From assembly GCF_000341025.1 (NCBI RefSeq), contig NZ_ANBF01000044.1, positions 2,085 to 66,084 on the forward strand: a stretch of 64,000 bases of DNA, given 5' to 3'. This DNA is from Nocardiopsis salina YIM 90010. GTDB taxonomy: Bacteria > Actinomycetota > Actinomycetes > Streptosporangiales > Streptosporangiaceae. Shown here piece after piece: positions 1 through 64,000 of this stretch. The notes under the pieces are model-generated. The model had not been told where the DNA came from, searched no databases, and was given only the letters and a program-made list of their open reading frames with translations. The translations under genes and the position numbers were made by a program. The number at the start of each line of letters is the position of its first letter. Position 1 is the first letter of the stretch.

Positions 1-2853
1 GCTCAGGCACCCGAGTCCCCACATGCCCCCGTGCTCCCCGCCGCCCAGGAACTCGAGGACTACTGCGCTCCCGACGGATGCCACGACATCCTGCCGCCCG
101 GGCAGAACGGCGACGCCACCCTCGTGGAGATCCTCGCCCACCAGGCGTTCGGCACCCGCCCGGAGCACTCCTCCGGCCAGCTGGACATGTACGACGACAT
201 CGTTCACAACTACGAAGGGCTCACCGACGACGAACTGGACGAGTACTTCCTCGATGCAGGGTTCGGTGCCGACTCCGACGACATCGGAGAGGAGTATCAG
301 CCGCGCGAGGACGTCACGATCACCCGCGACGCCTCACACGGCATCCCGCACATCCACGGGGACACCCGCGAGGGCACGATGTACGGCGCCGGGTACGCCG
401 CCGCCGAGGATCGCCTCTTCCTCATGGACGTGCTGCGCCGGGTCGGCCGCGGTGAGCTGACCTCCTTCGCCGGCGGGGCCGAGGACAACCGCGGCCTCGA
501 ACAGGATCTGTGGCGCACCGCCCCCTACACCGAGGAGGACAAGCAGGAACAGATCGACCGGGTCGCCTCCTCGGGCGAACGCGGGGAGCAGGCCCTGGAC
601 GATGTCGAGGACTACCTCGTAGGCATCAACACCTACATCGACGAAGCCGACTCCGACCGCAGCTTCCCCGGAGAGTACGTGCTCACCGGCCACAAGGACG
701 CCATCACCAACGAGGGCGAGATCGAGCCGTTCACCGCCACCGACGTGGTCGGCATCGCCGCGATGGTCGGCGGCATCTTCGGCGGTGGGGGAGGCGGCGA
801 GGTCCAGTCCGCCCTGACCCGCGCCGGGTTCCAGGACCAGTACGGGGCCGAGGAGGGCCTCGCCGCCTACGACGCCTGGCGCATGGAGAACGACCCCGAA
901 GCCCCTGCCACGGTCGACGGTGAGTTCCCCTACAGCCAGACCCCCGACGAGGCCGTGGGCGAATCCGTGCCCGACAGCGGTTCGGTCGAGGAGTACGACA
1001 TCGTGCACGACGAGCACGGTTCCGCGGAGAGCGGTGAGACGGCCGATCCGCCTGCGCCTGCCGGCGCGGAGGAGGCCGGAGCCGGCGCAGGCACCGTCGG
1101 CGACCTCACCGACGAGCAGCGCGACGAGCTCGACCGCATGATCGAGGAGGACGACCTCTCCGTCGCCGAGGGCCTGTTCAACGACGGTGTCCTGCCCGAG
1201 GACTTCCTCGACCCGGGTGGGATGTCCAACGCCCTCCTCGTCTCGGCCGAGCACACCGAGAGCGGCAACCCCGTCGCCGTCATGGGACCGCAGACCGGCT
1301 ACTTCTCCCCGCAGCTGCTCATGCTCCAGGAACTGCAGGGCCCGGGGATCAGCGCCCGCGGCGCCTCCTTCGCCGGCGTGAGCTTCTACGTCCAGATGGG
1401 CCGCGGCGCCGACTACGCGTGGAGCGCGACCTCCGCTCACCACGACATCACCGACACCTATGCGGTCCCGCTGTGTGAGACCGACGGGTCCGACCCGACC
1501 ACCGACTCGCGCGCCTACATCGACACCTCCGGCGAGTGCACCGAGTTCGAGGAGCTCAGCGTCACCAACGAGTGGTCGCCCACCGTCGCCGACCAGACAC
1601 CGGAGGGTGGCTACACGCTCACGTCCCTGCGGTCGGAGTACGGGCTCGTGGAGTCCTTCGCGACCGTCGACGGCACCCCCGTTGCGCACACGAGCCTGCG
1701 CTCGACCTATATGCGGGAGGTCGACTCGATCGTCGGGTTCCAGCGCTTCAACGACCCGGACGAGATCACCTCGGCGGAGAGCTTCACCGAGGCCGCCTAC
1801 GACATCGAGTACACGTTCAACTGGCACTACGTGGACAGCGAGGACATCGCGTTCGTCAACTCCGGGGCCAACCCGGTGCGGACCGAGGGCACCAACCCGA
1901 ACATGCCCATCGATGCGTCTTCCGAGGCCGGATGGTCGGGTTGGGACCCCGAGACCAACCTCGCCGACTACCACCCGCCGGAGGACCACCCGCAGGAGAT
2001 CAACCCCGACCACCTGCTCAACTGGAACAACAAACCCGCTGACGGCTACACCGCGGACTGGGCACACGGGTCGGTGCACCGCAACGACCTGTTGGAGGCC
2101 CGCGTGGAGTCGGCGATGGAGGAGGGCCATTCCTTCACCCCGGCCTCGCTCACCGCGCTGTCCATCGAAGCGGGGGTGGGCGACTTGCGGGCGCAGGAGG
2201 TACTTCCGCTGCTGCTGGAGGTCATCGACTCTGTCGAGGTCGATGACCCCGAGCTGGCCGAGACCGTTGAGGGACTGCGCGCCTGGGTCGACGACGGGGC
2301 CCGGCGCCAGGAACCCGAGCGCGACGCCGGCTCCTACGACCACGCCGAGGCGATCCGTGTCCTGGACGCGTGGTGGCCGCTGCTGGTGCGCGCACAGTTC
2401 GAACCGGGGCTGGGTGAGGATCTCTTCGAGGAGATCACCTCGTCCGTCTCGGTCGACGAGTCCCCTTCGGGGCAGCTCGGCGGTGGAGAGCCGGACAACG
2501 TCACTCAGGCACAACCGCACCAGGGATCGTCCTTCCAACACGGTTGGTGGTCCTACGTCGACAAGGATCTGCGCACGGTGCTGGGGGAGGACGTCGACGG
2601 CGCCCTGCCCGAGGCCTACTGCGGCGAGGGCGACGTCGACACCTGCCGCACCGTCCTGCTGGAGAGCCTGGCCGCGGCAGCCGAGACCCCGGCCGAGGAC
2701 GTCTACCCGGGCGACGACCACTGCGACGCGGGCGACCAGCTCTGCGCGGACACGGTGATCCACCAGTCCGTGGGCGGCATCGACATGTGGCCCGTGCACT
2801 GGCAGAACCGACCCACGTTCCAGCTCGTCTACCAGTTCTCCGGCGGACGATAG
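1..2853 (+). CDS. Penicillin acylase family protein (5' truncated by window)
   Basis: This is an Ntn-hydrolase of the penicillin/acyl-homoserine-lactone acylase family, normally exported and self-cleaved into alpha and beta chains around a linker. The frame is open from base 1 with no convincing start or signal peptide, so the N-terminus lies upstream. The alpha-chain part contains DVTITRDASHGIPHIHGDT near codons 103-121. An acidic spacer follows. The beta chain should begin at the Ser of GGMSNALLVS (codon at 1225-1227), the expected autocatalytic nucleophile. The FNWHYVDSEDIAFVNSG segment (1815-1865) matches the family's structural core. A strong hairpin terminator follows the stop. The substrate cannot be told from sequence. 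The family call is confident; preference for beta-lactams, AHLs or other amides is open. Confidence 0.9.
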   Translation, partial: AQAPESPHAPVLPAAQELEDYCAPDGCHDILPPGQNGDATLVEILAHQAFGTRPEHSSGQLDMYDDIVHNYEGLTDDELDEYFLDAGFGADSDDIGEEYQPREDVTITRDASHGIPHIHGDTREGTMYGAGYAAAEDRLFLMDVLRRVGRGELTSFAGGAEDNRGLEQDLWRTAPYTEEDKQEQIDRVASSGERGEQALDDVEDYLVGINTYIDEADSDRSFPGEYVLTGHKDAITNEGEIEPFTATDVVGIAAMVGGIFGGGGGGEVQSALTRAGFQDQYGAEEGLAAYDAWRMENDPEAPATVDGEFPYSQTPDEAVGESVPDSGSVEEYDIVHDEHGSAESGETADPPAPAGAEEAGAGAGTVGDLTDEQRDELDRMIEEDDLSVAEGLFNDGVLPEDFLDPGGMSNALLVSAEHTESGNPVAVMGPQTGYFSPQLLMLQELQGPGISARGASFAGVSFYVQMGRGADYAWSATSAHHDITDTYAVPLCETDGSDPTTDSRAYIDTSGECTEFEELSVTNEWSPTVADQTPEGGYTLTSLRSEYGLVESFATVDGTPVAHTSLRSTYMREVDSIVGFQRFNDPDEITSAESFTEAAYDIEYTFNWHYVDSEDIAFVNSGANPVRTEGTNPNMPIDASSEAGWSGWDPETNLADYHPPEDHPQEINPDHLLNWNNKPADGYTADWAHGSVHRNDLLEARVESAMEEGHSFTPASLTALSIEAGVGDLRAQEVLPLLLEVIDSVEVDDPELAETVEGLRAWVDDGARRQEPERDAGSYDHAEAIRVLDAWWPLLVRAQFEPGLGEDLFEEITSSVSVDESPSGQLGGGEPDNVTQAQPHQGSSFQHGWWSYVDKDLRTVLGEDVDGALPEAYCGEGDVDTCRTVLLESLAAAAETPAEDVYPGDDHCDAGDQLCADTVIHQSVGGIDMWPVHWQNRPTFQLVYQFSGGR

Positions 2854-2901
2854 GAGGCGCAGGAGAGGGACGGACGCGGGCCTCGGGGACGCCCGGGGCC
2901 C

Positions 2902-2943
2902 GGCCCGCGGCACCGGGCGGCGTGCCGCGGGCCACGTGTTTTT
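2902..2943 (+). terminator. Rho-independent terminator after penicillin acylase
   Basis: A perfect 12-bp stem (GGCCCGCGGCAC at 2902-2913, GTGCCGCGGGCC at 2922-2933) with an 8-base loop is followed within five bases by a short T run at 2939-2943. This is the most canonical terminator shape in the window. Confidence 0.8.
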
Positions 2944-3053
2944 CCGCCCGCGGTCCCGGGAAGGCAACGGAGACCCGCAATCGGGTGCTACGCCCGGCTT
3001 GCGTGGGTAGGCACACCAGTACCCGACAAGAAGGCGGGAGGGTCGAGACGACA

Positions 3054-3545
3054 ATGCCGGCCTGGTTGATCTGGCTCATCCTCGCCGCGGGCCTGGGCGT
3101 GGCCGAACTCTTCACACTGACCTTCGTCCTCGGGCTCATGGCCACCGCGGCGCTGGTCGCTGCGCTCCTCGGTGCGATCGGCCTGCCCGTCGCGGTGCAG
3201 ATCATCGGGTTCGCCGCGGCCACCGCGGCCGGACTCGTCTTCGTCCGCCCCCTCATCAAACGCCAGATGGACCGCACACCGGACGCACGCTCCGGCGCGG
3301 ACGCGCTCGTGGGTCGCTCGGCCGTGGTCCTGCAGCCCGTCGACGGTGACCAGGGGCGCGTCAAGCTGTCCGGCGAGGAGTGGTCGGCCCGCTGCATCGA
3401 TGAGGACCTGGTCATTCCGGTCGGCGCCCACGTGGACGTCGTCGAGATCGACGGAGCCACGGCCGTTGTCTACCCGCGCGAGGCCCTTCCCGAAGGGCCC
3501 GCACCCGAGGGGACCGACGACAACAACCAGTCGGGGCGTGCCTGA
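3054..3545 (+). CDS. NfeD-family membrane protein
   Basis: A 163-aa protein with two or three closely packed N-terminal transmembrane helices (about residues 3-65) and a C-terminal OB-fold NfeD domain (about 75-150; GADALVGRSAVVLQPV and GAHVDVVEIDGATAVV). Short NfeD proteins of this type are partners of SPFH/stomatin proteins in membrane quality control or microdomains. The SPFH gene starts 63 bp downstream on the same strand, so the two are likely co-transcribed. The ATG at 3054 was chosen because GGGAGG lies about 13 bases upstream and the hydrophobic segment begins right after it; the frame is open further upstream but without family similarity. No protease domain is present, as usual for the short class. 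Confidence 0.85.
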   Translation: MPAWLIWLILAAGLGVAELFTLTFVLGLMATAALVAALLGAIGLPVAVQIIGFAAATAAGLVFVRPLIKRQMDRTPDARSGADALVGRSAVVLQPVDGDQGRVKLSGEEWSARCIDEDLVIPVGAHVDVVEIDGATAVVYPREALPEGPAPEGTDDNNQSGRA

Positions 3546-3608
3546 CGCACTCAGGGCGGTGCCGGACCAGAGCGGCACCGAAGCCAACCGAAGCCAGGTG
3601 ATCACACG

Positions 3609-4703
3609 ATGGATCCGGCCATTCCTTTCATCATCCTCGCGGTCCTCTTCGTCGCATTGGCGCTGTCGGCGATCCGTATCGTGCCGCAGGCGCGGGCCTA
3701 CAACATCGAAAGATTCGGCCGCTACATCCGAACCATGAACCCCGGACTGAACTTCATCGTTCCGGGTGTGGACAGGGTCAACAGCAAGTTCGACCTGCGC
3801 GAACAGGTCTTCAGTTCGCGGCCGCAGCCCGTCATCACCGAGGACAACCTGGTCGTCAACATCGACACGGTGCTCTATTACCAGATCACCGCGCCGAAGG
3901 CAGCGGCCTACGAGGTCGCCAACTACATCCAGGCCATCGACCAGCTCACCGTCACGACGCTGCGCAACGTCATCGGTTCCATGGACCTCGAACGCACGCT
4001 CACCTCCCGCGAGGAGATCAACACACGCCTGCGCGGAGTTCTGGACGAGACCACCGGCAAGTGGGGGATCCGCATCAACCGGGTCGAGATCAAGGCGATC
4101 GACCCGCCGCCCACCATCAAGGAGGCGATGGAGAAGCAGATGCGGGCCGACCGCGACAAGCGGGCGGCGATCCTGCACGCGGAGGGTGAGCGGCAGTCCC
4201 GCATCCTCAAGGCCGAGGGTGCCCGGCAGCAGGCGATCCTGGAGGCCCAGGGTGACCAGCAGGCTGCGATCCTGCGCGCCGACGGTGAGGCCCAGGCCGT
4301 CGAGCGCGTCTTCCAGGCGGTGCACGAGAACGACGCCGACGCCAAGATGCTGGCGTACAAGTACCTGGAGACCCTGCCTGCGCTGGCACAGGGCGAGGGC
4401 AACACGTTCTGGGTCATCCCGGGCGAGTTCACCGAGGCGGTCAAGAACGTCACCCATGCCTTCGCCGGGGACGCCGCGCAGGCCACGCCCTCCACGGAGA
4501 AGGAACAGGGAGCGGAGGAACACGGTCAGCGGAGCATCACCGCGGCCGACCCGGGACGTTCGACCGCTGCGCAGGCTGCGATGCACGCCGCCGAGGCCGC
4601 GGAGAAGGCCGTGGCCGACGCCCGAGACGACGTGCGCAGGGCCGGGGACGCCCGTGGCGGGCCGACGCCCGCGCCCCGCAACGGGGACAGCGACAGCGAG
4701 TAG
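3609..4703 (+). CDS. SPFH/Band 7 (stomatin/QmcA-like) membrane protein
   Basis: A 364-aa protein with a single N-terminal membrane anchor (about residues 4-25) and a stomatin-type Band 7 domain (about 25-185; QARAYNIERFGRY, PGLNFIVPGVDRV, ITEDNLVVNIDTVLYYQI). It is followed by a coiled coil made of four 11-residue repeats (187-230) with the pattern xILxAxGxxQx. The C-terminal 70 residues are acidic, Ala-rich and probably disordered. Such proteins form membrane-bound oligomers and scaffold microdomains. Family knowledge and the adjacent NfeD gene suggest a role in envelope protein turnover. The upstream gap contains a purine-rich stretch before the ATG. Identity is firm; the cellular role is inferred. 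Confidence 0.92.
   Translation: MDPAIPFIILAVLFVALALSAIRIVPQARAYNIERFGRYIRTMNPGLNFIVPGVDRVNSKFDLREQVFSSRPQPVITEDNLVVNIDTVLYYQITAPKAAAYEVANYIQAIDQLTVTTLRNVIGSMDLERTLTSREEINTRLRGVLDETTGKWGIRINRVEIKAIDPPPTIKEAMEKQMRADRDKRAAILHAEGERQSRILKAEGARQQAILEAQGDQQAAILRADGEAQAVERVFQAVHENDADAKMLAYKYLETLPALAQGEGNTFWVIPGEFTEAVKNVTHAFAGDAAQATPSTEKEQGAEEHGQRSITAADPGRSTAAQAAMHAAEAAEKAVADARDDVRRAGDARGGPTPAPRNGDSDSE
4167..4298 (+). repeat. Four in-frame 33-bp repeats (hendecad coiled coil) in SPFH gene
   Basis: Codons 187-230 form four consecutive 11-residue units: AILHAEGERQS, RILKAEGARQQ, AILEAQGDQQA and AILRADGEAQA. The underlying 33-bp units are clearly related at the DNA level. Hendecads usually give right-handed coiled coils and are typical of the SPFH oligomerisation region. 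Confidence 0.85.
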
Positions 4704-4722
4704 CGGTCACGGTCGGCGGGAC

Positions 4723-4799
4723 GCGGTCCCGGTCCCCCGGCAGGCGGGCCGTTTCCGGGCACCGGTGGCCGGGGCTCGGGCAGAGGAGGCCGGGACCGC
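4723..4799. terminator. Possible bidirectional terminator between convergent genes
   Basis: An inverted repeat, GCGGTCCCGG at 4723-4732 and CCGGGACCGC at 4790-4799, flanks a GC-rich spacer in the gap between the SPFH gene (+) and the kinase gene (-). There is no T tract. Actinobacterial terminators often lack one. Confidence 0.4.
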
Positions 4800-4841
4800 C
4801 GGAGCCCGTCGGGGACAGCGGGGCTCCCGGCCGCTGTCCGC

Positions 4842-7004
4842 TCAGTTCTCGTCGGAGATCTCGTGGACCGTGAAGGAAGGGAACAGCACGTCGCTGGTGG
4901 CCTCGTGCCCCGGGGCGGCACGCGCCGTGATCCCGGCTCGGCGGCGGTCCTCCTCGTCCTCGGCGTCGTCGGGCAGCGGGTTGTCGTCCACCGCGGACAC
5001 CGCGAAGTCGTCGTTGACCCACAGGCTGAGCTCGAGGGTGTCCTCCTCGTCGTCGTACTCGCAGGCGAGCGCGACCGTGTTGGTCACCGCTTCGGAGGCG
5101 TCGTAGGCCGCGATCCCGGCGCGCTCGTCACTGTCGGGGTCGGTGGTCCCGAGCTCCTCGAGGTGCTCGTACTCCTCGAACCCGGACACGTCGGTTGCGG
5201 AGGCCAGGGCGTTGTCCCCGGACTCGTCCGAGGAACGCCGGATCTCGGCCTGCTGCCCGTCGGCACGGACCACGCCGTCGTAGTGCGTGAACTCGTCCTC
5301 GCCGTCGTTGCCCCAGCAGCGCACACCGAACGTGGACTCGCCGGGGCCCTCCAACACGTGTGCCTCGGTCGTGACCAGCACGCGGTCGGGCAGGGCCTCG
5401 TCCTCCCGCGTGAGCCATTCGCCCCGTGTCTCCTGGTTGGTGGGGTCCACGTGCAGCAGGGCCGCCTGCTCCTGTGGCCAGTAACCGTCGTCGTCCGGGG
5501 TGCCGTTGTCGAACGAACCCTGGATCCAGTCCGGCTGCGTGGAGAAATCGGTGTCGTACAGCGACAGGGTGTTGTCGGGAACCGACGGCGGCCGGGTCAG
5601 CACGAACACGGCGACGAGCACCATCACCAGGACCGCGGCACCTCCGGCGAGCAGCGTGATGCGCTTGCGGCGCTCGGCACCGGAGGGGCCGCCCGGGCCG
5701 GGCTGCGGGTGCCCGGGGGCACCGGGGACACCGGGGCCTCCGGGGCCGGCCGGCGCAGCGAATGCCTGCTGTCCGTGCGCGGGCGAGGCGTGCGCGTACG
5801 GGTGCTGTTGGGGGTGGGGCCCGGCGTGCGGCTGGTGGCCATGCGGAACCTGGTGGGGCTGTTGCGGCCCGCCCGGCGGATGGTGCGGAGGCTGAGCGCC
5901 GGACGGCGCGAACCCCTGCTGCGCTGTGTAGGCCCGGGTCGGCGGGGTCGCATACGGGGTGGTCTCCTGCCCCTGCAGCCCCGTCACCGGCTGGTGCGGG
6001 CCGCTCGGCGGTTGGTTCGGCCCGCTCTGGGGGTGCTGGGGCCCGCTGGGTGCGGCCGGGGCCCCGGCCCCGTGCGCGGCTGTCTCCTGAGGAGGGGTTC
6101 CCGGGACCGGTGCGCTGGCAGGCGGGGACCACGATGTCGAGATGGTCCTGTTGACCTCGGCCTCCTCCGGCTGCGGCTGCCCCGTGAGCCTGGCCAGGAG
6201 CTGCTGGGAGGTCGGCCGGTTGCGTGGATCCTTGTCCAGGGCCGCGACCACCAGCTCCGACAGGCCCTGGTCGAGCCCGTCCAGGCGCGGCGGCGCGGAG
6301 GAGATGTTGTGCAGCACGGCCGGCACCGTCGGGGCGTCGAAGGGCGCCGAACCGATGCCTGCGAAGGCCACCAGGCAGCCCCAGGCGAAGATGTCCGCTG
6401 CCGCCGTGGGCTGCTCGCCCAGGATCAACTCCGGGGCCATGTACGAGGGTGTCCCCATGAGTTGGCTGGACCGGGTCACCGAACCCGCGGAGTCGTCCAG
6501 GGCGCGCGCGATCCCGAAGTCGATGACCTTGGGGCCCACCGGGGACAACAGCACGTTCGCGGGCTTGAGGTCGCGGTGGATGATCCCTGAACCGTGGATG
6601 GCCGTCAGCGCCGCGGCCACGCCCATCGCCAGGCTCTCCAGGGTGCCGCCCGACATCGCGCCGTCGGCCCGCACCGCTTCGTCCAGGTTAGGGCCCGGTA
6701 CGTACTCCGAGACGATGTAGAGCGGTTCACCCTCCAGCCTGGCGTCGATGACCCCTGCAGTGGAGAAGCGCGCCACCCGCCGGGCCGACTCGACCTCGCG
6801 CGCGAAGCGGCGGCGGAAGTCCTCGTCGTCGGCGAGGTCGGGGTGGATGAGCTTGAGCGCGACCTTCTGCCCGGATCCGTCCTCGGCGAGGTAGACGGTG
6901 CCCATGCCGCCGCGCCCCAGCCGACTCGCCACGCGGTAGCCGTTCAGCTCGTGCGGATCGCCGGCACGCAGAGGCTTGCCGCTGTTGTGGCCGTTGGACA
7001 TCAC
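4842..7004 (-). CDS. PknB-type membrane Ser/Thr protein kinase
   Basis: A 720-aa Hanks-type kinase. The catalytic domain (about residues 20-275) has the Gly-rich loop LGRGGMGTVY, the VALK lysine, HRDLKPANVLL, DFG and the APE-type SYMAPE segment, so it looks active. A long Pro/Gln/His/Gly-rich juxtamembrane linker (about 280-445) leads to one transmembrane helix (about 450-475, LLAGGAAVLVMVLVAVFVLT). An acidic extracellular domain of about 240 residues follows, and it is not a PASTA domain. That ectodomain resembles the ectodomain of the protein encoded just upstream at 7138-8142. The GTG at 7004 has GAGGA about ten bases upstream; an ATG at 7001 is the alternative. It lies on the same strand as its ectodomain paralogue and 133 bp downstream of it, so co-transcription is plausible. 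The ligand is unknown. Confidence 0.92.
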   Translation of the reverse strand: MMSNGHNSGKPLRAGDPHELNGYRVASRLGRGGMGTVYLAEDGSGQKVALKLIHPDLADDEDFRRRFAREVESARRVARFSTAGVIDARLEGEPLYIVSEYVPGPNLDEAVRADGAMSGGTLESLAMGVAAALTAIHGSGIIHRDLKPANVLLSPVGPKVIDFGIARALDDSAGSVTRSSQLMGTPSYMAPELILGEQPTAAADIFAWGCLVAFAGIGSAPFDAPTVPAVLHNISSAPPRLDGLDQGLSELVVAALDKDPRNRPTSQQLLARLTGQPQPEEAEVNRTISTSWSPPASAPVPGTPPQETAAHGAGAPAAPSGPQHPQSGPNQPPSGPHQPVTGLQGQETTPYATPPTRAYTAQQGFAPSGAQPPHHPPGGPQQPHQVPHGHQPHAGPHPQQHPYAHASPAHGQQAFAAPAGPGGPGVPGAPGHPQPGPGGPSGAERRKRITLLAGGAAVLVMVLVAVFVLTRPPSVPDNTLSLYDTDFSTQPDWIQGSFDNGTPDDDGYWPQEQAALLHVDPTNQETRGEWLTREDEALPDRVLVTTEAHVLEGPGESTFGVRCWGNDGEDEFTHYDGVVRADGQQAEIRRSSDESGDNALASATDVSGFEEYEHLEELGTTDPDSDERAGIAAYDASEAVTNTVALACEYDDEEDTLELSLWVNDDFAVSAVDDNPLPDDAEDEEDRRRAGITARAAPGHEATSDVLFPSFTVHEISDEN

Positions 7005-7137
7005 GGTGGGGGGTTCCTCGCATCATCGATCGGGTTCGCGGTCAACAGGGTACCGAGGCGGTTGCTGCGGCATGCTCGGGAGCCCGGAGCCGGGGCGTTC
7101 CCCGGGGATGGGAACGTCTTTCGGGGCGCGCAGGTGC

Positions 7138-8142
7138 TCAGCCGCCGACCTCGTACAGGCTGTAGTCCTCGAAAAGCACCCGCAACGGCTGCTCGCCCTG
7201 ACCCCGGTCGTAGGCTATGCGCTGTTTGCGCACCAGCTCGTGGCCGCCGTGGTCGGTCGGCGCCGTGTTCTCGTCGACCGCCTGCGCCACGAGCCGGTCG
7301 TTGACCCACGCCTTCACGGTGGTGCGGCCGGGGCGGTCGCCGTCGCGGGTGTCGGAGTCGCAGGAGAGCTTGATGTTGTTCGAGGCCGGATCGTCGTCCT
7401 CGTCTGCTCCGCCGGCCACCGTCGGGTAGGGCTCGAAGTCCGGTACGGGGCCGTTCGCGAGCTCCTCCGAGCCGTCTGTGTCGGGGGTGTTCCGGGTCAG
7501 GTCCGCCTGTTCGCCGTCGGCGCGTACCGAGAGCCGGTAGGTGGCGTGGTGTACGGGATCGTCCGAGGTGCCCTCCGGGTCCGTGTCGGGCTCGTGGTAC
7601 TCGTCGGTGCACTCCACACCGAAGGAGAGGTACTCGTACCCCTCGAGGATCCGCACGTCCGCCTCGACCAGTAGGGAAGGCGGGAGGTCGCCGCCGTCGA
7701 CGCTCGGGACCCCGAACACGGCGCCGGACCACGGGTCGGACTCCTCGGCCGGGTCGTAGGCCATCACCTGACCCTCGCCCGGGAGGTGTCCTGAGGCGTA
7801 GGGGTCCTCCTCCGGTTCGTGCACGCTGTCGCTCCACTGCGGGTTCGTGGCGAAGTCGGTCGCGTAGAGGCTCGTGAGGTCTTCCGGAGGTCCCTCGCCC
7901 CCGGAGAACACGAAGAACGCGGTGGCGCCGAGCAGGGCCACCGCTGCTGTTCCTGCGCCGAAGACCCACAGGCGCCGGCGCCCGGGTGTTGCCGGTGGGC
8001 GGGGCGCACGGGCGTGGGCGGACGGCCCTTGTGGCGGGTTCCGGGGGTCGGGTCCGGGGTGTGGAGGGGTGCCGTAGGGGCCGGGAGGACCCGCGGAGCC
8101 GGGGGGTCCCCCCGGCGGGGGACCGGCGCTGTTCGACGTCAC
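7138..8142 (-). CDS. Single-pass membrane protein with kinase-like extracellular domain
   Basis: A 334-aa protein with a Pro/Gly-rich cytoplasmic segment (about residues 1-55), one transmembrane helix (about 57-80, LWVFGAGTAAVALLGATAFFVF) and a 250-residue acidic outer domain. The outer domain aligns by eye with the ectodomain of the downstream kinase. Shared landmarks are LY.TDF.T.P.W, ILEG followed by FGV.C, VRADG.QA, a Cys after a long gap, and a WVND element, in the same order. It lacks any kinase domain. I do not recognise a named family; a concanavalin-like or DUF1080-like beta fold is possible. The GTG start has GAGG eight bases upstream. It could compete with, or co-sense with, the kinase. 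Confidence 0.75.
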   Translation of the reverse strand: MTSNSAGPPPGGPPGSAGPPGPYGTPPHPGPDPRNPPQGPSAHARAPRPPATPGRRRLWVFGAGTAAVALLGATAFFVFSGGEGPPEDLTSLYATDFATNPQWSDSVHEPEEDPYASGHLPGEGQVMAYDPAEESDPWSGAVFGVPSVDGGDLPPSLLVEADVRILEGYEYLSFGVECTDEYHEPDTDPEGTSDDPVHHATYRLSVRADGEQADLTRNTPDTDGSEELANGPVPDFEPYPTVAGGADEDDDPASNNIKLSCDSDTRDGDRPGRTTVKAWVNDRLVAQAVDENTAPTDHGGHELVRKQRIAYDRGQGEQPLRVLFEDYSLYEVGG

Positions 8143-8287
8143 TGCTGCAACCTCGGGGGTCGGTTCGGGATGGGGCGCGACGGCGGTCGCGCGGGATCGG
8201 TGCTGGTCTCGGCGTATGTGGGGAGGCGTGTGGGCGTGCGTGGAGAAGACGGTGTCGAGAAGGAGGATGCCGAGCCTGTGGAAACAG

Positions 8288-8330
8288 TTTCAAGGCCGAC
8301 CCGATTTCGCTACCATGGGAACACCTGTTC
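8288..8330 (+). promoter_or_regulatory. Candidate sigma-70-like promoter with LexA (SOS) box
   Basis: A perfect dyad GAACACCTGTTC (8319-8330) fits the actinobacterial/Gram-positive LexA pattern GAAC-N4-GTTC. It sits immediately after a possible promoter with -35 TTTCAA (8288-8293), a 17-base spacer and -10 TACCAT (8311-8316), so LexA would cover the transcription start. The box lies about 100 bp upstream of the DUF6504 gene. The motif is directly visible; LexA control is inferred. Confidence 0.65.
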
Positions 8331-8430
8331 GAACGGTCGTCCTTCCCCGCGGCCGGGCCTGCCGGGTGCGTCGAGCGTGCCCCGGGCCGGAGTCCGACGA
8401 AATCCGGAGACAGCAAGACATGGGGGAGAC

Positions 8431-8700
8431 ATGAGCCGGTACTACGGGGCCCAGATCACGGTCGTGGAGGACGACGGGCGGCCGGCCAGGTTCACCTGGG
8501 ACGGGCGTGTGTACGGGGTACGCCGTATCATCGACCACTGGGTCAACGTGCGTATGGACTGGGCGCCCGTGCCCGGCGGCGGTGTGCCCGAGCGGTGGCA
8601 CTGGCGTGTGGAGGCCGGAACCGTACGGGCGCAGGGGGTGTACGAACTACGCAAGGACACCGCCAGCGGGCAGTGGTCGCTCTCGCGGGTGTGGGACTGA
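8431..8700 (+). CDS. DUF6504 family small protein (SOS-linked)
   Basis: An 89-aa protein recognised as the actinobacterial DUF6504 family from RPARFTWDGRVYGVRRIIDHW and from WHWRVEAGTVRAQGVYEL followed by a terminal WSLSRVWD block. Relatives often sit next to imuB/dnaE2 translesion-synthesis genes. Here it stands alone, between a divergent membrane-protein gene and a convergent acetyltransferase. The ATG at 8431 has a strong GGGGGAG (8422-8428) at ideal spacing. A LexA-like box upstream fits a DNA damage role. No catalytic residues or signal peptide are visible. The biochemical function is unknown. Confidence 0.8.
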   Translation: MSRYYGAQITVVEDDGRPARFTWDGRVYGVRRIIDHWVNVRMDWAPVPGGGVPERWHWRVEAGTVRAQGVYELRKDTASGQWSLSRVWD

Positions 8701-8937
8701 CGGTGGCCGGGCGGCCGTGGCATGGGGCAGGGTGGAACCGGCTCGGGGTGCCGGCCTGCCCCGAACACCCGGAACACGGGTCGGGGATGCGTGGATCGGC
8801 GCGGAGCCGGTGGTTCCGGTGGGCCCGCGGTTTTGTGGCTCAGGGTGACCGCGGCCCCGAACGCGGGCTCGGGCCGATTGCCGTTCGCGGGGCCGACGGC
8901 GTCGGGCCGCGAGATCCGTCGATCCCGGAGCAGTCGT

Positions 8938-9495
8938 TCAAGGGCGCGGATCCGACGGCAGCAGGCTGTAGACGGCCAGATCGTGCCGGGTCCCGCCGTG
9001 GCCCGGCATCGCACTGCGCTCCACGCCCTCGAACGAATAGCCTGTGCGCTCCGGGATCCTGCGGGACGGCGTGTTCGCTGTTGCCGCCTTGATCTCGATG
9101 CGCCGGAACCCCTGGTCCAGCGCCCACCGTGACACCGCCACGACCGCCTCGGTCATGTAGCCCCGATTGCGCGCCCACGGTGAGGTCCAGTACCCGAGCT
9201 CGGCGTTCATGGCCGCCCAGTTGACGCGCATCAGGCCGATCGCCCCGACCAGGCGGCCGCCGCCGGCCTCGGTCGCTGCCCACTGCTGGCCCTCGCCGCG
9301 CGTGCGGATGCCCGGCGAGACCTCACGGCACCACTCCTCGGCGTCCTTGCGGGTGTAGGGGGTGTCGGGCGCTGGGATCGGGATCCACTTCTGCAGCTCG
9401 GGGTCGCTGCACGTGGCCAGGACGTCATCGATGTCGTCCTCGATGAAGGCCCGGAGCAGGAGCCGGTCCGTCTCGAGCACGACCGAGGGCAGCAT
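8938..9495 (-). CDS. GNAT family N-acetyltransferase (RimJ/RimL type)
   Basis: A 185-aa acetyl-CoA-dependent acetyltransferase of the RimJ/RimL group. It opens with VVLETDRLLLRAFIEDDIDD, and acetyl-CoA binding is expected at the beta4-alpha3 segment containing RNRGYMTEAV (about residues 125-135). Near the end, NTPSRRIPERTGYSFEG takes the place of the usual N..S....E..GF element. The ATG at 9495 was preferred over a GTG at 9519 because AGGAG lies six bases upstream of it. It converges on the DUF6504 gene. The acceptor could be a ribosomal protein N-terminus or a small amine; the sequence does not decide. Confidence 0.85.
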   Translation of the reverse strand: MLPSVVLETDRLLLRAFIEDDIDDVLATCSDPELQKWIPIPAPDTPYTRKDAEEWCREVSPGIRTRGEGQQWAATEAGGGRLVGAIGLMRVNWAAMNAELGYWTSPWARNRGYMTEAVVAVSRWALDQGFRRIEIKAATANTPSRRIPERTGYSFEGVERSAMPGHGGTRHDLAVYSLLPSDPRP

Positions 9496-9802
9496 CTTCT
9501 TCTCCTGGAGATCGCTCACGGCGGGTGGGTTCCCTTCGTTCCGGCGGTGGGGGTGGGGGTCAGGCTATGGGGCGGAAATGGGCAGCGCATCCGGTTTTCC
9601 TCGGCCGCCCGCTGCCTGCTTCGTCCCGTTCGTGGTGGTCTCGGAGGAACGGGCGCGGGCGGTCTCTGGCACAGTTGTGGGTGACTTGGGCACCCGGACG
9701 GGCCGGGTGGCGCTGCCCGGGGCGCGGGTTTCCTTCCTCCATCTTTTCCCCGCGCCGGAACGGGTGTGACGGGCAGCGGTCGACCTCTCCGGGGAGCGAA
9801 AC
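9496..9802. other. 307-bp intergenic region upstream of bluB-cobT fusion
   Basis: This divergent gap holds the ribosome binding site of the fusion gene (GGGGAG at 9791-9796) and the upstream region of the acetyltransferase gene. Since the next gene makes cobamide parts I looked for a cobalamin riboswitch. Neither the conserved B12-box core nor the peripheral GGTG..A..TCC elements are visible. No clear -35/-10 pair stands out. Confidence 0.5.
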
Positions 9803-12800
9803 ATGACCGACGACGACCGCAATGGCAGCCGTCCGGAGCCGGGGTTCTCCGGGTTTCCGGGGAGCGCGAGGGCTGCCGGGGATCCTGGGGCCGGTGACGC
9901 CGATGCGTCGGCGAACGCTTCGGACGGCGCCCCGGCTGTCGCTCACGGTGAGGGAGAGGCCGGAGCGCTCCTCGGCGGGCTGTTGGACGGACTGCCCGAG
10001 AGCGGACGCGGCATCGGGGACGTCGGTGAGACGGCCCCTGCCAACCCCTTCCGGACGCCGGATCCGGGCTCCGGTGCACAGCCGGGCCCGCAGGCCGAGG
10101 CGGAGGAGCCCGGCAGCTCGGGCCTTCCGCGCGACGCCGCCCGGGGTGCCGCAGATCCCCCGCCCGGCGTGGCCCCGGCGGATGCACCCCCGCCCACCGG
10201 TCCGCCGGTGAGTACCGACGCCGACCCCTTGGGGCCGGTCTCTGCCACGGGCCCCCCGGGCCCCTCGGCATCCGAAGGAGCCCCGGAGGCTCCGGCAGCC
10301 CGGGCGCCCGAGGACGACTCGTCCGTCGGTACTGCGCCTGAGCAGAACCCCGCGCCCGGCCGAGCTGTGCACGGGGTCTCCGGTGAACCCGGTTCTCCTG
10401 CCCCGGAGGGGCCGCAGAGACCCCTCCCCGGGGCATCGGCCTCCGGCGGACACGTTCCCGAGGAACCCCGGAGGTCCGCCGAGCCGGATCCGCTCGGAAC
10501 ACGGGAAGCGCCTCCGGCGCTCGGAGAGCAAGACCGTGCACCCGACGACCTCGGCGCACGTGAACCGCTCGGTGCCGATGCAACGGGCAGTGCGCGGGGG
10601 GCACACGCCCGGACGGACGCCCCGGTGGCCGGTGCTTCGGCCGGCTCCGGCAGCACCGGTGAAGCCGCTGCCGCCGCCATGGGTGCCGATGGGGGCGACA
10701 CCGGCGCCCACAGCCAGGTGCCGGCGAACGCGGCCGGTGCGGGAACCGGCGTGGACCACGAGAACGCAGGCGCCGACACCGGTACCGGAAGCAGGACCGG
10801 TGCAGGAGGACACACGGTTCCGTCCGCCGCGGGCGGGCACGCGACCGGCTTCGACCTCAACGTCGAGCCCTACGGTGTCGCCGAGAGGTCCGCACATGAC
10901 ACACACGCCACACGTGATGCACAGGTCGCGGATGGCGCGCGTGACGCGCAGGGTGAGCACGAAGCTCAGGCCACCCGCGGCGTGCAGGGTGCGGATGACC
11001 CGTCGGCCGCCGCGGGCGCCGAGTACGGCCCCCGTGCGGCGCAGGACGCCTCTGCGGCCGACGGTCAGGACGCCGGCGCCGACCTCAGCGGCGCGTCAGG
11101 AACGCAGGGGAGCTCTGACGCCCTTCGACGGCCCGAGGTGACGGACGTTCCGGAGCCCCCTGAGGATTCCGACGTTTCTGCGTCCCCGGAGTCTCCTGAC
11201 CGGCCCGCGGTCCCCGGGGCTGCTGAGCGCTTCGCGACCGCTGCGGTGCCTTCTGCCCCGGAGATGCAGCACGGGCCTGTCGTGCCCGGTGAAGTGGACG
11301 AGGCCGAGGCTCCTGCGCCCGCATCCGGCGCGCATGCCGCGCCCGCTGCGGACGGAGCGCACGGCGAGCACGAGCGGCAGGGCGCGCGGAGCGGATCCTG
11401 TGCGGCACCGCGCAACCCGGCCGAACCGGGTGCCGATGCAGCACCGCATGGCGACGGGGAAACGCACGCCGATCCAACACCCCACCGCGGTTCCGGAGAC
11501 CGCGTCCGCACCGCCGCCGGCCAGGCCTACGCCGACGCCGAGCGCGAGGCGGTCTACCGCACGATCCGCGAACGCCGCGACGTCCGGGTCGGGTTCCGCC
11601 CCGACCCCGTCGCCCACGACCTCCTCACCCGTGTACTCGAGGCCGCCCACCAGGCACCCAGTGTCGGCCACGCCAAACCCTGGGACTTTCTCGTCGTGGA
11701 CGACCGCGCCCTGCGCACCCGCGTACACGATCTCGCCCGCGCCGAACGCGAAGGCCATGCGCGCTCCCTCCCGGGCACCCGCGCGCACGCCTTCTCCGGA
11801 CTCAAGGTCGAGGCGATCCTCGAGGCCCCGCTCAACATCGCCGTCACCGTGGACCCCACGCGGGGGCCCCAGCCCTCCGCAGGCCGCGACTCCCGGCCCA
11901 TGAGCGCCCCCTACTCCGCAGCACTGGCCGTGGAGAATCTCTGGCTCGCTGCCCGCGCGGAGGGCCTCGGGGTCGGCTGGGTCTCGTTCCTCGACGAACG
12001 CGACGTCGCCCGCGCCCTCGACCTGCCCCCTCACCTCGACGTCGTCGCCTACCTGTGCGTGGGCCACGTCGACGAGTTCCCCACCGAACCCGAACTCGGC
12101 CTCGGAGGCTGGGCGAAGGGACGTCCCCTGTCCTGGGCGGTCCACCACGACCGTTACGGCCGCCGCGGCCTGCCGGGCCGGGAACCCACGAGCTTGCTGG
12201 AGGAGACCATCGCCGCCAACGGAGCGCTCAGCGCCCGCGCCGTCGAGGAGGCCAGAGACCGTCAGAGCAGAATGAGCAAACCCCCGGGCTCCCTCGGTGT
12301 CCTGGAGGAGGTCTCCGTGCGCCTGGCCGGCCTCTCCGGCGAGTGCCCGCCGCCGATCCCCGAACCCGCCGCTGTTGCGGTGTTCGCGGGCGACCACGGC
12401 GTGCACGCCCAGGGGGTCACCCCGTGGCCGCAGGAGGTCACCGCGCAGATGGTGCAGACCTTCCTGTCGGGCGGAGCGGTCGTCAACTCCTTCGCCGCGC
12501 AGGTCGGTGCGGACGTCACCGTCGTGGACGTGGGGGTGGTCGCCGATCTCCCGCCGTCCGCCGGACTGCTGCCCCGCAAGGTCGCCCGCGGCACCGCCGA
12601 CCCCACCCAGGGCCCGGCCATGACCCGCCCGCAGGTCCTCCAGGCCCTGGAGACCGGGATCGAGGTGGCCCGCGACATGGTCGCCGCGGGCCACCGGTGC
12701 CTGATCACCGGCGACATGGGCATCGCCAACACCACCCCGTCCGCCGCCCTGGTGTGCGCCTACACGGGCGCTTCGCCCGAGGACGCCACGGGCGTGGGCA

Positions 12801-13246
12801 CCGGTGCCGATGAGGCGGCCCACCGTCACAAGGTCGACGTGGTCCGCCGTGCCCTGGAGGCCAACCCGGTGGACGCCTCCGACCCGGTCGGAACCCTCGC
12901 TGCCCTCGGAGGACTGGAGCACGCCGCTCTGGCCGGGTTCGTGCTCGGCGGTGCCGCCACGCGCGTTCCGGTCCTCCTGGACGGTGTCATCGCGGGCTCG
13001 GCCGCCCTGGCCGCCGCGGCGATCTCCCCGGAGTCGGTGAGCGCCTGCTTCGCCGGGCACCGTTCCTCCGAACCCGGGCATGCCGTCGCCCTCGACCACC
13101 TGGGCCTGCGCCCCCTGGTCGACCTGGAGATGCGGCTGGGGGAGGGCTCGGGCGCCCTGCTCGCTCTGCCGATGCTCCAGGCCTCGGCGCGCGCCCTGCG
13201 TTCGGTGGCCACCTTCGAGGATTCCGGGATCACCGCTGCCCAGTGA
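9803..13246 (+). CDS. BluB-CobT fusion with long disordered N-terminal head
   Basis: A 1147-aa three-part protein. Residues 1 to about 570 are low-complexity Ala/Gly/Pro/Asp/Glu sequence without recognisable domains. About 575-795 is BluB, the flavin destructase that makes 5,6-dimethylbenzimidazole from FMNH2 and O2 (VYRTIRERRDVRVGF, APSVGHAKPWDF, GRDSRPMSAPYSAALAVENL). About 800-1147 is CobT, nicotinate-nucleotide:DMB phosphoribosyltransferase (KPPGSLG, FAGDHGV, GDMGIANTTPSAA). Its likely catalytic Glu1114 lies in GEGSGA. The fusion would hand DMB directly to the enzyme that activates it for cobalamin assembly. The ATG has GGGGAG seven bases upstream. The Glu-containing GEMG motif of enterobacterial CobT is GDMG here. 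The enzymatic halves are confident; the head's role is unknown. Confidence 0.9.
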   Translation: MTDDDRNGSRPEPGFSGFPGSARAAGDPGAGDADASANASDGAPAVAHGEGEAGALLGGLLDGLPESGRGIGDVGETAPANPFRTPDPGSGAQPGPQAEAEEPGSSGLPRDAARGAADPPPGVAPADAPPPTGPPVSTDADPLGPVSATGPPGPSASEGAPEAPAARAPEDDSSVGTAPEQNPAPGRAVHGVSGEPGSPAPEGPQRPLPGASASGGHVPEEPRRSAEPDPLGTREAPPALGEQDRAPDDLGAREPLGADATGSARGAHARTDAPVAGASAGSGSTGEAAAAAMGADGGDTGAHSQVPANAAGAGTGVDHENAGADTGTGSRTGAGGHTVPSAAGGHATGFDLNVEPYGVAERSAHDTHATRDAQVADGARDAQGEHEAQATRGVQGADDPSAAAGAEYGPRAAQDASAADGQDAGADLSGASGTQGSSDALRRPEVTDVPEPPEDSDVSASPESPDRPAVPGAAERFATAAVPSAPEMQHGPVVPGEVDEAEAPAPASGAHAAPAADGAHGEHERQGARSGSCAAPRNPAEPGADAAPHGDGETHADPTPHRGSGDRVRTAAGQAYADAEREAVYRTIRERRDVRVGFRPDPVAHDLLTRVLEAAHQAPSVGHAKPWDFLVVDDRALRTRVHDLARAEREGHARSLPGTRAHAFSGLKVEAILEAPLNIAVTVDPTRGPQPSAGRDSRPMSAPYSAALAVENLWLAARAEGLGVGWVSFLDERDVARALDLPPHLDVVAYLCVGHVDEFPTEPELGLGGWAKGRPLSWAVHHDRYGRRGLPGREPTSLLEETIAANGALSARAVEEARDRQSRMSKPPGSLGVLEEVSVRLAGLSGECPPPIPEPAAVAVFAGDHGVHAQGVTPWPQEVTAQMVQTFLSGGAVVNSFAAQVGADVTVVDVGVVADLPPSAGLLPRKVARGTADPTQGPAMTRPQVLQALETGIEVARDMVAAGHRCLITGDMGIANTTPSAALVCAYTGASPEDATGVGTGADEAAHRHKVDVVRRALEANPVDASDPVGTLAALGGLEHAALAGFVLGGAATRVPVLLDGVIAGSAALAAAAISPESVSACFAGHRSSEPGHAVALDHLGLRPLVDLEMRLGEGSGALLALPMLQASARALRSVATFEDSGITAAQ

Positions 13247-13273
13247 CCCCGCGCGGCCGGCCGCACGTGCGGT

Positions 13274-13307
13274 CCCGCCCCGTGCCCGCCCCCGGGTGCG
13301 GGGCGGG
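13274..13307. terminator. Hairpin after bluB-cobT
   Basis: A 9-bp perfect stem (CCCGCCCCG at 13274-13282, CGGGGCGGG at 13299-13307) lies 27 bp after the stop. A separate 12-bp palindrome CCGCACGTGCGG (13261-13272) sits between stop and stem. No T tract. Confidence 0.55.
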
Positions 13308-13338
13308 TCACACCGTCCGAAGTGCCCCGATTTACCTG

Positions 13339-13370
13339 TGTGTTACACCTCTCTGACAAGGTGATACATA
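13339..13370. promoter_or_regulatory. Imperfect inverted repeat upstream of siroheme/corrin gene
   Basis: TGTGTTACACCT (13339-13350) and AGGTGATACATA (13359-13370) pair at 9 of 12 positions around an 8-base spacer, in a locally AT-richer stretch about 100 bp before the start codon. TACATA could be a -10 element with TTACAC as a weak -35. The regulator is not recognised. Confidence 0.35.
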
Positions 13371-13467
13371 GGAATCGCCGTATCAGCGCCGGCGGTGTGG
13401 GTCTCCGACCCACACGTACCCCGCCGACGTCGCCGGGGGCCGGCCGGACGACCGAAGGGGAGCGCCC

Positions 13468-14748
13468 ATGACCTATCTCCTTGGTTTGCGCATGGCCGGA
13501 CGCGACGTGCTCGTGGTCGGAGGGGGAAGGGTCGCCCAGCGTCGCATCCCCGTCCTCATCGAGTCGGGCGCCCGGGTGCACCTCATCTCGCCTGCCGTGT
13601 CAACGGTGCTGGAGGACCTCGCCGCCGCCGGGCACCTCACGTGGGACGCGCGCGGCTACGAACCCGGCGACGTCGCGGGCCCGGACGCCGCCGCCTACTG
13701 GCTGGTCCACGCCGCCACCGACGACCCCGCGGTCAACGCCGCCGTCGCCGAGGAGGCAGAGAGCGCCCGCCTGTGGTGCGTGCGCGCCGATGACCGGCAC
13801 GCCTCCGCGGCCTGGACCCCGGCCAGCGGCAGCGTCGGCGACGTCACCGTGGGTGTGGTCGCCTCCGGTGACCCCCGCCGTGCGGCCGGGCTCCGCGACG
13901 CCGTCACCGGACAGCTCGCCGACGGAACTCTGGACGCCCGCCGCGGCCGTGAACGCCACTCCGGTGTGGCCTTGGTCGGTGGAGGCCCCGGCGACCCGGG
14001 CCTGATCACGGTCCGCGGACAGCAACTGCTCTCCCAAGCCGACGTCGTGGTCGTGGACCGGCTCGCACCCACATCCCTGCTCGACAGCCTCCCGGCCGAC
14101 GCGGAGATCGTCGACGCCGCCAAGATCCCCTACGGTCGTTCCATGGCGCAGCAGGCCATCAACGAGGTCCTCGTCGACCGCGCGAAACAGGGCAAGTTCG
14201 TGGTGCGGCTCAAGGGCGGCGACTCCTTCCTGTTCGGCCGCGGCGGGGAGGAAGCCGCGGCCTGCGCCGAGGCCGGGGTTCCGGTCCTGGCCGTGCCGGG
14301 TGTGACCAGCGCACTCGCAGCCCCTGCTGCTGCCGGTGTGCCCACCACCCACCGCGGCGTCTCACAGAGCGCGCACGTCGTCTCCGCCCACGTGGCGCCC
14401 GACGATCCGCGTTCGACCGTCGACTGGGCCGGGCTCGCGGCTTCGGGCGGTACTGTCGTCGTACTCATGGGTGTGGAGCGCCTGGACAAGGTCGCCGAGG
14501 CGATGGTCACACACGGTCGCGACCCCGGAACCGCCGTCGCTGTCGTGCAGGAGGCAACGCTGCCTGGGCAGCGAACCGTGACGGGTACTCTGGCCACCAT
14601 CGCCGCCGAGGCCCGATCGGCCGACGTGCGGCCCCCGGCGGTGGTGATCATCGGAGAAGTGGTCAAAACAGCGCGGGAACTTGACATACTGCACACGGGA
14701 ACCCAGTTCGAGACCCGTCGACTGGCGACCGGGCGCGATCTCCAGTGA
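13468..14748 (+). CDS. cobA: CysG/CobA-type precorrin-2 dehydrogenase and uroporphyrinogen-III methyltransferase
   Basis: A 426-aa bifunctional enzyme. Residues 1 to about 150 form the Met8/CysG N-terminal NAD-binding domain (VLVVGGGRVAQRRIPVLIESGA). About 165-410 is the SAM-dependent uroporphyrinogen-III C-methyltransferase, with VALVGGGPGDPGLITVRG, VVVVDRLAP, VVRLKGGDSFLFGRGGEE and VPGVTSALAAPAAAGVP. It makes precorrin-2 and probably oxidises it to sirohydrochlorin, feeding siroheme (sulfite and nitrite reductases) or corrin synthesis. The ferrochelatase role is uncertain. The ATG at 13468 has GGGGAG upstream. It sits next to the BluB-CobT fusion, consistent with a shared cobamide pathway. 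cysG is an equally fair name. Confidence 0.9.
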   Translation: MTYLLGLRMAGRDVLVVGGGRVAQRRIPVLIESGARVHLISPAVSTVLEDLAAAGHLTWDARGYEPGDVAGPDAAAYWLVHAATDDPAVNAAVAEEAESARLWCVRADDRHASAAWTPASGSVGDVTVGVVASGDPRRAAGLRDAVTGQLADGTLDARRGRERHSGVALVGGGPGDPGLITVRGQQLLSQADVVVVDRLAPTSLLDSLPADAEIVDAAKIPYGRSMAQQAINEVLVDRAKQGKFVVRLKGGDSFLFGRGGEEAAACAEAGVPVLAVPGVTSALAAPAAAGVPTTHRGVSQSAHVVSAHVAPDDPRSTVDWAGLAASGGTVVVLMGVERLDKVAEAMVTHGRDPGTAVAVVQEATLPGQRTVTGTLATIAAEARSADVRPPAVVIIGEVVKTARELDILHTGTQFETRRLATGRDLQ

Positions 14749-14750
14749 GA

Positions 14751-14783
14751 CCCCTCCGGCGGCGTCCGTCCGAGCCGGTGGGG
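14751..14783. terminator. Hairpin between cobA and GTPase operon
   Basis: CCCCTCCGGC (14751-14760) pairs with GCCGGTGGGG (14774-14783), with one T-T mismatch and a 13-base loop, directly after the stop codon and before the next gene's ribosome binding site. Confidence 0.45.
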
Positions 14784-14817
14784 ACAGATCAGTACCGATG
14801 AGGAGGGCATACCGATC

Positions 14818-16710
14818 ATGACCCGGCCGTCGGCTGCACCGAACGCCACCGGCTCCGGTGCCTCGGACCGGTTCGACCCAGGACCGGCCGCCACCTCCGA
14901 CCAGACCACCGAAGGGCACCACGACGTGCCCGAGGCGGGGCCCCCGCACGCCGCCGGGCGCCGGGGGCCGACCGTCCCCATCCCCGCCGGGCCGGCCAAG
15001 CACCGCGCTCCGTCCGCCGACGACGGCCGCTTCGAAAAGGTCCTGGAGTCGCTGCGCACCCAGATCCGGGACCTCCGCTTCGCCGAGGGCCTGCCCGGTG
15101 CCGAGGAGGGCGCCGAGCTCCAGGCCGACGTCCTGGCCCAGCTCTCCGACTACGTGCTGCCGCGTGTGCGCCGCCCCGACATCCCCCTGCTGATCGCCGT
15201 GGCGGGGTCCACCGGCGCGGGCAAGTCCACCCTGGTCAACAGCCTGGTGGGCGAGCAGGTCACGACCACGGGCGTGCGCAGGCCCACCACCAACAGCCCC
15301 GTGCTGGCCTGCAACCCGGCCGACGTCGACTGGTTCAGCGAGTCGCACTTCATCCCGACCCTGCCGCGCGTGCGCCAGCAGGGCCTGGCGATGCCCGGTA
15401 AGGACGGCATGCTCGTGCTCGCCGCGAGCGAGGCCATGCCGCCCGGGGTTGCGTTGCTGGACACCCCGGACGTCGACTCCGCCGTCGCCGCCCACCACGA
15501 GTTCGCGTCCAAGTTCCTGGACGCCGCCGACCTGTGGGTGTTCGTCACCACCAGCACCCGCTACGCCGACGCCCGCGTGTGGGAGTTCCTGCAGGTGGCC
15601 CGGGACCGCGACACCTCCTTGGCCGTGGTGCTCTCCCGGGTTCCGCGCAAGGGCCGCCGCCAGCTCCTCGACCACTTCGGCGCGATGCTGGAGGCCAACG
15701 GGCTGGGCAACGCCACCCGGTTCGCCGTCCCCGAGACCGATCAGATCTCCGCGGAACGCTTCACCTCCAACGTCGCCGACCCGGTGCGCGACTACCTCGC
15801 CGACGTCGCGGGCGAGGCCGAGCAGCGCGACCGCGTCTCCCGCCGCACCTTCATCGGCGTCATCGACAGCTTCGCCCAGCGCGTGCCCGAGCTCGCCCGC
15901 TGCGTGGAGGGGCAGATCGAGCTCTCCCGGCAGTTGGAGACGGTCGTGGACGAGGCCTACGCCGGTGCCGCCCGTCGCATTGACTCCGGCCTGGGGGACG
16001 GCTCCCTCCTACGCGGAACCCTGCTGGCGCGCTGGCACGAGGTCGCCGCCAGCGGTGAGCTCGCCAAGACCTTGAAGATGCGCAGCAAGCGCGGCCGCAA
16101 GGCCAAGGCGCAGCAGGCCGAACGCGGGCAGCGTGTGGCTTCCCTGGAACGTGCGGTGCGCGACGCCCTGGAGGCCCTCGTGGTCTCGGCGAGCGAGCGC
16201 GCCTCCGACGAGGTCGGGGAACAGTGGCGCACCGTCTCCGGCGGCGGGGACCTCGCGGCGAAGGCGCTCGAACAGCCCGGGACCGGGATGCTCACGCAGC
16301 AGATCCGGCAGGAGATCGCCGAGTGGCAGCGCGAGATCGCGGAGATGACCGCGGCGAGTGGCGCCACCAAGCGTTCCGTGGCCCGGTTCGTCACCTTCGA
16401 CCACGACGTTGTGGCCCTGGTCCTGATCATCGACCTGCTCGGTTACGAGCGCAGCCAGTCGGGGGGCGGAGCCCACGCCGCCGAGACCTCCGGACCCTCA
16501 CCGCAGCGCCTGCTCAAGGGGTTGTTCGGAGCGCCGTCTCTGCGCAGCATGGGCGCGACCGCACGCGACAACCTCCGGGAGCGCATCGAGGGGCTGCTCC
16601 GTCGTGAGCGCCTGCCCTTCGACACCGCGCTCGCGTCGGCGGGGGTCCCGTCGGAGGACGCCGCTGTCCAGCTCTACCAGGCCACGTACAACCTTGAGAT
16701 AACACGATGA
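14818..16710 (+). CDS. Dynamin-like GTPase A
   Basis: A 630-aa large GTPase. A 75-residue flexible head precedes the G domain, which has the P-loop GSTGAGKST (about residue 130), the switch-I RRPTTNSP threonines and the LDTPD G3 motif (about residue 212). The G4 position reads LSRVP rather than NKxD, as in the divergent YfjP-like class. A long helical stalk rich in Arg, Glu and Lys follows, and no clear transmembrane helix is present. Its ATGA stop overlaps the start of the second GTPase gene, so the products are made together and probably form a hetero-complex. The paired arrangement recalls Streptomyces DynA/DynB, which stabilise FtsZ rings during sporulation septation; orthology is inferred, not shown. 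Confidence 0.8.
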   Translation: MTRPSAAPNATGSGASDRFDPGPAATSDQTTEGHHDVPEAGPPHAAGRRGPTVPIPAGPAKHRAPSADDGRFEKVLESLRTQIRDLRFAEGLPGAEEGAELQADVLAQLSDYVLPRVRRPDIPLLIAVAGSTGAGKSTLVNSLVGEQVTTTGVRRPTTNSPVLACNPADVDWFSESHFIPTLPRVRQQGLAMPGKDGMLVLAASEAMPPGVALLDTPDVDSAVAAHHEFASKFLDAADLWVFVTTSTRYADARVWEFLQVARDRDTSLAVVLSRVPRKGRRQLLDHFGAMLEANGLGNATRFAVPETDQISAERFTSNVADPVRDYLADVAGEAEQRDRVSRRTFIGVIDSFAQRVPELARCVEGQIELSRQLETVVDEAYAGAARRIDSGLGDGSLLRGTLLARWHEVAASGELAKTLKMRSKRGRKAKAQQAERGQRVASLERAVRDALEALVVSASERASDEVGEQWRTVSGGGDLAAKALEQPGTGMLTQQIRQEIAEWQREIAEMTAASGATKRSVARFVTFDHDVVALVLIIDLLGYERSQSGGGAHAAETSGPSPQRLLKGLFGAPSLRSMGATARDNLRERIEGLLRRERLPFDTALASAGVPSEDAAVQLYQATYNLEITR

Positions 16711-19685
16711 CGACTCAGTGGAACCCTGCGGGGCACCAGGGCGAGCCCGGCGCGGACGGCAACGGCAACGGCAACGGGAAGGACGCGGGCGCCGGCACGG
16801 ACCGCGTGGCCCAGCACGGATCGGACGCGCAGTCTCCGGCGGCGGACCCGGATCCGGCCCCCGAGCGTGCCGATGCCGAACCCGACCCCGGCCCCTGGCG
16901 CGTGTACACGATGCCGGTGCCCGAGCACCCGGATCACAGTGGTGAGACGGGCACGGAGTCCGAGTCCGAGGAACCCGGCTACGACGGGATCACCGGCTAT
17001 CCGGCCCCTGCGGGTCCCGGTGGTCCGGGGGAGCAGCCACAGCCGCGTTCCACCGGCCGTCACGCACGTCCGGCGGGGCCGGGAGGAGGGCCCGGTCCCG
17101 AGAGCGGCGACGACGATCCCGACGGTCTCGCGGGTTGGGTCGGCAGTCTCACGGACGCTGCGGACGACGCCCGGATCGCGGGCCGGTCGACCGGGTCGTT
17201 CCCCGCGGTGTCCGGTCGCGATGCGGCCGCGGCACAGCCCGGGGCGGAGGACTCCTGGACCGAGACGGTTCGGCCCGAGGGCCGGTCCCGGTCCCGGTCC
17301 GGTTCGACCCCCGCGGAGGGGTCCTGGACCGAGACGGTCCGCCCCTGGGCGGCCCGCCCCGAGGACTCCGCCGCAAGAGCGGGCGGTGCCGGGCCGGCCG
17401 GGTCCACGGGCGCTGCTGGAACCGGGGCGATGTCCGGGACCGGCAGCTCCGACGGTGTGCACGAGGGGCCCTGGGTAACCGGGGGTGGGGATGCAGGGGC
17501 CACAGGCGTCACAGGAACCCCTGTTCCTTCGGACACTTCCGAGACCACGGGTGGGCAGGCCGCTGGGCGTCCGGACACCCCGGTCGCTGCGAACGGGGCC
17601 CACGAGACGACCGGACCCACTGGTGCCAACGGGACCGCGGAGCCCGCAGAACCCACCGGCGCGGCCGGCCGGGATGCCTCCGGTTCACTGGCCGCGGAGG
17701 GCGGACGGTCTTCGGGGGACTCAGCGGGTGACCTGCTCGCCGACGACCCCGATGGCTCCGACGGTGCCGCTGTGTCTGCAGCTTCCGCGGTCTCCGACGC
17801 GTCGGCGCAGGACTCGGGCGGCGCGGAGCGCGGTCCGGACGAGCCCGAGCCGTTGCCGCACCGCGTGCCGGGAACCTCGCCGATGTCGGGCGCCTTCCGG
17901 GCCGTGAGCCCCGACGACAGCGCCACCGGTGACCTCGAGAGCGCTTCTGACCCCGACGGCGATTCCGACGACCGCTCGGACGCCGGCTCCGACGAGCACG
18001 AGTACCGCCCGACCAACCACGACACCTGGCGCCCGGCCCGCACCTCCACCCGAGAGGAACTGGTCGAACGCCTGGACGCACTCGGCTCCCTGCACGAACT
18101 CGGCGAGGGCGAACTCCCCTCCCACGTGACCGAACGCTCGACCCAGCTCCTGGAGCACGCCGGTGCGCGCCTGAACCTGTCCGGCGACCACACCGTCGTC
18201 GCCCTGGCCGGTGGCACCGGCAGCGGCAAGTCCTCCCTGTTCAACGCCTTGTGCGGCCTGGAACTGTCGCAGACCGGCATCACCCGCCCCACCACCTCCA
18301 AGGCGCACGCCTGCGTGTGGGGGCACGAGGGCGCCGACGAACTCCTGGGCTGGCTGGGGGTCCCGGAGCGCTACCGCCACTCGCGCACGGGTGTGCTCGA
18401 CTCCGGCAACTCCGAGATGAACGGGTTGGTCCTGCTCGACCTGCCCGACCACGACTCGGTGCGCAGCATGCACACCGCCGAGGCCGACCGGCTCATCGGC
18501 TCCGTCGACCTGCTCGTGTGGGTCCTCGACCCGCAGAAGTACGCCGATGCCGCTGTCCACCATCGCTATCTGGCCAAGATGGCCGGGCACGGTGCGGTGA
18601 CCGTGGCCGTGCTCAACCAGGTCGACCGGGTCGGCAACGACGAGCTCGAGGAGCTGCTCACCGACCTGCGGCGCCTGCTGGAGAGCGAGTCGGGCGTGCA
18701 CCCGCGCATCGTCACCACCTCGACCACCATCGACCAGGGCGTGGACGATCTGCGCGATTTCCTGGTCGAGACCGTGCACGAGCGCCGCGCCCTGGTCGAC
18801 CGGCTCGACGCCGACCTCGACGTCGTCATCGGGGACTTCGAACCGTTCCGGGGCGAGGGGGAGATCCCCACGACCGTCTCCGCCGAAGTGCGATCCTCCC
18901 TGCAGAACGGGTTGTCGAACGCTGCTGGGGTCAGCGCGGTCGCCGACGTCACCGAGGCCAACGACGTGCGTCGCGGTCGACGCCGGGTCGGGTGGCCGGT
19001 GGCGCGCCGACTCGCAAAGCTGCGCAAGGATCCCCTGGCCGCGGTGCAGCTGGACTTCGTGCGCCGCGACACCGAGAACGGGGTGTCCGGCCGGGTCGAC
19101 GCGCACGAGGCCGAGCTGGAGAAGTCCCTGGTGGAGGCTGCCGACAGCGTCTCCGAGGGCATGCCGTCGATGTGGCGCCGACGTCTGCGCGCGGCGGCTC
19201 GTTCCGGCGTGGGGGAGCTGCCCACCGAGCTGGGTGAGACCGTCGACGCCGCGGTGCGCGGATCGGAGCGGACCCCCTCCTGGTGGGGCTTCGCACGGTT
19301 GGTGCAGTACGTGCTGCTGGGCGTTGCCGGCGTGGGCGCGGCCTGGGCACTGGTGTCGGCCGTGAGCTGGACGGGCGGTGGCATCACCGGCCTCCGGATG
19401 TTCGACGACCCGGTCTTCATCGCCTACTCGGGCGCGGTTGTGGCCGCCTCGCTGGTGGTCGGCTGGCTCACGGGGGTCGGTTGCGGGAACCTCGTGGAGG
19501 TCGCGGCCGTCCAGCGGCGGGAGGAGATCGAACGAACCGCGGACGCGAGCCTGCGCGAGACCGCAGGGGAACGTGTCGTGCGACCGTTGGAGGCCGAGCT
19601 GGAACGGTTCCGGTCCTTCCGCCGGGCCTACGAGACCGCGCGGGGGCCCGCCGGGGACGGTTCCGAGCACGCTTCCGGGGACTGA
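16707..19685 (+). CDS. Dynamin-like GTPase B with disordered head and membrane anchor
   Basis: A 992-aa protein. The first 430 residues or so are Gly/Pro/Asp/Ser/Thr-rich and look disordered. The G domain begins near residue 495 with GGTGSGKSS. It continues with TRPTTSKAH (switch I), LLDLPDHDS (G3) and LNQVD (G4, about residue 636). Two transmembrane segments near 865-885 and 910-930 are separated by a short loop (GGGITGLRMFDDP) and followed by an amphipathic tail. It overlaps GTPase A by four bases (ATGA), implying translational coupling. A membrane-anchored GTPase paired with a soluble one suggests membrane remodelling or septum work. Two terminator hairpins follow. Confidence 0.8.
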   Translation: MTTQWNPAGHQGEPGADGNGNGNGKDAGAGTDRVAQHGSDAQSPAADPDPAPERADAEPDPGPWRVYTMPVPEHPDHSGETGTESESEEPGYDGITGYPAPAGPGGPGEQPQPRSTGRHARPAGPGGGPGPESGDDDPDGLAGWVGSLTDAADDARIAGRSTGSFPAVSGRDAAAAQPGAEDSWTETVRPEGRSRSRSGSTPAEGSWTETVRPWAARPEDSAARAGGAGPAGSTGAAGTGAMSGTGSSDGVHEGPWVTGGGDAGATGVTGTPVPSDTSETTGGQAAGRPDTPVAANGAHETTGPTGANGTAEPAEPTGAAGRDASGSLAAEGGRSSGDSAGDLLADDPDGSDGAAVSAASAVSDASAQDSGGAERGPDEPEPLPHRVPGTSPMSGAFRAVSPDDSATGDLESASDPDGDSDDRSDAGSDEHEYRPTNHDTWRPARTSTREELVERLDALGSLHELGEGELPSHVTERSTQLLEHAGARLNLSGDHTVVALAGGTGSGKSSLFNALCGLELSQTGITRPTTSKAHACVWGHEGADELLGWLGVPERYRHSRTGVLDSGNSEMNGLVLLDLPDHDSVRSMHTAEADRLIGSVDLLVWVLDPQKYADAAVHHRYLAKMAGHGAVTVAVLNQVDRVGNDELEELLTDLRRLLESESGVHPRIVTTSTTIDQGVDDLRDFLVETVHERRALVDRLDADLDVVIGDFEPFRGEGEIPTTVSAEVRSSLQNGLSNAAGVSAVADVTEANDVRRGRRRVGWPVARRLAKLRKDPLAAVQLDFVRRDTENGVSGRVDAHEAELEKSLVEAADSVSEGMPSMWRRRLRAAARSGVGELPTELGETVDAAVRGSERTPSWWGFARLVQYVLLGVAGVGAAWALVSAVSWTGGGITGLRMFDDPVFIAYSGAVVAASLVVGWLTGVGCGNLVEVAAVQRREEIERTADASLRETAGERVVRPLEAELERFRSFRRAYETARGPAGDGSEHASGD
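17253..17338 (+). repeat. Short direct repeat encoding SWTETVRP twice
   Basis: The 17-mer TCCTGGACCGAGACGGT occurs at 17253-17269 and 17322-17338, encoding SWTETVRP twice inside the disordered head of GTPase B. A third, looser GPWVTGGG copy follows near 17470. These may be short linear binding motifs. Confidence 0.6.
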
Positions 19686-19781
19686 TCCGGGCAGCGGCCG
19701 GATGCGGCCCCATGCTGCCCGGACCCGAAACCGGGACCGAAGGCCCAGGCCCGGCCCGGATCCAGAGAATGCGATACACGA

Positions 19782-19808
19782 GAGCGCCCGGTGGCCGACC
19801 GGGCGCTC
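19782..19808. terminator. Perfect 11-bp hairpin after GTPase operon
   Basis: GAGCGCCCGGT (19782-19792) and ACCGGGCGCTC (19798-19808) form a perfect stem with a 5-base loop, without a T run. Confidence 0.65.
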
Positions 19809-19816
19809 GAACCGGC

Positions 19817-19860
19817 CCGGGGGCGGGCGGCACAGCGGATGCCGCCCGCCCCCGGTTTCT
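19817..19860 (+). terminator. Strong 16-bp hairpin terminator
   Basis: A perfect 16-bp stem (19817-19832 and 19840-19855) with a 7-base loop is followed by TTTCTT. It is the second of two tandem hairpins after the GTPase genes and should give tight termination. Confidence 0.75.
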
Positions 19861-20321
19861 TGCGCCGGTCCTCAGACCCAGGTCAGACCCTTGCTCATGA
19901 GCGTTCTCCGTGTCCGGTGGGGTGGGCACGTGCGGGGTCGGCCGACCGGTGAGTGACAGCCTTCCGGCTCCCCGGTCGGGCGTCCGTTCCACGCAGGATG
20001 CCCGAGTTCGCGGGCGATCCCAACCCCTTCCCCGGAGGAGCTGCCCGAGGAACCTTGCTCCTGCCTGCGCTGGCAGTACAATGAGCAATAAATGAATTAC
20101 TCAACGTAATGTAAAGTGGGTAGTGTGTGGTCGACAAGGATGCGGATGATGCTCTAGGGCGCGCAGGAGCAGAGGTGCCATGGGGGGTGGCGTTCCGGCA
20201 CTGCGGGGGGACTCAGTGCGATCACGTTCCGTCTGAAGGAGAACCTCTGGAGAGGGTCGGCCCATCACAGGGGTGAATGGGGCAGTCGACACGGAGTGAG
20301 TTCGGGAGGGAGGCGGGAGAC
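19861..20321. other. 460-bp intergenic region upstream of diguanylate cyclase
   Basis: No convincing full-length gene. It contains an AT-rich island (about 20076-20120) with a promoter and BldD-like box. On the minus strand there is an 8-codon open frame (19898 to 19872, MSKGLTWV) with a well-placed GGAG. The last 40 bases carry the purine-rich ribosome binding site of the downstream gene. Confidence 0.5.
20055..20110 (+). promoter_or_regulatory. Promoter with BldD-like box upstream of GGDEF gene
   Basis: A likely -10 TACAAT (20077-20082) lies 16 bases after TTGCTC (20055-20060), predicting initiation near 20089. The inverted repeat ATTACTCAACGTAAT (20096-20110) lies just downstream. It matches 9 of 10 fixed positions of the Streptomyces BldD consensus nTnACnC(A/T)GnGTnAn. 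This placement suits repression. The 5' leader to the GTG start would be about 230 bases. Confidence 0.6.
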
Positions 20322-22139
20322 GTGAGTATCTCGGAGCAACCGGCGGCGGAACGGGAACACGGTGAACGCCCCGGCTGGCCGATCCTGCAGCAACCCCCGG
20401 GGTTCGTGGTCTACCTGGGGCTGCTGGTGTGCGCCGTGCTGTTCCTCATCGGCGTGGCCGCGGCCCTGACAACACTCACCACATCGGACGTGGTCACCTT
20501 CGCCGCGCTCACCCTGTGCGCCGGTGTTTCCGTGGAAGGCGTGCGCCGCCTCGGACAGCCGCGCGGGCTCTCGCACGACCTGCTGGGGGCCTGGTGGTTC
20601 CCCGTGGTCGTGTTGCTGCCGCCGGTCTATGCCCTCCTCGTGCCGCTCCCGGTGTTCATGCTGCTGCAGTGCCGCGTTCGGCGCGCGTGGGTGCACCGGC
20701 GGGTGTTCAACGCGTGCTCGGTCGCGCTCTGCGGGTTCCTGGCCTCGGTGTTCTGGCACGGTGTACACGCGGGGGACCCGATCGCGGGGGTGGGCGGTTC
20801 CACCGGTTCGGCCGCCTCGCTCCTGACGGTCGGCGGGGTCCTGCTGGCGGTGCTGTGCTGCCTGGCCTTCACCGGGCTCAACACAGGGCTGGTCGCTGTC
20901 GCCGCCCGGATCAGCAACGGCCCCGAGCGGGTCCGGCGTACCAACGCCGACCGCGAGGCGGTCATGGTGGACGCCGTCGAATTATGTGTCGGGATCACCG
21001 TCGCCATCCTGGCCCAACTCTCGCTGCTGCTGCTGGTGATCGCTCTGCCGCCGATCCTTCTGTTGCAGCGGAGCCTGCAGTACCACCAGCTCCGGGCAGC
21101 GGCGCGCACCGATCCCAAGACCGGATTGCTCAACGCCCCCACGTGGGAACAGGCCGCCGTGAACGCGATCGCGCGTGCACGCAGCACGAGGGGGCGTGCA
21201 GCCGTGCTCATCATCGACATCGACCACTTCAAGCGGGTCAACGACAGCCACGGACATCTCTTCGGCGACCAGGTGCTGCTCGGGGTCGCCACCACCGTCG
21301 CCCAACAGCTGCGCCAGTCCGACCTGCTCGGAAGGTTCGGCGGGGAAGAGTTCGTGGTCCTGCTGCCCGGGGCTGACGTCGGTGAGGCTTCCCGGGCCGC
21401 CGAGCGCCTGCGCGCCCGCGTCGGCGGGATGGAGATCGCCGTGGACGATGTACCCGTGGCGATCACCGTCTCGGTCGGCCTGGCGGTCACGGGGGAGCAC
21501 GGGAACGACCTCGTGGAGTTGCTGACCGCTGCCGACCTGGCGCTTTACCGCGCGAAGGAGACCGGGCGCAACCGGGTGTGCCTGCCTGCCGGGCGGTCCG
21601 GGCCCGGCGCGGATGCCGTGGGTGAACCCGAGGGCACGGGCGATCCCGGTCCTGTGGACGGTCGTGGATCCGACGACGTGGACGCCTCTGCCGACAACCC
21701 TGCTCCTGTGGAGATACGCGGGGTGCAGAGCTGCCCCGCAGGGTGCGGAGGGCAGCTGCCCGGTCGGCCGGGGAACGCCTCTCCTGAGGAGGGGCTCGCT
21801 CCGGCGTCGCACTGGGATCCCGGGTACGGCGCATCGGTGCACCGTGCGGCGGAGCACCCGTGTTCGGTCGGGCGGATTCCTGGGCCACGTGAGGGCGGTG
21901 TGCCCGAGTCGGTCGTTGCCGACGCTGGGGCGTCGACGCATTCCGTGACGGCTGATCCGCATTCGCCCGTCCCGGTCGGGGAGTGCGCAGATCCCCCCGT
22001 GTCCAGAGCGTCCACGGCATCAGGGGGGTCGGAACCGTCGGTTGGGGATCCCGCCGGCGATGCCCCGGACCCGCGGGCATCGCCGGCAGAACCGCCCGGA
22101 AGCCCTTCTGGAGGTGCCTCCGGGGTCCAGGTCCCCTGA
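20322..22139 (+). CDS. Membrane diguanylate cyclase (GGDEF) with disordered tail
   Basis: A 605-aa c-di-GMP synthase. Five or six transmembrane helices (about residues 25-260) form a putative MASE-like sensor. A GGDEF domain follows (about 265-425) with DIDHFKRVNDSHGHLFGDQ and the intact active site GGEEF (about residue 340). The RQSD inhibitory I-site lies five residues before GGEEF, so product inhibition is likely. There is no EAL domain. About 180 residues after the domain are Gly/Pro/Ser-rich and probably disordered. The GTG at 20322 was preferred to an ATG at 20277 because GGGAGG..GGGAGA lies directly before it. A BldD-like box at the promoter suggests feedback by the c-di-GMP-binding regulator BldD. 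Confidence 0.9.
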   Translation: MSISEQPAAEREHGERPGWPILQQPPGFVVYLGLLVCAVLFLIGVAAALTTLTTSDVVTFAALTLCAGVSVEGVRRLGQPRGLSHDLLGAWWFPVVVLLPPVYALLVPLPVFMLLQCRVRRAWVHRRVFNACSVALCGFLASVFWHGVHAGDPIAGVGGSTGSAASLLTVGGVLLAVLCCLAFTGLNTGLVAVAARISNGPERVRRTNADREAVMVDAVELCVGITVAILAQLSLLLLVIALPPILLLQRSLQYHQLRAAARTDPKTGLLNAPTWEQAAVNAIARARSTRGRAAVLIIDIDHFKRVNDSHGHLFGDQVLLGVATTVAQQLRQSDLLGRFGGEEFVVLLPGADVGEASRAAERLRARVGGMEIAVDDVPVAITVSVGLAVTGEHGNDLVELLTAADLALYRAKETGRNRVCLPAGRSGPGADAVGEPEGTGDPGPVDGRGSDDVDASADNPAPVEIRGVQSCPAGCGGQLPGRPGNASPEEGLAPASHWDPGYGASVHRAAEHPCSVGRIPGPREGGVPESVVADAGASTHSVTADPHSPVPVGECADPPVSRASTASGGSEPSVGDPAGDAPDPRASPAEPPGSPSGGASGVQVP

Positions 22140-22337
22140 CCGGGAGCACACCGACCGGGTCGTCACTGTCGCCCCGGAGCACCTGCGGGAGTTCCGGGGC
22201 GACAGAGGGCCGGACCCGGTCGGACCGGTGGCACCGGGCGGGCTTCCTCTCGCAGAGGGCCGGACTGCCGACCAGCGTTGTCCACAGGCCGTGGGAACGC
22301 CATTGCGGGGCGAATCGGCGTCACTCACCGTGAGGTC

Positions 22338-23615
22338 ATGGCCTCACATCACATTCCTCACCCGAGCGATCCCGACGACCACTCCGACCGCGACCCCGAG
22401 CGCCACGAGCGTGAGCGTCATGTCGAACATGAGCCCGAGTACGGGCAGGCCGACCGGGCCCATGGTGAACCGATCACCGGTTCCACCGACAGCGGACCGA
22501 TCGGTACGGGTCGCCCCAACGGGACCCCGCCCGAGCGCATCAGCCTGTCCTCGCCCAACGACGTCGTGGCGACCATGCCCTACCTGGTGGGGGAGCCGCC
22601 CGTACCCGGCCTGGTGGTACTCACCCTGTGCGGCAGGAGCGTGCGCTCGGTCCTGTGCCGCGATCTCGGGCGCACCGAGGCCGCCGATCCGCTCGCCTGT
22701 GCGGGACCGCCCGTGGACAGCGCGGTCACCGAAGGGGCGGATGCCGTCATCGTGGTCGGGTACGGAACCGCGGACCAGGTCTCCGGGCATGTGGGAGGTC
22801 TTGCCACGTCGGCCAGGAGGAGGGGCCTCAAGGTCCTGGAGGCCTTCAGGGTGCACGCCGGGCGGTACTGGTCGCAGTTGTGTGTGCGTCCCGGATGCTG
22901 CCCGCCGGAGGGGAGCGGGCTCGACGCCGACCGTTCCACCGGGCCCGCCGAGGCGGTGTTGCGCGGGCTGACGCCGCGTCCGCCGTTGCGCACCGTCATG
23001 GACGAGATCGCGCGGGCACGCCGGACCCTGGACCCGCCCGGGTCGCTCAGGGCCGAGACGGTCCGGGCGGCGCTCGTCGGTGCGGAGGCCGAGGCCGAGC
23101 GCCTGCTCCGGGCGGGAGAGCGGGTTCTGCGGCGGTGCGGAGCGGCGGTCCTGCGATCCGCCGTGGAGGCCGAACGCACCGGAGCAGGGCCCCACGGGGT
23201 GGAGGAGTTGGTCCGGCTCGCTGTGTTCCTGCGGGCACGTCCGGTGCGGGACACCGTCTGGGCGACGATCACCCCCGAGACCGCACGTACTCACCTGGAC
23301 CTGTGGTCGCGCGTCACCCGGGCGTCCCTACCGCCCGACCACGGCGGTCGCGACCACGGCGCCGATGCGGCGTTCGTCCCCGCCGCCGACCGCGCCGCCC
23401 CGGTCCGACACGCACGTACCGACCGTGCCGCGCCTGCCGCGCTGGTCGCCGTCGCGGCCTGGCAACTCGAGGAGCTCGTCCTGGCCCGGGCGGCGTTGGA
23501 GACCTCCTTGGAAGCGGATCCGCAGTACTCCATGGCGCTGTTGATGCAGCAGGCCCTCGACGTGGGGTTGCCCGCGGAGCGGTGGATCGACCACCTCCAC
23601 GACCGCTCCGGTTGA
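22338..23615 (+). CDS. DUF4192 domain protein
   Basis: A 425-aa protein of the actinobacterial DUF4192 family. The recognisable part starts near residue 75 with SPNDVVATMPYLVGEPPVPG and continues with VVLTLCG, a VIVVGYG strand and a C-terminal helical region ending WQLEELVLARAALETSLEAD followed by PQYSMALLMQQALD. The first 70 residues are His/Asp/Glu-rich. The start is uncertain: ATG at 22338 is the best in-frame choice, with GAGG very close, and a TTG at 22278 would add 20 residues. No catalytic motif or signal peptide is seen. Function is unknown; relatives are typically single chromosomal genes of actinomycetes. Confidence 0.75.
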   Translation: MASHHIPHPSDPDDHSDRDPERHERERHVEHEPEYGQADRAHGEPITGSTDSGPIGTGRPNGTPPERISLSSPNDVVATMPYLVGEPPVPGLVVLTLCGRSVRSVLCRDLGRTEAADPLACAGPPVDSAVTEGADAVIVVGYGTADQVSGHVGGLATSARRRGLKVLEAFRVHAGRYWSQLCVRPGCCPPEGSGLDADRSTGPAEAVLRGLTPRPPLRTVMDEIARARRTLDPPGSLRAETVRAALVGAEAEAERLLRAGERVLRRCGAAVLRSAVEAERTGAGPHGVEELVRLAVFLRARPVRDTVWATITPETARTHLDLWSRVTRASLPPDHGGRDHGADAAFVPAADRAAPVRHARTDRAAPAALVAVAAWQLEELVLARAALETSLEADPQYSMALLMQQALDVGLPAERWIDHLHDRSG

Positions 23616-23708
23616 GGCCCGGCTCCCCTGGGATCGGCCGCCGGACCGGCTCACGGGGAGTGGATGTGCCGGAACGGGCCGTGCTGAACCACCGCAGAGG
23701 CTGGGATC

Positions 23709-23742
23709 GTGCACGGCACCCGCTTCTCCGGGCACCGTGCAC
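23709..23742. terminator. Hairpin between convergent DUF4192 and metal ATPase genes
   Basis: GTGCACGG (23709-23716) pairs perfectly with CCGTGCAC (23735-23742). Inner bases CCCG/CGGG extend the stem after a two-base mismatch. It can serve both converging transcripts. Confidence 0.6.
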
Positions 23743-23748
23743 ACCCGG

Positions 23749-25653
23749 TCACCTCTCCCAGGCCGAACGCCGCAGCAGCCGGGCGCCGTTGAGGGCGACC
23801 AGGACCGTGGACCCCTCGTGGCCGGCCACGGCCAGACCCAGGGGCAGCGTGGCCACAAGATCCAGCGTCACCAGCGTCACGATGAAGCTCGCGGCGATGG
23901 TCAGGTTGGCGATGACGTAGCGACGTGCCTTCCGGGACAGACGAACCAGGTTCTCCAACGCTCCGAGCTCGTCCCGCACGATGATCACGTCCGAGGTGTC
24001 CAGAGCCAGGTCCGAACCGCGGCGCCCCATGGCCACCCCGGTACCGGCTGCTGCCAGGGCCGGGGCGTCGTTGATACCGTCCCCGACCAGCAGGACGTGC
24101 TCACCTCGTGCGGACAGCTCGCAGACGATGCCGACCTTGTCCTGCGGCATCAGGGAGTGGTGCACCGTCCCGATCCCGGTGCGCTGGGCCACGGCCGTCG
24201 CGGTGGACGCATTGTCCCCTGTGAGCAGCACGGCAGGGTTCCCGGTCAGGCCGGACACCGTGCGCACGGCATCGGGTGCGTCGGCGCGCAACCGGTCCAC
24301 CAGCAGGACGGTCCCGACGACCTCCTCCCCCCACCGCACCTGCACACGGGTGCCGGTTGTCGAGGAACCACTCTCGGCCCGTTCGACGGTCACCGTTCGT
24401 CCGGAGACACGGCCGGTGACCCCGTGGCCGGGAAGCGCCTTGAAGCCGGTGGCCTCGGGCAGAGGCAGCCCCTGTTGCGTGGCTGCTTGCACGACGGCCC
24501 GGCCCAGGGGGTGCTCGCTGTAGCGTTCGACGGCCGCGGCCAGGGCCAGGACCTGGTCCGCGTCGTGGCCGGCGCCGGGCTCGACGGTACTGACCTCGGG
24601 GGAGCCTTCGGTGAGTGTCCCGGTCTTGTCGAAGGCGACCACGCCGGCGCGGCCGATGGTCTCCATGACGGTCGCCGACTTCACCAGGACGCCGTGCCGG
24701 CCCGCGTTGGCGATGGAGGCCAGGAGCGGCGGCATGGTGGAGAGCACCACGGCGCAGGGGGACGCGACGATCATGAACACGATCGCGCGCAGTAGGGCCT
24801 CTTCGAAGGTGTGGGCGAAGAAGATCATCGGCACGGTCAGCACCAGCAGAGTGCCCACGACGACGCCGAGGGAGTAACGCTGCTCGACCTTCTCGATGAA
24901 CAGCTGGGTCTTCGCCTTGGTCTCGGAGGCCTCTTCGACGAGGGTGACGATGCGCGAGATGACCGATTCCGAAGCCCGACGGGTGATCTCGACAATGAGG
25001 GTGCCGGTGCCATTGACGGTTCCGGAGAGCACCTCGTCGCCTGCCTCCCGGGTGACCGGCACCGATTCACCGGTGATGGCCTGCTGGTCGACCTCGCTGA
25101 CCCCTTCGGCGACGATCCCGTCACCGCCGATGCGTTCGCCCGGACGCACGATGATTCGGTGTCCGGGTTCCAGGTCCCGGCCGGCTGCCGTGGACGTGCT
25201 GCCGTCCTCGTGGAGCAGCTCGGCCTGTTCGGGGGCAAGCCCGAGCAATGAGTTGACCGAGTCGGCGGTGCGACGGGTGACGATCACCTCGAGCGCCCCG
25301 GAGGTGGCGAAGATGACGATGAGCAGCGCACCGTCGAAGACCTGCCCGATGGAGGCCGCTGCGATGGCGGCGACGATCATCAGCAGGTCCACGTCGAGGG
25401 TTTTCTCGCGCAGGGCGTTCAGGCCCGACAGCGCTTGCTGCCATCCTCCGACGCCGTAGCAGGCCAGGTAGGCGGCCCACCACAGGACCTCGGGTGCTCC
25501 GCCCAGCTGCAGGCCCCAGCCCAGGAAGAACAGGACCAGGGCGCCCAGGGCCCAGCGCACCTCGGACAGGGTGAGCGCGGTCGTGAAGATCGACGGGGGC
25601 CGGGCCAGGACGCGGCCGTCCTGGGTTGCGGGCGGGGCCTGCATCCGAGTCAT
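23749..25653 (-). CDS. P1B-4-type heavy-metal translocating ATPase
   Basis: A 634-aa metal-export P-type ATPase. It lacks an N-terminal HMA metal-binding domain. The transmembrane metal site reads ASPCAVVLS (about residue 297), an SPC motif rather than CPC. The phosphorylation motif is AFDKTGTLTEG (about residue 341). TGES, HPLG and GDGINDAPALA are intact. A final-helix HEGST motif (about residue 614) together with SPC defines the P1B-4 subclass (CoaT/CtpD/CzcP), exporting Co, Zn, Ni or Fe(II) depending on species. The ATG overlaps the ArsR stop by four bases, so it is the second gene of a metal-responsive operon. The exact metal is not readable from sequence. Confidence 0.93.
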   Translation of the reverse strand: MTRMQAPPATQDGRVLARPPSIFTTALTLSEVRWALGALVLFFLGWGLQLGGAPEVLWWAAYLACYGVGGWQQALSGLNALREKTLDVDLLMIVAAIAAASIGQVFDGALLIVIFATSGALEVIVTRRTADSVNSLLGLAPEQAELLHEDGSTSTAAGRDLEPGHRIIVRPGERIGGDGIVAEGVSEVDQQAITGESVPVTREAGDEVLSGTVNGTGTLIVEITRRASESVISRIVTLVEEASETKAKTQLFIEKVEQRYSLGVVVGTLLVLTVPMIFFAHTFEEALLRAIVFMIVASPCAVVLSTMPPLLASIANAGRHGVLVKSATVMETIGRAGVVAFDKTGTLTEGSPEVSTVEPGAGHDADQVLALAAAVERYSEHPLGRAVVQAATQQGLPLPEATGFKALPGHGVTGRVSGRTVTVERAESGSSTTGTRVQVRWGEEVVGTVLLVDRLRADAPDAVRTVSGLTGNPAVLLTGDNASTATAVAQRTGIGTVHHSLMPQDKVGIVCELSARGEHVLLVGDGINDAPALAAAGTGVAMGRRGSDLALDTSDVIIVRDELGALENLVRLSRKARRYVIANLTIAASFIVTLVTLDLVATLPLGLAVAGHEGSTVLVALNGARLLRRSAWER

Positions 25654-26072
25654 GTCTGCTCTTCCGGGGCGTCCGAGGTGGCCCCGTTGGGGCGGGTGGA
25701 ACTCTTGCGGGGGTCCGCGGGAACGCCGGCGCGGTGGTGGGCAGGGGTCTCGTCCAAGGCGTGCTCGGCCTGGAAGACCGCCTGCGCGACCAGCTCCCGC
25801 ACGTGCTCGTCCTGCAGCCGGTAATAGACGCGGGTGCCGTCCTGGCGGGTGGCGACCACGCGGCCCCAGCGCAGCTTGGCCAGGTGCTGGGAGACGGTGG
25901 TGGGCGACTTGCCCACAGCTTCGGCCAGATCGTTGACCGAGCGTTCCCCTTCACGCAGAGCCAGGACGATTCGGATCCGGGTGGCGTCCGAGAGCAGCCG
26001 GAACACCTCTACGGCCAGGTCGACGTAAGGACTGTCGAGCCCGAACCTGCAAACCTTATTATCTTCATTCAT
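25650..26072 (-). CDS. ArsR/SmtB family metal-responsive repressor
   Basis: A 140-aa winged-helix protein. VFRLLSDATRIRIVLALREG and the recognition helix region SPTTVSQHLAKLRWGRVV are typical. The alpha-5 metal-site positions read Asp-x-His then Gln and His at offsets 13 and 16 (DEHVRELVAQAVFQAEH), so three of the four usual D-H-H-H ligands are kept. An extra His pair follows (PAHHR), and Cys8 lies near the N-terminus. A C-terminal tail of about 25 residues is hydrophilic. It should repress its own operon and release DNA upon metal binding, allowing expression of the coupled P1B-4 ATPase. The ATG lies six bases after a -10 hexamer, so the mRNA is probably leaderless. Confidence 0.9.
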   Translation of the reverse strand: MNEDNKVCRFGLDSPYVDLAVEVFRLLSDATRIRIVLALREGERSVNDLAEAVGKSPTTVSQHLAKLRWGRVVATRQDGTRVYYRLQDEHVRELVAQAVFQAEHALDETPAHHRAGVPADPRKSSTRPNGATSDAPEEQT

Positions 26073-26106
26073 GCGAAGATTCTAAGCTATAACCCTGCAG
26101 TCGCAA
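26061..26106 (-). promoter_or_regulatory. Leaderless promoter and ArsR operator of metal operon
   Basis: On the minus strand, -35 TTGCGA (26106-26101) is 16 bases from -10 TAGAAT (26084-26079), and the ATG begins six bases later at 26072. The inverted repeat ATCTTC-N8-GAAGAT (26061-26080) straddles the start codon and overlaps the -10. That is where an ArsR repressor would bind. Confidence 0.7.
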
Positions 26107-26275
26107 CCCGATTGCTGATGCTGGTGCTGATGAGTGGACCTCGGTGAGTGCGCCGCTCGGGGCGGCTCCCGGGCTCTGGCTCCCACGGCTGCGTACGGCG
26201 CGGCGTGCGCGCACACCGGGAGATACCGGTGTGAGGCGGCGCTCACGGGCGGCCCTGGCACGGCCCCCGACACCC

Positions 26276-26281
26276 TAGGCT
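26276..26281 (+). promoter_or_regulatory. -10 hexamer of ettA, possibly leaderless
   Basis: TAGGCT ends six bases before the ATG at 26288. The intervening GGAGAC could also act as a ribosome binding site if transcription starts further upstream. Confidence 0.45.
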
Positions 26282-26287
26282 GGAGAC

Positions 26288-27952
<1,665 letters not shown>

Positions 27953-28011
27953 CACGGTCCGGTGGTCGTCCCGGGCGTGGAGTCCGGGACGGCTGCATCG
28001 GGCACAGCAAC

Positions 28012-28039
28012 GCCCGTTCCCGCCATGGCGGGAACGGGC
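28012..28039. terminator. Perfect 28-bp palindrome after ettA
   Basis: A fully self-complementary sequence from GCCCGTTCCC to GGGAACGGGC centred on CCATGG, 60 bp after the ettA stop. It forms a 12-13-bp hairpin. No T run. Confidence 0.65.
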
Positions 28040-28251
28040 CTCCGGCTGAGCGTTCGGGGGCCGGGCCGATGCGGCCGGGCCCCCGACGTGCGTGCGGGGA
28101 ACGTTCCGGCACCTCTGTGGTGAAGGGTCCGTACAGGCCACGTATGGACGGAGGCGCACGGCCCATGGGCGTGCCCTGGCGCGCGCAGAGGTGACCACCG
28201 CCGCGGCCTTGGCCCTCCTGTGCCGACAGGCCGTCGCATACGCTGGGGGCG

Positions 28252-28782
28252 ATGACTTCCGCGCGTGATGACCACCAGAGCCAGGGCGAGCAGCCGGTAA
28301 GCATGACGTTCTACGAGGCCGTGGGCGGGGAGGAGTTCTTCACCCGTCTGGTCGGACGCTTCTACGAGGGCGTGGCCCAGGACGACGAGCTCCGGGCCAT
28401 GTACCCGGAGGAGGACCTCGGGCCGGCCGAGGAGCGGCTGCGCCTGTTCCTCATCCAGTACTGGGGCGGGCCGCGCACCTACAACGAACAGCGCGGCCAC
28501 CCGCGTCTGCGCATGCGGCACTTCCCGTTCCGTATCGGTGCCTACGAGCGCGACCTGTGGCTCAAGCACATGCGCGCCGCCGTGGACTCGGTCGAGCTCC
28601 CCGAACCGCTGGAGCGCCAGCTGTGGGAGTACATGGTCATGGCCGCGCACAGCATGGTGAACGTGCCCGAGGAGACTATGGCCCCACAGGTGTCCGAACC
28701 GACCTCGGTGTCGGTCTCCGCCGAACCCGGCTCCGGCGACGACGATGACGGCGGCGAGACCGTCACGATCTCCCTGAAGTGA
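28252..28782 (+). CDS. Truncated haemoglobin, group II (GlbO-like)
   Basis: A 176-aa group II truncated globin. The core (about residues 15-130) begins [21 protein letters not shown] and contains [24 protein letters not shown]. The proximal F8 His is in [11 protein letters not shown] and the G8 Trp in ERDLWLKHM. Flanking tails at both ends (about 14 and 45 residues, the latter acidic) are not part of the fold. Group II globins of actinobacteria bind O2 very tightly and are linked to respiration or NO/peroxide chemistry. The ATG is seven bases after a TACGCT -10 candidate (28239-28244), suggesting leaderless expression; the first plausible core Met is 14 codons downstream. Confidence 0.9.
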
Positions 28783-28879
28783 CGCCCGGCCGGGCAGGGC
28801 CCGGGCGAGGTCGGCCGCGGGCGACCGGGCCCTGTTCGCTGTTGCTCGTGGGGCTGGATGTGCCTGTCCGGTTCTGGGT

Positions 28880-28941
28880 CGGGGATCTTGCTACCAGAGC
28901 CAATATCGGCGCTGAACCCTGCTCTGGTAGCAAGATCCCCG
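28880..28941. repeat. Perfect 21-bp inverted repeat
   Basis: The arms 28880-28900 and 28921-28941 are exact reverse complements (outer end CGGGGATC, inner end CAGAGC) around a 20-base spacer. They lie 98 bp after glbO, between convergent genes, and could be a bidirectional terminator or a small palindromic element. The arms are notably less GC-rich than their surroundings. Confidence 0.7.
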
Positions 28942-28974
28942 CCCGCGGGGGGCATGGTGGGCCCGGTCGAGCGG

Positions 28975-29022
28975 TCGTTGATCGCTCACGAGCACTGACC
29001 AGGCACAAAACCCCATCAACGA
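28975..29022. repeat. Second inverted repeat TCGTTGAT/ATCAACGA
   Basis: Eight-base arms at 28975-28982 and 29015-29022 enclose 32 bases, ending two bases before the thioesterase stop codon. Together with the 21-bp repeat it makes a compact block of nested symmetry. Confidence 0.5.
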
Positions 29023-29023
29023 T

Positions 29024-29458
29024 CTAGGTGTAGTCGGCGAGGAAGGCGCGCTCGGTGGCGTTGAGCCGCCGGGCGCTCTGCTGTTCCACGTCGAAACCGA
29101 CGAGCACGGTGCGGGCGCGCAGGTAGACCGTGTTCTCGTCGAGGACCTCGTAGGCCAGGGTGAAACTGGAGTTGCGCACCTCGGTGACCCACAGCTCGAC
29201 CCGGACCGGTTCGGTACGCGGGAGGAGCGGGGCGAGGTAGTCGGCCTCCTGGCGTGCGACGACCATTGCCCCGAAGATCTGCTCCGTGTGGCCCTGACCG
29301 AAGTGGAGGAACGAGATGCGGGCGTCCTCCAGGTAGGTGAGCATGCGCACGTTGTTGACGTGGAACTGCGGGTCGAGGTCGGCGTAGCGGACCTGCTGCA
29401 GGTGCACGTGGCGCTGCGGTGTCTCGCTCGCCGCCGACCCGGCCTCGGTCTGTGTCAC
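29024..29458 (-). CDS. Acyl-CoA thioesterase, hotdog fold (4HBT/YbgC-like)
   Basis: A 144-aa hotdog-fold thioesterase. The active-site block VRYADLDPQFHVNNVRMLTYLEDAR (in two parts: VRYADLD with the conserved Asp, and HVNNVRMLTYLEDAR) is typical of the 4-hydroxybenzoyl-CoA thioesterase group, which hydrolyses acyl-CoA or acyl-ACP thioesters. The GTG at 29458 was chosen because AGAGGA lies about nine bases upstream and family proteins start about here; the frame opens earlier at 29554. It converges on glbO. The acyl substrate is unknown. Confidence 0.85.
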   Translation of the reverse strand: MTQTEAGSAASETPQRHVHLQQVRYADLDPQFHVNNVRMLTYLEDARISFLHFGQGHTEQIFGAMVVARQEADYLAPLLPRTEPVRVELWVTEVRNSSFTLAYEVLDENTVYLRARTVLVGFDVEQQSARRLNATERAFLADYT

Positions 29459-29646
29459 GTCGGGGATCCTCTCGTGGGTGCTCTCCGGGGGGTGTCGGAC
29501 GGTTCCGATTGTCTCAACACCCCCTGGAGAGATTGTTACTCCCGAGTAGAGCAAAGCTGTGTTGTTCCTCTCGGGAACCCGCCTTGCAGGTCAGTTGCCT
29601 GCCAGGGTGGTGAGAGGGTCTGGCCCGGGCGCCATGGACCTACCGG

Positions 29647-31731
29647 TCAGACCGCCGCCTTCCCCGAGTGATGCGCGAGGAACGCCAGCTGTTCGGAGCT
29701 GAGCGCCACACGCCGGCTCACCGAACGAGCACTGTGCCCGACCTCGGACTCGCGCCGAAGCAGCACCGGGCTCTCCTCCGGCGCTGCAGACGTGGCCCAC
29801 TGCATCTGCGCGCACAGCTTGCGGGCGTGCAGCGGGTCCACGCGGGTGTCGTTGTCGAAGACTGTGAACAGCGTCGCCGGGTACCGGGTCCCCTCGCGCA
29901 CGTTGTGGTACGGCGAGTACCCCAGTAGCCAGCCCAGCTGCTCGGCGTCGTCGGCCGTGCCGTACTCCACGTTCCACAGCTGCCCCAGGCCGAAGTGCTC
30001 GTAACGCACCATGTCCAGCAGGGGCGCCGAGCACACGGCGGCGGCGAACAGGTCCGGGCGCTGTGTGACCATCGCACCGACCAGTAGTCCGCCGTTGCTG
30101 CCGCCCAGCACCGACAGTTGCCCGGGCGTGGTGACGCCGGTCGCGACCAGGTGCTCACCCGCAGCGATGCAGTCGTCGAAGACGTTCTGCTTGCGCTCGA
30201 GCATTCCGTCCCGGTGCCACTCCTCGCCCTCTTCCAGGCCGCCGCGCAGGTTCGCGACCACGTGCACACCGCCCGAACGCACCCAGGCCAGCGCCGTCGG
30301 GGAGAACGCCGGAGGCTGGGAGATCCGGAACCCGCCGTAGCCGTAGAGGATGGTCGGACGCGGACCCTCGCCCGTGTCGGCCGGCGCCACCACGAGCATG
30401 CGCACCGGGGTCCCGTCCTGCGACGTGTAGGTCACCTGCTCGACCGAGACCTCCGGGACCTCGATCTCGCCCGGAGCGTGCGCCCACGCCGTCACCTCGC
30501 CGGCCAGAGCGTCGTATCGGTACACCGACGACGGGTGGGTCGTGTCGGTGTAACCGAACCAGGCCTCGTGCCCGCCCTCCCGGCGCTCCACGATCCCGCT
30601 GATCGCGCCCAGCCCCGGCATTTCCAGTGCGCCCAGGAGTTCGCCGGTGGCCAGGTCGTGACGGGTGATCTCGCTGACCGCGTGGCGCGCCCAGGCCACC
30701 AGCAGCTCCGGACGGTCCAGCTCGGGGCCGTCGAGGATCGCGTAGTCCTCCATGACCGCCTCGGGGTCCTCCGGTACCAGCTCGTTCCAGTCACGGGGCG
30801 ACGCGGGGTCGGCCACACACAGGCGCCCGCGCGGGGCGTCGCGGTCGGTGAACAGGTACAGGCGCCCGTCCCGGCCCACGTGCGGGCTCAGTGCGGCGTC
30901 CACGCCCTCCTGCACGACCGCGAACGCCGGGGCGTGGGGTGGCGACACCTTCAGGTCGGCCAGGCGCACCTCGGTGGCGGCGGAGGTGCCGCGCGAGGTG
31001 GTGACCGTCAGCCAGCGCCCGTCCCGGCTGAGGGAGGGCATGTGGAAGTCGGTCATGTCCCGGCCCGTGCCGAAGACCAGATCGTCCTCCTCGGCCGGGG
31101 TGCCCAGACGGTGCAGGTACACGCGCCGGTGGTAGTGCTCCTCGCCGTCGGGGACCTCCTCGGAGGGCAGCCGGCGCACGTAGTAGAACGCCGAGGAGTC
31201 GGGGAGCCAGGCGACGGGGGAGTAGCGGCCGCGGTCGATGGGGCCGTCCACGAGTTCGCCGGTGTCGATGTCGACGACCCGGAGCACGGACTCCTCGTCC
31301 CCGCCCTCGGAGAGTTGGTGGGCCAACAGGCGCCCGCCCGGGTCGACCTTCCAGGCGTCGAGCGTGGTCAGGCCCTCGGGGTCGAGCGCGCCGGGGTCGA
31401 CGAGCACCCGCTCCTGCCCGTCCTCGCACATGATCAGTACAGCGTGTTCCTGATCGGGGTCGCGCCGCAGGTAGAAGGACCGGTCGCCGACGTGGACGGG
31501 GGCGCCCACTCCGCCCGACCCCATGAGGGCGCGCAGGTGGAGGGCGAACCGGTCCCGGCTGCTGTACTCGGCGCTCGCGCGCTCGTAGAGGGAGTCCTGC
31601 GCTTCGGCCCACCCCTTGGTCGCGGAGGAGTCGGCCTCCTCCAACCACCGGTAGGGGTCGGAGACGATGTGGCCGTGCAGGTTCTCGGTGAGGTCCAGCC
31701 GTTGGGCGGAGGGGTAGCGGAGTTCGTGCAT
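29647..31731 (-). CDS. Prolyl oligopeptidase family serine peptidase (S9A)
   Basis: A 694-aa peptidase. An N-terminal segment (LTENLHGHIVSDPYRWLEE) and a seven-bladed propeller (about 70-420) precede the alpha/beta hydrolase domain. The hydrolase domain carries the nucleophile in VLGGSNGGLLVG (Ser near residue 545), Asp in VFDNDTRVDP (about 640) and His in EVGHSARS (about 670). It cleaves after proline in short peptides. There is no signal peptide, so it is probably cytoplasmic. Overall length fits the S9A family. It is monocistronic by spacing, with an AT-richer upstream region shared with the divergent HNH gene. Confidence 0.93.
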   Translation of the reverse strand: MHELRYPSAQRLDLTENLHGHIVSDPYRWLEEADSSATKGWAEAQDSLYERASAEYSSRDRFALHLRALMGSGGVGAPVHVGDRSFYLRRDPDQEHAVLIMCEDGQERVLVDPGALDPEGLTTLDAWKVDPGGRLLAHQLSEGGDEESVLRVVDIDTGELVDGPIDRGRYSPVAWLPDSSAFYYVRRLPSEEVPDGEEHYHRRVYLHRLGTPAEEDDLVFGTGRDMTDFHMPSLSRDGRWLTVTTSRGTSAATEVRLADLKVSPPHAPAFAVVQEGVDAALSPHVGRDGRLYLFTDRDAPRGRLCVADPASPRDWNELVPEDPEAVMEDYAILDGPELDRPELLVAWARHAVSEITRHDLATGELLGALEMPGLGAISGIVERREGGHEAWFGYTDTTHPSSVYRYDALAGEVTAWAHAPGEIEVPEVSVEQVTYTSQDGTPVRMLVVAPADTGEGPRPTILYGYGGFRISQPPAFSPTALAWVRSGGVHVVANLRGGLEEGEEWHRDGMLERKQNVFDDCIAAGEHLVATGVTTPGQLSVLGGSNGGLLVGAMVTQRPDLFAAAVCSAPLLDMVRYEHFGLGQLWNVEYGTADDAEQLGWLLGYSPYHNVREGTRYPATLFTVFDNDTRVDPLHARKLCAQMQWATSAAPEESPVLLRRESEVGHSARSVSRRVALSSEQLAFLAHHSGKAAV

Positions 31732-32035
31732 GCTCGAAGCCTATCCAGTCCTCGGAACCGAACAGGAAAGGGTTTTGAGCGACACGGAATGGCCGGTGAA
31801 TGCGGAGAACACACGGTTTCTGCATGGTCCGGCGTAAATTGGGGTGGCGCCGGGACGGTCCCAACAAGCAGACTGAATGCGGGACGCAACTCGGCGGGAA
31901 CCACCGGGAGGTCCGTGTGGCAAGGCGAACGGAACCACCGATCCTCGGGTCGGTGCACAAGGAGGTCTCCTGGCTGGCCGATCGGCTGGCCGGGGATGAG
32001 ACACGGCCGTCGCGTCCGGCGGCCGGGGTGGGACG
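31732..32035. other. 304-bp divergent intergenic region
   Basis: It lies between the peptidase gene (-) and the HNH gene (+). It is less GC-rich than the genes, particularly 31745-31850, and should hold both promoters. I could not assign specific -35/-10 pairs or operators with confidence. No coding frame here looks real. Confidence 0.4.
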
Positions 32036-32587
32036 ATGAGTGCCCGGCACGGCGGGGCGGACGCCTCTGCACCCGCCAGAAGGCATGTGCTCCTGCTCAA
32101 TGCCAGCTTCGAACCGCTCACGACATTGCCGCTGCGCAGGGCGGTCCTTCTCGTTCTACGCGAGAAGGCCGAGGTCGTGCACAGGGACGAGGCGGGGGCG
32201 CTGCTCCATTCGGCGACCAGGGCCTACGAAGTACCCTCGGTGATCCGATTGCGGCGGTACATCAACGTCCCCCACGGGCGGCGGGTACCGCTGACACGGG
32301 TGGCGCTCATGCGGCGGGACCGGCACGCGTGCGGTTACTGCGGAAAGCGTGCGGAGACCATCGACCACGTCATTCCACGCAGCCGCGGAGGCGCGCATGT
32401 GTGGGAGAACGTGGTGGCTGCGTGCAAGCCCTGCAATCACCGAAAGGCCGACAAGTTCCTGGACGAGATCGGCTGGCAACTCAACGTCACCCCGAAGGTG
32501 CCCAAGGGTCCGCACTGGCGGTTGATCAACGGCGACGTGCACGGTGATCCCCAGTGGGAGCCCTACACAGGGCACCTGGCAGCCTGA
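32036..32587 (+). CDS. HNH endonuclease family protein
   Basis: A 183-aa protein with a C-terminal HNH nuclease module (about residues 95-145): CGYCG, then TIDHVIPRSRGG with the catalytic His, WENVVAAC, then CNHRKAD. The two CxxC pairs should bind zinc. The N-terminal half (RHVLLLNASFEPLTTLPLRRA) is typical of the widespread actinobacterial single-copy HNH proteins, probably housekeeping or DNA repair rather than restriction. No methyltransferase or toxin partner is adjacent. The ATG has GGGGTGGGA upstream. Confidence 0.9.
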   Translation: MSARHGGADASAPARRHVLLLNASFEPLTTLPLRRAVLLVLREKAEVVHRDEAGALLHSATRAYEVPSVIRLRRYINVPHGRRVPLTRVALMRRDRHACGYCGKRAETIDHVIPRSRGGAHVWENVVAACKPCNHRKADKFLDEIGWQLNVTPKVPKGPHWRLINGDVHGDPQWEPYTGHLAA

Positions 32588-32730
32588 GCTTCAGGGGCCG
32601 GCCCGTCCTGCGTCCCGGCCGGCCCGAGTACGCACCCCCGCCGGGCCCGTCCCGAGCCGGCCCGGCGGGGGCCTCTCACACCGGGCCCCGGCCCCGAGGC
32701 CTCCTGAGGGCACCCTGGCCCCGTCACCGA

Positions 32731-34593
32731 CTACTTCTCGATCTGGCTCACGTCCCGCGCCGCACCGGTGTGGGCCGAGGTGGCCATCGCGGCGTAGGCG
32801 CGCAGAGCAGCCGTCACCGGGCGCTCGCGGTCGACCGGGCGGAACCGGCCCAGCTCCTTGAGCAGCCGCTCGCGCCGGGTGTCGAGTTCGTCCTCGGGCA
32901 CCTCCAGCACGATCCCCCTGTTCGGGATGTCGATGCTGACCGTGTCGCCGTCCTCCACGAGCGCGATATCGCCGCCCGCGGCCGCCTCGGGGGAGGCGTG
33001 CCCGATGGAGAGCCCGGAGGTCCCGCCGGAGAAACGGCCGTCGGTGATGAGCGCGCACGCCTTGCCCAGGCCGCGGCCCTTGAGGAAACTCGTCGGGTAC
33101 AGCATCTCCTGCATGCCCGGACCCCCCTTGGGGCCCTCGTAGCGGATCACCACGACGTCACCTGGCTCGATCTCCTTGCGCAGGATCCCGTCGACGGCGT
33201 CCTCCTGCGACTCGAAGACCTTCGCGGGCCCGGAGAAGGTCCACAGCTCCTCCTCCACACCGGCGGTCTTGACGATCGCGCCCTGCGGGGCGAGGTTGCC
33301 GAACAGCACAGCGAGCCCGCCGTCCTTGGTATAGGCGTGCTCGTAGGAGCGGATGCAGCCCTGCTCCCGGTCGGTGTCCAGGCTGTCCCACCGGGTGCTC
33401 TGGGAGTAGGCCTTGGTGGTGCGCCTGCCGCCCGGCGCGGCGTGGAACAGCTCGACCGCCTCGGGAAGCGGGGACTCGGCGGCGATGTCCCACTCCTCGA
33501 TGAACTCGCCGATGGTCTTGCCGTGCACCGTCGGCAAGCTGGTGTCGAGCAGGCCACCGCGGGCCAGTTCGCCGAGGATCCCGGGGATGCCGCCGGCCCG
33601 GTGCACGTCCTCGATGTGGTACTTCTCCGTGTTCGGCGCGACCTTGCACAGGCACGGGACCTTGCGCGAGACCTCGTCGATCTGCGGAAGCCCGTAGTCG
33701 ACGCCGGCCTCGGTGGCGGTGGCGAGCAGGTGCAGGATCGTGTTGGTCGAGCCGCCCATGGCCACGTCGAGCGCCATGGCGTTCTCGAAGGCCGCCGGGG
33801 TGGCGATCGACAGCGGCAGGACCGAGTCGTCGTCGTCCTGGTAGTAGCGGCGCGCGGCCTCCACGACGCGGTGTCCGGCCTGCTCGTACAGAGCGCGGCG
33901 GGCGGTGTGCGTGGCGAGCACGGTGCCGTTGCCCGGCAGCGCAAGACCCATCGCCTCGGTCAGGCAGTTCATGGAGTTGGCGGTGAACATGCCCGAGCAG
34001 GAACCACAGGTCGGGCACGCGTTCTCCTCCATCTCGTCGAGCTCCTCCTGGGAGACGCTCTCGTCGGCGGAGGCGATCATCGGATTGATGAGGTCGAGCT
34101 TCTTGACCTTGGTCGCGGTGCCGTCGACGACGGTGACCTTGCCGGCCTCCATGGGCCCACCGGAGACGAAGACGGTGGGGACGTTGAGGCGCATGGCGGC
34201 CAGCAGCATCCCGGGGGTGATCTTGTCGCAGTTGGAGACGCACACCAGGGCGTCGGCGCAGTGCGCATTGACCATGTATTCGAGGGAGTCTGCGATGAGC
34301 TCGCGGCTGGGCAGGGAGTAGAGCATGCCGCCGTGGCCCATGGCGATGCCGTCGTCCACGGCGATGGAGTTGAACTCGCGGGGCACGCCCCCTGCTTCGC
34401 GGATCGCGTTCGCCACCACCTCGGCGACCTCGCGCAGGTGCACGTGTCCGGGAACGAACTCGGTGAAGCTGTTGGCCACGGCCACGATGGGCTTGCCGAA
34501 GTCCTCGCGCTCCACACCGGTGGCGCGCATGAGGGCACGCGCGCCGGCCATGTTCCTGCCGTGGGTGACGGTGCGTGAGCGTAGGGCTGGCAT
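32731..34593 (-). CDS. ilvD: Dihydroxy-acid dehydratase
   Basis: A 620-aa Fe-S enzyme converting 2,3-dihydroxy-isovalerate and 2,3-dihydroxy-3-methylvalerate to the keto acids of valine and isoleucine. It begins [20 protein letters not shown] like family members. It has cluster cysteines in [10 protein letters not shown] and [10 protein letters not shown], and [12 protein letters not shown] and [13 protein letters not shown] further on. Length matches the E. coli-type enzyme. The ATG at 34593 was preferred over one at 34608 because GGGAG lies eight bases before it and because of the family start. A 7-bp inverted repeat upstream (34660-34697) may be an operator. No other ilv genes are in the window. 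Confidence 0.96.
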
Positions 34594-34659
34594 CGGGGAG
34601 ACTCCCATCGTTACGGGGTGTGCGTGTATCGATGGTAATCCCCCGTGAGGGGCGCTTCG

Positions 34660-34697
34660 GTCTCATGAATGAAGACGGATTGTCCGAATAATGAGAC
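34660..34697. promoter_or_regulatory. Inverted repeat upstream of ilvD
   Basis: GTCTCAT (34660-34666) and ATGAGAC (34691-34697) are perfect arms around 24 bases, with an inner CGGA-TTG-TCCG dyad. It lies in an AT-rich patch 67 bp before the ilvD start, the likely promoter zone. The regulator is unknown; an IclR-type branched-chain amino acid regulator is one candidate. Confidence 0.4.
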
Positions 34698-34774
34698 GCT
34701 GTGTCGTGTTGGGTCGAGGGCGACCCGGGTGGCACAGCCGCGCACGAGCCGCTCCCCGTTCACAGCCCCGGACA

Positions 34775-34851
34775 TACTGAGGGCCCGGGTGCCACCGCGT
34801 CGTGGCCGGTCCCGGGCCCGTGTCCTGCGTGCTCTCGAGCGGCCCTCAGTA
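34775..34851. terminator. Nested inverted repeats around NERD gene 3' end
   Basis: An 11-bp perfect pair TACTGAGGGCC (34775-34785) and GGCCCTCAGTA (34841-34851) encloses another 9-bp pair GGGCCCGGG (34781-34789) and CCCGGGCCC (34811-34819). The stop codon of the NERD gene (34846-34848) lies within one outer arm. The inner and outer hairpins are mutually exclusive. Confidence 0.55.
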
Positions 34852-35670
34852 ACGGGGCGGCAGGGCCTTCTGTGCGGCCTGATAGATCTCCTCGATCTCA
34901 GTCTCGGTCAAGCGGTCGCGTCCGGTGCGAAGCCACTTGCGAACCTTGGTCCCCTGGATGATGTCCACCCCGCGCAGCCGGTGGCTGTCCCAGGGCATGC
35001 CGGGGCCGTAGATGGCGAGCGAGGCCCGGACCTTGATGTCGCGGCCGAGCTCGGCGCTGACGAGCTCCTCGGCGCGCTTGGCCTCCTCCAGGGCCTCGTC
35101 GATGCGCTCGTTCTTGGAGAACCGGCCGTGGTAGAGCTTCTCCAGCTTGTTACGCAGGGGCAGGCGCTTGTCCCACGCCTCGGAGTCGATGGAGAAGGCG
35201 CCGCGCCGCCCCACGATGAAGTGGTCGATCTGCCCGTTGCCGCCAGGGACGGCACGAGCGTGCAGTACCCGGTATCCGAGCTGCTTCATGACTTTGAGCT
35301 GGACCTCGGTGCGCCGCTGTGCAGCGGAGGGCTTGCGCCAGTGGGGGATCTCCGACTCGCGCCGGGAGCTGTAGATGGTCCAGGCGATCATGACGATGAT
35401 GCCCAGTGTCGCGCTGACTGCCCATTCCGAGGTGAGCAGGCCGAATACAGCGATGATGCCCGCGGCCGCGCCGGTACGCACGCCCCATTTGCGGGCGGAC
35501 TGACTCGATTTGAGCGCGCCGTACACCGATGCGCCCGAATCGTCCTGGTTCTTACGTTGGTTGGGGAAAAAGAGGGTCTCGGGGTTGTCCGTCTTCCGGT
35601 TCTCCGATGCCTCTTCGGGGCCGTTCACTCGCGTTGCCGTTTCCACGTCGGACAGGTTAGTTCCATCCAT
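34846..35670 (-). CDS. NERD (nuclease-related domain) membrane protein
   Basis: A 274-aa protein. A hydrophilic N-terminus (about 60 residues) precedes two closely spaced transmembrane helices (about 65-100; TGAAAGIIAVFGLLTS and LGIIVMIAWTIYSS). A NERD domain follows (about 115-225), with YRVLHARAVPGGNGQIDHFIVG and GRRGAFSIDSEAWDKR; the Asp and the Ser-Asp-Glu region resemble restriction-endonuclease-fold acidic residues. NERD proteins are predicted DNA-processing enzymes of unclear role. Its third codon positions are less GC-rich than those of neighbours, a mild sign of different history. The upstream 170 bp are AT-richer and shared with the divergent amidase gene. Confidence 0.82.
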   Translation of the reverse strand: MDGTNLSDVETATRVNGPEEASENRKTDNPETLFFPNQRKNQDDSGASVYGALKSSQSARKWGVRTGAAAGIIAVFGLLTSEWAVSATLGIIVMIAWTIYSSRRESEIPHWRKPSAAQRRTEVQLKVMKQLGYRVLHARAVPGGNGQIDHFIVGRRGAFSIDSEAWDKRLPLRNKLEKLYHGRFSKNERIDEALEEAKRAEELVSAELGRDIKVRASLAIYGPGMPWDSHRLRGVDIIQGTKVRKWLRTGRDRLTETEIEEIYQAAQKALPPRY

Positions 35671-35824
35671 ATCCGAGTCCTAGTGCCTGACATCTCACAC
35701 AGTTGTTTCCTCGCTCTTCTGTGTGCACGCGTGTGCGTGCGAGGAAACGGGGCATGATCGTTTCTTCGTCGGTCTCTCTGGAGAAGCGGCCGCCAACTCC
35801 AGTGGTGCCCCCTCTGGTGCCCGC

Positions 35825-35830
35825 TAACCT
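35825..35830 (+). promoter_or_regulatory. -10 hexamer of amidase gene
   Basis: TAACCT ends eight bases before the ATG at 35839, with no separate ribosome binding site except GAGG inside the gap; short or leaderless 5' end likely. Confidence 0.4.
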
Positions 35831-35838
35831 GAGGCACC

Positions 35839-37266
35839 ATGACCCAGATCCACGACCAGACGGCGCAGGGGTTGGCTGCATTGGTCCGCAGTCGTGAACT
35901 GTCCCCTGTTGAGATCACTGAGCATGTTCTGCGGAGGACGGAACAGCACGACCCGGCTCTCGGGTCTTTCATTTCGGTCATGCCAGAAATGGCCTTGGAG
36001 CAGGCGCTGAATGCGGAGAAGCGGGTCATGTCCGAGGCGCCCGACGGCCTTCCGCTCCTGCTCGGGGTCCCGATTCCGGTCAAAGACCTCGAACCAGTCG
36101 CAGGCGCACCCGTGACCCACGGGTCCCGCCTGTACCGCAACACCGTCGCCCCCGCAGACAGCGGCGTCGTCGCCCGGCTGCGCGCGGCCGGGGCGGTGTT
36201 CACCGGCAAGACCAACACCCCGGAGTTCGGCTCGAGCTGTTACACCGAGAACAGGATCGCGCCGCCCACCCGCAACCCGTGGGACTCCGCGCTCACGCCG
36301 GGAGGCTCGAGCGGGGGAGCGGGCGCCGCGGTCGCCGCCCGCCTGGCTCCGGTCGCGCACGGCAGCGACGGCGGAGGATCGATCCGCATTCCCGCGAGTG
36401 CGTGCGGACTCTTCGGTCTCAAACCCACGCGTGGGCGGATCTCCGGTGCCCCGGCCCGTGCCGACCTGCTCGGGCTGTCCACCTCCGGTCCACTGACCCG
36501 CACCGTCGCCGACGCCGCCCTGCTGCTGGACACCATGGCCTTCAGCGCCCCCGGCGACCCCTTCCGTGCCCCCGAACACCGGGGCAGTTTCCTTCGCCAC
36601 CTGGACGAGGAACCCGGCAGCCTGCGCATCGGAACTTGTGCCGGGACCGGATCGGCGGGCGTGGAGCTCCACCCCCACGTGCGCGCGGCCCATGAGGAGA
36701 GCATCGCCCTGCTCACCGGGCTGGGTCACGAGATCGAAGAGGTCCCCGTCCCCTACGACACCCACTTCGAAGGGCTCTTCGCCGAGGACTTCGGGGTGCT
36801 GTGGGCGGCCATGGCCTCTGCAGCGCCGGTCCCGCCCGAGCACGAGGGGGAACTGACCGAGCTCAACCGCTGGCTGCGCGAACGCGCCCGCGCCGCCTCC
36901 GCTCCCCGCCTGGTTGAGGCGCTGGGCCGGCTCCAGCAGGGGGTCCGCTCCTTCATGATCGCCACCGCGCACCTGGACGCCCTGCTCACCCCGACCCTGG
37001 CCCGCCCGCCGGTCCCGGTCGGGCATTTCACCGAGGAGGGCCCCGAGCGCACCTTCGAGCTGATGACCGAGTTCTCGCCCTTCACCTCGCTCTACAACGT
37101 CACCGGGCAGCCCTCGGTCAACGTGCCCCTGTCCTGGAGCCCGGACGGCCTGCCCGTCGGGTCGATGCTCAGCGCTCCGGCCGGGGGCGAGGGGACCCTG
37201 TTGTCCCTGTCGGCCCAGCTGGAGCGGGCCCGTCCGTGGGAGCACCGGGTTCCGCCGGGCGTGTGA
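35839..37266 (+). CDS. Amidase (amidase signature family)
   Basis: A 475-aa amidase-signature hydrolase. The catalytic triad is visible: Lys in PIPVKDLEPV (about residue 81), cis-Ser in PGGSSGGAGAAVA (about 156) and nucleophile Ser in GSDGGGSIRIPAS (about 180). It hydrolyses a C-N amide bond of an unknown substrate. It is not GatA judging by context, since no gatB or gatC gene is near. The last 98 bases overlap the 3' end of the convergent MFS transporter gene, an unusually long tail-to-tail overlap. Family call firm, substrate open. Confidence 0.92.
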   Translation: MTQIHDQTAQGLAALVRSRELSPVEITEHVLRRTEQHDPALGSFISVMPEMALEQALNAEKRVMSEAPDGLPLLLGVPIPVKDLEPVAGAPVTHGSRLYRNTVAPADSGVVARLRAAGAVFTGKTNTPEFGSSCYTENRIAPPTRNPWDSALTPGGSSGGAGAAVAARLAPVAHGSDGGGSIRIPASACGLFGLKPTRGRISGAPARADLLGLSTSGPLTRTVADAALLLDTMAFSAPGDPFRAPEHRGSFLRHLDEEPGSLRIGTCAGTGSAGVELHPHVRAAHEESIALLTGLGHEIEEVPVPYDTHFEGLFAEDFGVLWAAMASAAPVPPEHEGELTELNRWLRERARAASAPRLVEALGRLQQGVRSFMIATAHLDALLTPTLARPPVPVGHFTEEGPERTFELMTEFSPFTSLYNVTGQPSVNVPLSWSPDGLPVGSMLSAPAGGEGTLLSLSAQLERARPWEHRVPPGV

Positions 37267-38485
37267 CCCGATCGTCCGGTTCGGCGGGCAGGGGCACGAA
37301 CAGGCTCGTGCCCGCCGAGACCAACAGCATCATGGCGGCACCGGCCATCCCTCCGGCGATCCCGAAACCGTCGATCATCGCCCCCACCATCGGGCTCGCC
37401 AGGGCACCGCCTGCGCCGAACGCGCTGGCCATCCACCCGAAGGCCTCCGACCGCCGGTTGGAGGGTGCCAGGTCCCCGATGTGCCCCATGACCGCGGCCA
37501 GCAGCGGGGCCAGCGTCAGACCGGACAGGAACAGCACCGGCAGGGCCCACAGTGGTGTGGTCAGGTACAGGATCGGCGGCGCGAACGGTACGAGCAGCAC
37601 CAGGCCTGCTGCAGCGGCGAGCGCACGCCTCGACAACCGGGGGCGGCCCGGGAAGGTTCCGGCGACAGCACCGCCGACCAGCGAGCCCAGTGCCCACACC
37701 GATGCCAGCACCATGACGTACTCAGGGGCGTTGAGCTCGTTGGCCCAGGCGACGATGGTCAGGTCCATGCCGATGACCCCGCCGACCGTCAGGAACGCCA
37801 TGACGAACAGCAGAGCCAGTGCGGGGATGCGCACCAGGCTCCGGCGCGGACGCCCGGCCTCCTCCGGGGCCTCCTCGGCCGGCGCCGGCCCGGTGACGCC
37901 GGCCCGGCGCAGCGCGAGACAGAACCCGACGGAACCGGCCAGCGCCAGGGCCGCGAGCACGAGCATCGCTTCCCGGGGGCCGGCCCAGGCGACCACGGCG
38001 GCGGTCGCGATGGGGGAGAAGACGAACAGCAGCTCCTGGGTGGTGGCCTCGGCGGCGTAGATGGCCTGGCGTTCCGGGCCGCGGGTCAGACGGGGCCAGA
38101 GACCCCGTACCACCTGGTTGGCGGGGCTGCCGAAAGCCCCCGTGGCCAGGGCCAGGGGGACCGCCGCCCACCACAGTGAGCCCGGCATGAGCGCCATCGC
38201 GGTGAGCCCGACCGAGAACACCACGCCGCACACCAGCACCAGGCGGTCGCTCGCGCCCCGGTCGGCCATGCGGCCCCGCAACGGCCCGACCAGCGCCATA
38301 CCAAGCGTGAAGGCCCCCGCGACCAGCCCTGCGTAACTGTAGGAGCCGGTCCACTCGACGACCAGGAAGGTCACCGCGATCATCTGTCCGGGCAGGTAGA
38401 AGCGCGCGGCGAGGGACCAGGCCAACAGGGACAGGACGTGGGGGACACCGAAGAGGCGCCGGTAGTTGTCCAACACGCTCGCCAT
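37169..38485 (-). CDS. MFS transporter
   Basis: A 438-aa transporter with twelve predicted helices. It starts VLDNYRRLFGVPHVLSLLAW. The loop 2-3 motif is GPLRGRMADRGASDR, and the central loop contains RPRRSLVRIPALALL. A Pro/Gly/Thr-rich tail of about 40 residues follows the last helix and overlaps the amidase 3' end by 98 bp. The ATG at 38485 was chosen because GGAGG lies eight bases upstream; the frame opens at 38515. It resembles the drug/proton or unknown-substrate efflux branch. It is divergent from malQ, sharing 130 bp of upstream DNA. Confidence 0.88.
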   Translation of the reverse strand: MASVLDNYRRLFGVPHVLSLLAWSLAARFYLPGQMIAVTFLVVEWTGSYSYAGLVAGAFTLGMALVGPLRGRMADRGASDRLVLVCGVVFSVGLTAMALMPGSLWWAAVPLALATGAFGSPANQVVRGLWPRLTRGPERQAIYAAEATTQELLFVFSPIATAAVVAWAGPREAMLVLAALALAGSVGFCLALRRAGVTGPAPAEEAPEEAGRPRRSLVRIPALALLFVMAFLTVGGVIGMDLTIVAWANELNAPEYVMVLASVWALGSLVGGAVAGTFPGRPRLSRRALAAAAGLVLLVPFAPPILYLTTPLWALPVLFLSGLTLAPLLAAVMGHIGDLAPSNRRSEAFGWMASAFGAGGALASPMVGAMIDGFGIAGGMAGAAMMLLVSAGTSLFVPLPAEPDDRVTRPAEPGAPTDGPAPAGPTGTTGSPRPRPER

Positions 38486-38615
38486 GATCCCAGACCTCCG
38501 GTGATCCGACCACATGGTTCACACCGCACGCAGGTCGAGGGGCGCCCGCCGGGCACGTCCCACGCCGGGTCCGCCTCCTGTGTGATCGCAGCGCAGTGGG
38601 GCATGATCGATTGCT

Positions 38616-40655
38616 GTGAGGGACGTTCAGCTGGCCCACCTGGCCGAGCAGTACGGTGTCGCGACCGAGTACGAGGACTGGCGAGGGCAGCGGGTCGCCG
38701 TGAGCCCCGAGACCGTCCGCGCCGTGCTCACCGCTCTGGGCGTGGACACCACCGATCCGGCGGCGGCCGCGCGCGAACGCGACCGGAGGCTGCCCCCGGC
38801 CGTCGTCGTACGCGAGGGGAAGGCACCGGAACTCACCCTGCCCGACGGCGCTCACGGAACCGTGGAGACCGCCGACGGCGCCTTGCTGCCCCTGGGCCCC
38901 GAGCTGCCCCTGGGTGCGCACACCCTGAGGGTGACCGCCGCCGCCGACGAACACCAGGCGCCCCTGCTCGTGGTGCCCGACCGGATCGAGCCCAGCGCAT
39001 TGCGCCGCCGGCGCCGCTTGTGGGGCCTGATGACGCAGATCTACAGCGTGCGGTCGCGCGCATCGTGGGGAACCGGGGACCTGCGCGACCTGGCCGAACT
39101 CACCGATTGGAGCGCCCGCGACCTCGGCGCCGACTTCACCCTCGTCAACCCGGTCCATGCGACCGAACCCCTGCCCCCGGTTGAGGCCTCCCCCTACCTG
39201 CCGGTCAGCCGCCGCTACGCCAGCCCGCTCTACATCCGCATCGAGGACGTGCCCGAGTACGCACGCCTGGACCCGGCCCAGCGCGAGGGGATCCAGCGCC
39301 TGGCCCGTCCCCTGCGCGAGCGCGGCCGGACCGCGGACCTGCTCGACCGCGACGCCGTGTGGGAGGCCAAGCGCCAGGCCCTGGAGGTGCTCTTCCAGGT
39401 GCAGCGCGCCCCGGGACGCGAGGCCGCCCTGCGCGCCTACCTCGAGCGCGAGGGCCGGCCCCTCGTCGAGTTCGCGACCTGGAGCGCCCTGGCCGAGGAG
39501 TACGGGACCGACTTCCGGGTCTGGCCCGAACACCTGCGGGACGTGAGCCGTCACGCGGTTGGCCAGGAAGCACTGCGCCGGTGGCCGACCGTGGAGTTCC
39601 ACCGGTGGCTCCAGTGGATCCTCGACGAGCAGCTCTCCCACGCCCAGCACTCGGCCCTCGATGCCGGGATGGCCGTCGGGGTGGTGCACGACCTCGCCCT
39701 CGGTGTGCAGCCCGGGGGCGCCGACGCGTGGATGTACGGCGACGCCCTCGTGCCCGGGCTGCACGTGGGCGCGCCCCCGGACGAGTTCAACCGGCGCGGA
39801 CAGGACTGGGGCCAGCCGCCCTGGCACCCGCGCCGCCTGGCCGAGCTCGGGTACGCACCCCTGCGCCAGGTACTGGGGCAATCCCTGGCCCACGCCGGCG
39901 GGGTGCGCATGGACCACGTCATGGGCTTGTTCCGCGTCTGGTGCGTGCCCGAGGGCGCAACGCCCGACCAGGGCACCTACGTGCACTACGACCACGAGGG
40001 CACCGTCGGATCGCTGTTGCTGGCCGCGCACCGCTCCGACGCCGTCGTGGTCGGTGAGGACCTGGGCACCGTCGAACCGTGGGTGCGTGACCACCTCGAC
40101 GACCGCGGTGTGCTCGGGACGTCGGTGATGTGGTTCGAGCAGGACCGCCACGGCAGGCCCCTGCCCCCGGACCGCTGGCGCACCGACTGCCTGGCCACCG
40201 TCGCCACCCACGACCTGCCGCCGGTGGCCTCCTTCCTGTCCACCGAGCACGTCGAGCTGCGCGACCGGCTCGGCCTGCTCGAGCGTCCCGTCGAGGAGGA
40301 GCGCGCCGACGCCGAGGAACGTGTGGAACGCTGGCGTGCCCTGCTCGTGGAGCTCGGTCTGCTCGACGGCGACGTCGACCCCGTCGCCGATCCTGCTGCG
40401 GTCGTGGCCGCCATGCACGCCTACCTCGCCCGAACCCCGGCCCGCATGGTCGGGGTCGCGCTGACCGACGTCGTGGGCGACCGCCGGATGCAGAACCAGC
40501 CCGGGACCAGTACTGAGTACCCCAACTGGCGGATCCCGCTGACCAGTGCCGAAGGTGAGCCGGTGCTGGTGGACGAGCTTCTCGCCGACCCGCGCATGGT
40601 CGCCCGCATCCGGCGCACGGTCGGCCCCGTCGGCGGTGACGGACAGATCCTCTGA
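38616..40655 (+). CDS. malQ: 4-alpha-glucanotransferase (GH77)
   Basis: A 679-aa amylomaltase that transfers alpha-1,4-glucan segments in maltodextrin metabolism. GH77 landmarks are MTQIYSVRSRASWGTGDLRDL, SPYLPVSRRYASPLYI, the nucleophile region GVRMDHVMGLFR, the acid/base VVGEDLGTVEPWV and the stabiliser TVATHDLPP. An N-terminal segment of about 130 residues before the barrel is typical of the actinobacterial enzymes. The GTG start lies eight bases after CATGAT, a possible -10. No other mal or glg genes are nearby. Identity is firm. Confidence 0.95.
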   Translation: MRDVQLAHLAEQYGVATEYEDWRGQRVAVSPETVRAVLTALGVDTTDPAAAARERDRRLPPAVVVREGKAPELTLPDGAHGTVETADGALLPLGPELPLGAHTLRVTAAADEHQAPLLVVPDRIEPSALRRRRRLWGLMTQIYSVRSRASWGTGDLRDLAELTDWSARDLGADFTLVNPVHATEPLPPVEASPYLPVSRRYASPLYIRIEDVPEYARLDPAQREGIQRLARPLRERGRTADLLDRDAVWEAKRQALEVLFQVQRAPGREAALRAYLEREGRPLVEFATWSALAEEYGTDFRVWPEHLRDVSRHAVGQEALRRWPTVEFHRWLQWILDEQLSHAQHSALDAGMAVGVVHDLALGVQPGGADAWMYGDALVPGLHVGAPPDEFNRRGQDWGQPPWHPRRLAELGYAPLRQVLGQSLAHAGGVRMDHVMGLFRVWCVPEGATPDQGTYVHYDHEGTVGSLLLAAHRSDAVVVGEDLGTVEPWVRDHLDDRGVLGTSVMWFEQDRHGRPLPPDRWRTDCLATVATHDLPPVASFLSTEHVELRDRLGLLERPVEEERADAEERVERWRALLVELGLLDGDVDPVADPAAVVAAMHAYLARTPARMVGVALTDVVGDRRMQNQPGTSTEYPNWRIPLTSAEGEPVLVDELLADPRMVARIRRTVGPVGGDGQIL

Positions 40656-40695
40656 CCCGTCAGCAGCGCCGCCGGACACCCCGGAGAGGGCGCTG

Positions 40696-40701
40696 TAGCT
40701 T
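40696..40701 (+). promoter_or_regulatory. -10 hexamer of alpha/beta hydrolase gene, leaderless layout
   Basis: TAGCTT ends exactly six bases before the ATG at 40708, predicting transcription from the start codon. Confidence 0.45.
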
Positions 40702-40707
40702 GGGGGC

Positions 40708-41361
40708 ATGGGTACCGAACAGGTGGTCTTCCTTCACGGTCTCGGTGCGGGCCCGGACTCCTGGGACGCCGAGCTCGCTGCGCTGCCGGACGGTTTCGCC
40801 GGCCTTGCGCCGCGCATCTCCGGGCTCTCCGACGACGGTGCCGGGCTCTTCACGTTCGCCACCGCTGCAGCGGAGGTCGTGGACGGGCTCGACAGGCGCG
40901 GGATCGTCCGGGCCCACCTGTGCGGGCTGTCGATCGGTGCGATGCTCGCGCTGTGGACCGCTCTGGAGTACCCGGAGCGTGTGGCGTCCCTGGTGCTGTC
41001 CGGCGGGCAGGTGCGGCCCCCCACGACGGCGCTGGCGGTGCAGACCACCATCTTCCGGGCGTTGCCGGGGCGCCTCGTCGTGCCAGGGGGTATGGACAAG
41101 CACCGGTTCCTCGCCGCTTTGGAGGAGGTGGCGCGTGTGGACTTCCGGGGGCGCCTGCCGGAGGTCGGCGTTGCGGCTCTGGTGATGTGCGGGTCCTGGG
41201 ACGTGGTCAACCTGCCCGCCGCGCGAACCATGGCCGCGGGGCTGCCCCGAGCGCAGCTGCGGATCGTGCCGGGCGGATGGCACGAGCTCAACGTCGGCCG
41301 CCCAGCGGACTTCGCCGCCGCGCTCCATGAGTTCTACCGAGGCCCCGCTGCTCCCGCCTGA
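40708..41361 (+). CDS. Alpha/beta hydrolase
   Basis: A 217-aa small alpha/beta hydrolase. The oxyanion segment is VVFLHGLGAGPDSWDAEL, the nucleophile elbow CGLSIGAMLAL, the acid Asp in MCGSWDVVNLP and the His in VPGGWHELNV. It has a minimal lid. It resembles the broad 3-oxoadipate enol-lactonase-like group, but nothing fixes the substrate, and no catabolic cluster surrounds it. It is probably transcribed alone 52 bp after malQ, from its own leaderless promoter. Confidence 0.87.
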   Translation: MGTEQVVFLHGLGAGPDSWDAELAALPDGFAGLAPRISGLSDDGAGLFTFATAAAEVVDGLDRRGIVRAHLCGLSIGAMLALWTALEYPERVASLVLSGGQVRPPTTALAVQTTIFRALPGRLVVPGGMDKHRFLAALEEVARVDFRGRLPEVGVAALVMCGSWDVVNLPAARTMAAGLPRAQLRIVPGGWHELNVGRPADFAAALHEFYRGPAAPA

Positions 41362-41556
41362 CCCCGAACCCCCGGGGGTCCACGGAGAGGCGGCCCCGAT
41401 GACGTCGCCGCTCCGGGCCGTCGGTGCCAGGAACGTGATGGCTGACGCCCCGTTCTTCCTCGGGAAACGACACGGTGGCCGCAACCTCCTGAGAGCCAGG
41501 ATGTTGTGACCACCGCTGGAACCCGAAGTCTGCCACAGGGTCCGCTGAGCAGGGTG

Positions 41557-44106
41557 TCAGGCGCGCTCGCGCCCGGCCGCGGTGTCGGTCTCGCGGGCCC
41601 GCAGGGCACGCACCACACCGGCACGCCCCTCGATCAGCAGGCGCCGCAGCGCCGGGGCCGGGTCCTCCTTCTCGATGTAGGCGTCAGTGCGCTCCACGGT
41701 GGCCTCCTCCACCAGGGAACTGGGGTAGACCATCTCCGCGAAGCTCTGTGCGAACTCGCCGGTCCACCCCTTCCACGCCGGCTGCAGCTGCGCGAAGTAC
41801 TTCTCCACGTACGGGCGCAGCAGCTCGGCGTGGTCCGGCTCCGTGAAGCCCAGCAGCGTGGCCCGGAACTCGGCGTTGGCCAGCTCCGACCCCACGATGC
41901 GCTCCCATGCCGCGGCCTTGGCCCCGGGGGTGGGGATCGCCGCTCGCGCACCCGCGGCGTGGCGGGCGCCTGTCGCGGTGGGGTCCTTCTCCAGCTCCGC
42001 GGCGATCTCGCCTTCGCCGGCCTTGCCCGTGGAGACCAGGCGGCGCAGGATCGTCCACCGCAGGTCGGTGTCGACGCTCAGGCCCTCCACCGTGAGCGCC
42101 CCGTCGAGCAGGCCGCGCAGCAGGGACAGGTGCGCGTCGCTCACCGCGGTGGCCGCGAGCGCGTTCACGTACGCCAGCTGCAGGTCGCCGCCGGGCTCGG
42201 CGTCGTTGACCAGCTGCTGCAGGCGGTCGGCGAGCTGCTCCTGTCCTATCCGACGCCAGCCCTGGTCCGCGTAGTTGACCAGTGCACCGTGGGCCTGGCG
42301 CAGCAGCGTCTGTGCGACCATCACGTCGTCGACCCCGTCGATACCCGAGATGACCAGGCGCACGTAGTCGCGGGCGGCCATCTCACCGTCGCGGGTCATG
42401 TCCCACGCGGCGCCGAAGACCAACGCACGCGGCAGGGACTCGCGGATCTGCCCGGCGCCCTCGACGACGGTGGCCAGGGACCGCTCATCCAGTCGGATCT
42501 TGGTGAAGGTCAAGTCGTCGTCGTTGACGAGCACCAGGTCCGGGCGGGCCTTGCCGATCAGCTCCGGAACCTCGGTCCGTGCGCCGCTCACGTCGAGCTC
42601 CACCCGCTCGCGACGCACGATGCCCTCGTCGGTGCGGTCGTACAGGCCCACCGCCAGCCGGTGCGAGCGCAGGGTCGGATGCTCGGGGTCGGCCTCCTGC
42701 AGCACCGCGAACGAGGAGAACGTGCCGTCGTCGGCGACCTCGAAGTCCGCGCGCATCGTGTTGACGCCGGTGGTCTCCAGCCACTCGCGCGACCAGCCCG
42801 ACAGGTCGCGGCCCGAAGCGGCCTCCAGGTGCTTGAGCAGGTCCTTGAGTTCGGTGTTGCCGAAGGCGAACTCCTGGAAGTAGGCGCGCACACCGGCGAA
42901 GAAGGAGTCCACACCCACGTAGGCGGCCAGCTGCTTGAGCACCGAGGCGCCCTTGGCGTAGGTGATGCCGTCGAAGTTGACCTCCACCGCCTGGATGTCG
43001 GTCATGTCCGCGGCGATGGGGTGGGTCGAGGGAAGCTGGTCCTGGCGCAGCGCCCACGCCTTCTCGACGTTGGCGAAGGTCGTCCAGGCCTCCTTCCAAC
43101 GCGTGGCGTTCACCTGCGCGTACACGCTCGCGTAGGTGGCGAAGGACTCGTTGAGCCACAGATCGTCCCACCAGCGCATTGTCACCAGGTCGCCGAACCA
43201 CATGTGCGCCATCTCGTGGAGGATGGTCTCGGCGCGGCGCTCGTAACGCGCGTCGGTGACACGGGAGCGGAAGACGTAGTCCTCCAGGAAGGTGACGGCG
43301 CCCGCGTTCTCCATGGCGCCGGCGTTGAACTCGGGCACGAACAACTGGTCGTACTTGCCGAACGCGTACCGCACGCCGAACAGCTCGTGGAAGAAGTCGA
43401 AGCCGCGCTTGGTGACGTCGAACAGCTCCGCGGAGTCCAGGTGCTCGGCCAGGGACGCGCGGCAGAACAGCCCCAGGTCGATGCCGTCGTGGTGGTCGCG
43501 CACCACGTGGTAGGGCCCTGCGATGAGCGCGGTGATGTACGTCGACATCGGCTCGGTCGCGGGGAAGTGCCAGCGCACACGCCCTTCGCTGCCGGTGTCC
43601 TCCCGCACGGCGTCGGGGGCGCTGTTGGAGACGACCTCCCACTCCGGCGGGGCGAGCACGGTCAGCTCGAAGGTCGCCTTGAGGTCGGGCTGGTCGAAGC
43701 ATGCGTACATGCGGTGCGCGTCGGCCGTCTCGAACTGGCTGTACAGGTACACGGCCCCGTCGACCGGGTCGACGAACCGGTGCAGGCCCTCACCGGTGCG
43801 CATGTAGGCGGCGTCGGCCACGACCGTGAGCTCGTTCTCGGCGGCGACCGAGGGAAGGGTCAGGCGCTCGCCGTCGAACAGTTCGGCCGGGTCGAGCTCC
43901 TGGCCGTTGAGCGTCGCCGACAGCACCCGCGGGGCGGCCAGCTCGATGAAGGTCCGCGCACCGGGTTCGCTGCTGGAGAAGCGCACGACCGTGGTGGACC
44001 GGAAGGTCTCGCCCCCGGTGGTCAGGTCCAGCTCCACGGTGTAGGAGTCCACGCCGAGGACGCGTGCCCGTTCCTGAGCCTCGTCCCGCTTGAGGTTGCC
44101 CGCCAC
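41557..44106 (-). CDS. pepN: Aminopeptidase N (M1 zinc peptidase)
   Basis: An 849-aa M1 aminopeptidase releasing N-terminal residues from peptides in the cytoplasm. The exopeptidase motif is FNAGAMENAGAV and the zinc site is HEMAHMWFGD (about residue 300) with the downstream Glu in LWLNESFATY. The ERAP1-like C-terminal domain (about 530-840) is present. The GTG at 44106 was chosen because AAGGAG lies six bases upstream and the family start (NLKRDEAQERARVL) follows; the frame is open for another 76 codons. Divergent from the FrnE-like gene with 151 bp between starts. Length matches Streptomyces PepN. Confidence 0.96.
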   Translation of the reverse strand: MAGNLKRDEAQERARVLGVDSYTVELDLTTGGETFRSTTVVRFSSSEPGARTFIELAAPRVLSATLNGQELDPAELFDGERLTLPSVAAENELTVVADAAYMRTGEGLHRFVDPVDGAVYLYSQFETADAHRMYACFDQPDLKATFELTVLAPPEWEVVSNSAPDAVREDTGSEGRVRWHFPATEPMSTYITALIAGPYHVVRDHHDGIDLGLFCRASLAEHLDSAELFDVTKRGFDFFHELFGVRYAFGKYDQLFVPEFNAGAMENAGAVTFLEDYVFRSRVTDARYERRAETILHEMAHMWFGDLVTMRWWDDLWLNESFATYASVYAQVNATRWKEAWTTFANVEKAWALRQDQLPSTHPIAADMTDIQAVEVNFDGITYAKGASVLKQLAAYVGVDSFFAGVRAYFQEFAFGNTELKDLLKHLEAASGRDLSGWSREWLETTGVNTMRADFEVADDGTFSSFAVLQEADPEHPTLRSHRLAVGLYDRTDEGIVRRERVELDVSGARTEVPELIGKARPDLVLVNDDDLTFTKIRLDERSLATVVEGAGQIRESLPRALVFGAAWDMTRDGEMAARDYVRLVISGIDGVDDVMVAQTLLRQAHGALVNYADQGWRRIGQEQLADRLQQLVNDAEPGGDLQLAYVNALAATAVSDAHLSLLRGLLDGALTVEGLSVDTDLRWTILRRLVSTGKAGEGEIAAELEKDPTATGARHAAGARAAIPTPGAKAAAWERIVGSELANAEFRATLLGFTEPDHAELLRPYVEKYFAQLQPAWKGWTGEFAQSFAEMVYPSSLVEEATVERTDAYIEKEDPAPALRRLLIEGRAGVVRALRARETDTAAGRERA

Positions 44107-44257
44107 GCCACGCTCCTTCCACGGCCGCCGTCGGTGCCGGCCGGAGATCGTTGTCGGTAACGGATCGATCCTGCCACGCACGGGTGCGGAATGCGCAACC
44201 GATCCGTCGGGTTGCCATCGGGGGAAACCCCTGTGCATGACGTCCGAGGAGTGAGTG

Positions 44258-44881
44258 ATGAGTGAGGCACACGAGCCGCGGAACACCGTCGCCGACATGT
44301 GGTTCGACCCCCTGTGCCCCTGGGCGTGGATCACCTCGCGGTGGCTCGTCGAGGTCGAGAAGGTGCGCCCGGTGACGGTGCGATGGCGTGTGATGAGCCT
44401 GGCCGTGCTGAACGCCGGCCGCGACCTGCCCGAGGGTTACCAGGAGCTCATGGAGCGTTCCTGGGCTGCGGTGCGTGTGTGCACGGCCGCAGGGCAGCGG
44501 TTCGGGCCCGAGGTGCTCGGCCCCCTCTACACCGCGATCGGAACCCGGTTCCACAATCGCGGCGAGGCCCAGGACACCGCCACCCTCGAGGCCGCCCTGA
44601 CCGAGGCGGGCCTGCCCGCGGACCTCGTCGGGGCCGCCGACAGCACCGAATACGATGAGCCCCTGCGCGCTTCGCACGCCGAGGCGATGAAGCTGGTCGG
44701 CGAGGACGTCGGCACCCCTGTGGTGCAGGTCGAGGGTGTCTCCTTCTTCGGCCCGGTCGTCAGCCCGGCCCCCCGCGGCGAGGAGGCCGGAAAGCTCTGG
44801 GACGGCGTGCGTGCCGTGGCCGGCACCGACGGCTTCTTCGAGCTCAAGCGCACCCGCACCCGCGACCCCGTCTTCGACTGA
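44258..44881 (+). CDS. DsbA/FrnE-like oxidoreductase (mycothiol-dependent nitroreductase type)
   Basis: A 207-aa thioredoxin-fold protein with the N-terminal active-site segment MWFDPLCPWAWITSRW, which carries a single Cys followed by PWA. It matches the actinobacterial Rv2466c-like mycothiol-dependent reductases. The cis-Pro loop is in GTPVVQVEGVSFFGPVV. It probably acts in the cytosolic mycothiol redox system, having no signal peptide. The ATG at 44258 has GAGGAG six bases upstream, preferred over the overlapping GTG at 44255. The small acidic-protein gene follows 34 bp later, likely in one transcript. Confidence 0.85.
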   Translation: MSEAHEPRNTVADMWFDPLCPWAWITSRWLVEVEKVRPVTVRWRVMSLAVLNAGRDLPEGYQELMERSWAAVRVCTAAGQRFGPEVLGPLYTAIGTRFHNRGEAQDTATLEAALTEAGLPADLVGAADSTEYDEPLRASHAEAMKLVGEDVGTPVVQVEGVSFFGPVVSPAPRGEEAGKLWDGVRAVAGTDGFFELKRTRTRDPVFD

Positions 44882-44915
44882 CCCGACCGAAGGCCGACCC
44901 GAAGGGACCACCGCC

Positions 44916-45071
44916 GTGTCCGGACCCGATGAGGACCGCGTCGTCGAACTCCTCGACGACCTCGACATCCTGCCCGACACCACGAGCGACGAACGCGGGT
45001 CGGGCTGGGGCGACTCCGACGACGACAGCACTGCACGGCTGCTCGAGGACCGCCCTCCCCACTGGGACTGA
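44916..45071 (+). CDS. Conserved small acidic protein
   Basis: A 51-aa, strongly acidic protein. It contains ELLDDLDILPDTTSDERGSG and ends in RLLEDRPPHWD. I recognise the pattern TSDER..GWG...DRPPHWD from small uncharacterised actinobacterial proteins. It has no Cys, no signal peptide and no membrane segment. The GTG is preceded by AAGGGA at a rather long spacing. Its position immediately after the FrnE-like gene suggests co-expression. Function unknown. Confidence 0.7.
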   Translation: MSGPDEDRVVELLDDLDILPDTTSDERGSGWGDSDDDSTARLLEDRPPHWD

Positions 45072-45251
45072 GCTCTGCGAGCGGGCCCGGGCCGACCCCG
45101 GAATCTGTTGGTCGGTCCCGGGCCCGGCGGCACGGCCCGCCCCACGTGCGGCCGGCGCCCGCTCCGAGCACCGGATCCCCGTATCCGTGGGACCACCGGT
45201 GCCGACCTCTCCGTCTGGCCAAAGCCCGAGATGCTCTGGGACAGTGGGACC

Positions 45252-46673
45252 ATGCGTTCCCTCTACATCGACGGCGCCTGGACGGACTCAGCCTCCGAGG
45301 AGGGCCTGGAGGTCCTCGACCCGGCCACCGAACAGGTCATCGACACCGTTCCCGCGGGATCGGCCAAGGACGTCGACAGCGCGGTCGAGGCCGCCGCTGC
45401 CGCCTTCCCGGCCTGGTCCCGGCGCCCCTACGGACAGCGCGTCACCCATCTGGCCAAGGCCCTGGAACTCTTCGACGAGCGCGCGGAGGACATCGCCGCG
45501 CTGCTCACCCGGGACATGGGCGCGCCCGCCGGCTTCTCCCGCAAGGTCCAGGCCGGCCTTCCCCAGATGATGTTCAGGACCTACATCGACCTCGTCGAGG
45601 AGCACGGCGAGCGCTACTTCACCGGTGAGCGCGTCGACAATTCCCTCGTGGTGCACGAGGCCGTCGGCGTGGTCGGTGCGATCACCCCGTGGAACTACCC
45701 GCTCCACCAGATCGTGCTCAAGGTGGTCCCGGCCCTGCTCGCCGGCAACACGGTCGTGCTGAAGCCGACCGAGATCGCCCCGCTGGGCGCCTACGCGCTC
45801 ACCGAGATCTTCGACGAGGCCGGGCTCCCCGCCGGTGTGTTCAACCTCGTCTCGGGCACCGGACCGGTCGTGGGCGAGGCCATCGCCGCCCACCCGAAGG
45901 TCGACATGGTCTCCTTCACCGGCTCCACCCGCGCCGGCACCCGCGTCTCGCAGGTCGCCGCCGAGACCGTCAAGCGCGTCGCCCTGGAGCTCGGTGGCAA
46001 GTCACCGAACCTGGTCCTGCCCGACGCCGACCTCTCCCAGGCGGTCAAGCGCGGTGTCGCCGACGTCATGCGCAACACCGGGCAGAGCTGCAACGCCCTC
46101 ACCCGCATGTTCGTCCAGCGCGACTCCTACGACGAGGCCGTGGAACTGGCCGCCGCCTCCGCCGAGAAGTACGCACCGGGCGACCCCACCGACGGCTCGA
46201 CCCGCATGGGCCCGCTGGTCTCCGCCGCCCAGCTCGAGAAGGTGCGCTCCTACATCGAGCTCGCCGGTACCGAGGGCGCCCGTGTCGTGACCGGCGGCGC
46301 CGAGCCCGTCGAGGGGCTGGGGTCCGGGTACTACGTGAGGCCGACGATCCTCGCGGACGTGCGCAACGACATGCGCGTGGCCCAGGAGGAGATCTTCGGT
46401 CCCGTCCTGGCCCTGATCCCCTACGACAGTGTCGAGGAGGCGGTCGAGCTCGCCAACGACACCGTCTACGGCCTCAACGCCGCAGTGTGGTCCGGTGACT
46501 CCGACGAGGGGCTGGCCGTGGCCCGGCGCCTGCGGGCGGGGCAGGTGGAGGTCAACGGCGGTGCCATGAACCCCCGGGTCCCCTTCGGCGGGTACAAGCG
46601 CTCCGGCAACGGCCGTGAGTGGGGCCTTCCGGGCCTGGAGGAGTTCTGCGAGGTCAAGGCCGTGCAGATGTAG
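45252..46673 (+). CDS. NAD(P)-dependent aldehyde dehydrogenase
   Basis: A 473-aa aldehyde dehydrogenase oxidising an unspecified aldehyde to the acid. It has the N-terminal SLYIDGAWTDSAS, the cofactor-site ITPWNYPLHQ and VSFTGSTRAGTRV, the catalytic Glu in LELGGKSPNLVL, the catalytic Cys in NTGQSCNALTRM, and the C-terminal NGGAMNPRVPFGGYKRSGNG. Length is typical. The ATG at 45252 was chosen by family alignment; an in-frame ATG at 45231 would add seven residues. It stands alone between the small acidic gene and the small membrane gene. Confidence 0.93.
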   Translation: MRSLYIDGAWTDSASEEGLEVLDPATEQVIDTVPAGSAKDVDSAVEAAAAAFPAWSRRPYGQRVTHLAKALELFDERAEDIAALLTRDMGAPAGFSRKVQAGLPQMMFRTYIDLVEEHGERYFTGERVDNSLVVHEAVGVVGAITPWNYPLHQIVLKVVPALLAGNTVVLKPTEIAPLGAYALTEIFDEAGLPAGVFNLVSGTGPVVGEAIAAHPKVDMVSFTGSTRAGTRVSQVAAETVKRVALELGGKSPNLVLPDADLSQAVKRGVADVMRNTGQSCNALTRMFVQRDSYDEAVELAAASAEKYAPGDPTDGSTRMGPLVSAAQLEKVRSYIELAGTEGARVVTGGAEPVEGLGSGYYVRPTILADVRNDMRVAQEEIFGPVLALIPYDSVEEAVELANDTVYGLNAAVWSGDSDEGLAVARRLRAGQVEVNGGAMNPRVPFGGYKRSGNGREWGLPGLEEFCEVKAVQM

Positions 46674-46811
46674 CCACCTGGGCCCGGGGTCGTGCTCGTT
46701 CTCACACACCCGCAGTGGTGGGCCGGGGAATCGGCCCCGGTTCAAACCGCGTTCACGGGTATGGAAAAATCCGGACTGGTCCTTCCCGGTCGAACCCAAT
46801 CGAGGTGTGAG

Positions 46812-46958
46812 TTGAGTAACAAGCCCAAGGTCTCCAAGGCTGGTCCTCTCAGCAAGGACATCAAGTCCGTCGTGAACTACAACCTGATCGCCCTGTTCTC
46901 GATGGCCGGCTTCGCCGCCCTCGGTCTGAGCGTCGCCGCCGCCGCGTCCGGCGCCTGA
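46812..46958 (+). CDS. Tiny single-pass membrane protein
   Basis: A 48-aa protein. A basic N-terminus (MSNKPKVSKAGPLSKDIK) precedes one hydrophobic helix (about residues 24-46, NLIALFSMAGFAALGLSVAAA) ending at Gly-Ala-stop. The TTG start follows GAGGTG with four to five bases spacing; an upstream in-frame ATG at 46761 lacks a ribosome binding site. A 19-bp perfect hairpin terminator follows, supporting a real transcription unit. I do not recognise the family. It could regulate a membrane complex, as many sub-50-residue membrane proteins do. Confidence 0.65.
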   Translation: MSNKPKVSKAGPLSKDIKSVVNYNLIALFSMAGFAALGLSVAAAASGA

Positions 46959-46983
46959 GGCGGGCAGGACCAGAAGAACCGCA

Positions 46984-47023
46984 CGCCGCGCCCCACCCCG
47001 GACCTCCGGGGTGGGGCGCGGCG
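46984..47023. terminator. 19-bp hairpin terminator
   Basis: The arms 46984-47002 and 47005-47023 are perfectly complementary with a two-base loop, 25 bp after the small membrane gene and 33 bp before rpiB. No T tract. Confidence 0.75.
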
Positions 47024-47056
47024 CGTTGTGCGCCCGCGACCTGCAAGACTGGACGC

Positions 47057-47524
47057 GTGCGTGTTTACCTTGGATCAGATCATGCGGGCTTCGAGCTCAA
47101 AGAACACCTCGTCTCCTGGCTGAAGGAGCAGGGCCACGAGGTCGTGGACGCCGGTCCGGCGGTCTTCGACGCCGTGGACGACTACCCGCCCTTCGTGCTG
47201 CGCGCCGCCGAGGGCGTGGCGAAGGACCCGGGTTCCCTCGGTGTGGTCATCGGCGGCTCCGGCAACGGCGAGCAGATCGCCGCCAACAAGGTCGAGGGCG
47301 TCCGTGCGGCCCTGGCCTGGAGCGAGGAGACCGCGAAGCTGGCGCGCGAGCACAACGACGCGAACGTGCTCGGTGTCGGCGGGCGGATGCACTCCTCGGA
47401 GGAGGCCACCCGCTTCGTGGAGGTCTTCCTCGCCACGCCCTACAGCGACGAGGAGCGCCACACCCGGCGCATCGAGATGCTCTCCCGCTACGAGGAGAGC
47501 GGCGAGCTGCCGCCGCTTCCCTGA
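47057..47524 (+). CDS. rpiB: Ribose-5-phosphate isomerase B
   Basis: A 155-aa RpiB/LacAB-type isomerase interconverting ribulose-5-P and ribose-5-P in the pentose phosphate pathway. It opens MRVYLGSDHAGFELKEHL and has GGSGNGEQIAANKV, VRAALAWSEETAKLAREHNDAN (in two blocks) and the C-terminal ERHTRRIEML. As in mycobacterial RpiB, the catalytic Cys of E. coli is replaced by Glu in the GNGEQ segment. The GTG start has no clear ribosome binding site; AAGACT lies six bases upstream, again compatible with a leaderless mRNA. A hairpin terminator follows the stop. Confidence 0.95.
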   Translation: MRVYLGSDHAGFELKEHLVSWLKEQGHEVVDAGPAVFDAVDDYPPFVLRAAEGVAKDPGSLGVVIGGSGNGEQIAANKVEGVRAALAWSEETAKLAREHNDANVLGVGGRMHSSEEATRFVEVFLATPYSDEERHTRRIEMLSRYEESGELPPLP

Positions 47525-47539
47525 CCCGATCGTCCGCCC

Positions 47540-47571
47540 CGCGCCCCGTGCCCGTGCCGGTACGGGGCGCG
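47540..47571. terminator. Hairpin terminator after rpiB
   Basis: CGCGCCCCGT (47540-47549) and ACGGGGCGCG (47562-47571) form a 10-bp perfect stem with a 12-base loop, 16 bp after the stop. Confidence 0.65.
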
Positions 47572-47977
47572 ACGTGCAGATGAGGACCTCCCACCCCGGG
47601 GCGACGCGCCCCACCGTTCGTGCTCCGGCCCTGGTCCGATCCGGTCCCGCGTGAGAGCCTGGCCCGGCGGCCGAGCGATCCCCGCACTCTCCCGGGCACT
47701 CGGGTTTAGGCCGAACCGTTAACCCGGGTATCGGGGGTCGACCCGGTCCGCCACACGTGCTTGGCCGGTACCCCCCGCGCTAGAGTTCGTGCACGACCGC
47801 GGCCCCCTCATGGCCGTGACGCGGCCACGCCCGCGGGCACCGGCCGCAGCGCAACGTCCGGGGCCTCCCCACAGTGCTCCGGTGGACCTGTCCGGGCCGC
47901 CCGGCCGTGTCCGTACCCCGGTGCCGCGCCCCTACCGAACCGACCACCCGTCCGCGGGTGAGCCGAGCAGAGGATCC
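47572..47977. other. 406-bp region between rpiB and phosphatase gene
   Basis: It holds a TAGAGT -10 candidate at 47781-47786 and the ribosome binding site of the phosphatase gene. The phosphatase frame is open from 47789, but the residues before 47978 are Pro/Arg-rich and unlike the family. No other gene is evident. Confidence 0.45.
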
Positions 47978-49081
47978 ATGAACGCCACACCGACAGCCAA
48001 GGCGACCCGGCTGATGCGCTCGACCGCGCAGCGGCTCGTCGCAGTGCTGCGGCGCAAGGTGCTGTTCCGCTACCGGCTGGTGCTCATCACCCTGTGTGCG
48101 ATAGCGGTCGGGATCGGCGTCGGCGCCGTCTGGGGCCCCACCCAGTGGTTCCCGCCCAGCTCCACCATCCTGACGGTGCTCGCAGGCGGGCTCCTGCTCA
48201 AGCGCAAGAGCCTGGCGTTCCTGCTCGGGGTGGTCGCCGCCGTTCTGCTCTTCGTCGGGTACATGCTCGACTTCGGACAGGTCGGGCCGGGCCTCCTGGT
48301 GACCATCGGCGTCACCGGTGTGCTGTCCTACCTGCTGTCCGGGGTGCGCGAACGCCTCGGCGTGCAGGGACTGGGCGGCGAGATGATGCTGCTGGACCTG
48401 CGCGACCGCCTCCGCCTCCAGGGCAAGCTCCCCGAGGTCCCGCAGGGGTGGGGGCGTACGGCCGTCCTGCGCCAGGCCGGGGGTTCCTCCTTCGGCGGCG
48501 ACTTCGTGGTCTCCCACCGCCAGGGCAACCAGCTCGACATCGCGGTCGTCGACGTCTCCGGCAAGGGTGTGGATGCCGGAACCCGGGCCTTGCTGCTCTC
48601 CGGTGCCTTCAGCGGCCTCATCGGAGCGGTGTCCACCCGCGACTTCCTCGCCCACTGCAACGACTACCTCATGCGCCACAGCGAGGGTGAGGGGTTCGTC
48701 ACCGCCGTGCACCTGAGCGTGGACCTGTCCACCGGTGCGTACCAAGTCTTCTCTGCCGGGCACCCGCCCGCTGTGCACTACGACGGCGGCAAGGGCGTGT
48801 GGTCCACCACCGAAGCCAAAGGTGTGGTCCTGGGCGTGATCCCGGAGATGACCTACACCCCCGTCGACGGACGCCTGCGCCCCGGCGACGCCCTGATGCT
48901 CTGCACCGACGGGCTCGTGGAGACCCCGGGCGAGGACCTGGACGCCGGCATCGACCGGCTCCTGGGTGCGGCCGAGACCCTCGTGACACACGGGTTCTCC
49001 AGCGGTGCCGACGACGTCGTCGACACCCTCAGCAAGGACAAGAACGACGACTGCGCGCTCGTCGTCCTCTGGCGCGACTGA
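47978..49081 (+). CDS. Membrane-anchored PP2C-type (RsbU/SpoIIE) Ser/Thr phosphatase
   Basis: A 367-aa protein with three transmembrane helices (about residues 35-115). The PPM/RsbU phosphatase domain (about 150-365) has GGDFV, VVDVSGKGVDAG, ALLLSGAFSGLIG, FVTAVHLSVDLSTG, SAGHPPAV, LMLCTDGLVE and the terminal DDCALVVLW; the metal-binding Asp residues are intact. Such enzymes dephosphorylate anti-anti-sigma factors. No GAF or PAS sensor is present, so the membrane part may be the input. The ATG at 47978 has AGAGGA just upstream; earlier in-frame starts (GTG 47789, ATG 47810) are possible. No sigma or anti-sigma gene is adjacent. Confidence 0.85.
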   Translation: MNATPTAKATRLMRSTAQRLVAVLRRKVLFRYRLVLITLCAIAVGIGVGAVWGPTQWFPPSSTILTVLAGGLLLKRKSLAFLLGVVAAVLLFVGYMLDFGQVGPGLLVTIGVTGVLSYLLSGVRERLGVQGLGGEMMLLDLRDRLRLQGKLPEVPQGWGRTAVLRQAGGSSFGGDFVVSHRQGNQLDIAVVDVSGKGVDAGTRALLLSGAFSGLIGAVSTRDFLAHCNDYLMRHSEGEGFVTAVHLSVDLSTGAYQVFSAGHPPAVHYDGGKGVWSTTEAKGVVLGVIPEMTYTPVDGRLRPGDALMLCTDGLVETPGEDLDAGIDRLLGAAETLVTHGFSSGADDVVDTLSKDKNDDCALVVLWRD

Positions 49082-49357
49082 CGTCCGAGCGCACACTCCG
49101 CACCGGGGCAGAGGAACGTCCGCGTCCCCCGAGGGGGGTAAGCTCGGGGTGCTCCCCGTCCCACGTACGGCCCGGCCGTACACCGTCCCCGGCACGTCGT
49201 GCCCGCCCTTTCCGCCCCCGGGCGCCAACTCAGCACGACCCCACCACGACACCGGGACACGGAGCGGGGCCCTCACCACAGGCCCGGGCCAAGTCAGAGG
49301 ATCGTCCACGGTGCCCCGTGCCCCGGTGGGCGCAGGAGACGCGAGGGGGTGCTTCGC

Positions 49358-50701
49358 ATGGCAGAAGGCGAACGCGCTGAGGAACTGCTCGATCTGATCG
49401 GGTCCAACGACCTGACGGGGATCCGACTCTGGCTGGCGGAACATCGGCCCTACGAGATCGCCGACGAACTCTCCCGCATGGACGAGGGGGAGGCGATCAT
49501 CCCCTTCCGGCTGCTGGACAAGGACCGCGAGCTCGAGGTCTTCGAGGAGCTCGACCCCAGCCAGCAGCAGGGCATCCTCCTGGGCCTGCGGGACCATGCC
49601 TTCCACGACATCCTCGAGCAGATGGACCCCGACGACAGGGCCCGTCTGATCGGGGAGGCCCCCGCGAAGATCGCCACGCGTGCCCTGGCCGGCCTGAGCC
49701 CCTCCGAACGCCGGATGACCGCTGCGCTTCTCGGCTACCCGGAGAACTCCGTCGGCCGGTACATGACACCCGAGACGGTGATCCTGCACCGGGACCTCAC
49801 GGTGGGGCGCGCCCTCGAGGTCGTGCGCGCCAAAGGCGCCGACGCCGAGAACATCTACACCCTGCCGGTGGTCAGCGACGCGCGGAGGATGGTCGGCACG
49901 GTGGCCCTGGGCGACCTGGTCATCTCCGACGACAACCGCCTGCTCAAGGATGTCGTCGACGTGTTCGCGCCCCGGGTCCGCGCCACCGAGGAGGTGGAGA
50001 GTGCCGCCCGCCTGATGCAGGAGGCCAATCTGGTCGCCCTGTCGGTGGTGGACTCCGAGGAACGCTTCGTCGGCATGCTGACCTTCGACGACGCCCTTGA
50101 GGTCATCGAGGCGGCCGACTCCGAGGACATGGCACGCCAGTCCGGTGCGAGCCCGGTCGGTGACCACTACGTGTCCGTGAGCGTGTTCCGCCTGGTGGGC
50201 GCACGCGCGGTGTGGCTGGTCGTGCTGCTGGTGGCTGCCACCCTCACTGTCAACGTCATGCAGGCCTACGAGGCGACCCTCGAACAGGTCACCGCGTTGG
50301 CGCTGTTCGTGCCCATGCTCATCGGTACCGGCGGCAACGTCGGCGCCCAGTCGGCGACCGCGATCGTGCGCGCGCTGGCGGTGGGCGAGGTCCGGGTACG
50401 CGACCTGCCCCAGGTGCTGTGGAAGGAGTGCCGGGTCGGCTTCCTGCTGGGCCTGACGCTGGCCGCCCTGGCGCTGGGTATCGGATCGCTCCTGGTGGGC
50501 ACGGTCATCGCGCTGGTGGTGGCGTGCACGGTCATCGCGATCTGTACCTGGGCGGCGATCATCGGTTCGGCGATGCCTCTGCTCGCCAACAAGGTCGGGG
50601 TCGACCCCGCGGTGGTCTCCTCGCCCATGGTCGCCACCCTCGTCGACGCGACCGGGCTCATCATCTACTTCTCCATCGCCCGGATGATTCTCGGGATCTG
50701 A
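49358..50701 (+). CDS. mgtE: Magnesium transporter MgtE
   Basis: A 447-aa Mg2+ channel/transporter. An N-domain of helical repeats (about 1-125) is followed by two CBS domains (about 130-255; the MTPETVILHRDLTVGRAL start is typical). Five transmembrane helices (about 280-447) include LIGTGGNVGAQSATAIVRAL and the terminal SSPMVATLVDATGLIIYFSI. The N and CBS domains sense cytosolic Mg2+ and gate the channel. The ATG at 49358 has GAGGGGG eight bases upstream. The 276-bp upstream gap shows no recognisable M-box riboswitch. Identity is firm. Confidence 0.95.
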   Translation: MAEGERAEELLDLIGSNDLTGIRLWLAEHRPYEIADELSRMDEGEAIIPFRLLDKDRELEVFEELDPSQQQGILLGLRDHAFHDILEQMDPDDRARLIGEAPAKIATRALAGLSPSERRMTAALLGYPENSVGRYMTPETVILHRDLTVGRALEVVRAKGADAENIYTLPVVSDARRMVGTVALGDLVISDDNRLLKDVVDVFAPRVRATEEVESAARLMQEANLVALSVVDSEERFVGMLTFDDALEVIEAADSEDMARQSGASPVGDHYVSVSVFRLVGARAVWLVVLLVAATLTVNVMQAYEATLEQVTALALFVPMLIGTGGNVGAQSATAIVRALAVGEVRVRDLPQVLWKECRVGFLLGLTLAALALGIGSLLVGTVIALVVACTVIAICTWAAIIGSAMPLLANKVGVDPAVVSSPMVATLVDATGLIIYFSIARMILGI

Positions 50702-50769
50702 GCCCCGGTAGGTTGCCCGGCGAGCGGGTATCTGCTCGGACAGGTCAAGCACCGAAGGGGGAATCCACG

Positions 50770-51006
50770 ATGTCCGGTGTCTCGGACGCGTTCGACAAGC
50801 TGCGCAAGGCTGTCGACGACAACGCCGACAAGGTCGAGGGGATGGTCGGCAAGGCGGCCGATGCTGCGAAGAAGGCCACGGGCGGCGCACACGACGACAA
50901 GATCGACAAGGGTGCCGGAGCGGCCGGGGACTACCTGCGCAAGCGCGCACAGGAGCAGGACGGCTCCGGCGAGGACGACAAGGGCGACACGGACGACCGC
51001 AAGTAG
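50770..51006 (+). CDS. MT0933-like antitoxin family protein
   Basis: A 78-aa charged, helical protein resembling the mycobacterial MT0933/Rv0909 antitoxin family: DKLRKAVDDNADKVEGMVGK, AADAAKKATGGAHDDKIDKG, then AAGDYL. The C-terminal 20 residues are acidic and disordered. The ATG has AAGGGGGA seven bases upstream. No toxin gene of the Rv0910 START-like type is adjacent; mgtE lies 68 bp upstream and the iron-box gene downstream. Many such copies in actinomycetes are solitary, so an antitoxin function is uncertain; a general stress-type small protein is the alternative. Confidence 0.7.
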   Translation: MSGVSDAFDKLRKAVDDNADKVEGMVGKAADAAKKATGGAHDDKIDKGAGAAGDYLRKRAQEQDGSGEDDKGDTDDRK

Positions 51007-51063
51007 TTGTCCGGTGGTCCGGGCGCCGGTGTCGGGACGCACCGCGCGGTCGCCCGTGGCACC

Positions 51064-51089
51064 TATGCTGATAGGTGAGGCACACCTAA
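51064..51089 (+). promoter_or_regulatory. Promoter with IdeR/DmdR1-type iron box
   Basis: ATAGGTGAGGCACACCTAA (51071-51089) matches 15 of 19 positions of the IdeR box TTAGGTTAGGCTAACCTAA, and 16 of 19 of the Streptomyces variant ending CTCACCTAA. It overlaps the expected start of transcription just after a -10 TATGCT (51064-51069). Iron-loaded IdeR/DmdR would block this promoter. Confidence 0.75.
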
Positions 51090-51113
51090 CCATCGTCCTT
51101 CCAGGGGGTGCAC

Positions 51114-51683
51114 ATGAGCTCCACCGGTGACGCCCCGTGCCGTCTCACGGTCTGCCGGGGATGCTGCTGCGGCACCACCAAGAAGGTCCCCGGTGTCGAC
51201 CACGAGGCCCAGTTCGCCCGCCTCAGTACCATCGACGACCACACCGGGCGCACCGTGCCCGTGCGCCGTTCCAAGTGCCTGGACATCTGTTTCGAGGCGA
51301 ACGTCGTGGTCGTGCAGCCCTCCGCCAAGGGCCGCGCGGCCGGCGGGCGCCCGGTGTGGCTGGGCCGCATCACCGACGACGATCTGGTCGAGGCCCTCGA
51401 CGACTGGATCTTCGAGGGCGGCCCCGGCCTGGCGCCCCTGCCCGATGCCCTCCGCGGCCACGTCACCTCCAAGGACGCCGAGAAGCCCAAGAAGGCCAAG
51501 AAGACCAAGAAGGCGAAGAAGAAGGAGGCCGAGAAGGCCGCCGGGGGCAAGGAGAAGGACGACCGCGCCGAGAAGAGCAGGAAGAAGCGCAGGAAGGCCG
51601 AGAAGAAGGCTCGGAAAGAGGCGGTGGAGGCCGAACGCGAGCGTGAGCGCGAACGGGAACGCGAGCGCATCCGCGCCGCCTGA
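51114..51683 (+). CDS. (2Fe-2S) thioredoxin-like ferredoxin with polybasic tail
   Basis: A 189-aa protein. Residues about 5-115 form a thioredoxin-like (2Fe-2S) domain: CRLTVCRGCCCGTTKKVPG, later SKCLDICFEANVVVVQP, with Cys positions able to bind a cluster. About 75 residues of nearly pure Lys/Glu/Arg/Ala follow (KKAKKTKKAKKKEAEKAA, then repeated ER dipeptides), predicted as one long charged helix. The ATG at 51114 has AGGGGG five bases upstream. An IdeR/DmdR1-type iron box at the promoter suggests induction during iron starvation, so a role in siderophore-iron release or cluster repair is plausible. The tail is unusual for this family. Confidence 0.82.
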   Translation: MSSTGDAPCRLTVCRGCCCGTTKKVPGVDHEAQFARLSTIDDHTGRTVPVRRSKCLDICFEANVVVVQPSAKGRAAGGRPVWLGRITDDDLVEALDDWIFEGGPGLAPLPDALRGHVTSKDAEKPKKAKKTKKAKKKEAEKAAGGKEKDDRAEKSRKKRRKAEKKARKEAVEAERERERERERERIRAA

Positions 51684-51712
51684 GGGGGCGCTCCCGTACG
51701 GAGCGGCCCCCT
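51683..51712. terminator. Bidirectional hairpin between convergent genes
   Basis: AGGGGGCGCTCC (51683-51694) pairs with GGAGCGGCCCCCT (51700-51712) with one bulged base and a 5-base loop. It fills the 34-bp gap between the ferredoxin and ABC transporter stops. Confidence 0.7.
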
Positions 51713-51717
51713 GCTCC

Positions 51718-53580
51718 TCAGCGGTCCTGTGTGGCGAACTGCGTGCGGTACAGCGCCGTGTACAGGCCGTCGGACCCCAGCAGCTCGTCGTGGGTGCCGC
51801 GTTCCAGGATCCGACCGTCCTCGAGCACCAGGATCTGGTCGGCCTCGCGCACCGTCGCCAGCCGGTGGGCGATCACCAGGGAGGTCCGGCCCGCCAGCGC
51901 CACGGCCAGGGCTTCCTGCACCGCCGCTTCCGACTCCGAGTCGAGGTGGGCGGTGGCCTCGTCCAGCACCACGACGGACGGGGCCTTCAGCAGTAGCCTC
52001 GCGATCGCCAGACGCTGCTTCTCGCCGCCCGAGAGCCGGTACCCGCGGTCGCCGACCATGGTGTCCAGCCCGTCGGGCAGTTGGTCCAGCAGGGCGCCCA
52101 GGCGGGCCATGCGTAGGGCCTCCACGAGCTCCCCGTCGGTGGCCCCGGGTTCGGCGTACCGCAGGTTGGCACCCACGGTGTCGTGGAAGAGCTGCGGGTC
52201 CTGGGTGACGACACCGACCGAGTCGCGCAACGAGTCGCCGGTGGCCTCGCGCAGGTCCACCCCGCCCACACGCACGGTGCCCTCCGTGGGGTCGTACAGG
52301 CGCGAGACCAGGTGCGTGAGTGTGGTCTTGCCGGCGCCCGACGGCCCCACGAGCGCGACCATGCGGCCCGGTTCGGCACGGAACGAGACCTCGTTCAGTA
52401 CCTGGGAGTCGTCGCTGTTCTGAACCTGCGGGGTCAGCTCGAGGGAGGCCACCGAGGTCTCCTCCGCACTCGGGTAGCGGAACGAGACACCGTCGAATTC
52501 CACCGACAGCGCCCCCTGCGGGAGCGGGCGAGCGTCCGGGCTCTCCTTGATCGCCGGTTCGAGGTCCAGAACCTCGAAGACGCGGTCGAAGGAGACCAGG
52601 GCCGTCATGATCTCCACGTGCACATTGGAGAGCGTGGTGATGGGACCGTACAGACGCGCGAGCAGCGCCGTCAGTGCCACGAGGGTCCCGACCTCGAAAG
52701 CCCCGTCCACCGCCAGCACACCACCGACGCCGTAGACCATCGCGGTGGCCAGCGCCGTGATCGTGGACAGCATCGTGAACAGCAGCCCGCCGTAGACCGC
52801 CTGGCGCACCCCGAGGTCGCGCACGCGTTCGGCACGCACGGCGAAACCGGCCGACTCCTCCGACGGACGCCCGTAGAGCTTGACGAGCATTGCGCCGCCC
52901 ACGTTGAAGCGCTCCGTCATGAGAGAGCTCATCTGAGCGTTGTTGTCCATCGCGTCCCGGGAGATCACCGCGAGCTTGCGGCCCAGGACCTTCGCCGGAA
53001 CGATGAACAGCGGGATCATCGCCAGCGCCGCCAGCGTGACCTGCCACGACAACGCCACCATGGTGATGAGCACCGCCACCAGGCTCACCATGTTGGTCAC
53101 CACCGACTGCAGCACCGAGGTGATGGCGCGCTGGGCGCCCACGACGTCGGTGTTGAGCCGGCTGATCAACGACCCCGTCTGTGTGCGGGTGAAGAACGAG
53201 ATCGGCATGCGCTGCACGTGTGTGAACACCTGGGTGCGCAGCAGGTAGATGACGCCCTCGCCGATGCGGGAGGACAGCCAGCGCCCCGTCAGGGTGATGA
53301 CACCCTCCAGGATCGCCAGCACGCCCGCCGCGGCCGCCAGCCACACCACGACCGATGTGTCACCGGGGATGATGCCTTCGTCGATGATCGCGCGCAGCAG
53401 CAGGGGGTTGGCGACGACGATGCCCGCACCGAGCGCCGTCACCAAGAGGAAGACGAGGATGGAACGCCAGTGCGGGACGGCGTAGGACAGGATGCGTCGT
53501 GTGATCCCCGGGGGCAGCCTCTGTCCCCGTGCGCTCCCGTCATTGACCAAGGCCCTGTAGGAGGGCCTTCCTGACATCAT
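51718..53580 (-). CDS. ABC exporter, fused permease-ATPase (MsbA/MdlB-like)
   Basis: A 620-aa half-transporter that should dimerise. Six transmembrane helices (about residues 35-330) carry the coupling segment FFTRTQTGSLISRLNTDV. The ATPase domain (about 365-615) has ALVGPSGAGKTT, a Q-loop TQDPQLF, the signature YRLSGGEKQRLAIARLLL and VVLDEATAHLDSES. The domain resembles multidrug, lipid or peptide exporters. The ATG at 53580 has GAAGAGG upstream, and the frame opens at 53622. It converges on the iron-regulated gene, but nothing shows that it handles siderophores. Substrate unknown. Confidence 0.92.
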   Translation of the reverse strand: MMSGRPSYRALVNDGSARGQRLPPGITRRILSYAVPHWRSILVFLLVTALGAGIVVANPLLLRAIIDEGIIPGDTSVVVWLAAAAGVLAILEGVITLTGRWLSSRIGEGVIYLLRTQVFTHVQRMPISFFTRTQTGSLISRLNTDVVGAQRAITSVLQSVVTNMVSLVAVLITMVALSWQVTLAALAMIPLFIVPAKVLGRKLAVISRDAMDNNAQMSSLMTERFNVGGAMLVKLYGRPSEESAGFAVRAERVRDLGVRQAVYGGLLFTMLSTITALATAMVYGVGGVLAVDGAFEVGTLVALTALLARLYGPITTLSNVHVEIMTALVSFDRVFEVLDLEPAIKESPDARPLPQGALSVEFDGVSFRYPSAEETSVASLELTPQVQNSDDSQVLNEVSFRAEPGRMVALVGPSGAGKTTLTHLVSRLYDPTEGTVRVGGVDLREATGDSLRDSVGVVTQDPQLFHDTVGANLRYAEPGATDGELVEALRMARLGALLDQLPDGLDTMVGDRGYRLSGGEKQRLAIARLLLKAPSVVVLDEATAHLDSESEAAVQEALAVALAGRTSLVIAHRLATVREADQILVLEDGRILERGTHDELLGSDGLYTALYRTQFATQDR

Positions 53581-53655
53581 GGACAGCCTCTTCGTGTTCG
53601 CGGATTCGCCGACCATCAACACCGGAGCGGGTACGGCTCTTCCCGAACGGGGCCG

Positions 53656-54159
53656 TCAGAGCGAGTGGGCCAGGCGTCCCAACGCGGCGGTGGTGGAACG
53701 GCCGGGGGTGAAGGGGAGCTCCCACGCCTGCGCCCCGAGGGCCTCGGCGCCGCGGATCTTGGCGTGGGTGTACCGGTCGCCCTCGGTGAAGGCCAGGGCG
53801 GTGGGGGAGAGAGGGCGGAGGATGTCGGCGTAGGCGGACCAGTCGGCGACCTCGGGGGCGCCGTCGATGACGAAGGAGCCGCTCACACAGCCCAGTGCTG
53901 CGATGGTCTCGGCGCGTTCCTCGGCCGGGTTGACAGGGCGTCCCGGGCCCTTCCAGGCGCGCACCCTCTGGTCGGACTCGATACCCACGACCAGGGGGAG
54001 GCCACGTTCGGCGATGGACCTCAGGAAACGCACGTGCCCCACGTGCAGAACGTCGAAGACCCCGGTGACCACGACCGGACGCTCCAGGGGCTCGGGCCGG
54101 TCGAACCAGTGCGCGCGCAGGGGCTTGACCGCCTTGTGCTGCGCGTTCGTCTCCGTCAT
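53656..54159 (-). CDS. Cytidylyltransferase-like nucleotidyltransferase
   Basis: A 167-aa HxGH-superfamily enzyme. The active site TGVFDVLHVGHVRFL lies at about residues 32-46. AWKGPGRPVNPAEERAETIAAL corresponds to the helix and loop common in glycerol-3-phosphate cytidylyltransferase and RfaE/HldE C-domains; the ISSTx-like motif is replaced by TPGRSTT. It should join a nucleotide to a phosphorylated small molecule. The ATG at 54159 has AGGTGA upstream; the frame opens at 54207. It lies 75 bp upstream of the ABC exporter on the same strand, so they may share a transcript. Confidence 0.82.
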   Translation of the reverse strand: MTETNAQHKAVKPLRAHWFDRPEPLERPVVVTGVFDVLHVGHVRFLRSIAERGLPLVVGIESDQRVRAWKGPGRPVNPAEERAETIAALGCVSGSFVIDGAPEVADWSAYADILRPLSPTALAFTEGDRYTHAKIRGAEALGAQAWELPFTPGRSTTAALGRLAHSL

Positions 54160-54355
54160 GCCGTCACCTGTTCTCGAAGCATCCGAGGGGCCCTCACGAC
54201 AGGTCAACGTACCCCTTCGAAGTGGGTATTCCGGTGCACGGGTCGGGCGAAACCGCCCCGAGGGTGCCCGGGATCACAACGGTGCGGGCCCGAACCGGAC
54301 ACTTGTTCCCTGCGTCCCAACTTCGGTACAGAGACTCTCCGGAAAGGAAGAGCCC

Positions 54356-54649
54356 ATGGCATGGGTCGTGTTGGTCGAGGAGTCCGAGGGGCTGGGACGG
54401 GACCGGTGGCGCTGGGGATTGACCGGTGTCATGGCCGGGCCGTTCCCCGACTTCGACGGCGCTGCGGATGCTGCACTGCGGCTGACGCGCGATTACCGGC
54501 CCCATCATCCGTGGTCGGAGCGGGACCGGAGCGCGTTCCGGGTCTCGCCGAGTGAGTACGTCGTGCGTGTGGTCGGTGCGACCGCCGACTTCCACTTCCG
54601 TGTGACCGTCGCAGAGAACGTCGCCCCCGGCACGGGTGCCCCAGTCTGA
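54356..54649 (+). CDS. Uncharacterised 97-residue protein
   Basis: A small protein (MAWVVLVEESEGLGRDRWRW start). It has five Trp, no Cys, no signal peptide and a C-terminal beta-rich stretch (EYVVRVVGATADFHFRVTV). The ATG has GGAAAGGAAGAG upstream, a strong ribosome binding site, and GC-rich third positions support coding. A 13-bp terminator hairpin follows 40 bp after the stop. I do not recognise the family. It is divergent from the nucleotidyltransferase gene, with about 195 bp of shared upstream DNA. Confidence 0.65.
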   Translation: MAWVVLVEESEGLGRDRWRWGLTGVMAGPFPDFDGAADAALRLTRDYRPHHPWSERDRSAFRVSPSEYVVRVVGATADFHFRVTVAENVAPGTGAPV

Positions 54650-54689
54650 CCGGATCCGGCCCCAGAGCACCTCCGGAACACCCCTGGAA

Positions 54690-54737
54690 CGCTTGGCGAG
54701 GGCGCGCGAGCGCTGGCCGGCGCCCCCTCGCCAAGCG
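54690..54737. terminator. 13-bp hairpin after the 97-residue gene
   Basis: CGCTTGGCGAGGG (54690-54702) and CCCTCGCCAAGCG (54725-54737) are perfect complements with a 22-base loop that can pair further. Confidence 0.65.
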
Positions 54738-55140
54738 GATTCGCGTCCCTGGTCGAGGTCGCGCTCACGTTTCCTGGCCGCCCCTGACCCGCATGTGATG
54801 CAGTCGCCGACGATCGCGCACCACGTGGAGCGCCTTCCACGGCCAGGCGTCCACGTACGGGCCCTGGAGCTGTCAGCGGCCGGGGGAGAGGCGTTCCTCA
54901 GCGTCCGTCAGCTCGCTGGAAGAAGTGCCGAGAACTCGATCGGTGCACAGAACGGCGCCGAGTAAGCCCGACAGGCCCCCTCCGAGGGTTCGAACCCCGA
55001 CCACAGACGTGGGAGGGCCGTGCGCCACCTGAGCCACAGGGGTGCGAGCGCCGACGAGCGCATCTGGGGGTTCGGGGACCGAAAGTAGCGCGGGGCGAGC
55101 TGCGGTGTACGAAGCACACTGCAGCTCGCCCCGCGAGCGG
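54738..55140. other. Gene-poor segment next to tRNA genes
   Basis: No convincing gene. A frame open to 54965 on the plus strand (ending LSVRQLAGRSAENSIGAQ...) has no ribosome binding site or family likeness. The right half carries a tRNA-like relic. Such gene-poor DNA beside tRNA genes is a common resting place of decayed inserts, but no integrase or direct repeat is visible. Confidence 0.45.
54967..55045 (-). pseudogene. tRNA-like relic
   Basis: The minus strand shows a well-formed T arm (CGGGG, loop TTCGAAC, CCTCG; near 54979-54995) followed by GAGGGGG. Upstream is a D-arm-like GGCTCAGGTGGCGCACGGCC. The segment between cannot form a five-pair anticodon stem with a seven-base loop, and the 5' acceptor strand pairs poorly with the 3' strand. 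It looks like a degenerate tRNA gene or recombined fragment. Confidence 0.45.
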
Positions 55141-55211
55141 AGCGGGCGACGAGAATCGAACTCGCATAACCAGCTTGGAAGGCTGGGGTTCTACCATTGA
55201 ACTACGCCCGC
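55141..55211 (-). tRNA. tRNA-Gly (anticodon TCC)
   Basis: A full 71-base cloverleaf. Acceptor GCGGGCG/CGCCCGC, D arm GTTC..GAAC, anticodon arm CCAGC-CTTCCAA-GCTGG with anticodon TCC, and T arm GCGAG-TTCGATT-CTCGT. No encoded CCA. It reads Gly GGA/GGG codons. Confidence 0.95.
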
Positions 55212-55330
55212 ATGGCGCCGGAGCCGTGGAGTTTCCTCTAGACTCGTGGAGCCGACGGAGACCAGAGTACAGTCTCCGGGGTGGTGTTCGCACACTCATC
55301 CCGGGGATGCGATCCTTGGGTCCGGCGCAG

Positions 55331-55405
55331 CGGGGTGTAGCGCAGCTTGGTTAGCGCGCATGCTTTGGGAGCATGAGGCCGCGGGTTCGAATCCCGCCAC
55401 CCCGA
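55331..55405 (+). tRNA. tRNA-Pro (anticodon TGG)
   Basis: A 75-base cloverleaf. Acceptor CGGGGTG/CACCCCG, anticodon arm CATGC-TTTGGGA-GCATG with anticodon TGG, T arm GCGGG-TTCGAAT-CCCGC. No encoded CCA. A small hairpin (CGGAGAC/GTCTCCG, 55256-55278) lies between the two divergent tRNA genes. Confidence 0.95.
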
Positions 55406-55638
55406 CGGAACCGACCGCGGTGGCACGGCTTCTGACGGCTGTGCGCCGTGGCCCCCTGTCTGTCTGCCCTAGACTTGGTGCGATCAGCAGGAAACTGTAA
55501 GTCCCAGCCCGTCGCAGGGCACCCCTTCAGAACGCGGTCGTCAGACCGTGCCCGGGGTGCGTGCGTGCATTCGCCGTTCGAGTGGTGCGCCTGCGGGCCG
55601 ACGCGGACACCAGCCGGCAAACCTAGGAGTACCGCCCC

Positions 55639-57078
55639 GTGAAGACCGATGTCGAGGAGCTCAGCCCCACCCGGGTCAAGCTGACCATCGAGGTGCCCTT
55701 CGAGGAGCTCGAGCACGCTTTCGACGAGACGTACAAGTCGCTCGCGAAGCAGGTTCGGATCAAGGGCTTCCGCCCGGGCAAGGCGCCGGCGCGGCTGATC
55801 GACCGCTACGTCGGCCGTGGAGCTGTGATCAGCGAAGCGGTCAACCACGCTGTCCCCGAGCTCTACAACGATGCTGTCCAGAAGGAGGAGATCTTCGCGC
55901 TCGGCCAGCCCGACGTCGAGGTCACCAAGCTCGAGGACAACGAGGAGCTCGCCTTCACCGCCGAGGTCGACGTCCGGCCGAAGTTCGAGGTGGAGGACCA
56001 CAAGGGCATCGAGGTGACCGTCGACAGCGCCGAGGTCACCGACGAGCAGATCGACGAGCAGATCAACACCCTGCGCGAGCGCTTCTCCACCCTCGTGGGT
56101 GTGGACCGTCCCATCGAGGACGGCGACCACCTGTCCATCGACCTGTCCGCTTCGGTGGACGGCGAGAAGCTCGACGACGTGGCCGTGAGCGGTTACTCGT
56201 ACGAGGTGGGCACGAACAACATGCTCGAGGGCCTGGACGAGACCCTGCGCGGCATGGAGGCCGGCGGCGAGGAGACCTTCAGCACGACCCTCGTCGGCGG
56301 TGAGCACGAGGGCGAGGAGGCCGACGTCTCCGTCACCGTGCACAGCGTGAAGGCGAAGGAGCTCCCGGAGCTGGACGACGAGTTCGCCCAGCTGGCGAGC
56401 GAGTTCGACACGATCGCCGAGCTCCGTGACGACGTGCGCAACCGCATGGCCGAGGTCCGTCGTATGCAGCAGCTGTCCGCTGCCCGCGACAAGGCTCTCG
56501 AGAAGCTCATCGAGCAGATCGACCTGCCGCTGCCCGACGCCGTGGTCGACGAGGAGATCGAGCGCCGCCGCCAGAGCCTTGAGCAGCAGCTCGGCCAGAG
56601 CGGCCTGAGCAAGGAGGCCTACCTCGAGTCGCAGGAGAAGACCGAGGAGGAGTTCGAGGAGGAACTGAAGACCGGCGCCAGCTCGGCGGTCAAGGCCGGC
56701 TTCATCCTCGACCAGCTCGCCCTCCAGGAGGACCTGAGCGCCGACCAGAGCGAGCTCAGCCAGTACGTGTTCGAGCAGGCCCAGCGCATGGGTGTGAGCC
56801 CGGACCAGCTGGCGCAGCACCTCGTCGAGTCCAACCAGATCCGCGTCGCCTTCACCGAGGTGGTGCGCGGTAAGGCGATGGACCTGGTCCTGGCCAACGC
56901 CAAGATCACCGATGAGGACGGGAACGTCGTCGAGCAGGAGTCCGCCTCCGAGACGGAGGAGGCCGCCAAGGCCGCCGCGTCCGCCGCTGTCGAGGCTTCC
57001 GACGAGTCGGCCGAGGCCGCTCCGGAGGGTGCCGAGGAGAGCAAGGACGAGGCGAAGGACGACGCCGAGTCCAAGTAG
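55639..57078 (+). CDS. tig: Trigger factor (ribosome-associated chaperone and PPIase)
   Basis: A 479-aa trigger factor. The ribosome-binding domain has the signature RIKGFRPGKAP (about residue 40-50). An FKBP-like PPIase domain (about 160-245) and a helical C-terminal chaperone domain follow. The last 50 residues are acidic Ala/Glu/Asp, common in actinobacteria. It shields nascent chains at the ribosome exit. The GTG at 55639 follows TAGGAG. TAGACT near 55470 is a plausible -10 for a 165-base leader. The downstream clpP1-clpP2-clpX genes repeat a conserved bacterial order, linking folding and degradation. Confidence 0.97.
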   Translation: MKTDVEELSPTRVKLTIEVPFEELEHAFDETYKSLAKQVRIKGFRPGKAPARLIDRYVGRGAVISEAVNHAVPELYNDAVQKEEIFALGQPDVEVTKLEDNEELAFTAEVDVRPKFEVEDHKGIEVTVDSAEVTDEQIDEQINTLRERFSTLVGVDRPIEDGDHLSIDLSASVDGEKLDDVAVSGYSYEVGTNNMLEGLDETLRGMEAGGEETFSTTLVGGEHEGEEADVSVTVHSVKAKELPELDDEFAQLASEFDTIAELRDDVRNRMAEVRRMQQLSAARDKALEKLIEQIDLPLPDAVVDEEIERRRQSLEQQLGQSGLSKEAYLESQEKTEEEFEEELKTGASSAVKAGFILDQLALQEDLSADQSELSQYVFEQAQRMGVSPDQLAQHLVESNQIRVAFTEVVRGKAMDLVLANAKITDEDGNVVEQESASETEEAAKAAASAAVEASDESAEAAPEGAEESKDEAKDDAESK

Positions 57079-57104
57079 TCCCGCCCCGGCAGGACGCATT
57101 TTTC

Positions 57105-57142
57105 GGGCCCCGCCGGTGACCCCTGGGTCGCCTGCGGGGCCC
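57105..57142. terminator. Hairpin terminator after tig
   Basis: GGGCCCCGC (57105-57113) and GCGGGGCCC (57134-57142) form a 9-bp stem, separating tig from the clp genes so that clpP1 needs its own promoter. Confidence 0.6.
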
Positions 57143-57192
57143 ACCGCGTTCGCCGGTGGAGGAAGGCCCAGATCACAGCGCCGGGCAACATG

Positions 57193-57206
57193 CGCTCAAA
57201 GCGAAC
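57193..57206 (-). promoter_or_regulatory. ClgR-type operator upstream of clpP1
   Basis: Read on the minus strand this is GTTCGC-TTTGA-GCG, an exact match to the Streptomyces ClgR consensus GTTCGC-N5-GCG. A weaker plus-strand copy, GTTCGC-N5-GAG, starts at 57148. A possible promoter (TTGTCG 57235-57240, TATCGC 57257-57262) follows, placing the site where an activator would sit. Confidence 0.65.
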
Positions 57207-57293
57207 AGCCTCGGGATCCGTGCGTCCACGGTGCTTGTCGGCGTTAGTGTCTGGGGTATCGCAGCCGTTTCGATTCCGGAGCAGGTGACGAGA

Positions 57294-57920
57294 GTGCCGC
57301 CGATTGATGAGTCCACGTTCGACGCTCGTACGTCGGACCCGCAGCTTTCCCCTTTTATGGAGCAGACGCCTCAGCGCCTGTTGCGCCAGCGAATCGTTTT
57401 CCTCGGGCAGCAGGTCGACGACGAGATCGCCAACCGCCTCGTGGGTGAACTCCTGCTGCTGTCCGCCGAGGACCGCCAGCGGGACATCACGATGTACATC
57501 AACTCGCCCGGTGGTTCGGTGACCGCCGGTATGGCGATCTACGACGTCATGCAGTACATCCCCAACGACGTACGGACCGTGGGTATCGGTCTGGCAGCGT
57601 CCATGGGCCAGATGCTTCTGTGCGCGGGTGCACCGGGCAAGCGTTACGCCCTGCCGCACACGCGCGTCATGATGCACCAGCCCTCCGGTGGTATCGGGGG
57701 TACGGCCTCCGACATCCGCATCCTGGCCGACCAGCTTCTCTACGTGAAGAAGATGTTCCTGGAGCGGGTCTCCCACCACACCGGCCAGCCGCTCGAGCAG
57801 ATCGAGAAGGACGCCGACCGGGACCGTTGGTTCACTGCGCAGCAGTCCCTGGAGTACGGCTTCATCGACGAGGTCCTGGAGGGGTCCCTCGACGTGACCG
57901 GGGACCGGAACCAGAGTTGA
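57294..57920 (+). CDS. clpP1: ATP-dependent Clp protease proteolytic subunit 1
   Basis: A 208-aa ClpP serine protease. The catalytic Ser is in [11 protein letters not shown] (about residue 102), His in [10 protein letters not shown] and Asp in DADRDRWF. It forms a heptameric ring stacked with ClpP2 and docked to ClpX or ClpC. The GTG at 57294 has AGGTGA five bases upstream; another GTG at 57285 is possible, and the frame is open further upstream but unlike ClpP. The short propeptide-like start is normal for actinobacteria. A ClgR site upstream suggests activation by ClgR. Confidence 0.96.
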
Positions 57921-57969
57921 GCCCGTCGTACCTTGTTCCAGGAACGGCGCAGTGCGTGGAAGGCGTGAA

Positions 57970-58629
57970 ATGACCGAGTTCAACCCGAGCAGTCTCATCG
58001 GCGGCATGGCCCCCTCGGCTCCGCAGAGCCGCTACGTCCTGCCGTCCTTCACCGAGCGGACGTCCTACGGCGTCAAGGAGATGAATCCGTACAACAAGCT
58101 CTTCGAGGAGCGGATCATCTTCGTCGGCGTCCAGATCGACGACGTCTCGGCCAACGACCTGATGGCGCAGCTCATCACGTTGGAGCAGCTCGACTCCGAG
58201 CGCGACATCCAGATGTACATCAACTCCCCGGGCGGGTCGTTCACGTCGCTGATGGCGATCTACGACACCATGCAGTTCGTCCGTCCGGACATTCAGACGG
58301 TGTGCATCGGCCAGGCCGCGTCCGCCGCGGCGATCCTGCTGGCCGGCGGGACCCAGGGCAAGCGCGGTGCGCTGCCCAACGCGCGGATGATGATCCACCA
58401 GCCCGCCACCGAGGGCATGCACGGCCAGGCCAGTGACATCGAGATCCAGGCCAACGAGATCACCCGGATCCGCCAGCAGCTCGAAGAGACGCTGGCCAAG
58501 CACACGGGGCGTTCGGCCGAGCAGGTCTCGGACGACATCGAGCGGGACAAGATCCTGACCTCCGAGGAGGCCGTGGACTACGGTCTCATCGACTTCGTGC
58601 TCCCCTACCGCAAGGCTTCCCTGAAGTAG
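57970..58629 (+). CDS. clpP2: ATP-dependent Clp protease proteolytic subunit 2
   Basis: A 219-aa second ClpP subunit. Ser is in [14 protein letters not shown], His in [11 protein letters not shown] and Asp in DDIERDKIL, all intact. About 35 N-terminal residues before the core ([20 protein letters not shown]) resemble the propeptide removed in mycobacterial and Streptomyces ClpP2. The ATG lies 49 bp after clpP1 with GGAAGG seven bases upstream, so both are co-transcribed and assemble into the mixed ClpP1P2 tetradecamer. Confidence 0.97.
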
Positions 58630-58790
58630 GGTGCACGGGCGACACGAGCGTCGAACCGGCCCGGTACCTGACCCGCCTGGGACAGACTGGTGGTGAAGCC
58701 GGTCCGGTTCGTCGCTTAGTCTGGCGAAGAGCGACACACAGATCGCCTCGCCCGCCGGGCGGGGTGGCCTTAGTTTTGAGGAGTGGCTGG

Positions 58791-60071
58791 GTGGCACGCA
58801 TCGGCGACGGCGGGGACCTGCTGAAGTGCTCGTTCTGTGGCAAGAGCCAGAAGCAGGTGAAGAAGCTCATCGCTGGCCCCGGTGTGTACATCTGCGATGA
58901 GTGCATCGAACTGTGCAACGAGATCATCGAAGAGGAACTCGCCGACGCCACCGACCTCACCTGGGATTCCCTTCCCAAACCCCGTGAGATCTACGAGTTC
59001 CTCGACTCCTACGTGATCGGCCAGGAGCGCGCGAAGAAGGCGCTGTCCGTGGCCGTCTACAACCACTACAAGCGTGTGCGTTCGGAGGGTGAGCGGCCCG
59101 GCGACGAGGACGTCGAGATCGCCAAGTCCAACATCCTCCTGCTCGGCCCGACGGGTTCGGGCAAGACGCTGCTCGCGCAGACCCTCGCCAAGATCCTCAA
59201 CGTCCCCTTCGCGATCGCCGATGCCACGGTGTTGACCGAGGCCGGCTACGTGGGCGAGGACGTCGAGAACATACTCCTGAAGTTGATCCAGGCCGCCGAC
59301 TACGACGTCAAGAAGGCCGAGACCGGGATCATCTACATCGACGAGGTCGACAAGGTCGCCCGCAAGAGCGAGAACCCGTCGATCACCAGAGACGTCTCCG
59401 GCGAGGGTGTGCAGCAGGCGCTGCTGAAGATCCTGGAGGGCACGACCGCGAGCGTTCCTCCGCAGGGCGGGCGCAAGCACCCGCACCAGGAGTTCATCCA
59501 GATCGACACCACCAACGTGCTCTTCATCTGCGGTGGTGCCTTCGCTGGGCTCGACAAGATCATCGACTCGCGCACGGGCCAGCAGGGCATGGGCTTCAAC
59601 GCGGAGCTGCGCCCCAAGAGCGAGGTCGACAGCAGTGAGGTCTTCGCCGAGGCGATGCCCGAGGACCTGCTCAAGTTCGGCATGATCCCGGAGTTCATCG
59701 GGCGTCTGCCGGTGATCACGAGCGTGCACGACCTCGACAACCCGGCGTTGATCCGGATCCTCACCGAGCCGAAGAACGCCCTGGTCAAGCAGTATCAGCG
59801 GCTCTTCGACCTCGACGACGTGGAGCTGGAGTTCTCCGAGGACGCCCTCTCCGCGATCGCCGAGCAGGGCATCATCCGCGGCACAGGCGCCCGCGGTCTG
59901 CGCGCGATCATCGAGGAGGTCCTCCTCTCGGTGATGTACGAGGTGCCCAGCCGCGAGGACGTGGGCCAGGTGATCATCACCCGCGAGGCGGTCGAGGAGC
60001 ACGTGAACCCGACGATCGTGCCCCGCAATCAGCTCGGTGACGACGACGGACAGCAGGAGAAGTCTGCTTAG
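58791..60071 (+). CDS. clpX: ATP-dependent Clp protease ATP-binding subunit ClpX
   Basis: A 426-aa AAA+ unfoldase. The N-terminal zinc finger [20 protein letters not shown] through [10 protein letters not shown] binds adaptors and substrates. Walker A is [12 protein letters not shown] and Walker [10 protein letters not shown]. The pore loop region is [10 protein letters not shown], and the sensor-2 element is [14 protein letters not shown]. It delivers substrates to ClpP1P2. The GTG at 58791 follows GAGGAG at seven bases. The 160-bp gap after clpP2, with TAGTCT near 58718 and TAGTTT near 58771, may hold a separate promoter. An imperfect terminator hairpin follows. Confidence 0.97.
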
Positions 60072-60090
60072 ACCGCAGATGCCCTGTGCG

Positions 60091-60123
60091 GGGGCGGTCC
60101 CGGATCTCTTCCGGGGCGGCCCC
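60091..60123. terminator. Hairpin after clpX
   Basis: The arms 60091-60104 and 60110-60123 pair at 12 of 14 positions with a 5-base loop, 20 bp after the clpX stop. Confidence 0.55.
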
Positions 60124-60146
60124 ACGTGTGTGGAGCCTTGCTGCCG

Positions 60147-60178
60147 GCTTGCCATGTGCAAGTGGCTTCCGATAGAGC
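60147..60178 (+). promoter_or_regulatory. Promoter of four-helix membrane protein gene, leaderless layout
   Basis: TTGCCA near 60150 and TAGAGC (60173-60178) make a plausible -35/-10 pair with roughly 18 bases between them. The ATG follows exactly six bases after the -10. Confidence 0.45.
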
Positions 60179-60184
60179 GGCTGC

Positions 60185-60841
60185 ATGCCCCTCACCGAAT
60201 TCCACCCCCTCCGCCGCCGGCTCATCGGGATCCAGATGCGTGCCCAGGCCCGGCCCGTGGGTACCGCCGTCGTGCAAGGCGCTGTCGCCGGCCTTGTCTT
60301 CGGGGGCTTGTGGTTCCTGCAATTGCACTTCGGTCTGCTGCCGAGGAGTGGTGGTGCGTCCACGGCCGAGAACGTGCGCTGGGGTGTGGTCACCGGTGTG
60401 TTCTTCGGGTTGTCGACGGGGGTGTGGTCCGGCTGGTTCGGTCGGCGCCTCAACCCCCGTCCTCCGCCTGTGGACACCGGTGCAGAGAGGGTCGTGGCTG
60501 CGCGGGGACAGCTCAAGCGGGGACGACTGGGTGGTGACACCGAGACCGACCGGCTCACCGTGCACTTCGCCGGCCAACTGCTGCGGACACCGTGGATGCC
60601 CAAGACCATGGGTGTGCTCTTCGTGCTCGGGGCCGCTCTCAACTGGGTCCCGGTCCTCACCGGCCCGAGCACCTGGATCAATGTCCTCGGCGCTGTGATG
60701 TTCACGGTGGCGGTGGGATCCGTGGTGGTCGCCCACCGGTGGATGTTGCGCAGGCGAGCCCTGGCCGAACGGGTCCTGGCCGAGGCGGAGGTACGCCTGG
60801 GCCAGGACCGCACCACCGAGGACGAGGCCGGGGAATTGTGA
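60185..60841 (+). CDS. Uncharacterised four-helix membrane protein
   Basis: A 218-aa protein with four predicted transmembrane helices (about residues 25-48, 65-88, 140-160 and 165-188) and basic loops, including RRLIGIQMRAQARP at the N-terminus and HRWMLRRRALAERV after the last helix. It ends in an acidic tail. The pairing of helices suggests a two-fold repeat. I do not recognise the family. No enzyme motifs are present. It lies between clpX and the convergent DUF305 gene and seems to have its own leaderless promoter. Confidence 0.7.
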   Translation: MPLTEFHPLRRRLIGIQMRAQARPVGTAVVQGAVAGLVFGGLWFLQLHFGLLPRSGGASTAENVRWGVVTGVFFGLSTGVWSGWFGRRLNPRPPPVDTGAERVVAARGQLKRGRLGGDTETDRLTVHFAGQLLRTPWMPKTMGVLFVLGAALNWVPVLTGPSTWINVLGAVMFTVAVGSVVVAHRWMLRRRALAERVLAEAEVRLGQDRTTEDEAGEL

Positions 60842-60855
60842 GGCCGGACCCGGGG

Positions 60856-61563
60856 TCAGCCGTCCTCCAGGATGCGTTCCATACGGGAGATCTCGGTGTT
60901 CTGCTCGGCGATGAGGTCGTTGGCCATCTCCTGGACCTGGCGGTCGCTGCCGTCGGCCATGACGTCCTCGGCCATGGTGACCGCGCCCCGGTGGTGCTCG
61001 CTCATGAGCTCGACGAAGAGCTGGTCGAAGTCGTCGCCGTCAGAGGTCTCCAGGCGTTCGAGGTCCTCTTCGGAGACCATGCCCTCCATGTTGTCGTGGT
61101 CGACGTCGAGCACGCACTCGGCGACGTCCTCGCCCTCGGCGTGGTGTTCGCCGTCGCCCTCGAGGCCGCAGAAGTTCTGGTGGGCGGGGTTCTCGCGGGC
61201 CGGTGCGAAGACGTTGTCCTCCAGCCAGCTCTCCATCGCGGTGATCTCCGGTTCCTGTGCTGCGGAGATACGGTCGGCGATGCGTTCGATGCCGTCGCGC
61301 TCGTGGCGGTCGGGGGCCAGGTCGGTCATCTCCAGGGCCTGCGCGTGGTGCTCGATCATCATCACGAGGTACTCCACGTCGGCCTCGTTGTGGCCCTGTT
61401 CCTCGGCGAGGGCGGCGATCTGTTCCTGGGTGGCGGGTGAGGAGGACGCCCCGGGCTCCCCGGGGGCGATGACGTTGGCGGACTCCTGGTCGGTGTCGTC
61501 GGTGCAGGCGGTGGCGGCGAGCAGGACGAAGGCCGATCCTGTGGCGAGTGCGAGGCGGCGCAC
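60856..61563 (-). CDS. DUF305 family secreted lipoprotein
   Basis: A 235-aa protein with a signal peptide and a Cys after LLAATA (about residue 20), a plausible though imperfect lipobox. It has two DUF305 halves (ferritin-like helical bundle): DVEYLVMMIEHHAQALEM and FVELMSEHHRGAVTMAEDV, each with the His-His element, plus paired helices AAQEPEITAMESWL and AEQNTEISRMERIL. DUF305 proteins are found at the cell surface, sometimes with copper-handling genes; none is adjacent. The GTG at 61563 has GGAGGA six bases upstream. The promoter is well formed. Confidence 0.88.
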   Translation of the reverse strand: MRRLALATGSAFVLLAATACTDDTDQESANVIAPGEPGASSSPATQEQIAALAEEQGHNEADVEYLVMMIEHHAQALEMTDLAPDRHERDGIERIADRISAAQEPEITAMESWLEDNVFAPARENPAHQNFCGLEGDGEHHAEGEDVAECVLDVDHDNMEGMVSEEDLERLETSDGDDFDQLFVELMSEHHRGAVTMAEDVMADGSDRQVQEMANDLIAEQNTEISRMERILEDG

Positions 61564-61639
61564 GAGGTGTCCTCCAGGGGTGGGGGCGGGCGCGGGCACA
61601 GGGCCCGCGGTGTCGGCCGTGTGCGACACCCTGCCGGTT

Positions 61640-61669
61640 TTTCTACTCAGTCCGTGGCTGTTTTGTCCA
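61640..61669 (-). promoter_or_regulatory. Promoter of DUF305 lipoprotein gene
   Basis: On the minus strand, -35 TGGACA (61669-61664) is 18 bases from -10 TAGAAA (61645-61640). Transcription would start about 70 bases before the GTG at 61563. The region lies in an unusually AT-rich divergent gap. Confidence 0.55.
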
Positions 61670-61828
61670 GCCCTGGCCTCCGGTGGCGAGCCCCGGTCGA
61701 GTTGGCCACATGCATGCCCCTTAAGTCGCCAGATGTCCGTTCTCGGTGTTTCGACTGGTCTGTGGTCTGTGTGGTGAGTACAACAAAAAGTAGTAATACG
61801 ACTGCTTTCTGTGTTTTCGGGGGTGGGT

Positions 61829-63208
61829 ATGGGGGCCGGTCGAGGGTGCGCGCGACGCTCCGCGGTGCACCGGGCAGTGGGCGCGTCGGTGCTGGTTCTG
61901 TTCGCCGCGGCAGGTGCCGCGCCGGGCGCGTGGGCCGGTGACGGGGTCGAGACCGGCGGGGGAGTGGAGCACCTGGCCAACGTCCCCAAGCAGCCGGGTC
62001 TGGACGGCGAACCGCAGTTCAACACCGACCTGGCCTTCAGCGGTGACCACGCCATCGGCGGCAACTACGACGGTTTCACCGTCTACGACATCTCCCAGCC
62101 GGAGGACCCCCAGGTGGTGTCCACGGTCGTGTGCCCCGGCGGGCAGGGGGACGTGTCGGTCAGCGGGGACCTGCTCTACTTCTCGGTGGACTACCCGCGG
62201 GCGGGCGAGGAGTGCGGCGATGCCGAGGCCCACGCATCCGACGCCGACGCGTTCGAGGGGGTGCGCATCTTCGACATCTCCGACAAGGCGAACCCGGAGT
62301 ACGTGACGGCGGTGCGCACCGACTGCGGCTCCCACACCAACACGCTCGTGCCCGGTGAGGACGGGACCGACTACATCTTCGTGTCCTCGTACTCACCGTC
62401 GGAGGAGTTCCCCAACTGCCGGCCGCCGCACGACAAGATCTCCGTCATCGAGGTGCCCACAGCCGACCCGGCCTCGGCCGAGGTGGTCAATGAGCCGGTG
62501 CTGTTCCCGGAGGGCGGCCACGAGGAGACCACCGGCTGCCACGACATCACCGCGTACCCGGAGAAGGGCATCGCGGCCGGCGCCTGCATCGGCGACGGCA
62601 TCATCATGGACATCACCGACCCCGTGAACCCCGAGGTCGTCGAACGTGTCCAGGACGAGAACTTCGCCTTCTGGCACTCGGCCACCTTCACCGACGACGC
62701 GAACAACATCGTGTTCACCGACGAGCTCGGCAGCGGCTTCGCGGCCACCTGCGACGAGGAGACCGGTCCCGAACGCGGTGCCAACGCGATCTACTCGCTC
62801 GACGACAGCGGTGAAAGCCCGAGTCTCGATTTTCGGAGCTACTTCAAATTGCCGAGACACCAGTCCGAAACTGAGAACTGTGTGGCGCACAATGGATCGC
62901 TCATTCCGGTTCCGGGCGGTGACTTCTTCGTGCAGGCCTGGTATCAGGGCGGGGTGTCGATCATCGACCTGACCAACCCCGACAACCCCGAGGAGATCGG
63001 GTACTTCGACCGCGGCCCGTGGGATCCCGACCAGCTCAGCACGGCCGGCTCGTGGTCGGCGTACTACTACAACGGCCACGTGTACTCCTCGGACATCCAG
63101 CAGGGGCTCGACGTCCTGCGCCTCACCGACGAGCGCACGCAGGGTGCGGAGGAGATCGTCATGGACGAGTTCAACCCGCAGTCGCAGCCCGCCCACGGCC
63201 AGGGCTGA
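61829..63208 (+). CDS. Secreted LVIVD-repeat (beta-propeller-like) protein 1
   Basis: A 459-aa exported protein. The signal peptide ends near AAPGAWA. The mature part contains LVIVD-type strands, each with a D-I-S/T-(N/D)-P pattern: TVYDISQPEDPQVVS, RIFDISDKANPEYV, IIMDITDPVNPEVVE and SIIDLTNPDNPEEI. This suggests a seven-bladed propeller. Several paired Cys imply disulfides. The ATG at 61829 follows a G-rich ribosome binding site; GTG codons at 61811 and 61823 are alternatives. A close paralogue begins 204 bp downstream. About 40 codons near 62805-62930 use many A/T-ending codons, unlike the rest of the gene. Ligand or enzyme function unknown. Confidence 0.85.
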   Translation: MGAGRGCARRSAVHRAVGASVLVLFAAAGAAPGAWAGDGVETGGGVEHLANVPKQPGLDGEPQFNTDLAFSGDHAIGGNYDGFTVYDISQPEDPQVVSTVVCPGGQGDVSVSGDLLYFSVDYPRAGEECGDAEAHASDADAFEGVRIFDISDKANPEYVTAVRTDCGSHTNTLVPGEDGTDYIFVSSYSPSEEFPNCRPPHDKISVIEVPTADPASAEVVNEPVLFPEGGHEETTGCHDITAYPEKGIAAGACIGDGIIMDITDPVNPEVVERVQDENFAFWHSATFTDDANNIVFTDELGSGFAATCDEETGPERGANAIYSLDDSGESPSLDFRSYFKLPRHQSETENCVAHNGSLIPVPGGDFFVQAWYQGGVSIIDLTNPDNPEEIGYFDRGPWDPDQLSTAGSWSAYYYNGHVYSSDIQQGLDVLRLTDERTQGAEEIVMDEFNPQSQPAHGQG

Positions 63209-63228
63209 TGCGGATCCGCAGCAGAATC

Positions 63229-63265
63229 GGCGGCGCGGGGGCACAGGGCGTGCCCGCGGGCCGCC
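63229..63265. terminator. Hairpin after first LVIVD gene
   Basis: The arms 63229-63243 and 63251-63265 pair at 13 of 15 positions with a 7-base loop; a 12-bp palindrome TGCGGATCCGCA precedes it at about 63209. Confidence 0.55.
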
Positions 63266-63321
63266 GCCCCTGTGTCCGGACAGGGTGGCGTGTCCGTTCG
63301 GCCCCGAGAAAGCCGTGCCAA

Positions 63322-63341
63322 GAACAAGGTTTCTTTTGTTC
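63322..63341. promoter_or_regulatory. Dyad in AT-rich promoter region of second LVIVD gene
   Basis: GAACAA (63322-63327) and TTGTTC (63336-63341) are perfect arms around 8 bases. The following 60 bases are unusually AT-rich (for example TATACATTTTGATG) and must include the promoter of the second LVIVD gene. Confidence 0.4.
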
Positions 63342-63412
63342 ACCCCTATACATTTTGATGTTGAACTGTGTACGTTCTTCCTGTTTAGCTCCATTCGGAC
63401 TCAGGAGTACGC

Positions 63413-64000
63413 ATGGCGTCTTCCCCCGGTTCCCCCAGACGTCGACACTCCGGCGCCCTCAAGGCGGCCGCCACCCTCGCGGCAGCCACGCTCTCCCTCT
63501 CAGTGCTGGGCCCTGCTTCGGCCGGCGCCGACGAGACCGCCTTCGAGAGCGACGCCGAGACGAGCCCCAACCTCACGCACGTGGCCAACGTGCCCAAGTC
63601 CGAGGCCATGGACGCCTGGAACTCCGACCTGGCGTTCACCGGCGACTACGCAATCGGCGGCAACTACAACGGGTTCACCGTCTACGACATCTCCGAGCCC
63701 GAGGACCCCCAGGTCGTGTCCGAGGTGGTCTGCCCGGGCGGTCAGGGCGACGTGTCGGTCAGCGGGGACCTGTTGTACTTCTCCGTGGACTATCCGCGTG
63801 CCGACGAGGAGTGCGGCGCGCCGGAGGTGCCCACCACGGACCCGGACGGGTTCGAGGGGATGCGGATCTTCGACATCTCCGACAGGACGAACCCTCAGTA
63901 CGTCACCGCGGTCGCCACGGACTGCGGCTCGCACACCAACACCCTGGTCCCGGGCAAGGACGGCGAGACCGACTACATCTACGTGTCCTCGTACTCGCCT
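63413..64000 (+). CDS. Secreted LVIVD-repeat protein 2 (3' truncated by window)
   Basis: The first 196 residues of a paralogue of the preceding gene. A signal peptide (RRRHSGALKAAATLAAATLS, cleavage near ASA-GAD) leads to LTHVANVPKSEAMDAWNSDL, TVYDISEPEDPQVVSEVVCP, RIFDISDRTNPQYV and TDCGSHTNTLVPGKDG, co-linear with protein 1 and about 70% identical over the shared part by eye. The ATG at 63413 has CAGGAG six bases upstream. The tandem arrangement indicates gene duplication; the two have separate promoters. Confidence 0.85.
   Translation, partial: MASSPGSPRRRHSGALKAAATLAAATLSLSVLGPASAGADETAFESDAETSPNLTHVANVPKSEAMDAWNSDLAFTGDYAIGGNYNGFTVYDISEPEDPQVVSEVVCPGGQGDVSVSGDLLYFSVDYPRADEECGAPEVPTTDPDGFEGMRIFDISDRTNPQYVTAVATDCGSHTNTLVPGKDGETDYIYVSSYSP

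Follow-up and report, generated by a model that had tools for sequence, protein, structure and literature searches.

The closest described systems are the Streptomyces diguanylate cyclase genes cdgA, cdgB, cdgC and cdgE, which are repressed by BldD and for which negative feedback has already been proposed in print (PMC8325347, PMC7374567). In Streptomyces, c-di-GMP strongly stimulates the binding of BldD to its box and is required for this binding to be effective, and BldD acts as a repressor; the c-di-GMP signature of the protein is RXD-X8-RXXD (PMC4151990). The published Streptomyces consensus of the box, nTnACnC(A/T)GnGTnAn, has nine specified positions (PMC7374567). Binding of BldD has also been observed by EMSA in S. 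ghanaensis at ssfg_02181, a gene of the cdgC type with TCTACGCTCCGTAAC as its main box (PMC7374567), and in S. coelicolor BldD targets its own gene (PMC4255298). A literature search by title and the start of the abstract, which covered few subscription papers, returned no report of BldD control of the cyclase gene described below, or of such control in its lineage.

The window, which is the whole stretch of DNA that was analysed (64,000 nucleotides), comes from Nocardiopsis salina YIM 90010. We consider, with a probability of roughly 0.8, that positions 20096-20110 are a predicted BldD-(c-di-GMP) operator repressing the gene of the only GGDEF enzyme in the genome that lacks an EAL domain. A feedback loop had been proposed for this locus by a first-pass annotation of the sequence. 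That reading gained support from the presence of bldD and the conservation of the dyad, while the consensus match lost its value as evidence and BldD control of diguanylate cyclases was already known in Streptomyces. The features of the locus are as follows.

20055..20060, + strand: possible -35 (TTGCTC), weak and as such not conserved in the genus (sequence, promoter scan, genus alignment)
20077..20091, + strand: conserved promoter element, TACAAT (possible -10) and then GAGCAATAA (column conservation)
20096..20110, no strand assigned: predicted BldD box 1, ATTACTCAACGTAAT (TTAC-TCAAC-GTAA; conservation, column and spacing tests)
20111..20117, + strand: GTAAAGT, directly 3' of box 1 (genus alignment)
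20322..22139, + strand: predicted diguanylate cyclase with a hydrophobic helical N-terminal region, a GGDEF domain and a low-complexity C-terminal tail
21312..21323, + strand: RQSD inhibitory I-site (sequence, relatives)
21339..21353, + strand: GGEEF active-site motif (sequence, relatives)

The cyclase and the BldD protein of the genome

The start codon of the cyclase was taken as GTG 20322 because the loci share a conserved peptide, VSI(S/P)E. Its GGDEF domain was identified by Pfam (1.7e-40) and by NCBIfam (TIGR00254, 2.2e-46), and the Pfam scan of the protein returned neither an EAL domain nor any domain besides GGDEF. The protein combines a GG(D/E)EF motif with the GGDEF fold, as a predicted cyclase should, and an RQSD sequence of the RxxD form stands five residues before GGEEF. 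Both motifs had been called intact on first inspection, and this was confirmed. They are also kept in relatives: GGEEF and R-x-x-D were present in 30 of the 30 loci read (27 RQSD, two RESD and one RQAD), and R331, D334 and GGEEF are invariant in a 28-sequence alignment. The N-terminal hydrophobic helical region is read, by eye and from the structure model, as a putative membrane region. In the model (mean pLDDT 80.1, pTM 0.59) this membrane region was not resolved; GGDEF-domain proteins were found among the 50 of 457 structure matches listed. The C-terminal tail (21621-22139) is long and of low complexity, and across the 30 loci the frame varies in length between 455 and 680 codons.

Three GGDEF proteins are encoded in the genome, and the box-1 cyclase is the only one without an EAL domain. 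The other two are fused to EAL and both keep GGDEF; when the cyclase was compared by BLASTP with one of them, a TM-GGDEF-EAL protein, only the GGDEF part was matched. Since the other two GGDEF proteins carry EAL, and no box was found for their genes from 800 nt before the open frame to 900 nt into it, the box-1 cyclase is probably the dedicated c-di-GMP synthase of the genome, although the other two, which keep GGDEF, may make c-di-GMP as well.

A search of the genome for BldD returned a single match at E<=0.001. The matched protein is 79% identical to the query, a sequence taken as S. coelicolor BldD, parts of which matched solved BldD-type entries. It carries the Pfam domain BldD-like_C (3.5e-38), and its RGD-X8-RQED sequence is intact and fits the RXD-X8-RXXD signature, so the box-bearing genome also holds a bldD orthologue with the c-di-GMP signature. 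The absence of bldD, which the first-pass annotation had named as fatal to its proposal, was therefore not what we found. Across the genus, bldD was present in all 37 genomes searched, with 96-100% identity.

The bldD promoter carries a box of its own. GTCACTGTCTGTAAY was found before bldD in all 30 Nocardiopsis loci read (30 of the 37 genomes), at 133 nt upstream of the gene in L001 (minus strand), and it adjoins a TTGACC and TASCGT pair recognised by eye. This conservation suggests that bldD may be autoregulated. Over the whole genome the strict BldD consensus occurs at 17 sites, against 5 for the backwards pattern. Fifteen of the 17 were read for neighbouring frames; at least five of these 15 lie inside coding frames (L049, L050, L057, L058, L062), and the neighbours of the 15 formed no clear developmental group. 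One strict site of the same genome (L061, site 1501) lies upstream of a frame that by eye resembles an ECF sigma factor.

Box 1 and its conservation

ATTACTCAACGTAAT is located 226 nt upstream of the GTG start of the cyclase at 20322, and the letters and coordinates first assigned to it were both exact. The accompanying claim of a match to 9 of 10 consensus bases was a miscount, because the consensus has nine specified positions and ATTACTCAACGTAAT fits eight (script score 8). The box thus falls short of the full Streptomyces consensus by a single miss, an A where G is expected beside the centre, and it fits TNAC(N)5GTNA. By itself the motif score is at chance level and is no evidence for BldD: the window contains 8 sites with at most one consensus mismatch, where shuffled sequence gives a mean of 6.39, and TNAC-N5-GTNA occurs 4 times against 6.22 expected. 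The exact letter version, WTNACYCAANGTNAW, occurs at two sites in the whole genome, box 1 and one other. The window has two further TNAC-N5-GTNA sites, one (34565-34579) close to where an ilvD-like frame begins and one (54193-54207) at the beginning of a nucleotidyltransferase-like frame (both names by eye). A chance origin of box 1 was rejected because the box is conserved; the motif score played no part.

The genus set consisted of 37 genomes including our own, and an orthologue of the cyclase was found in 36 of them. The remaining assembly (G017), which is 85% complete, was dropped as no orthologue was found; in another (G022) the orthologue is split into three pieces. The dyad is kept in 36 of the 36 orthologue-bearing genomes, own included, and RTTACYCAANGTRAK is present in each, 162-210 nt upstream of the point where the protein match begins. 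Nine named Nocardiopsis loci (L066-L074), kept out of this count, all carry the dyad as well. The record of L066 bears the title Glycomyces fuscus TRM 49117; at the cyclase locus it falls with Nocardiopsis, and it is perhaps misnamed. Of the 41 columns that span -19 to +21 relative to the dyad, 35 reach at least 0.8 in an ungapped register, and the flanks are not conserved. The 15-mer varies only at columns 0, 5, 9, 12 and 14, each of which the BldD consensus leaves as N. At column 8, where Streptomyces calls for G, every one of the 36 Nocardiopsis rows reads A.

Outside the genus, 28 named loci (L075-L102) were scanned over 600 nt, and 26 had a TNAC-N5-GTNA box. Conservation in related species, on which the earlier proposal had been made to depend, was thus observed both within Nocardiopsis and beyond it. 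The out-group boxes belong to two further letter classes in the same register as those of Nocardiopsis. GTTACAYATCGTKAG or a close variant occurs in Nonomuraea, [Actinomadura] parvosata, Planobispora, Planotetraspora and Spongiactinospora, and RTCACTGRCTGTAAT occurs in Streptomonospora mangrovi, N. halophila and N. chromatogenes; the latter is 1-3 letters apart from the GTCACTGTCTGTAAY that precedes bldD. The two loci without a box were L100 (a MAG, with a badly anchored row) and L101 (Streptosporangium, one arm lost), and both were kept in the column table, where they count against the box. L092 has a box and is absent from the table, its flank being too short for the anchor.

Weighted over four groups, one of which consists of G037 alone, conservation averages 0.95 at the six BldD columns against 0.60 at the other nine, and 3 of the 5005 possible choices of six columns score as well as the BldD columns. 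With the arms fixed, a spacing of 5 is observed in 62 of 65 upstream regions, while each of the spacings 2-4 and 6-9 is observed in 3-17. As the genus and out-group rows are mutually related, these counts are not independent, and the stronger argument is that there are three letter classes which agree with one another at the BldD columns alone. Of a further eleven upstream regions that are more distant (L037-L045, L047, L048), eight had no box and three had the pattern. The site of L038 matches the consensus at each of the nine bases (by eye), that of L045 sits in a repetitive stretch, and that of L037 (G037) is one letter off the consensus.

These data also bear on whether some other regulator reads a similar TNAC-N5-GTNA site, or a longer one, at the cyclase promoter. 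The conserved block of about 41 bp exceeds the width of a BldD box and runs past the 15-mer on both sides, and the centre of the Nocardiopsis box is CAA where the consensus has C(A/T)G, both of which would suit such a regulator. The preserved columns and spacing are nevertheless those of BldD, a near-identical box stands at the bldD promoter, and the genome search, which covered BldD-like proteins only, returned no second one at E<=0.001. We therefore regard another regulator as unlikely, and as the most serious of the alternatives to a BldD operator.

The letter classes weigh against an RNA hairpin formed by the dyad at the 5' end of the message. In Nocardiopsis, ATTAC and GTAAT could pair (four pairs in 36 of 36 rows, the fifth in 35 of 36), and pair 0-14 also holds in 3 of 3 Streptomonospora-type rows. 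Pair 2-12, however, fails in the same three rows, and the Streptosporangiaceae-type rows hold pair 2-12 in 6 of 22 and pair 0-14 in 1 of 22 (counts that omit L100, L101 and L092). The hairpin was rejected because its pairs break in other lineages while TNAC/GTNA persists, and no Rfam match was obtained at the gathering score; we hold it to be very improbable. A c-di-GMP riboswitch or other Rfam RNA in 19000-23000 was likewise rejected, with no match at the gathering score.

Promoter context and a possible second box

The promoter before the cyclase had been described as good, which was an overstatement: a sigma-70 scan of 19600-20500 found none, and TTGCTC-16-TACAAT agrees with 8 of 12 consensus letters (by eye). 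A WhiG-type promoter, looked for at the locus by eye, was not found either. The element at 20078-20091 has the genus and out-group consensus ACAnTnnGCRAYTA, and it is strongly kept beside the box in Nocardiopsis, Streptomonospora and Streptosporangiaceae, in a register with the boxes that is common to the out-group loci. Its columns -18, -17, -16, -11, -10, -8, -6 and -5 stand at 0.97 or above (group-weighted), and column -14 at 0.89. GTAAAGT (20111-20117) is kept throughout the genus and is absent as a conserved block from the out-group rows.

In 59 of 64 rows a TAnnnT sequence lies directly against the box. In our own clade (4 rows) it is lost, and the box instead lies 13 nt after TACAAT. 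In both arrangements the box likely overlaps or closely follows the probable transcription start, as repression would lead one to expect. The abutting ACAnTnnGCRAYTA and TAnnnT would also fit conservation of the core promoter only (-10 and start region) with an incidental likeness to a BldD box, which is hardly credible given that the box letters differ among lineages save at the BldD columns and that the GTNA arm lies 10-13 nt past TAnnnT.

TTCACGGTGCGTGAT was considered as a second box class upstream of some orthologues and was rejected, as ten of 30 loci proved to be sequence downstream of the gene. Scanning of those downstream sequences led to the discovery of box 2, which involves two further features.

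22320..22334, no strand assigned: possible BldD box 2, GTCACTCACCGTGAG, 3 nt before the probable DUF4192 start codon
22338..23615, + strand: DUF4192 gene with a probable ATG start at 22338 (Pfam 8.1e-51 on the longer frame 22278-23612)

By its own pattern, box 2 was found in 34 of 39 loci, including re-fetched genomes. Selection by its own pattern is circular, and the rows were therefore re-anchored on the DUF4192 start codon; TNAC-N5-GTNA was then kept in 23 of 28 congener rows. L009, L022 and L026 look mis-anchored. Two loci in which no DUF4192 anchor was found (L002, L003) carry box 2 by pattern. In box 2 conservation is 0.86-1.0 for the six BldD columns and 0.5-0.89 for the remaining nine. 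Because box 2 also overlaps a likely -10, its evidence is weaker than that of box 1, and we treat GTCACTCACCGTGAG as a lead, a possible second BldD box. The DUF4192 message may be leaderless.

Proposed feedback and comparison with Streptomyces

Given the c-di-GMP-stimulated binding and repression by BldD in Streptomyces, we infer transcriptional negative feedback at box 1, together with I-site inhibition. BldD binding, repression and the activity of the enzyme are predicted, whereas the conserved box, the conserved bldD with its signature and the intact GGEEF and RxxD motifs are observed. At high c-di-GMP, a c-di-GMP tetramer would join two BldD protomers, as in Streptomyces, and the resulting dimer would repress the cyclase gene by binding TNAC-N5-GTNA across the transcription start or immediately downstream of it. 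When c-di-GMP falls, BldD would be released and c-di-GMP synthesis would come back on. The RxxD I-site would provide a second, fast layer through product inhibition.

The conservation of box 1 suggests that actinomycetes other than Streptomyces have an old feedback loop of this kind. A broader proposal, which we advance tentatively and rate slightly below even odds, is that Nocardiopsis, Streptomonospora and Streptosporangiaceae share an old homeostat in which BldD-(c-di-GMP) exerts feedback on a dedicated membrane cyclase. This feedback would act on a cyclase gene unlike the BldD-controlled ones of Streptomyces, the logic of the loop being kept and the enzyme changed; Nocardiopsis BldD would also control the DUF4192 gene, and a second factor or sigma would read ACAnTnnGCRAYTA. 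If true, feedback on c-di-GMP synthesis would be a general feature of BldD, achieved via different enzymes and extending beyond Streptomyces. The Nocardiopsis lineage further differs from Streptomyces in that it is reported to lack WhiG (PMC4255298). If the feedback is real, c-di-GMP would set its own level via BldD in actinomycetes reported to be without WhiG, and BldD may be the main known c-di-GMP route there.

The locus resembles Streptomyces cdgA, cdgB, cdgC and cdgE in being a diguanylate cyclase gene with a BldD box, here predicted from sequence (PMC8325347, PMC7374567). It is nonetheless another gene, whose product joins a hydrophobic helical region to GGDEF with no EAL, and the S. venezuelae protein table lists no protein of this architecture (PMC6205966). 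The main box of ssfg_02181 is likewise without the consensus G beside the centre, and its first T is missing too (PMC7374567). The ssfg_02181 product differs in having nine TM helices, PAS, GGDEF and a degenerate EAL, and no box was found in the stretch scanned for C155, this genome's long tandem GGDEF-EAL protein, whereas ssfg_02181 is boxed. As with the autoregulated bldD of S. coelicolor, Nocardiopsis bldD has a box upstream; it belongs to a different gene from box 1 and carries other letters at the N positions.
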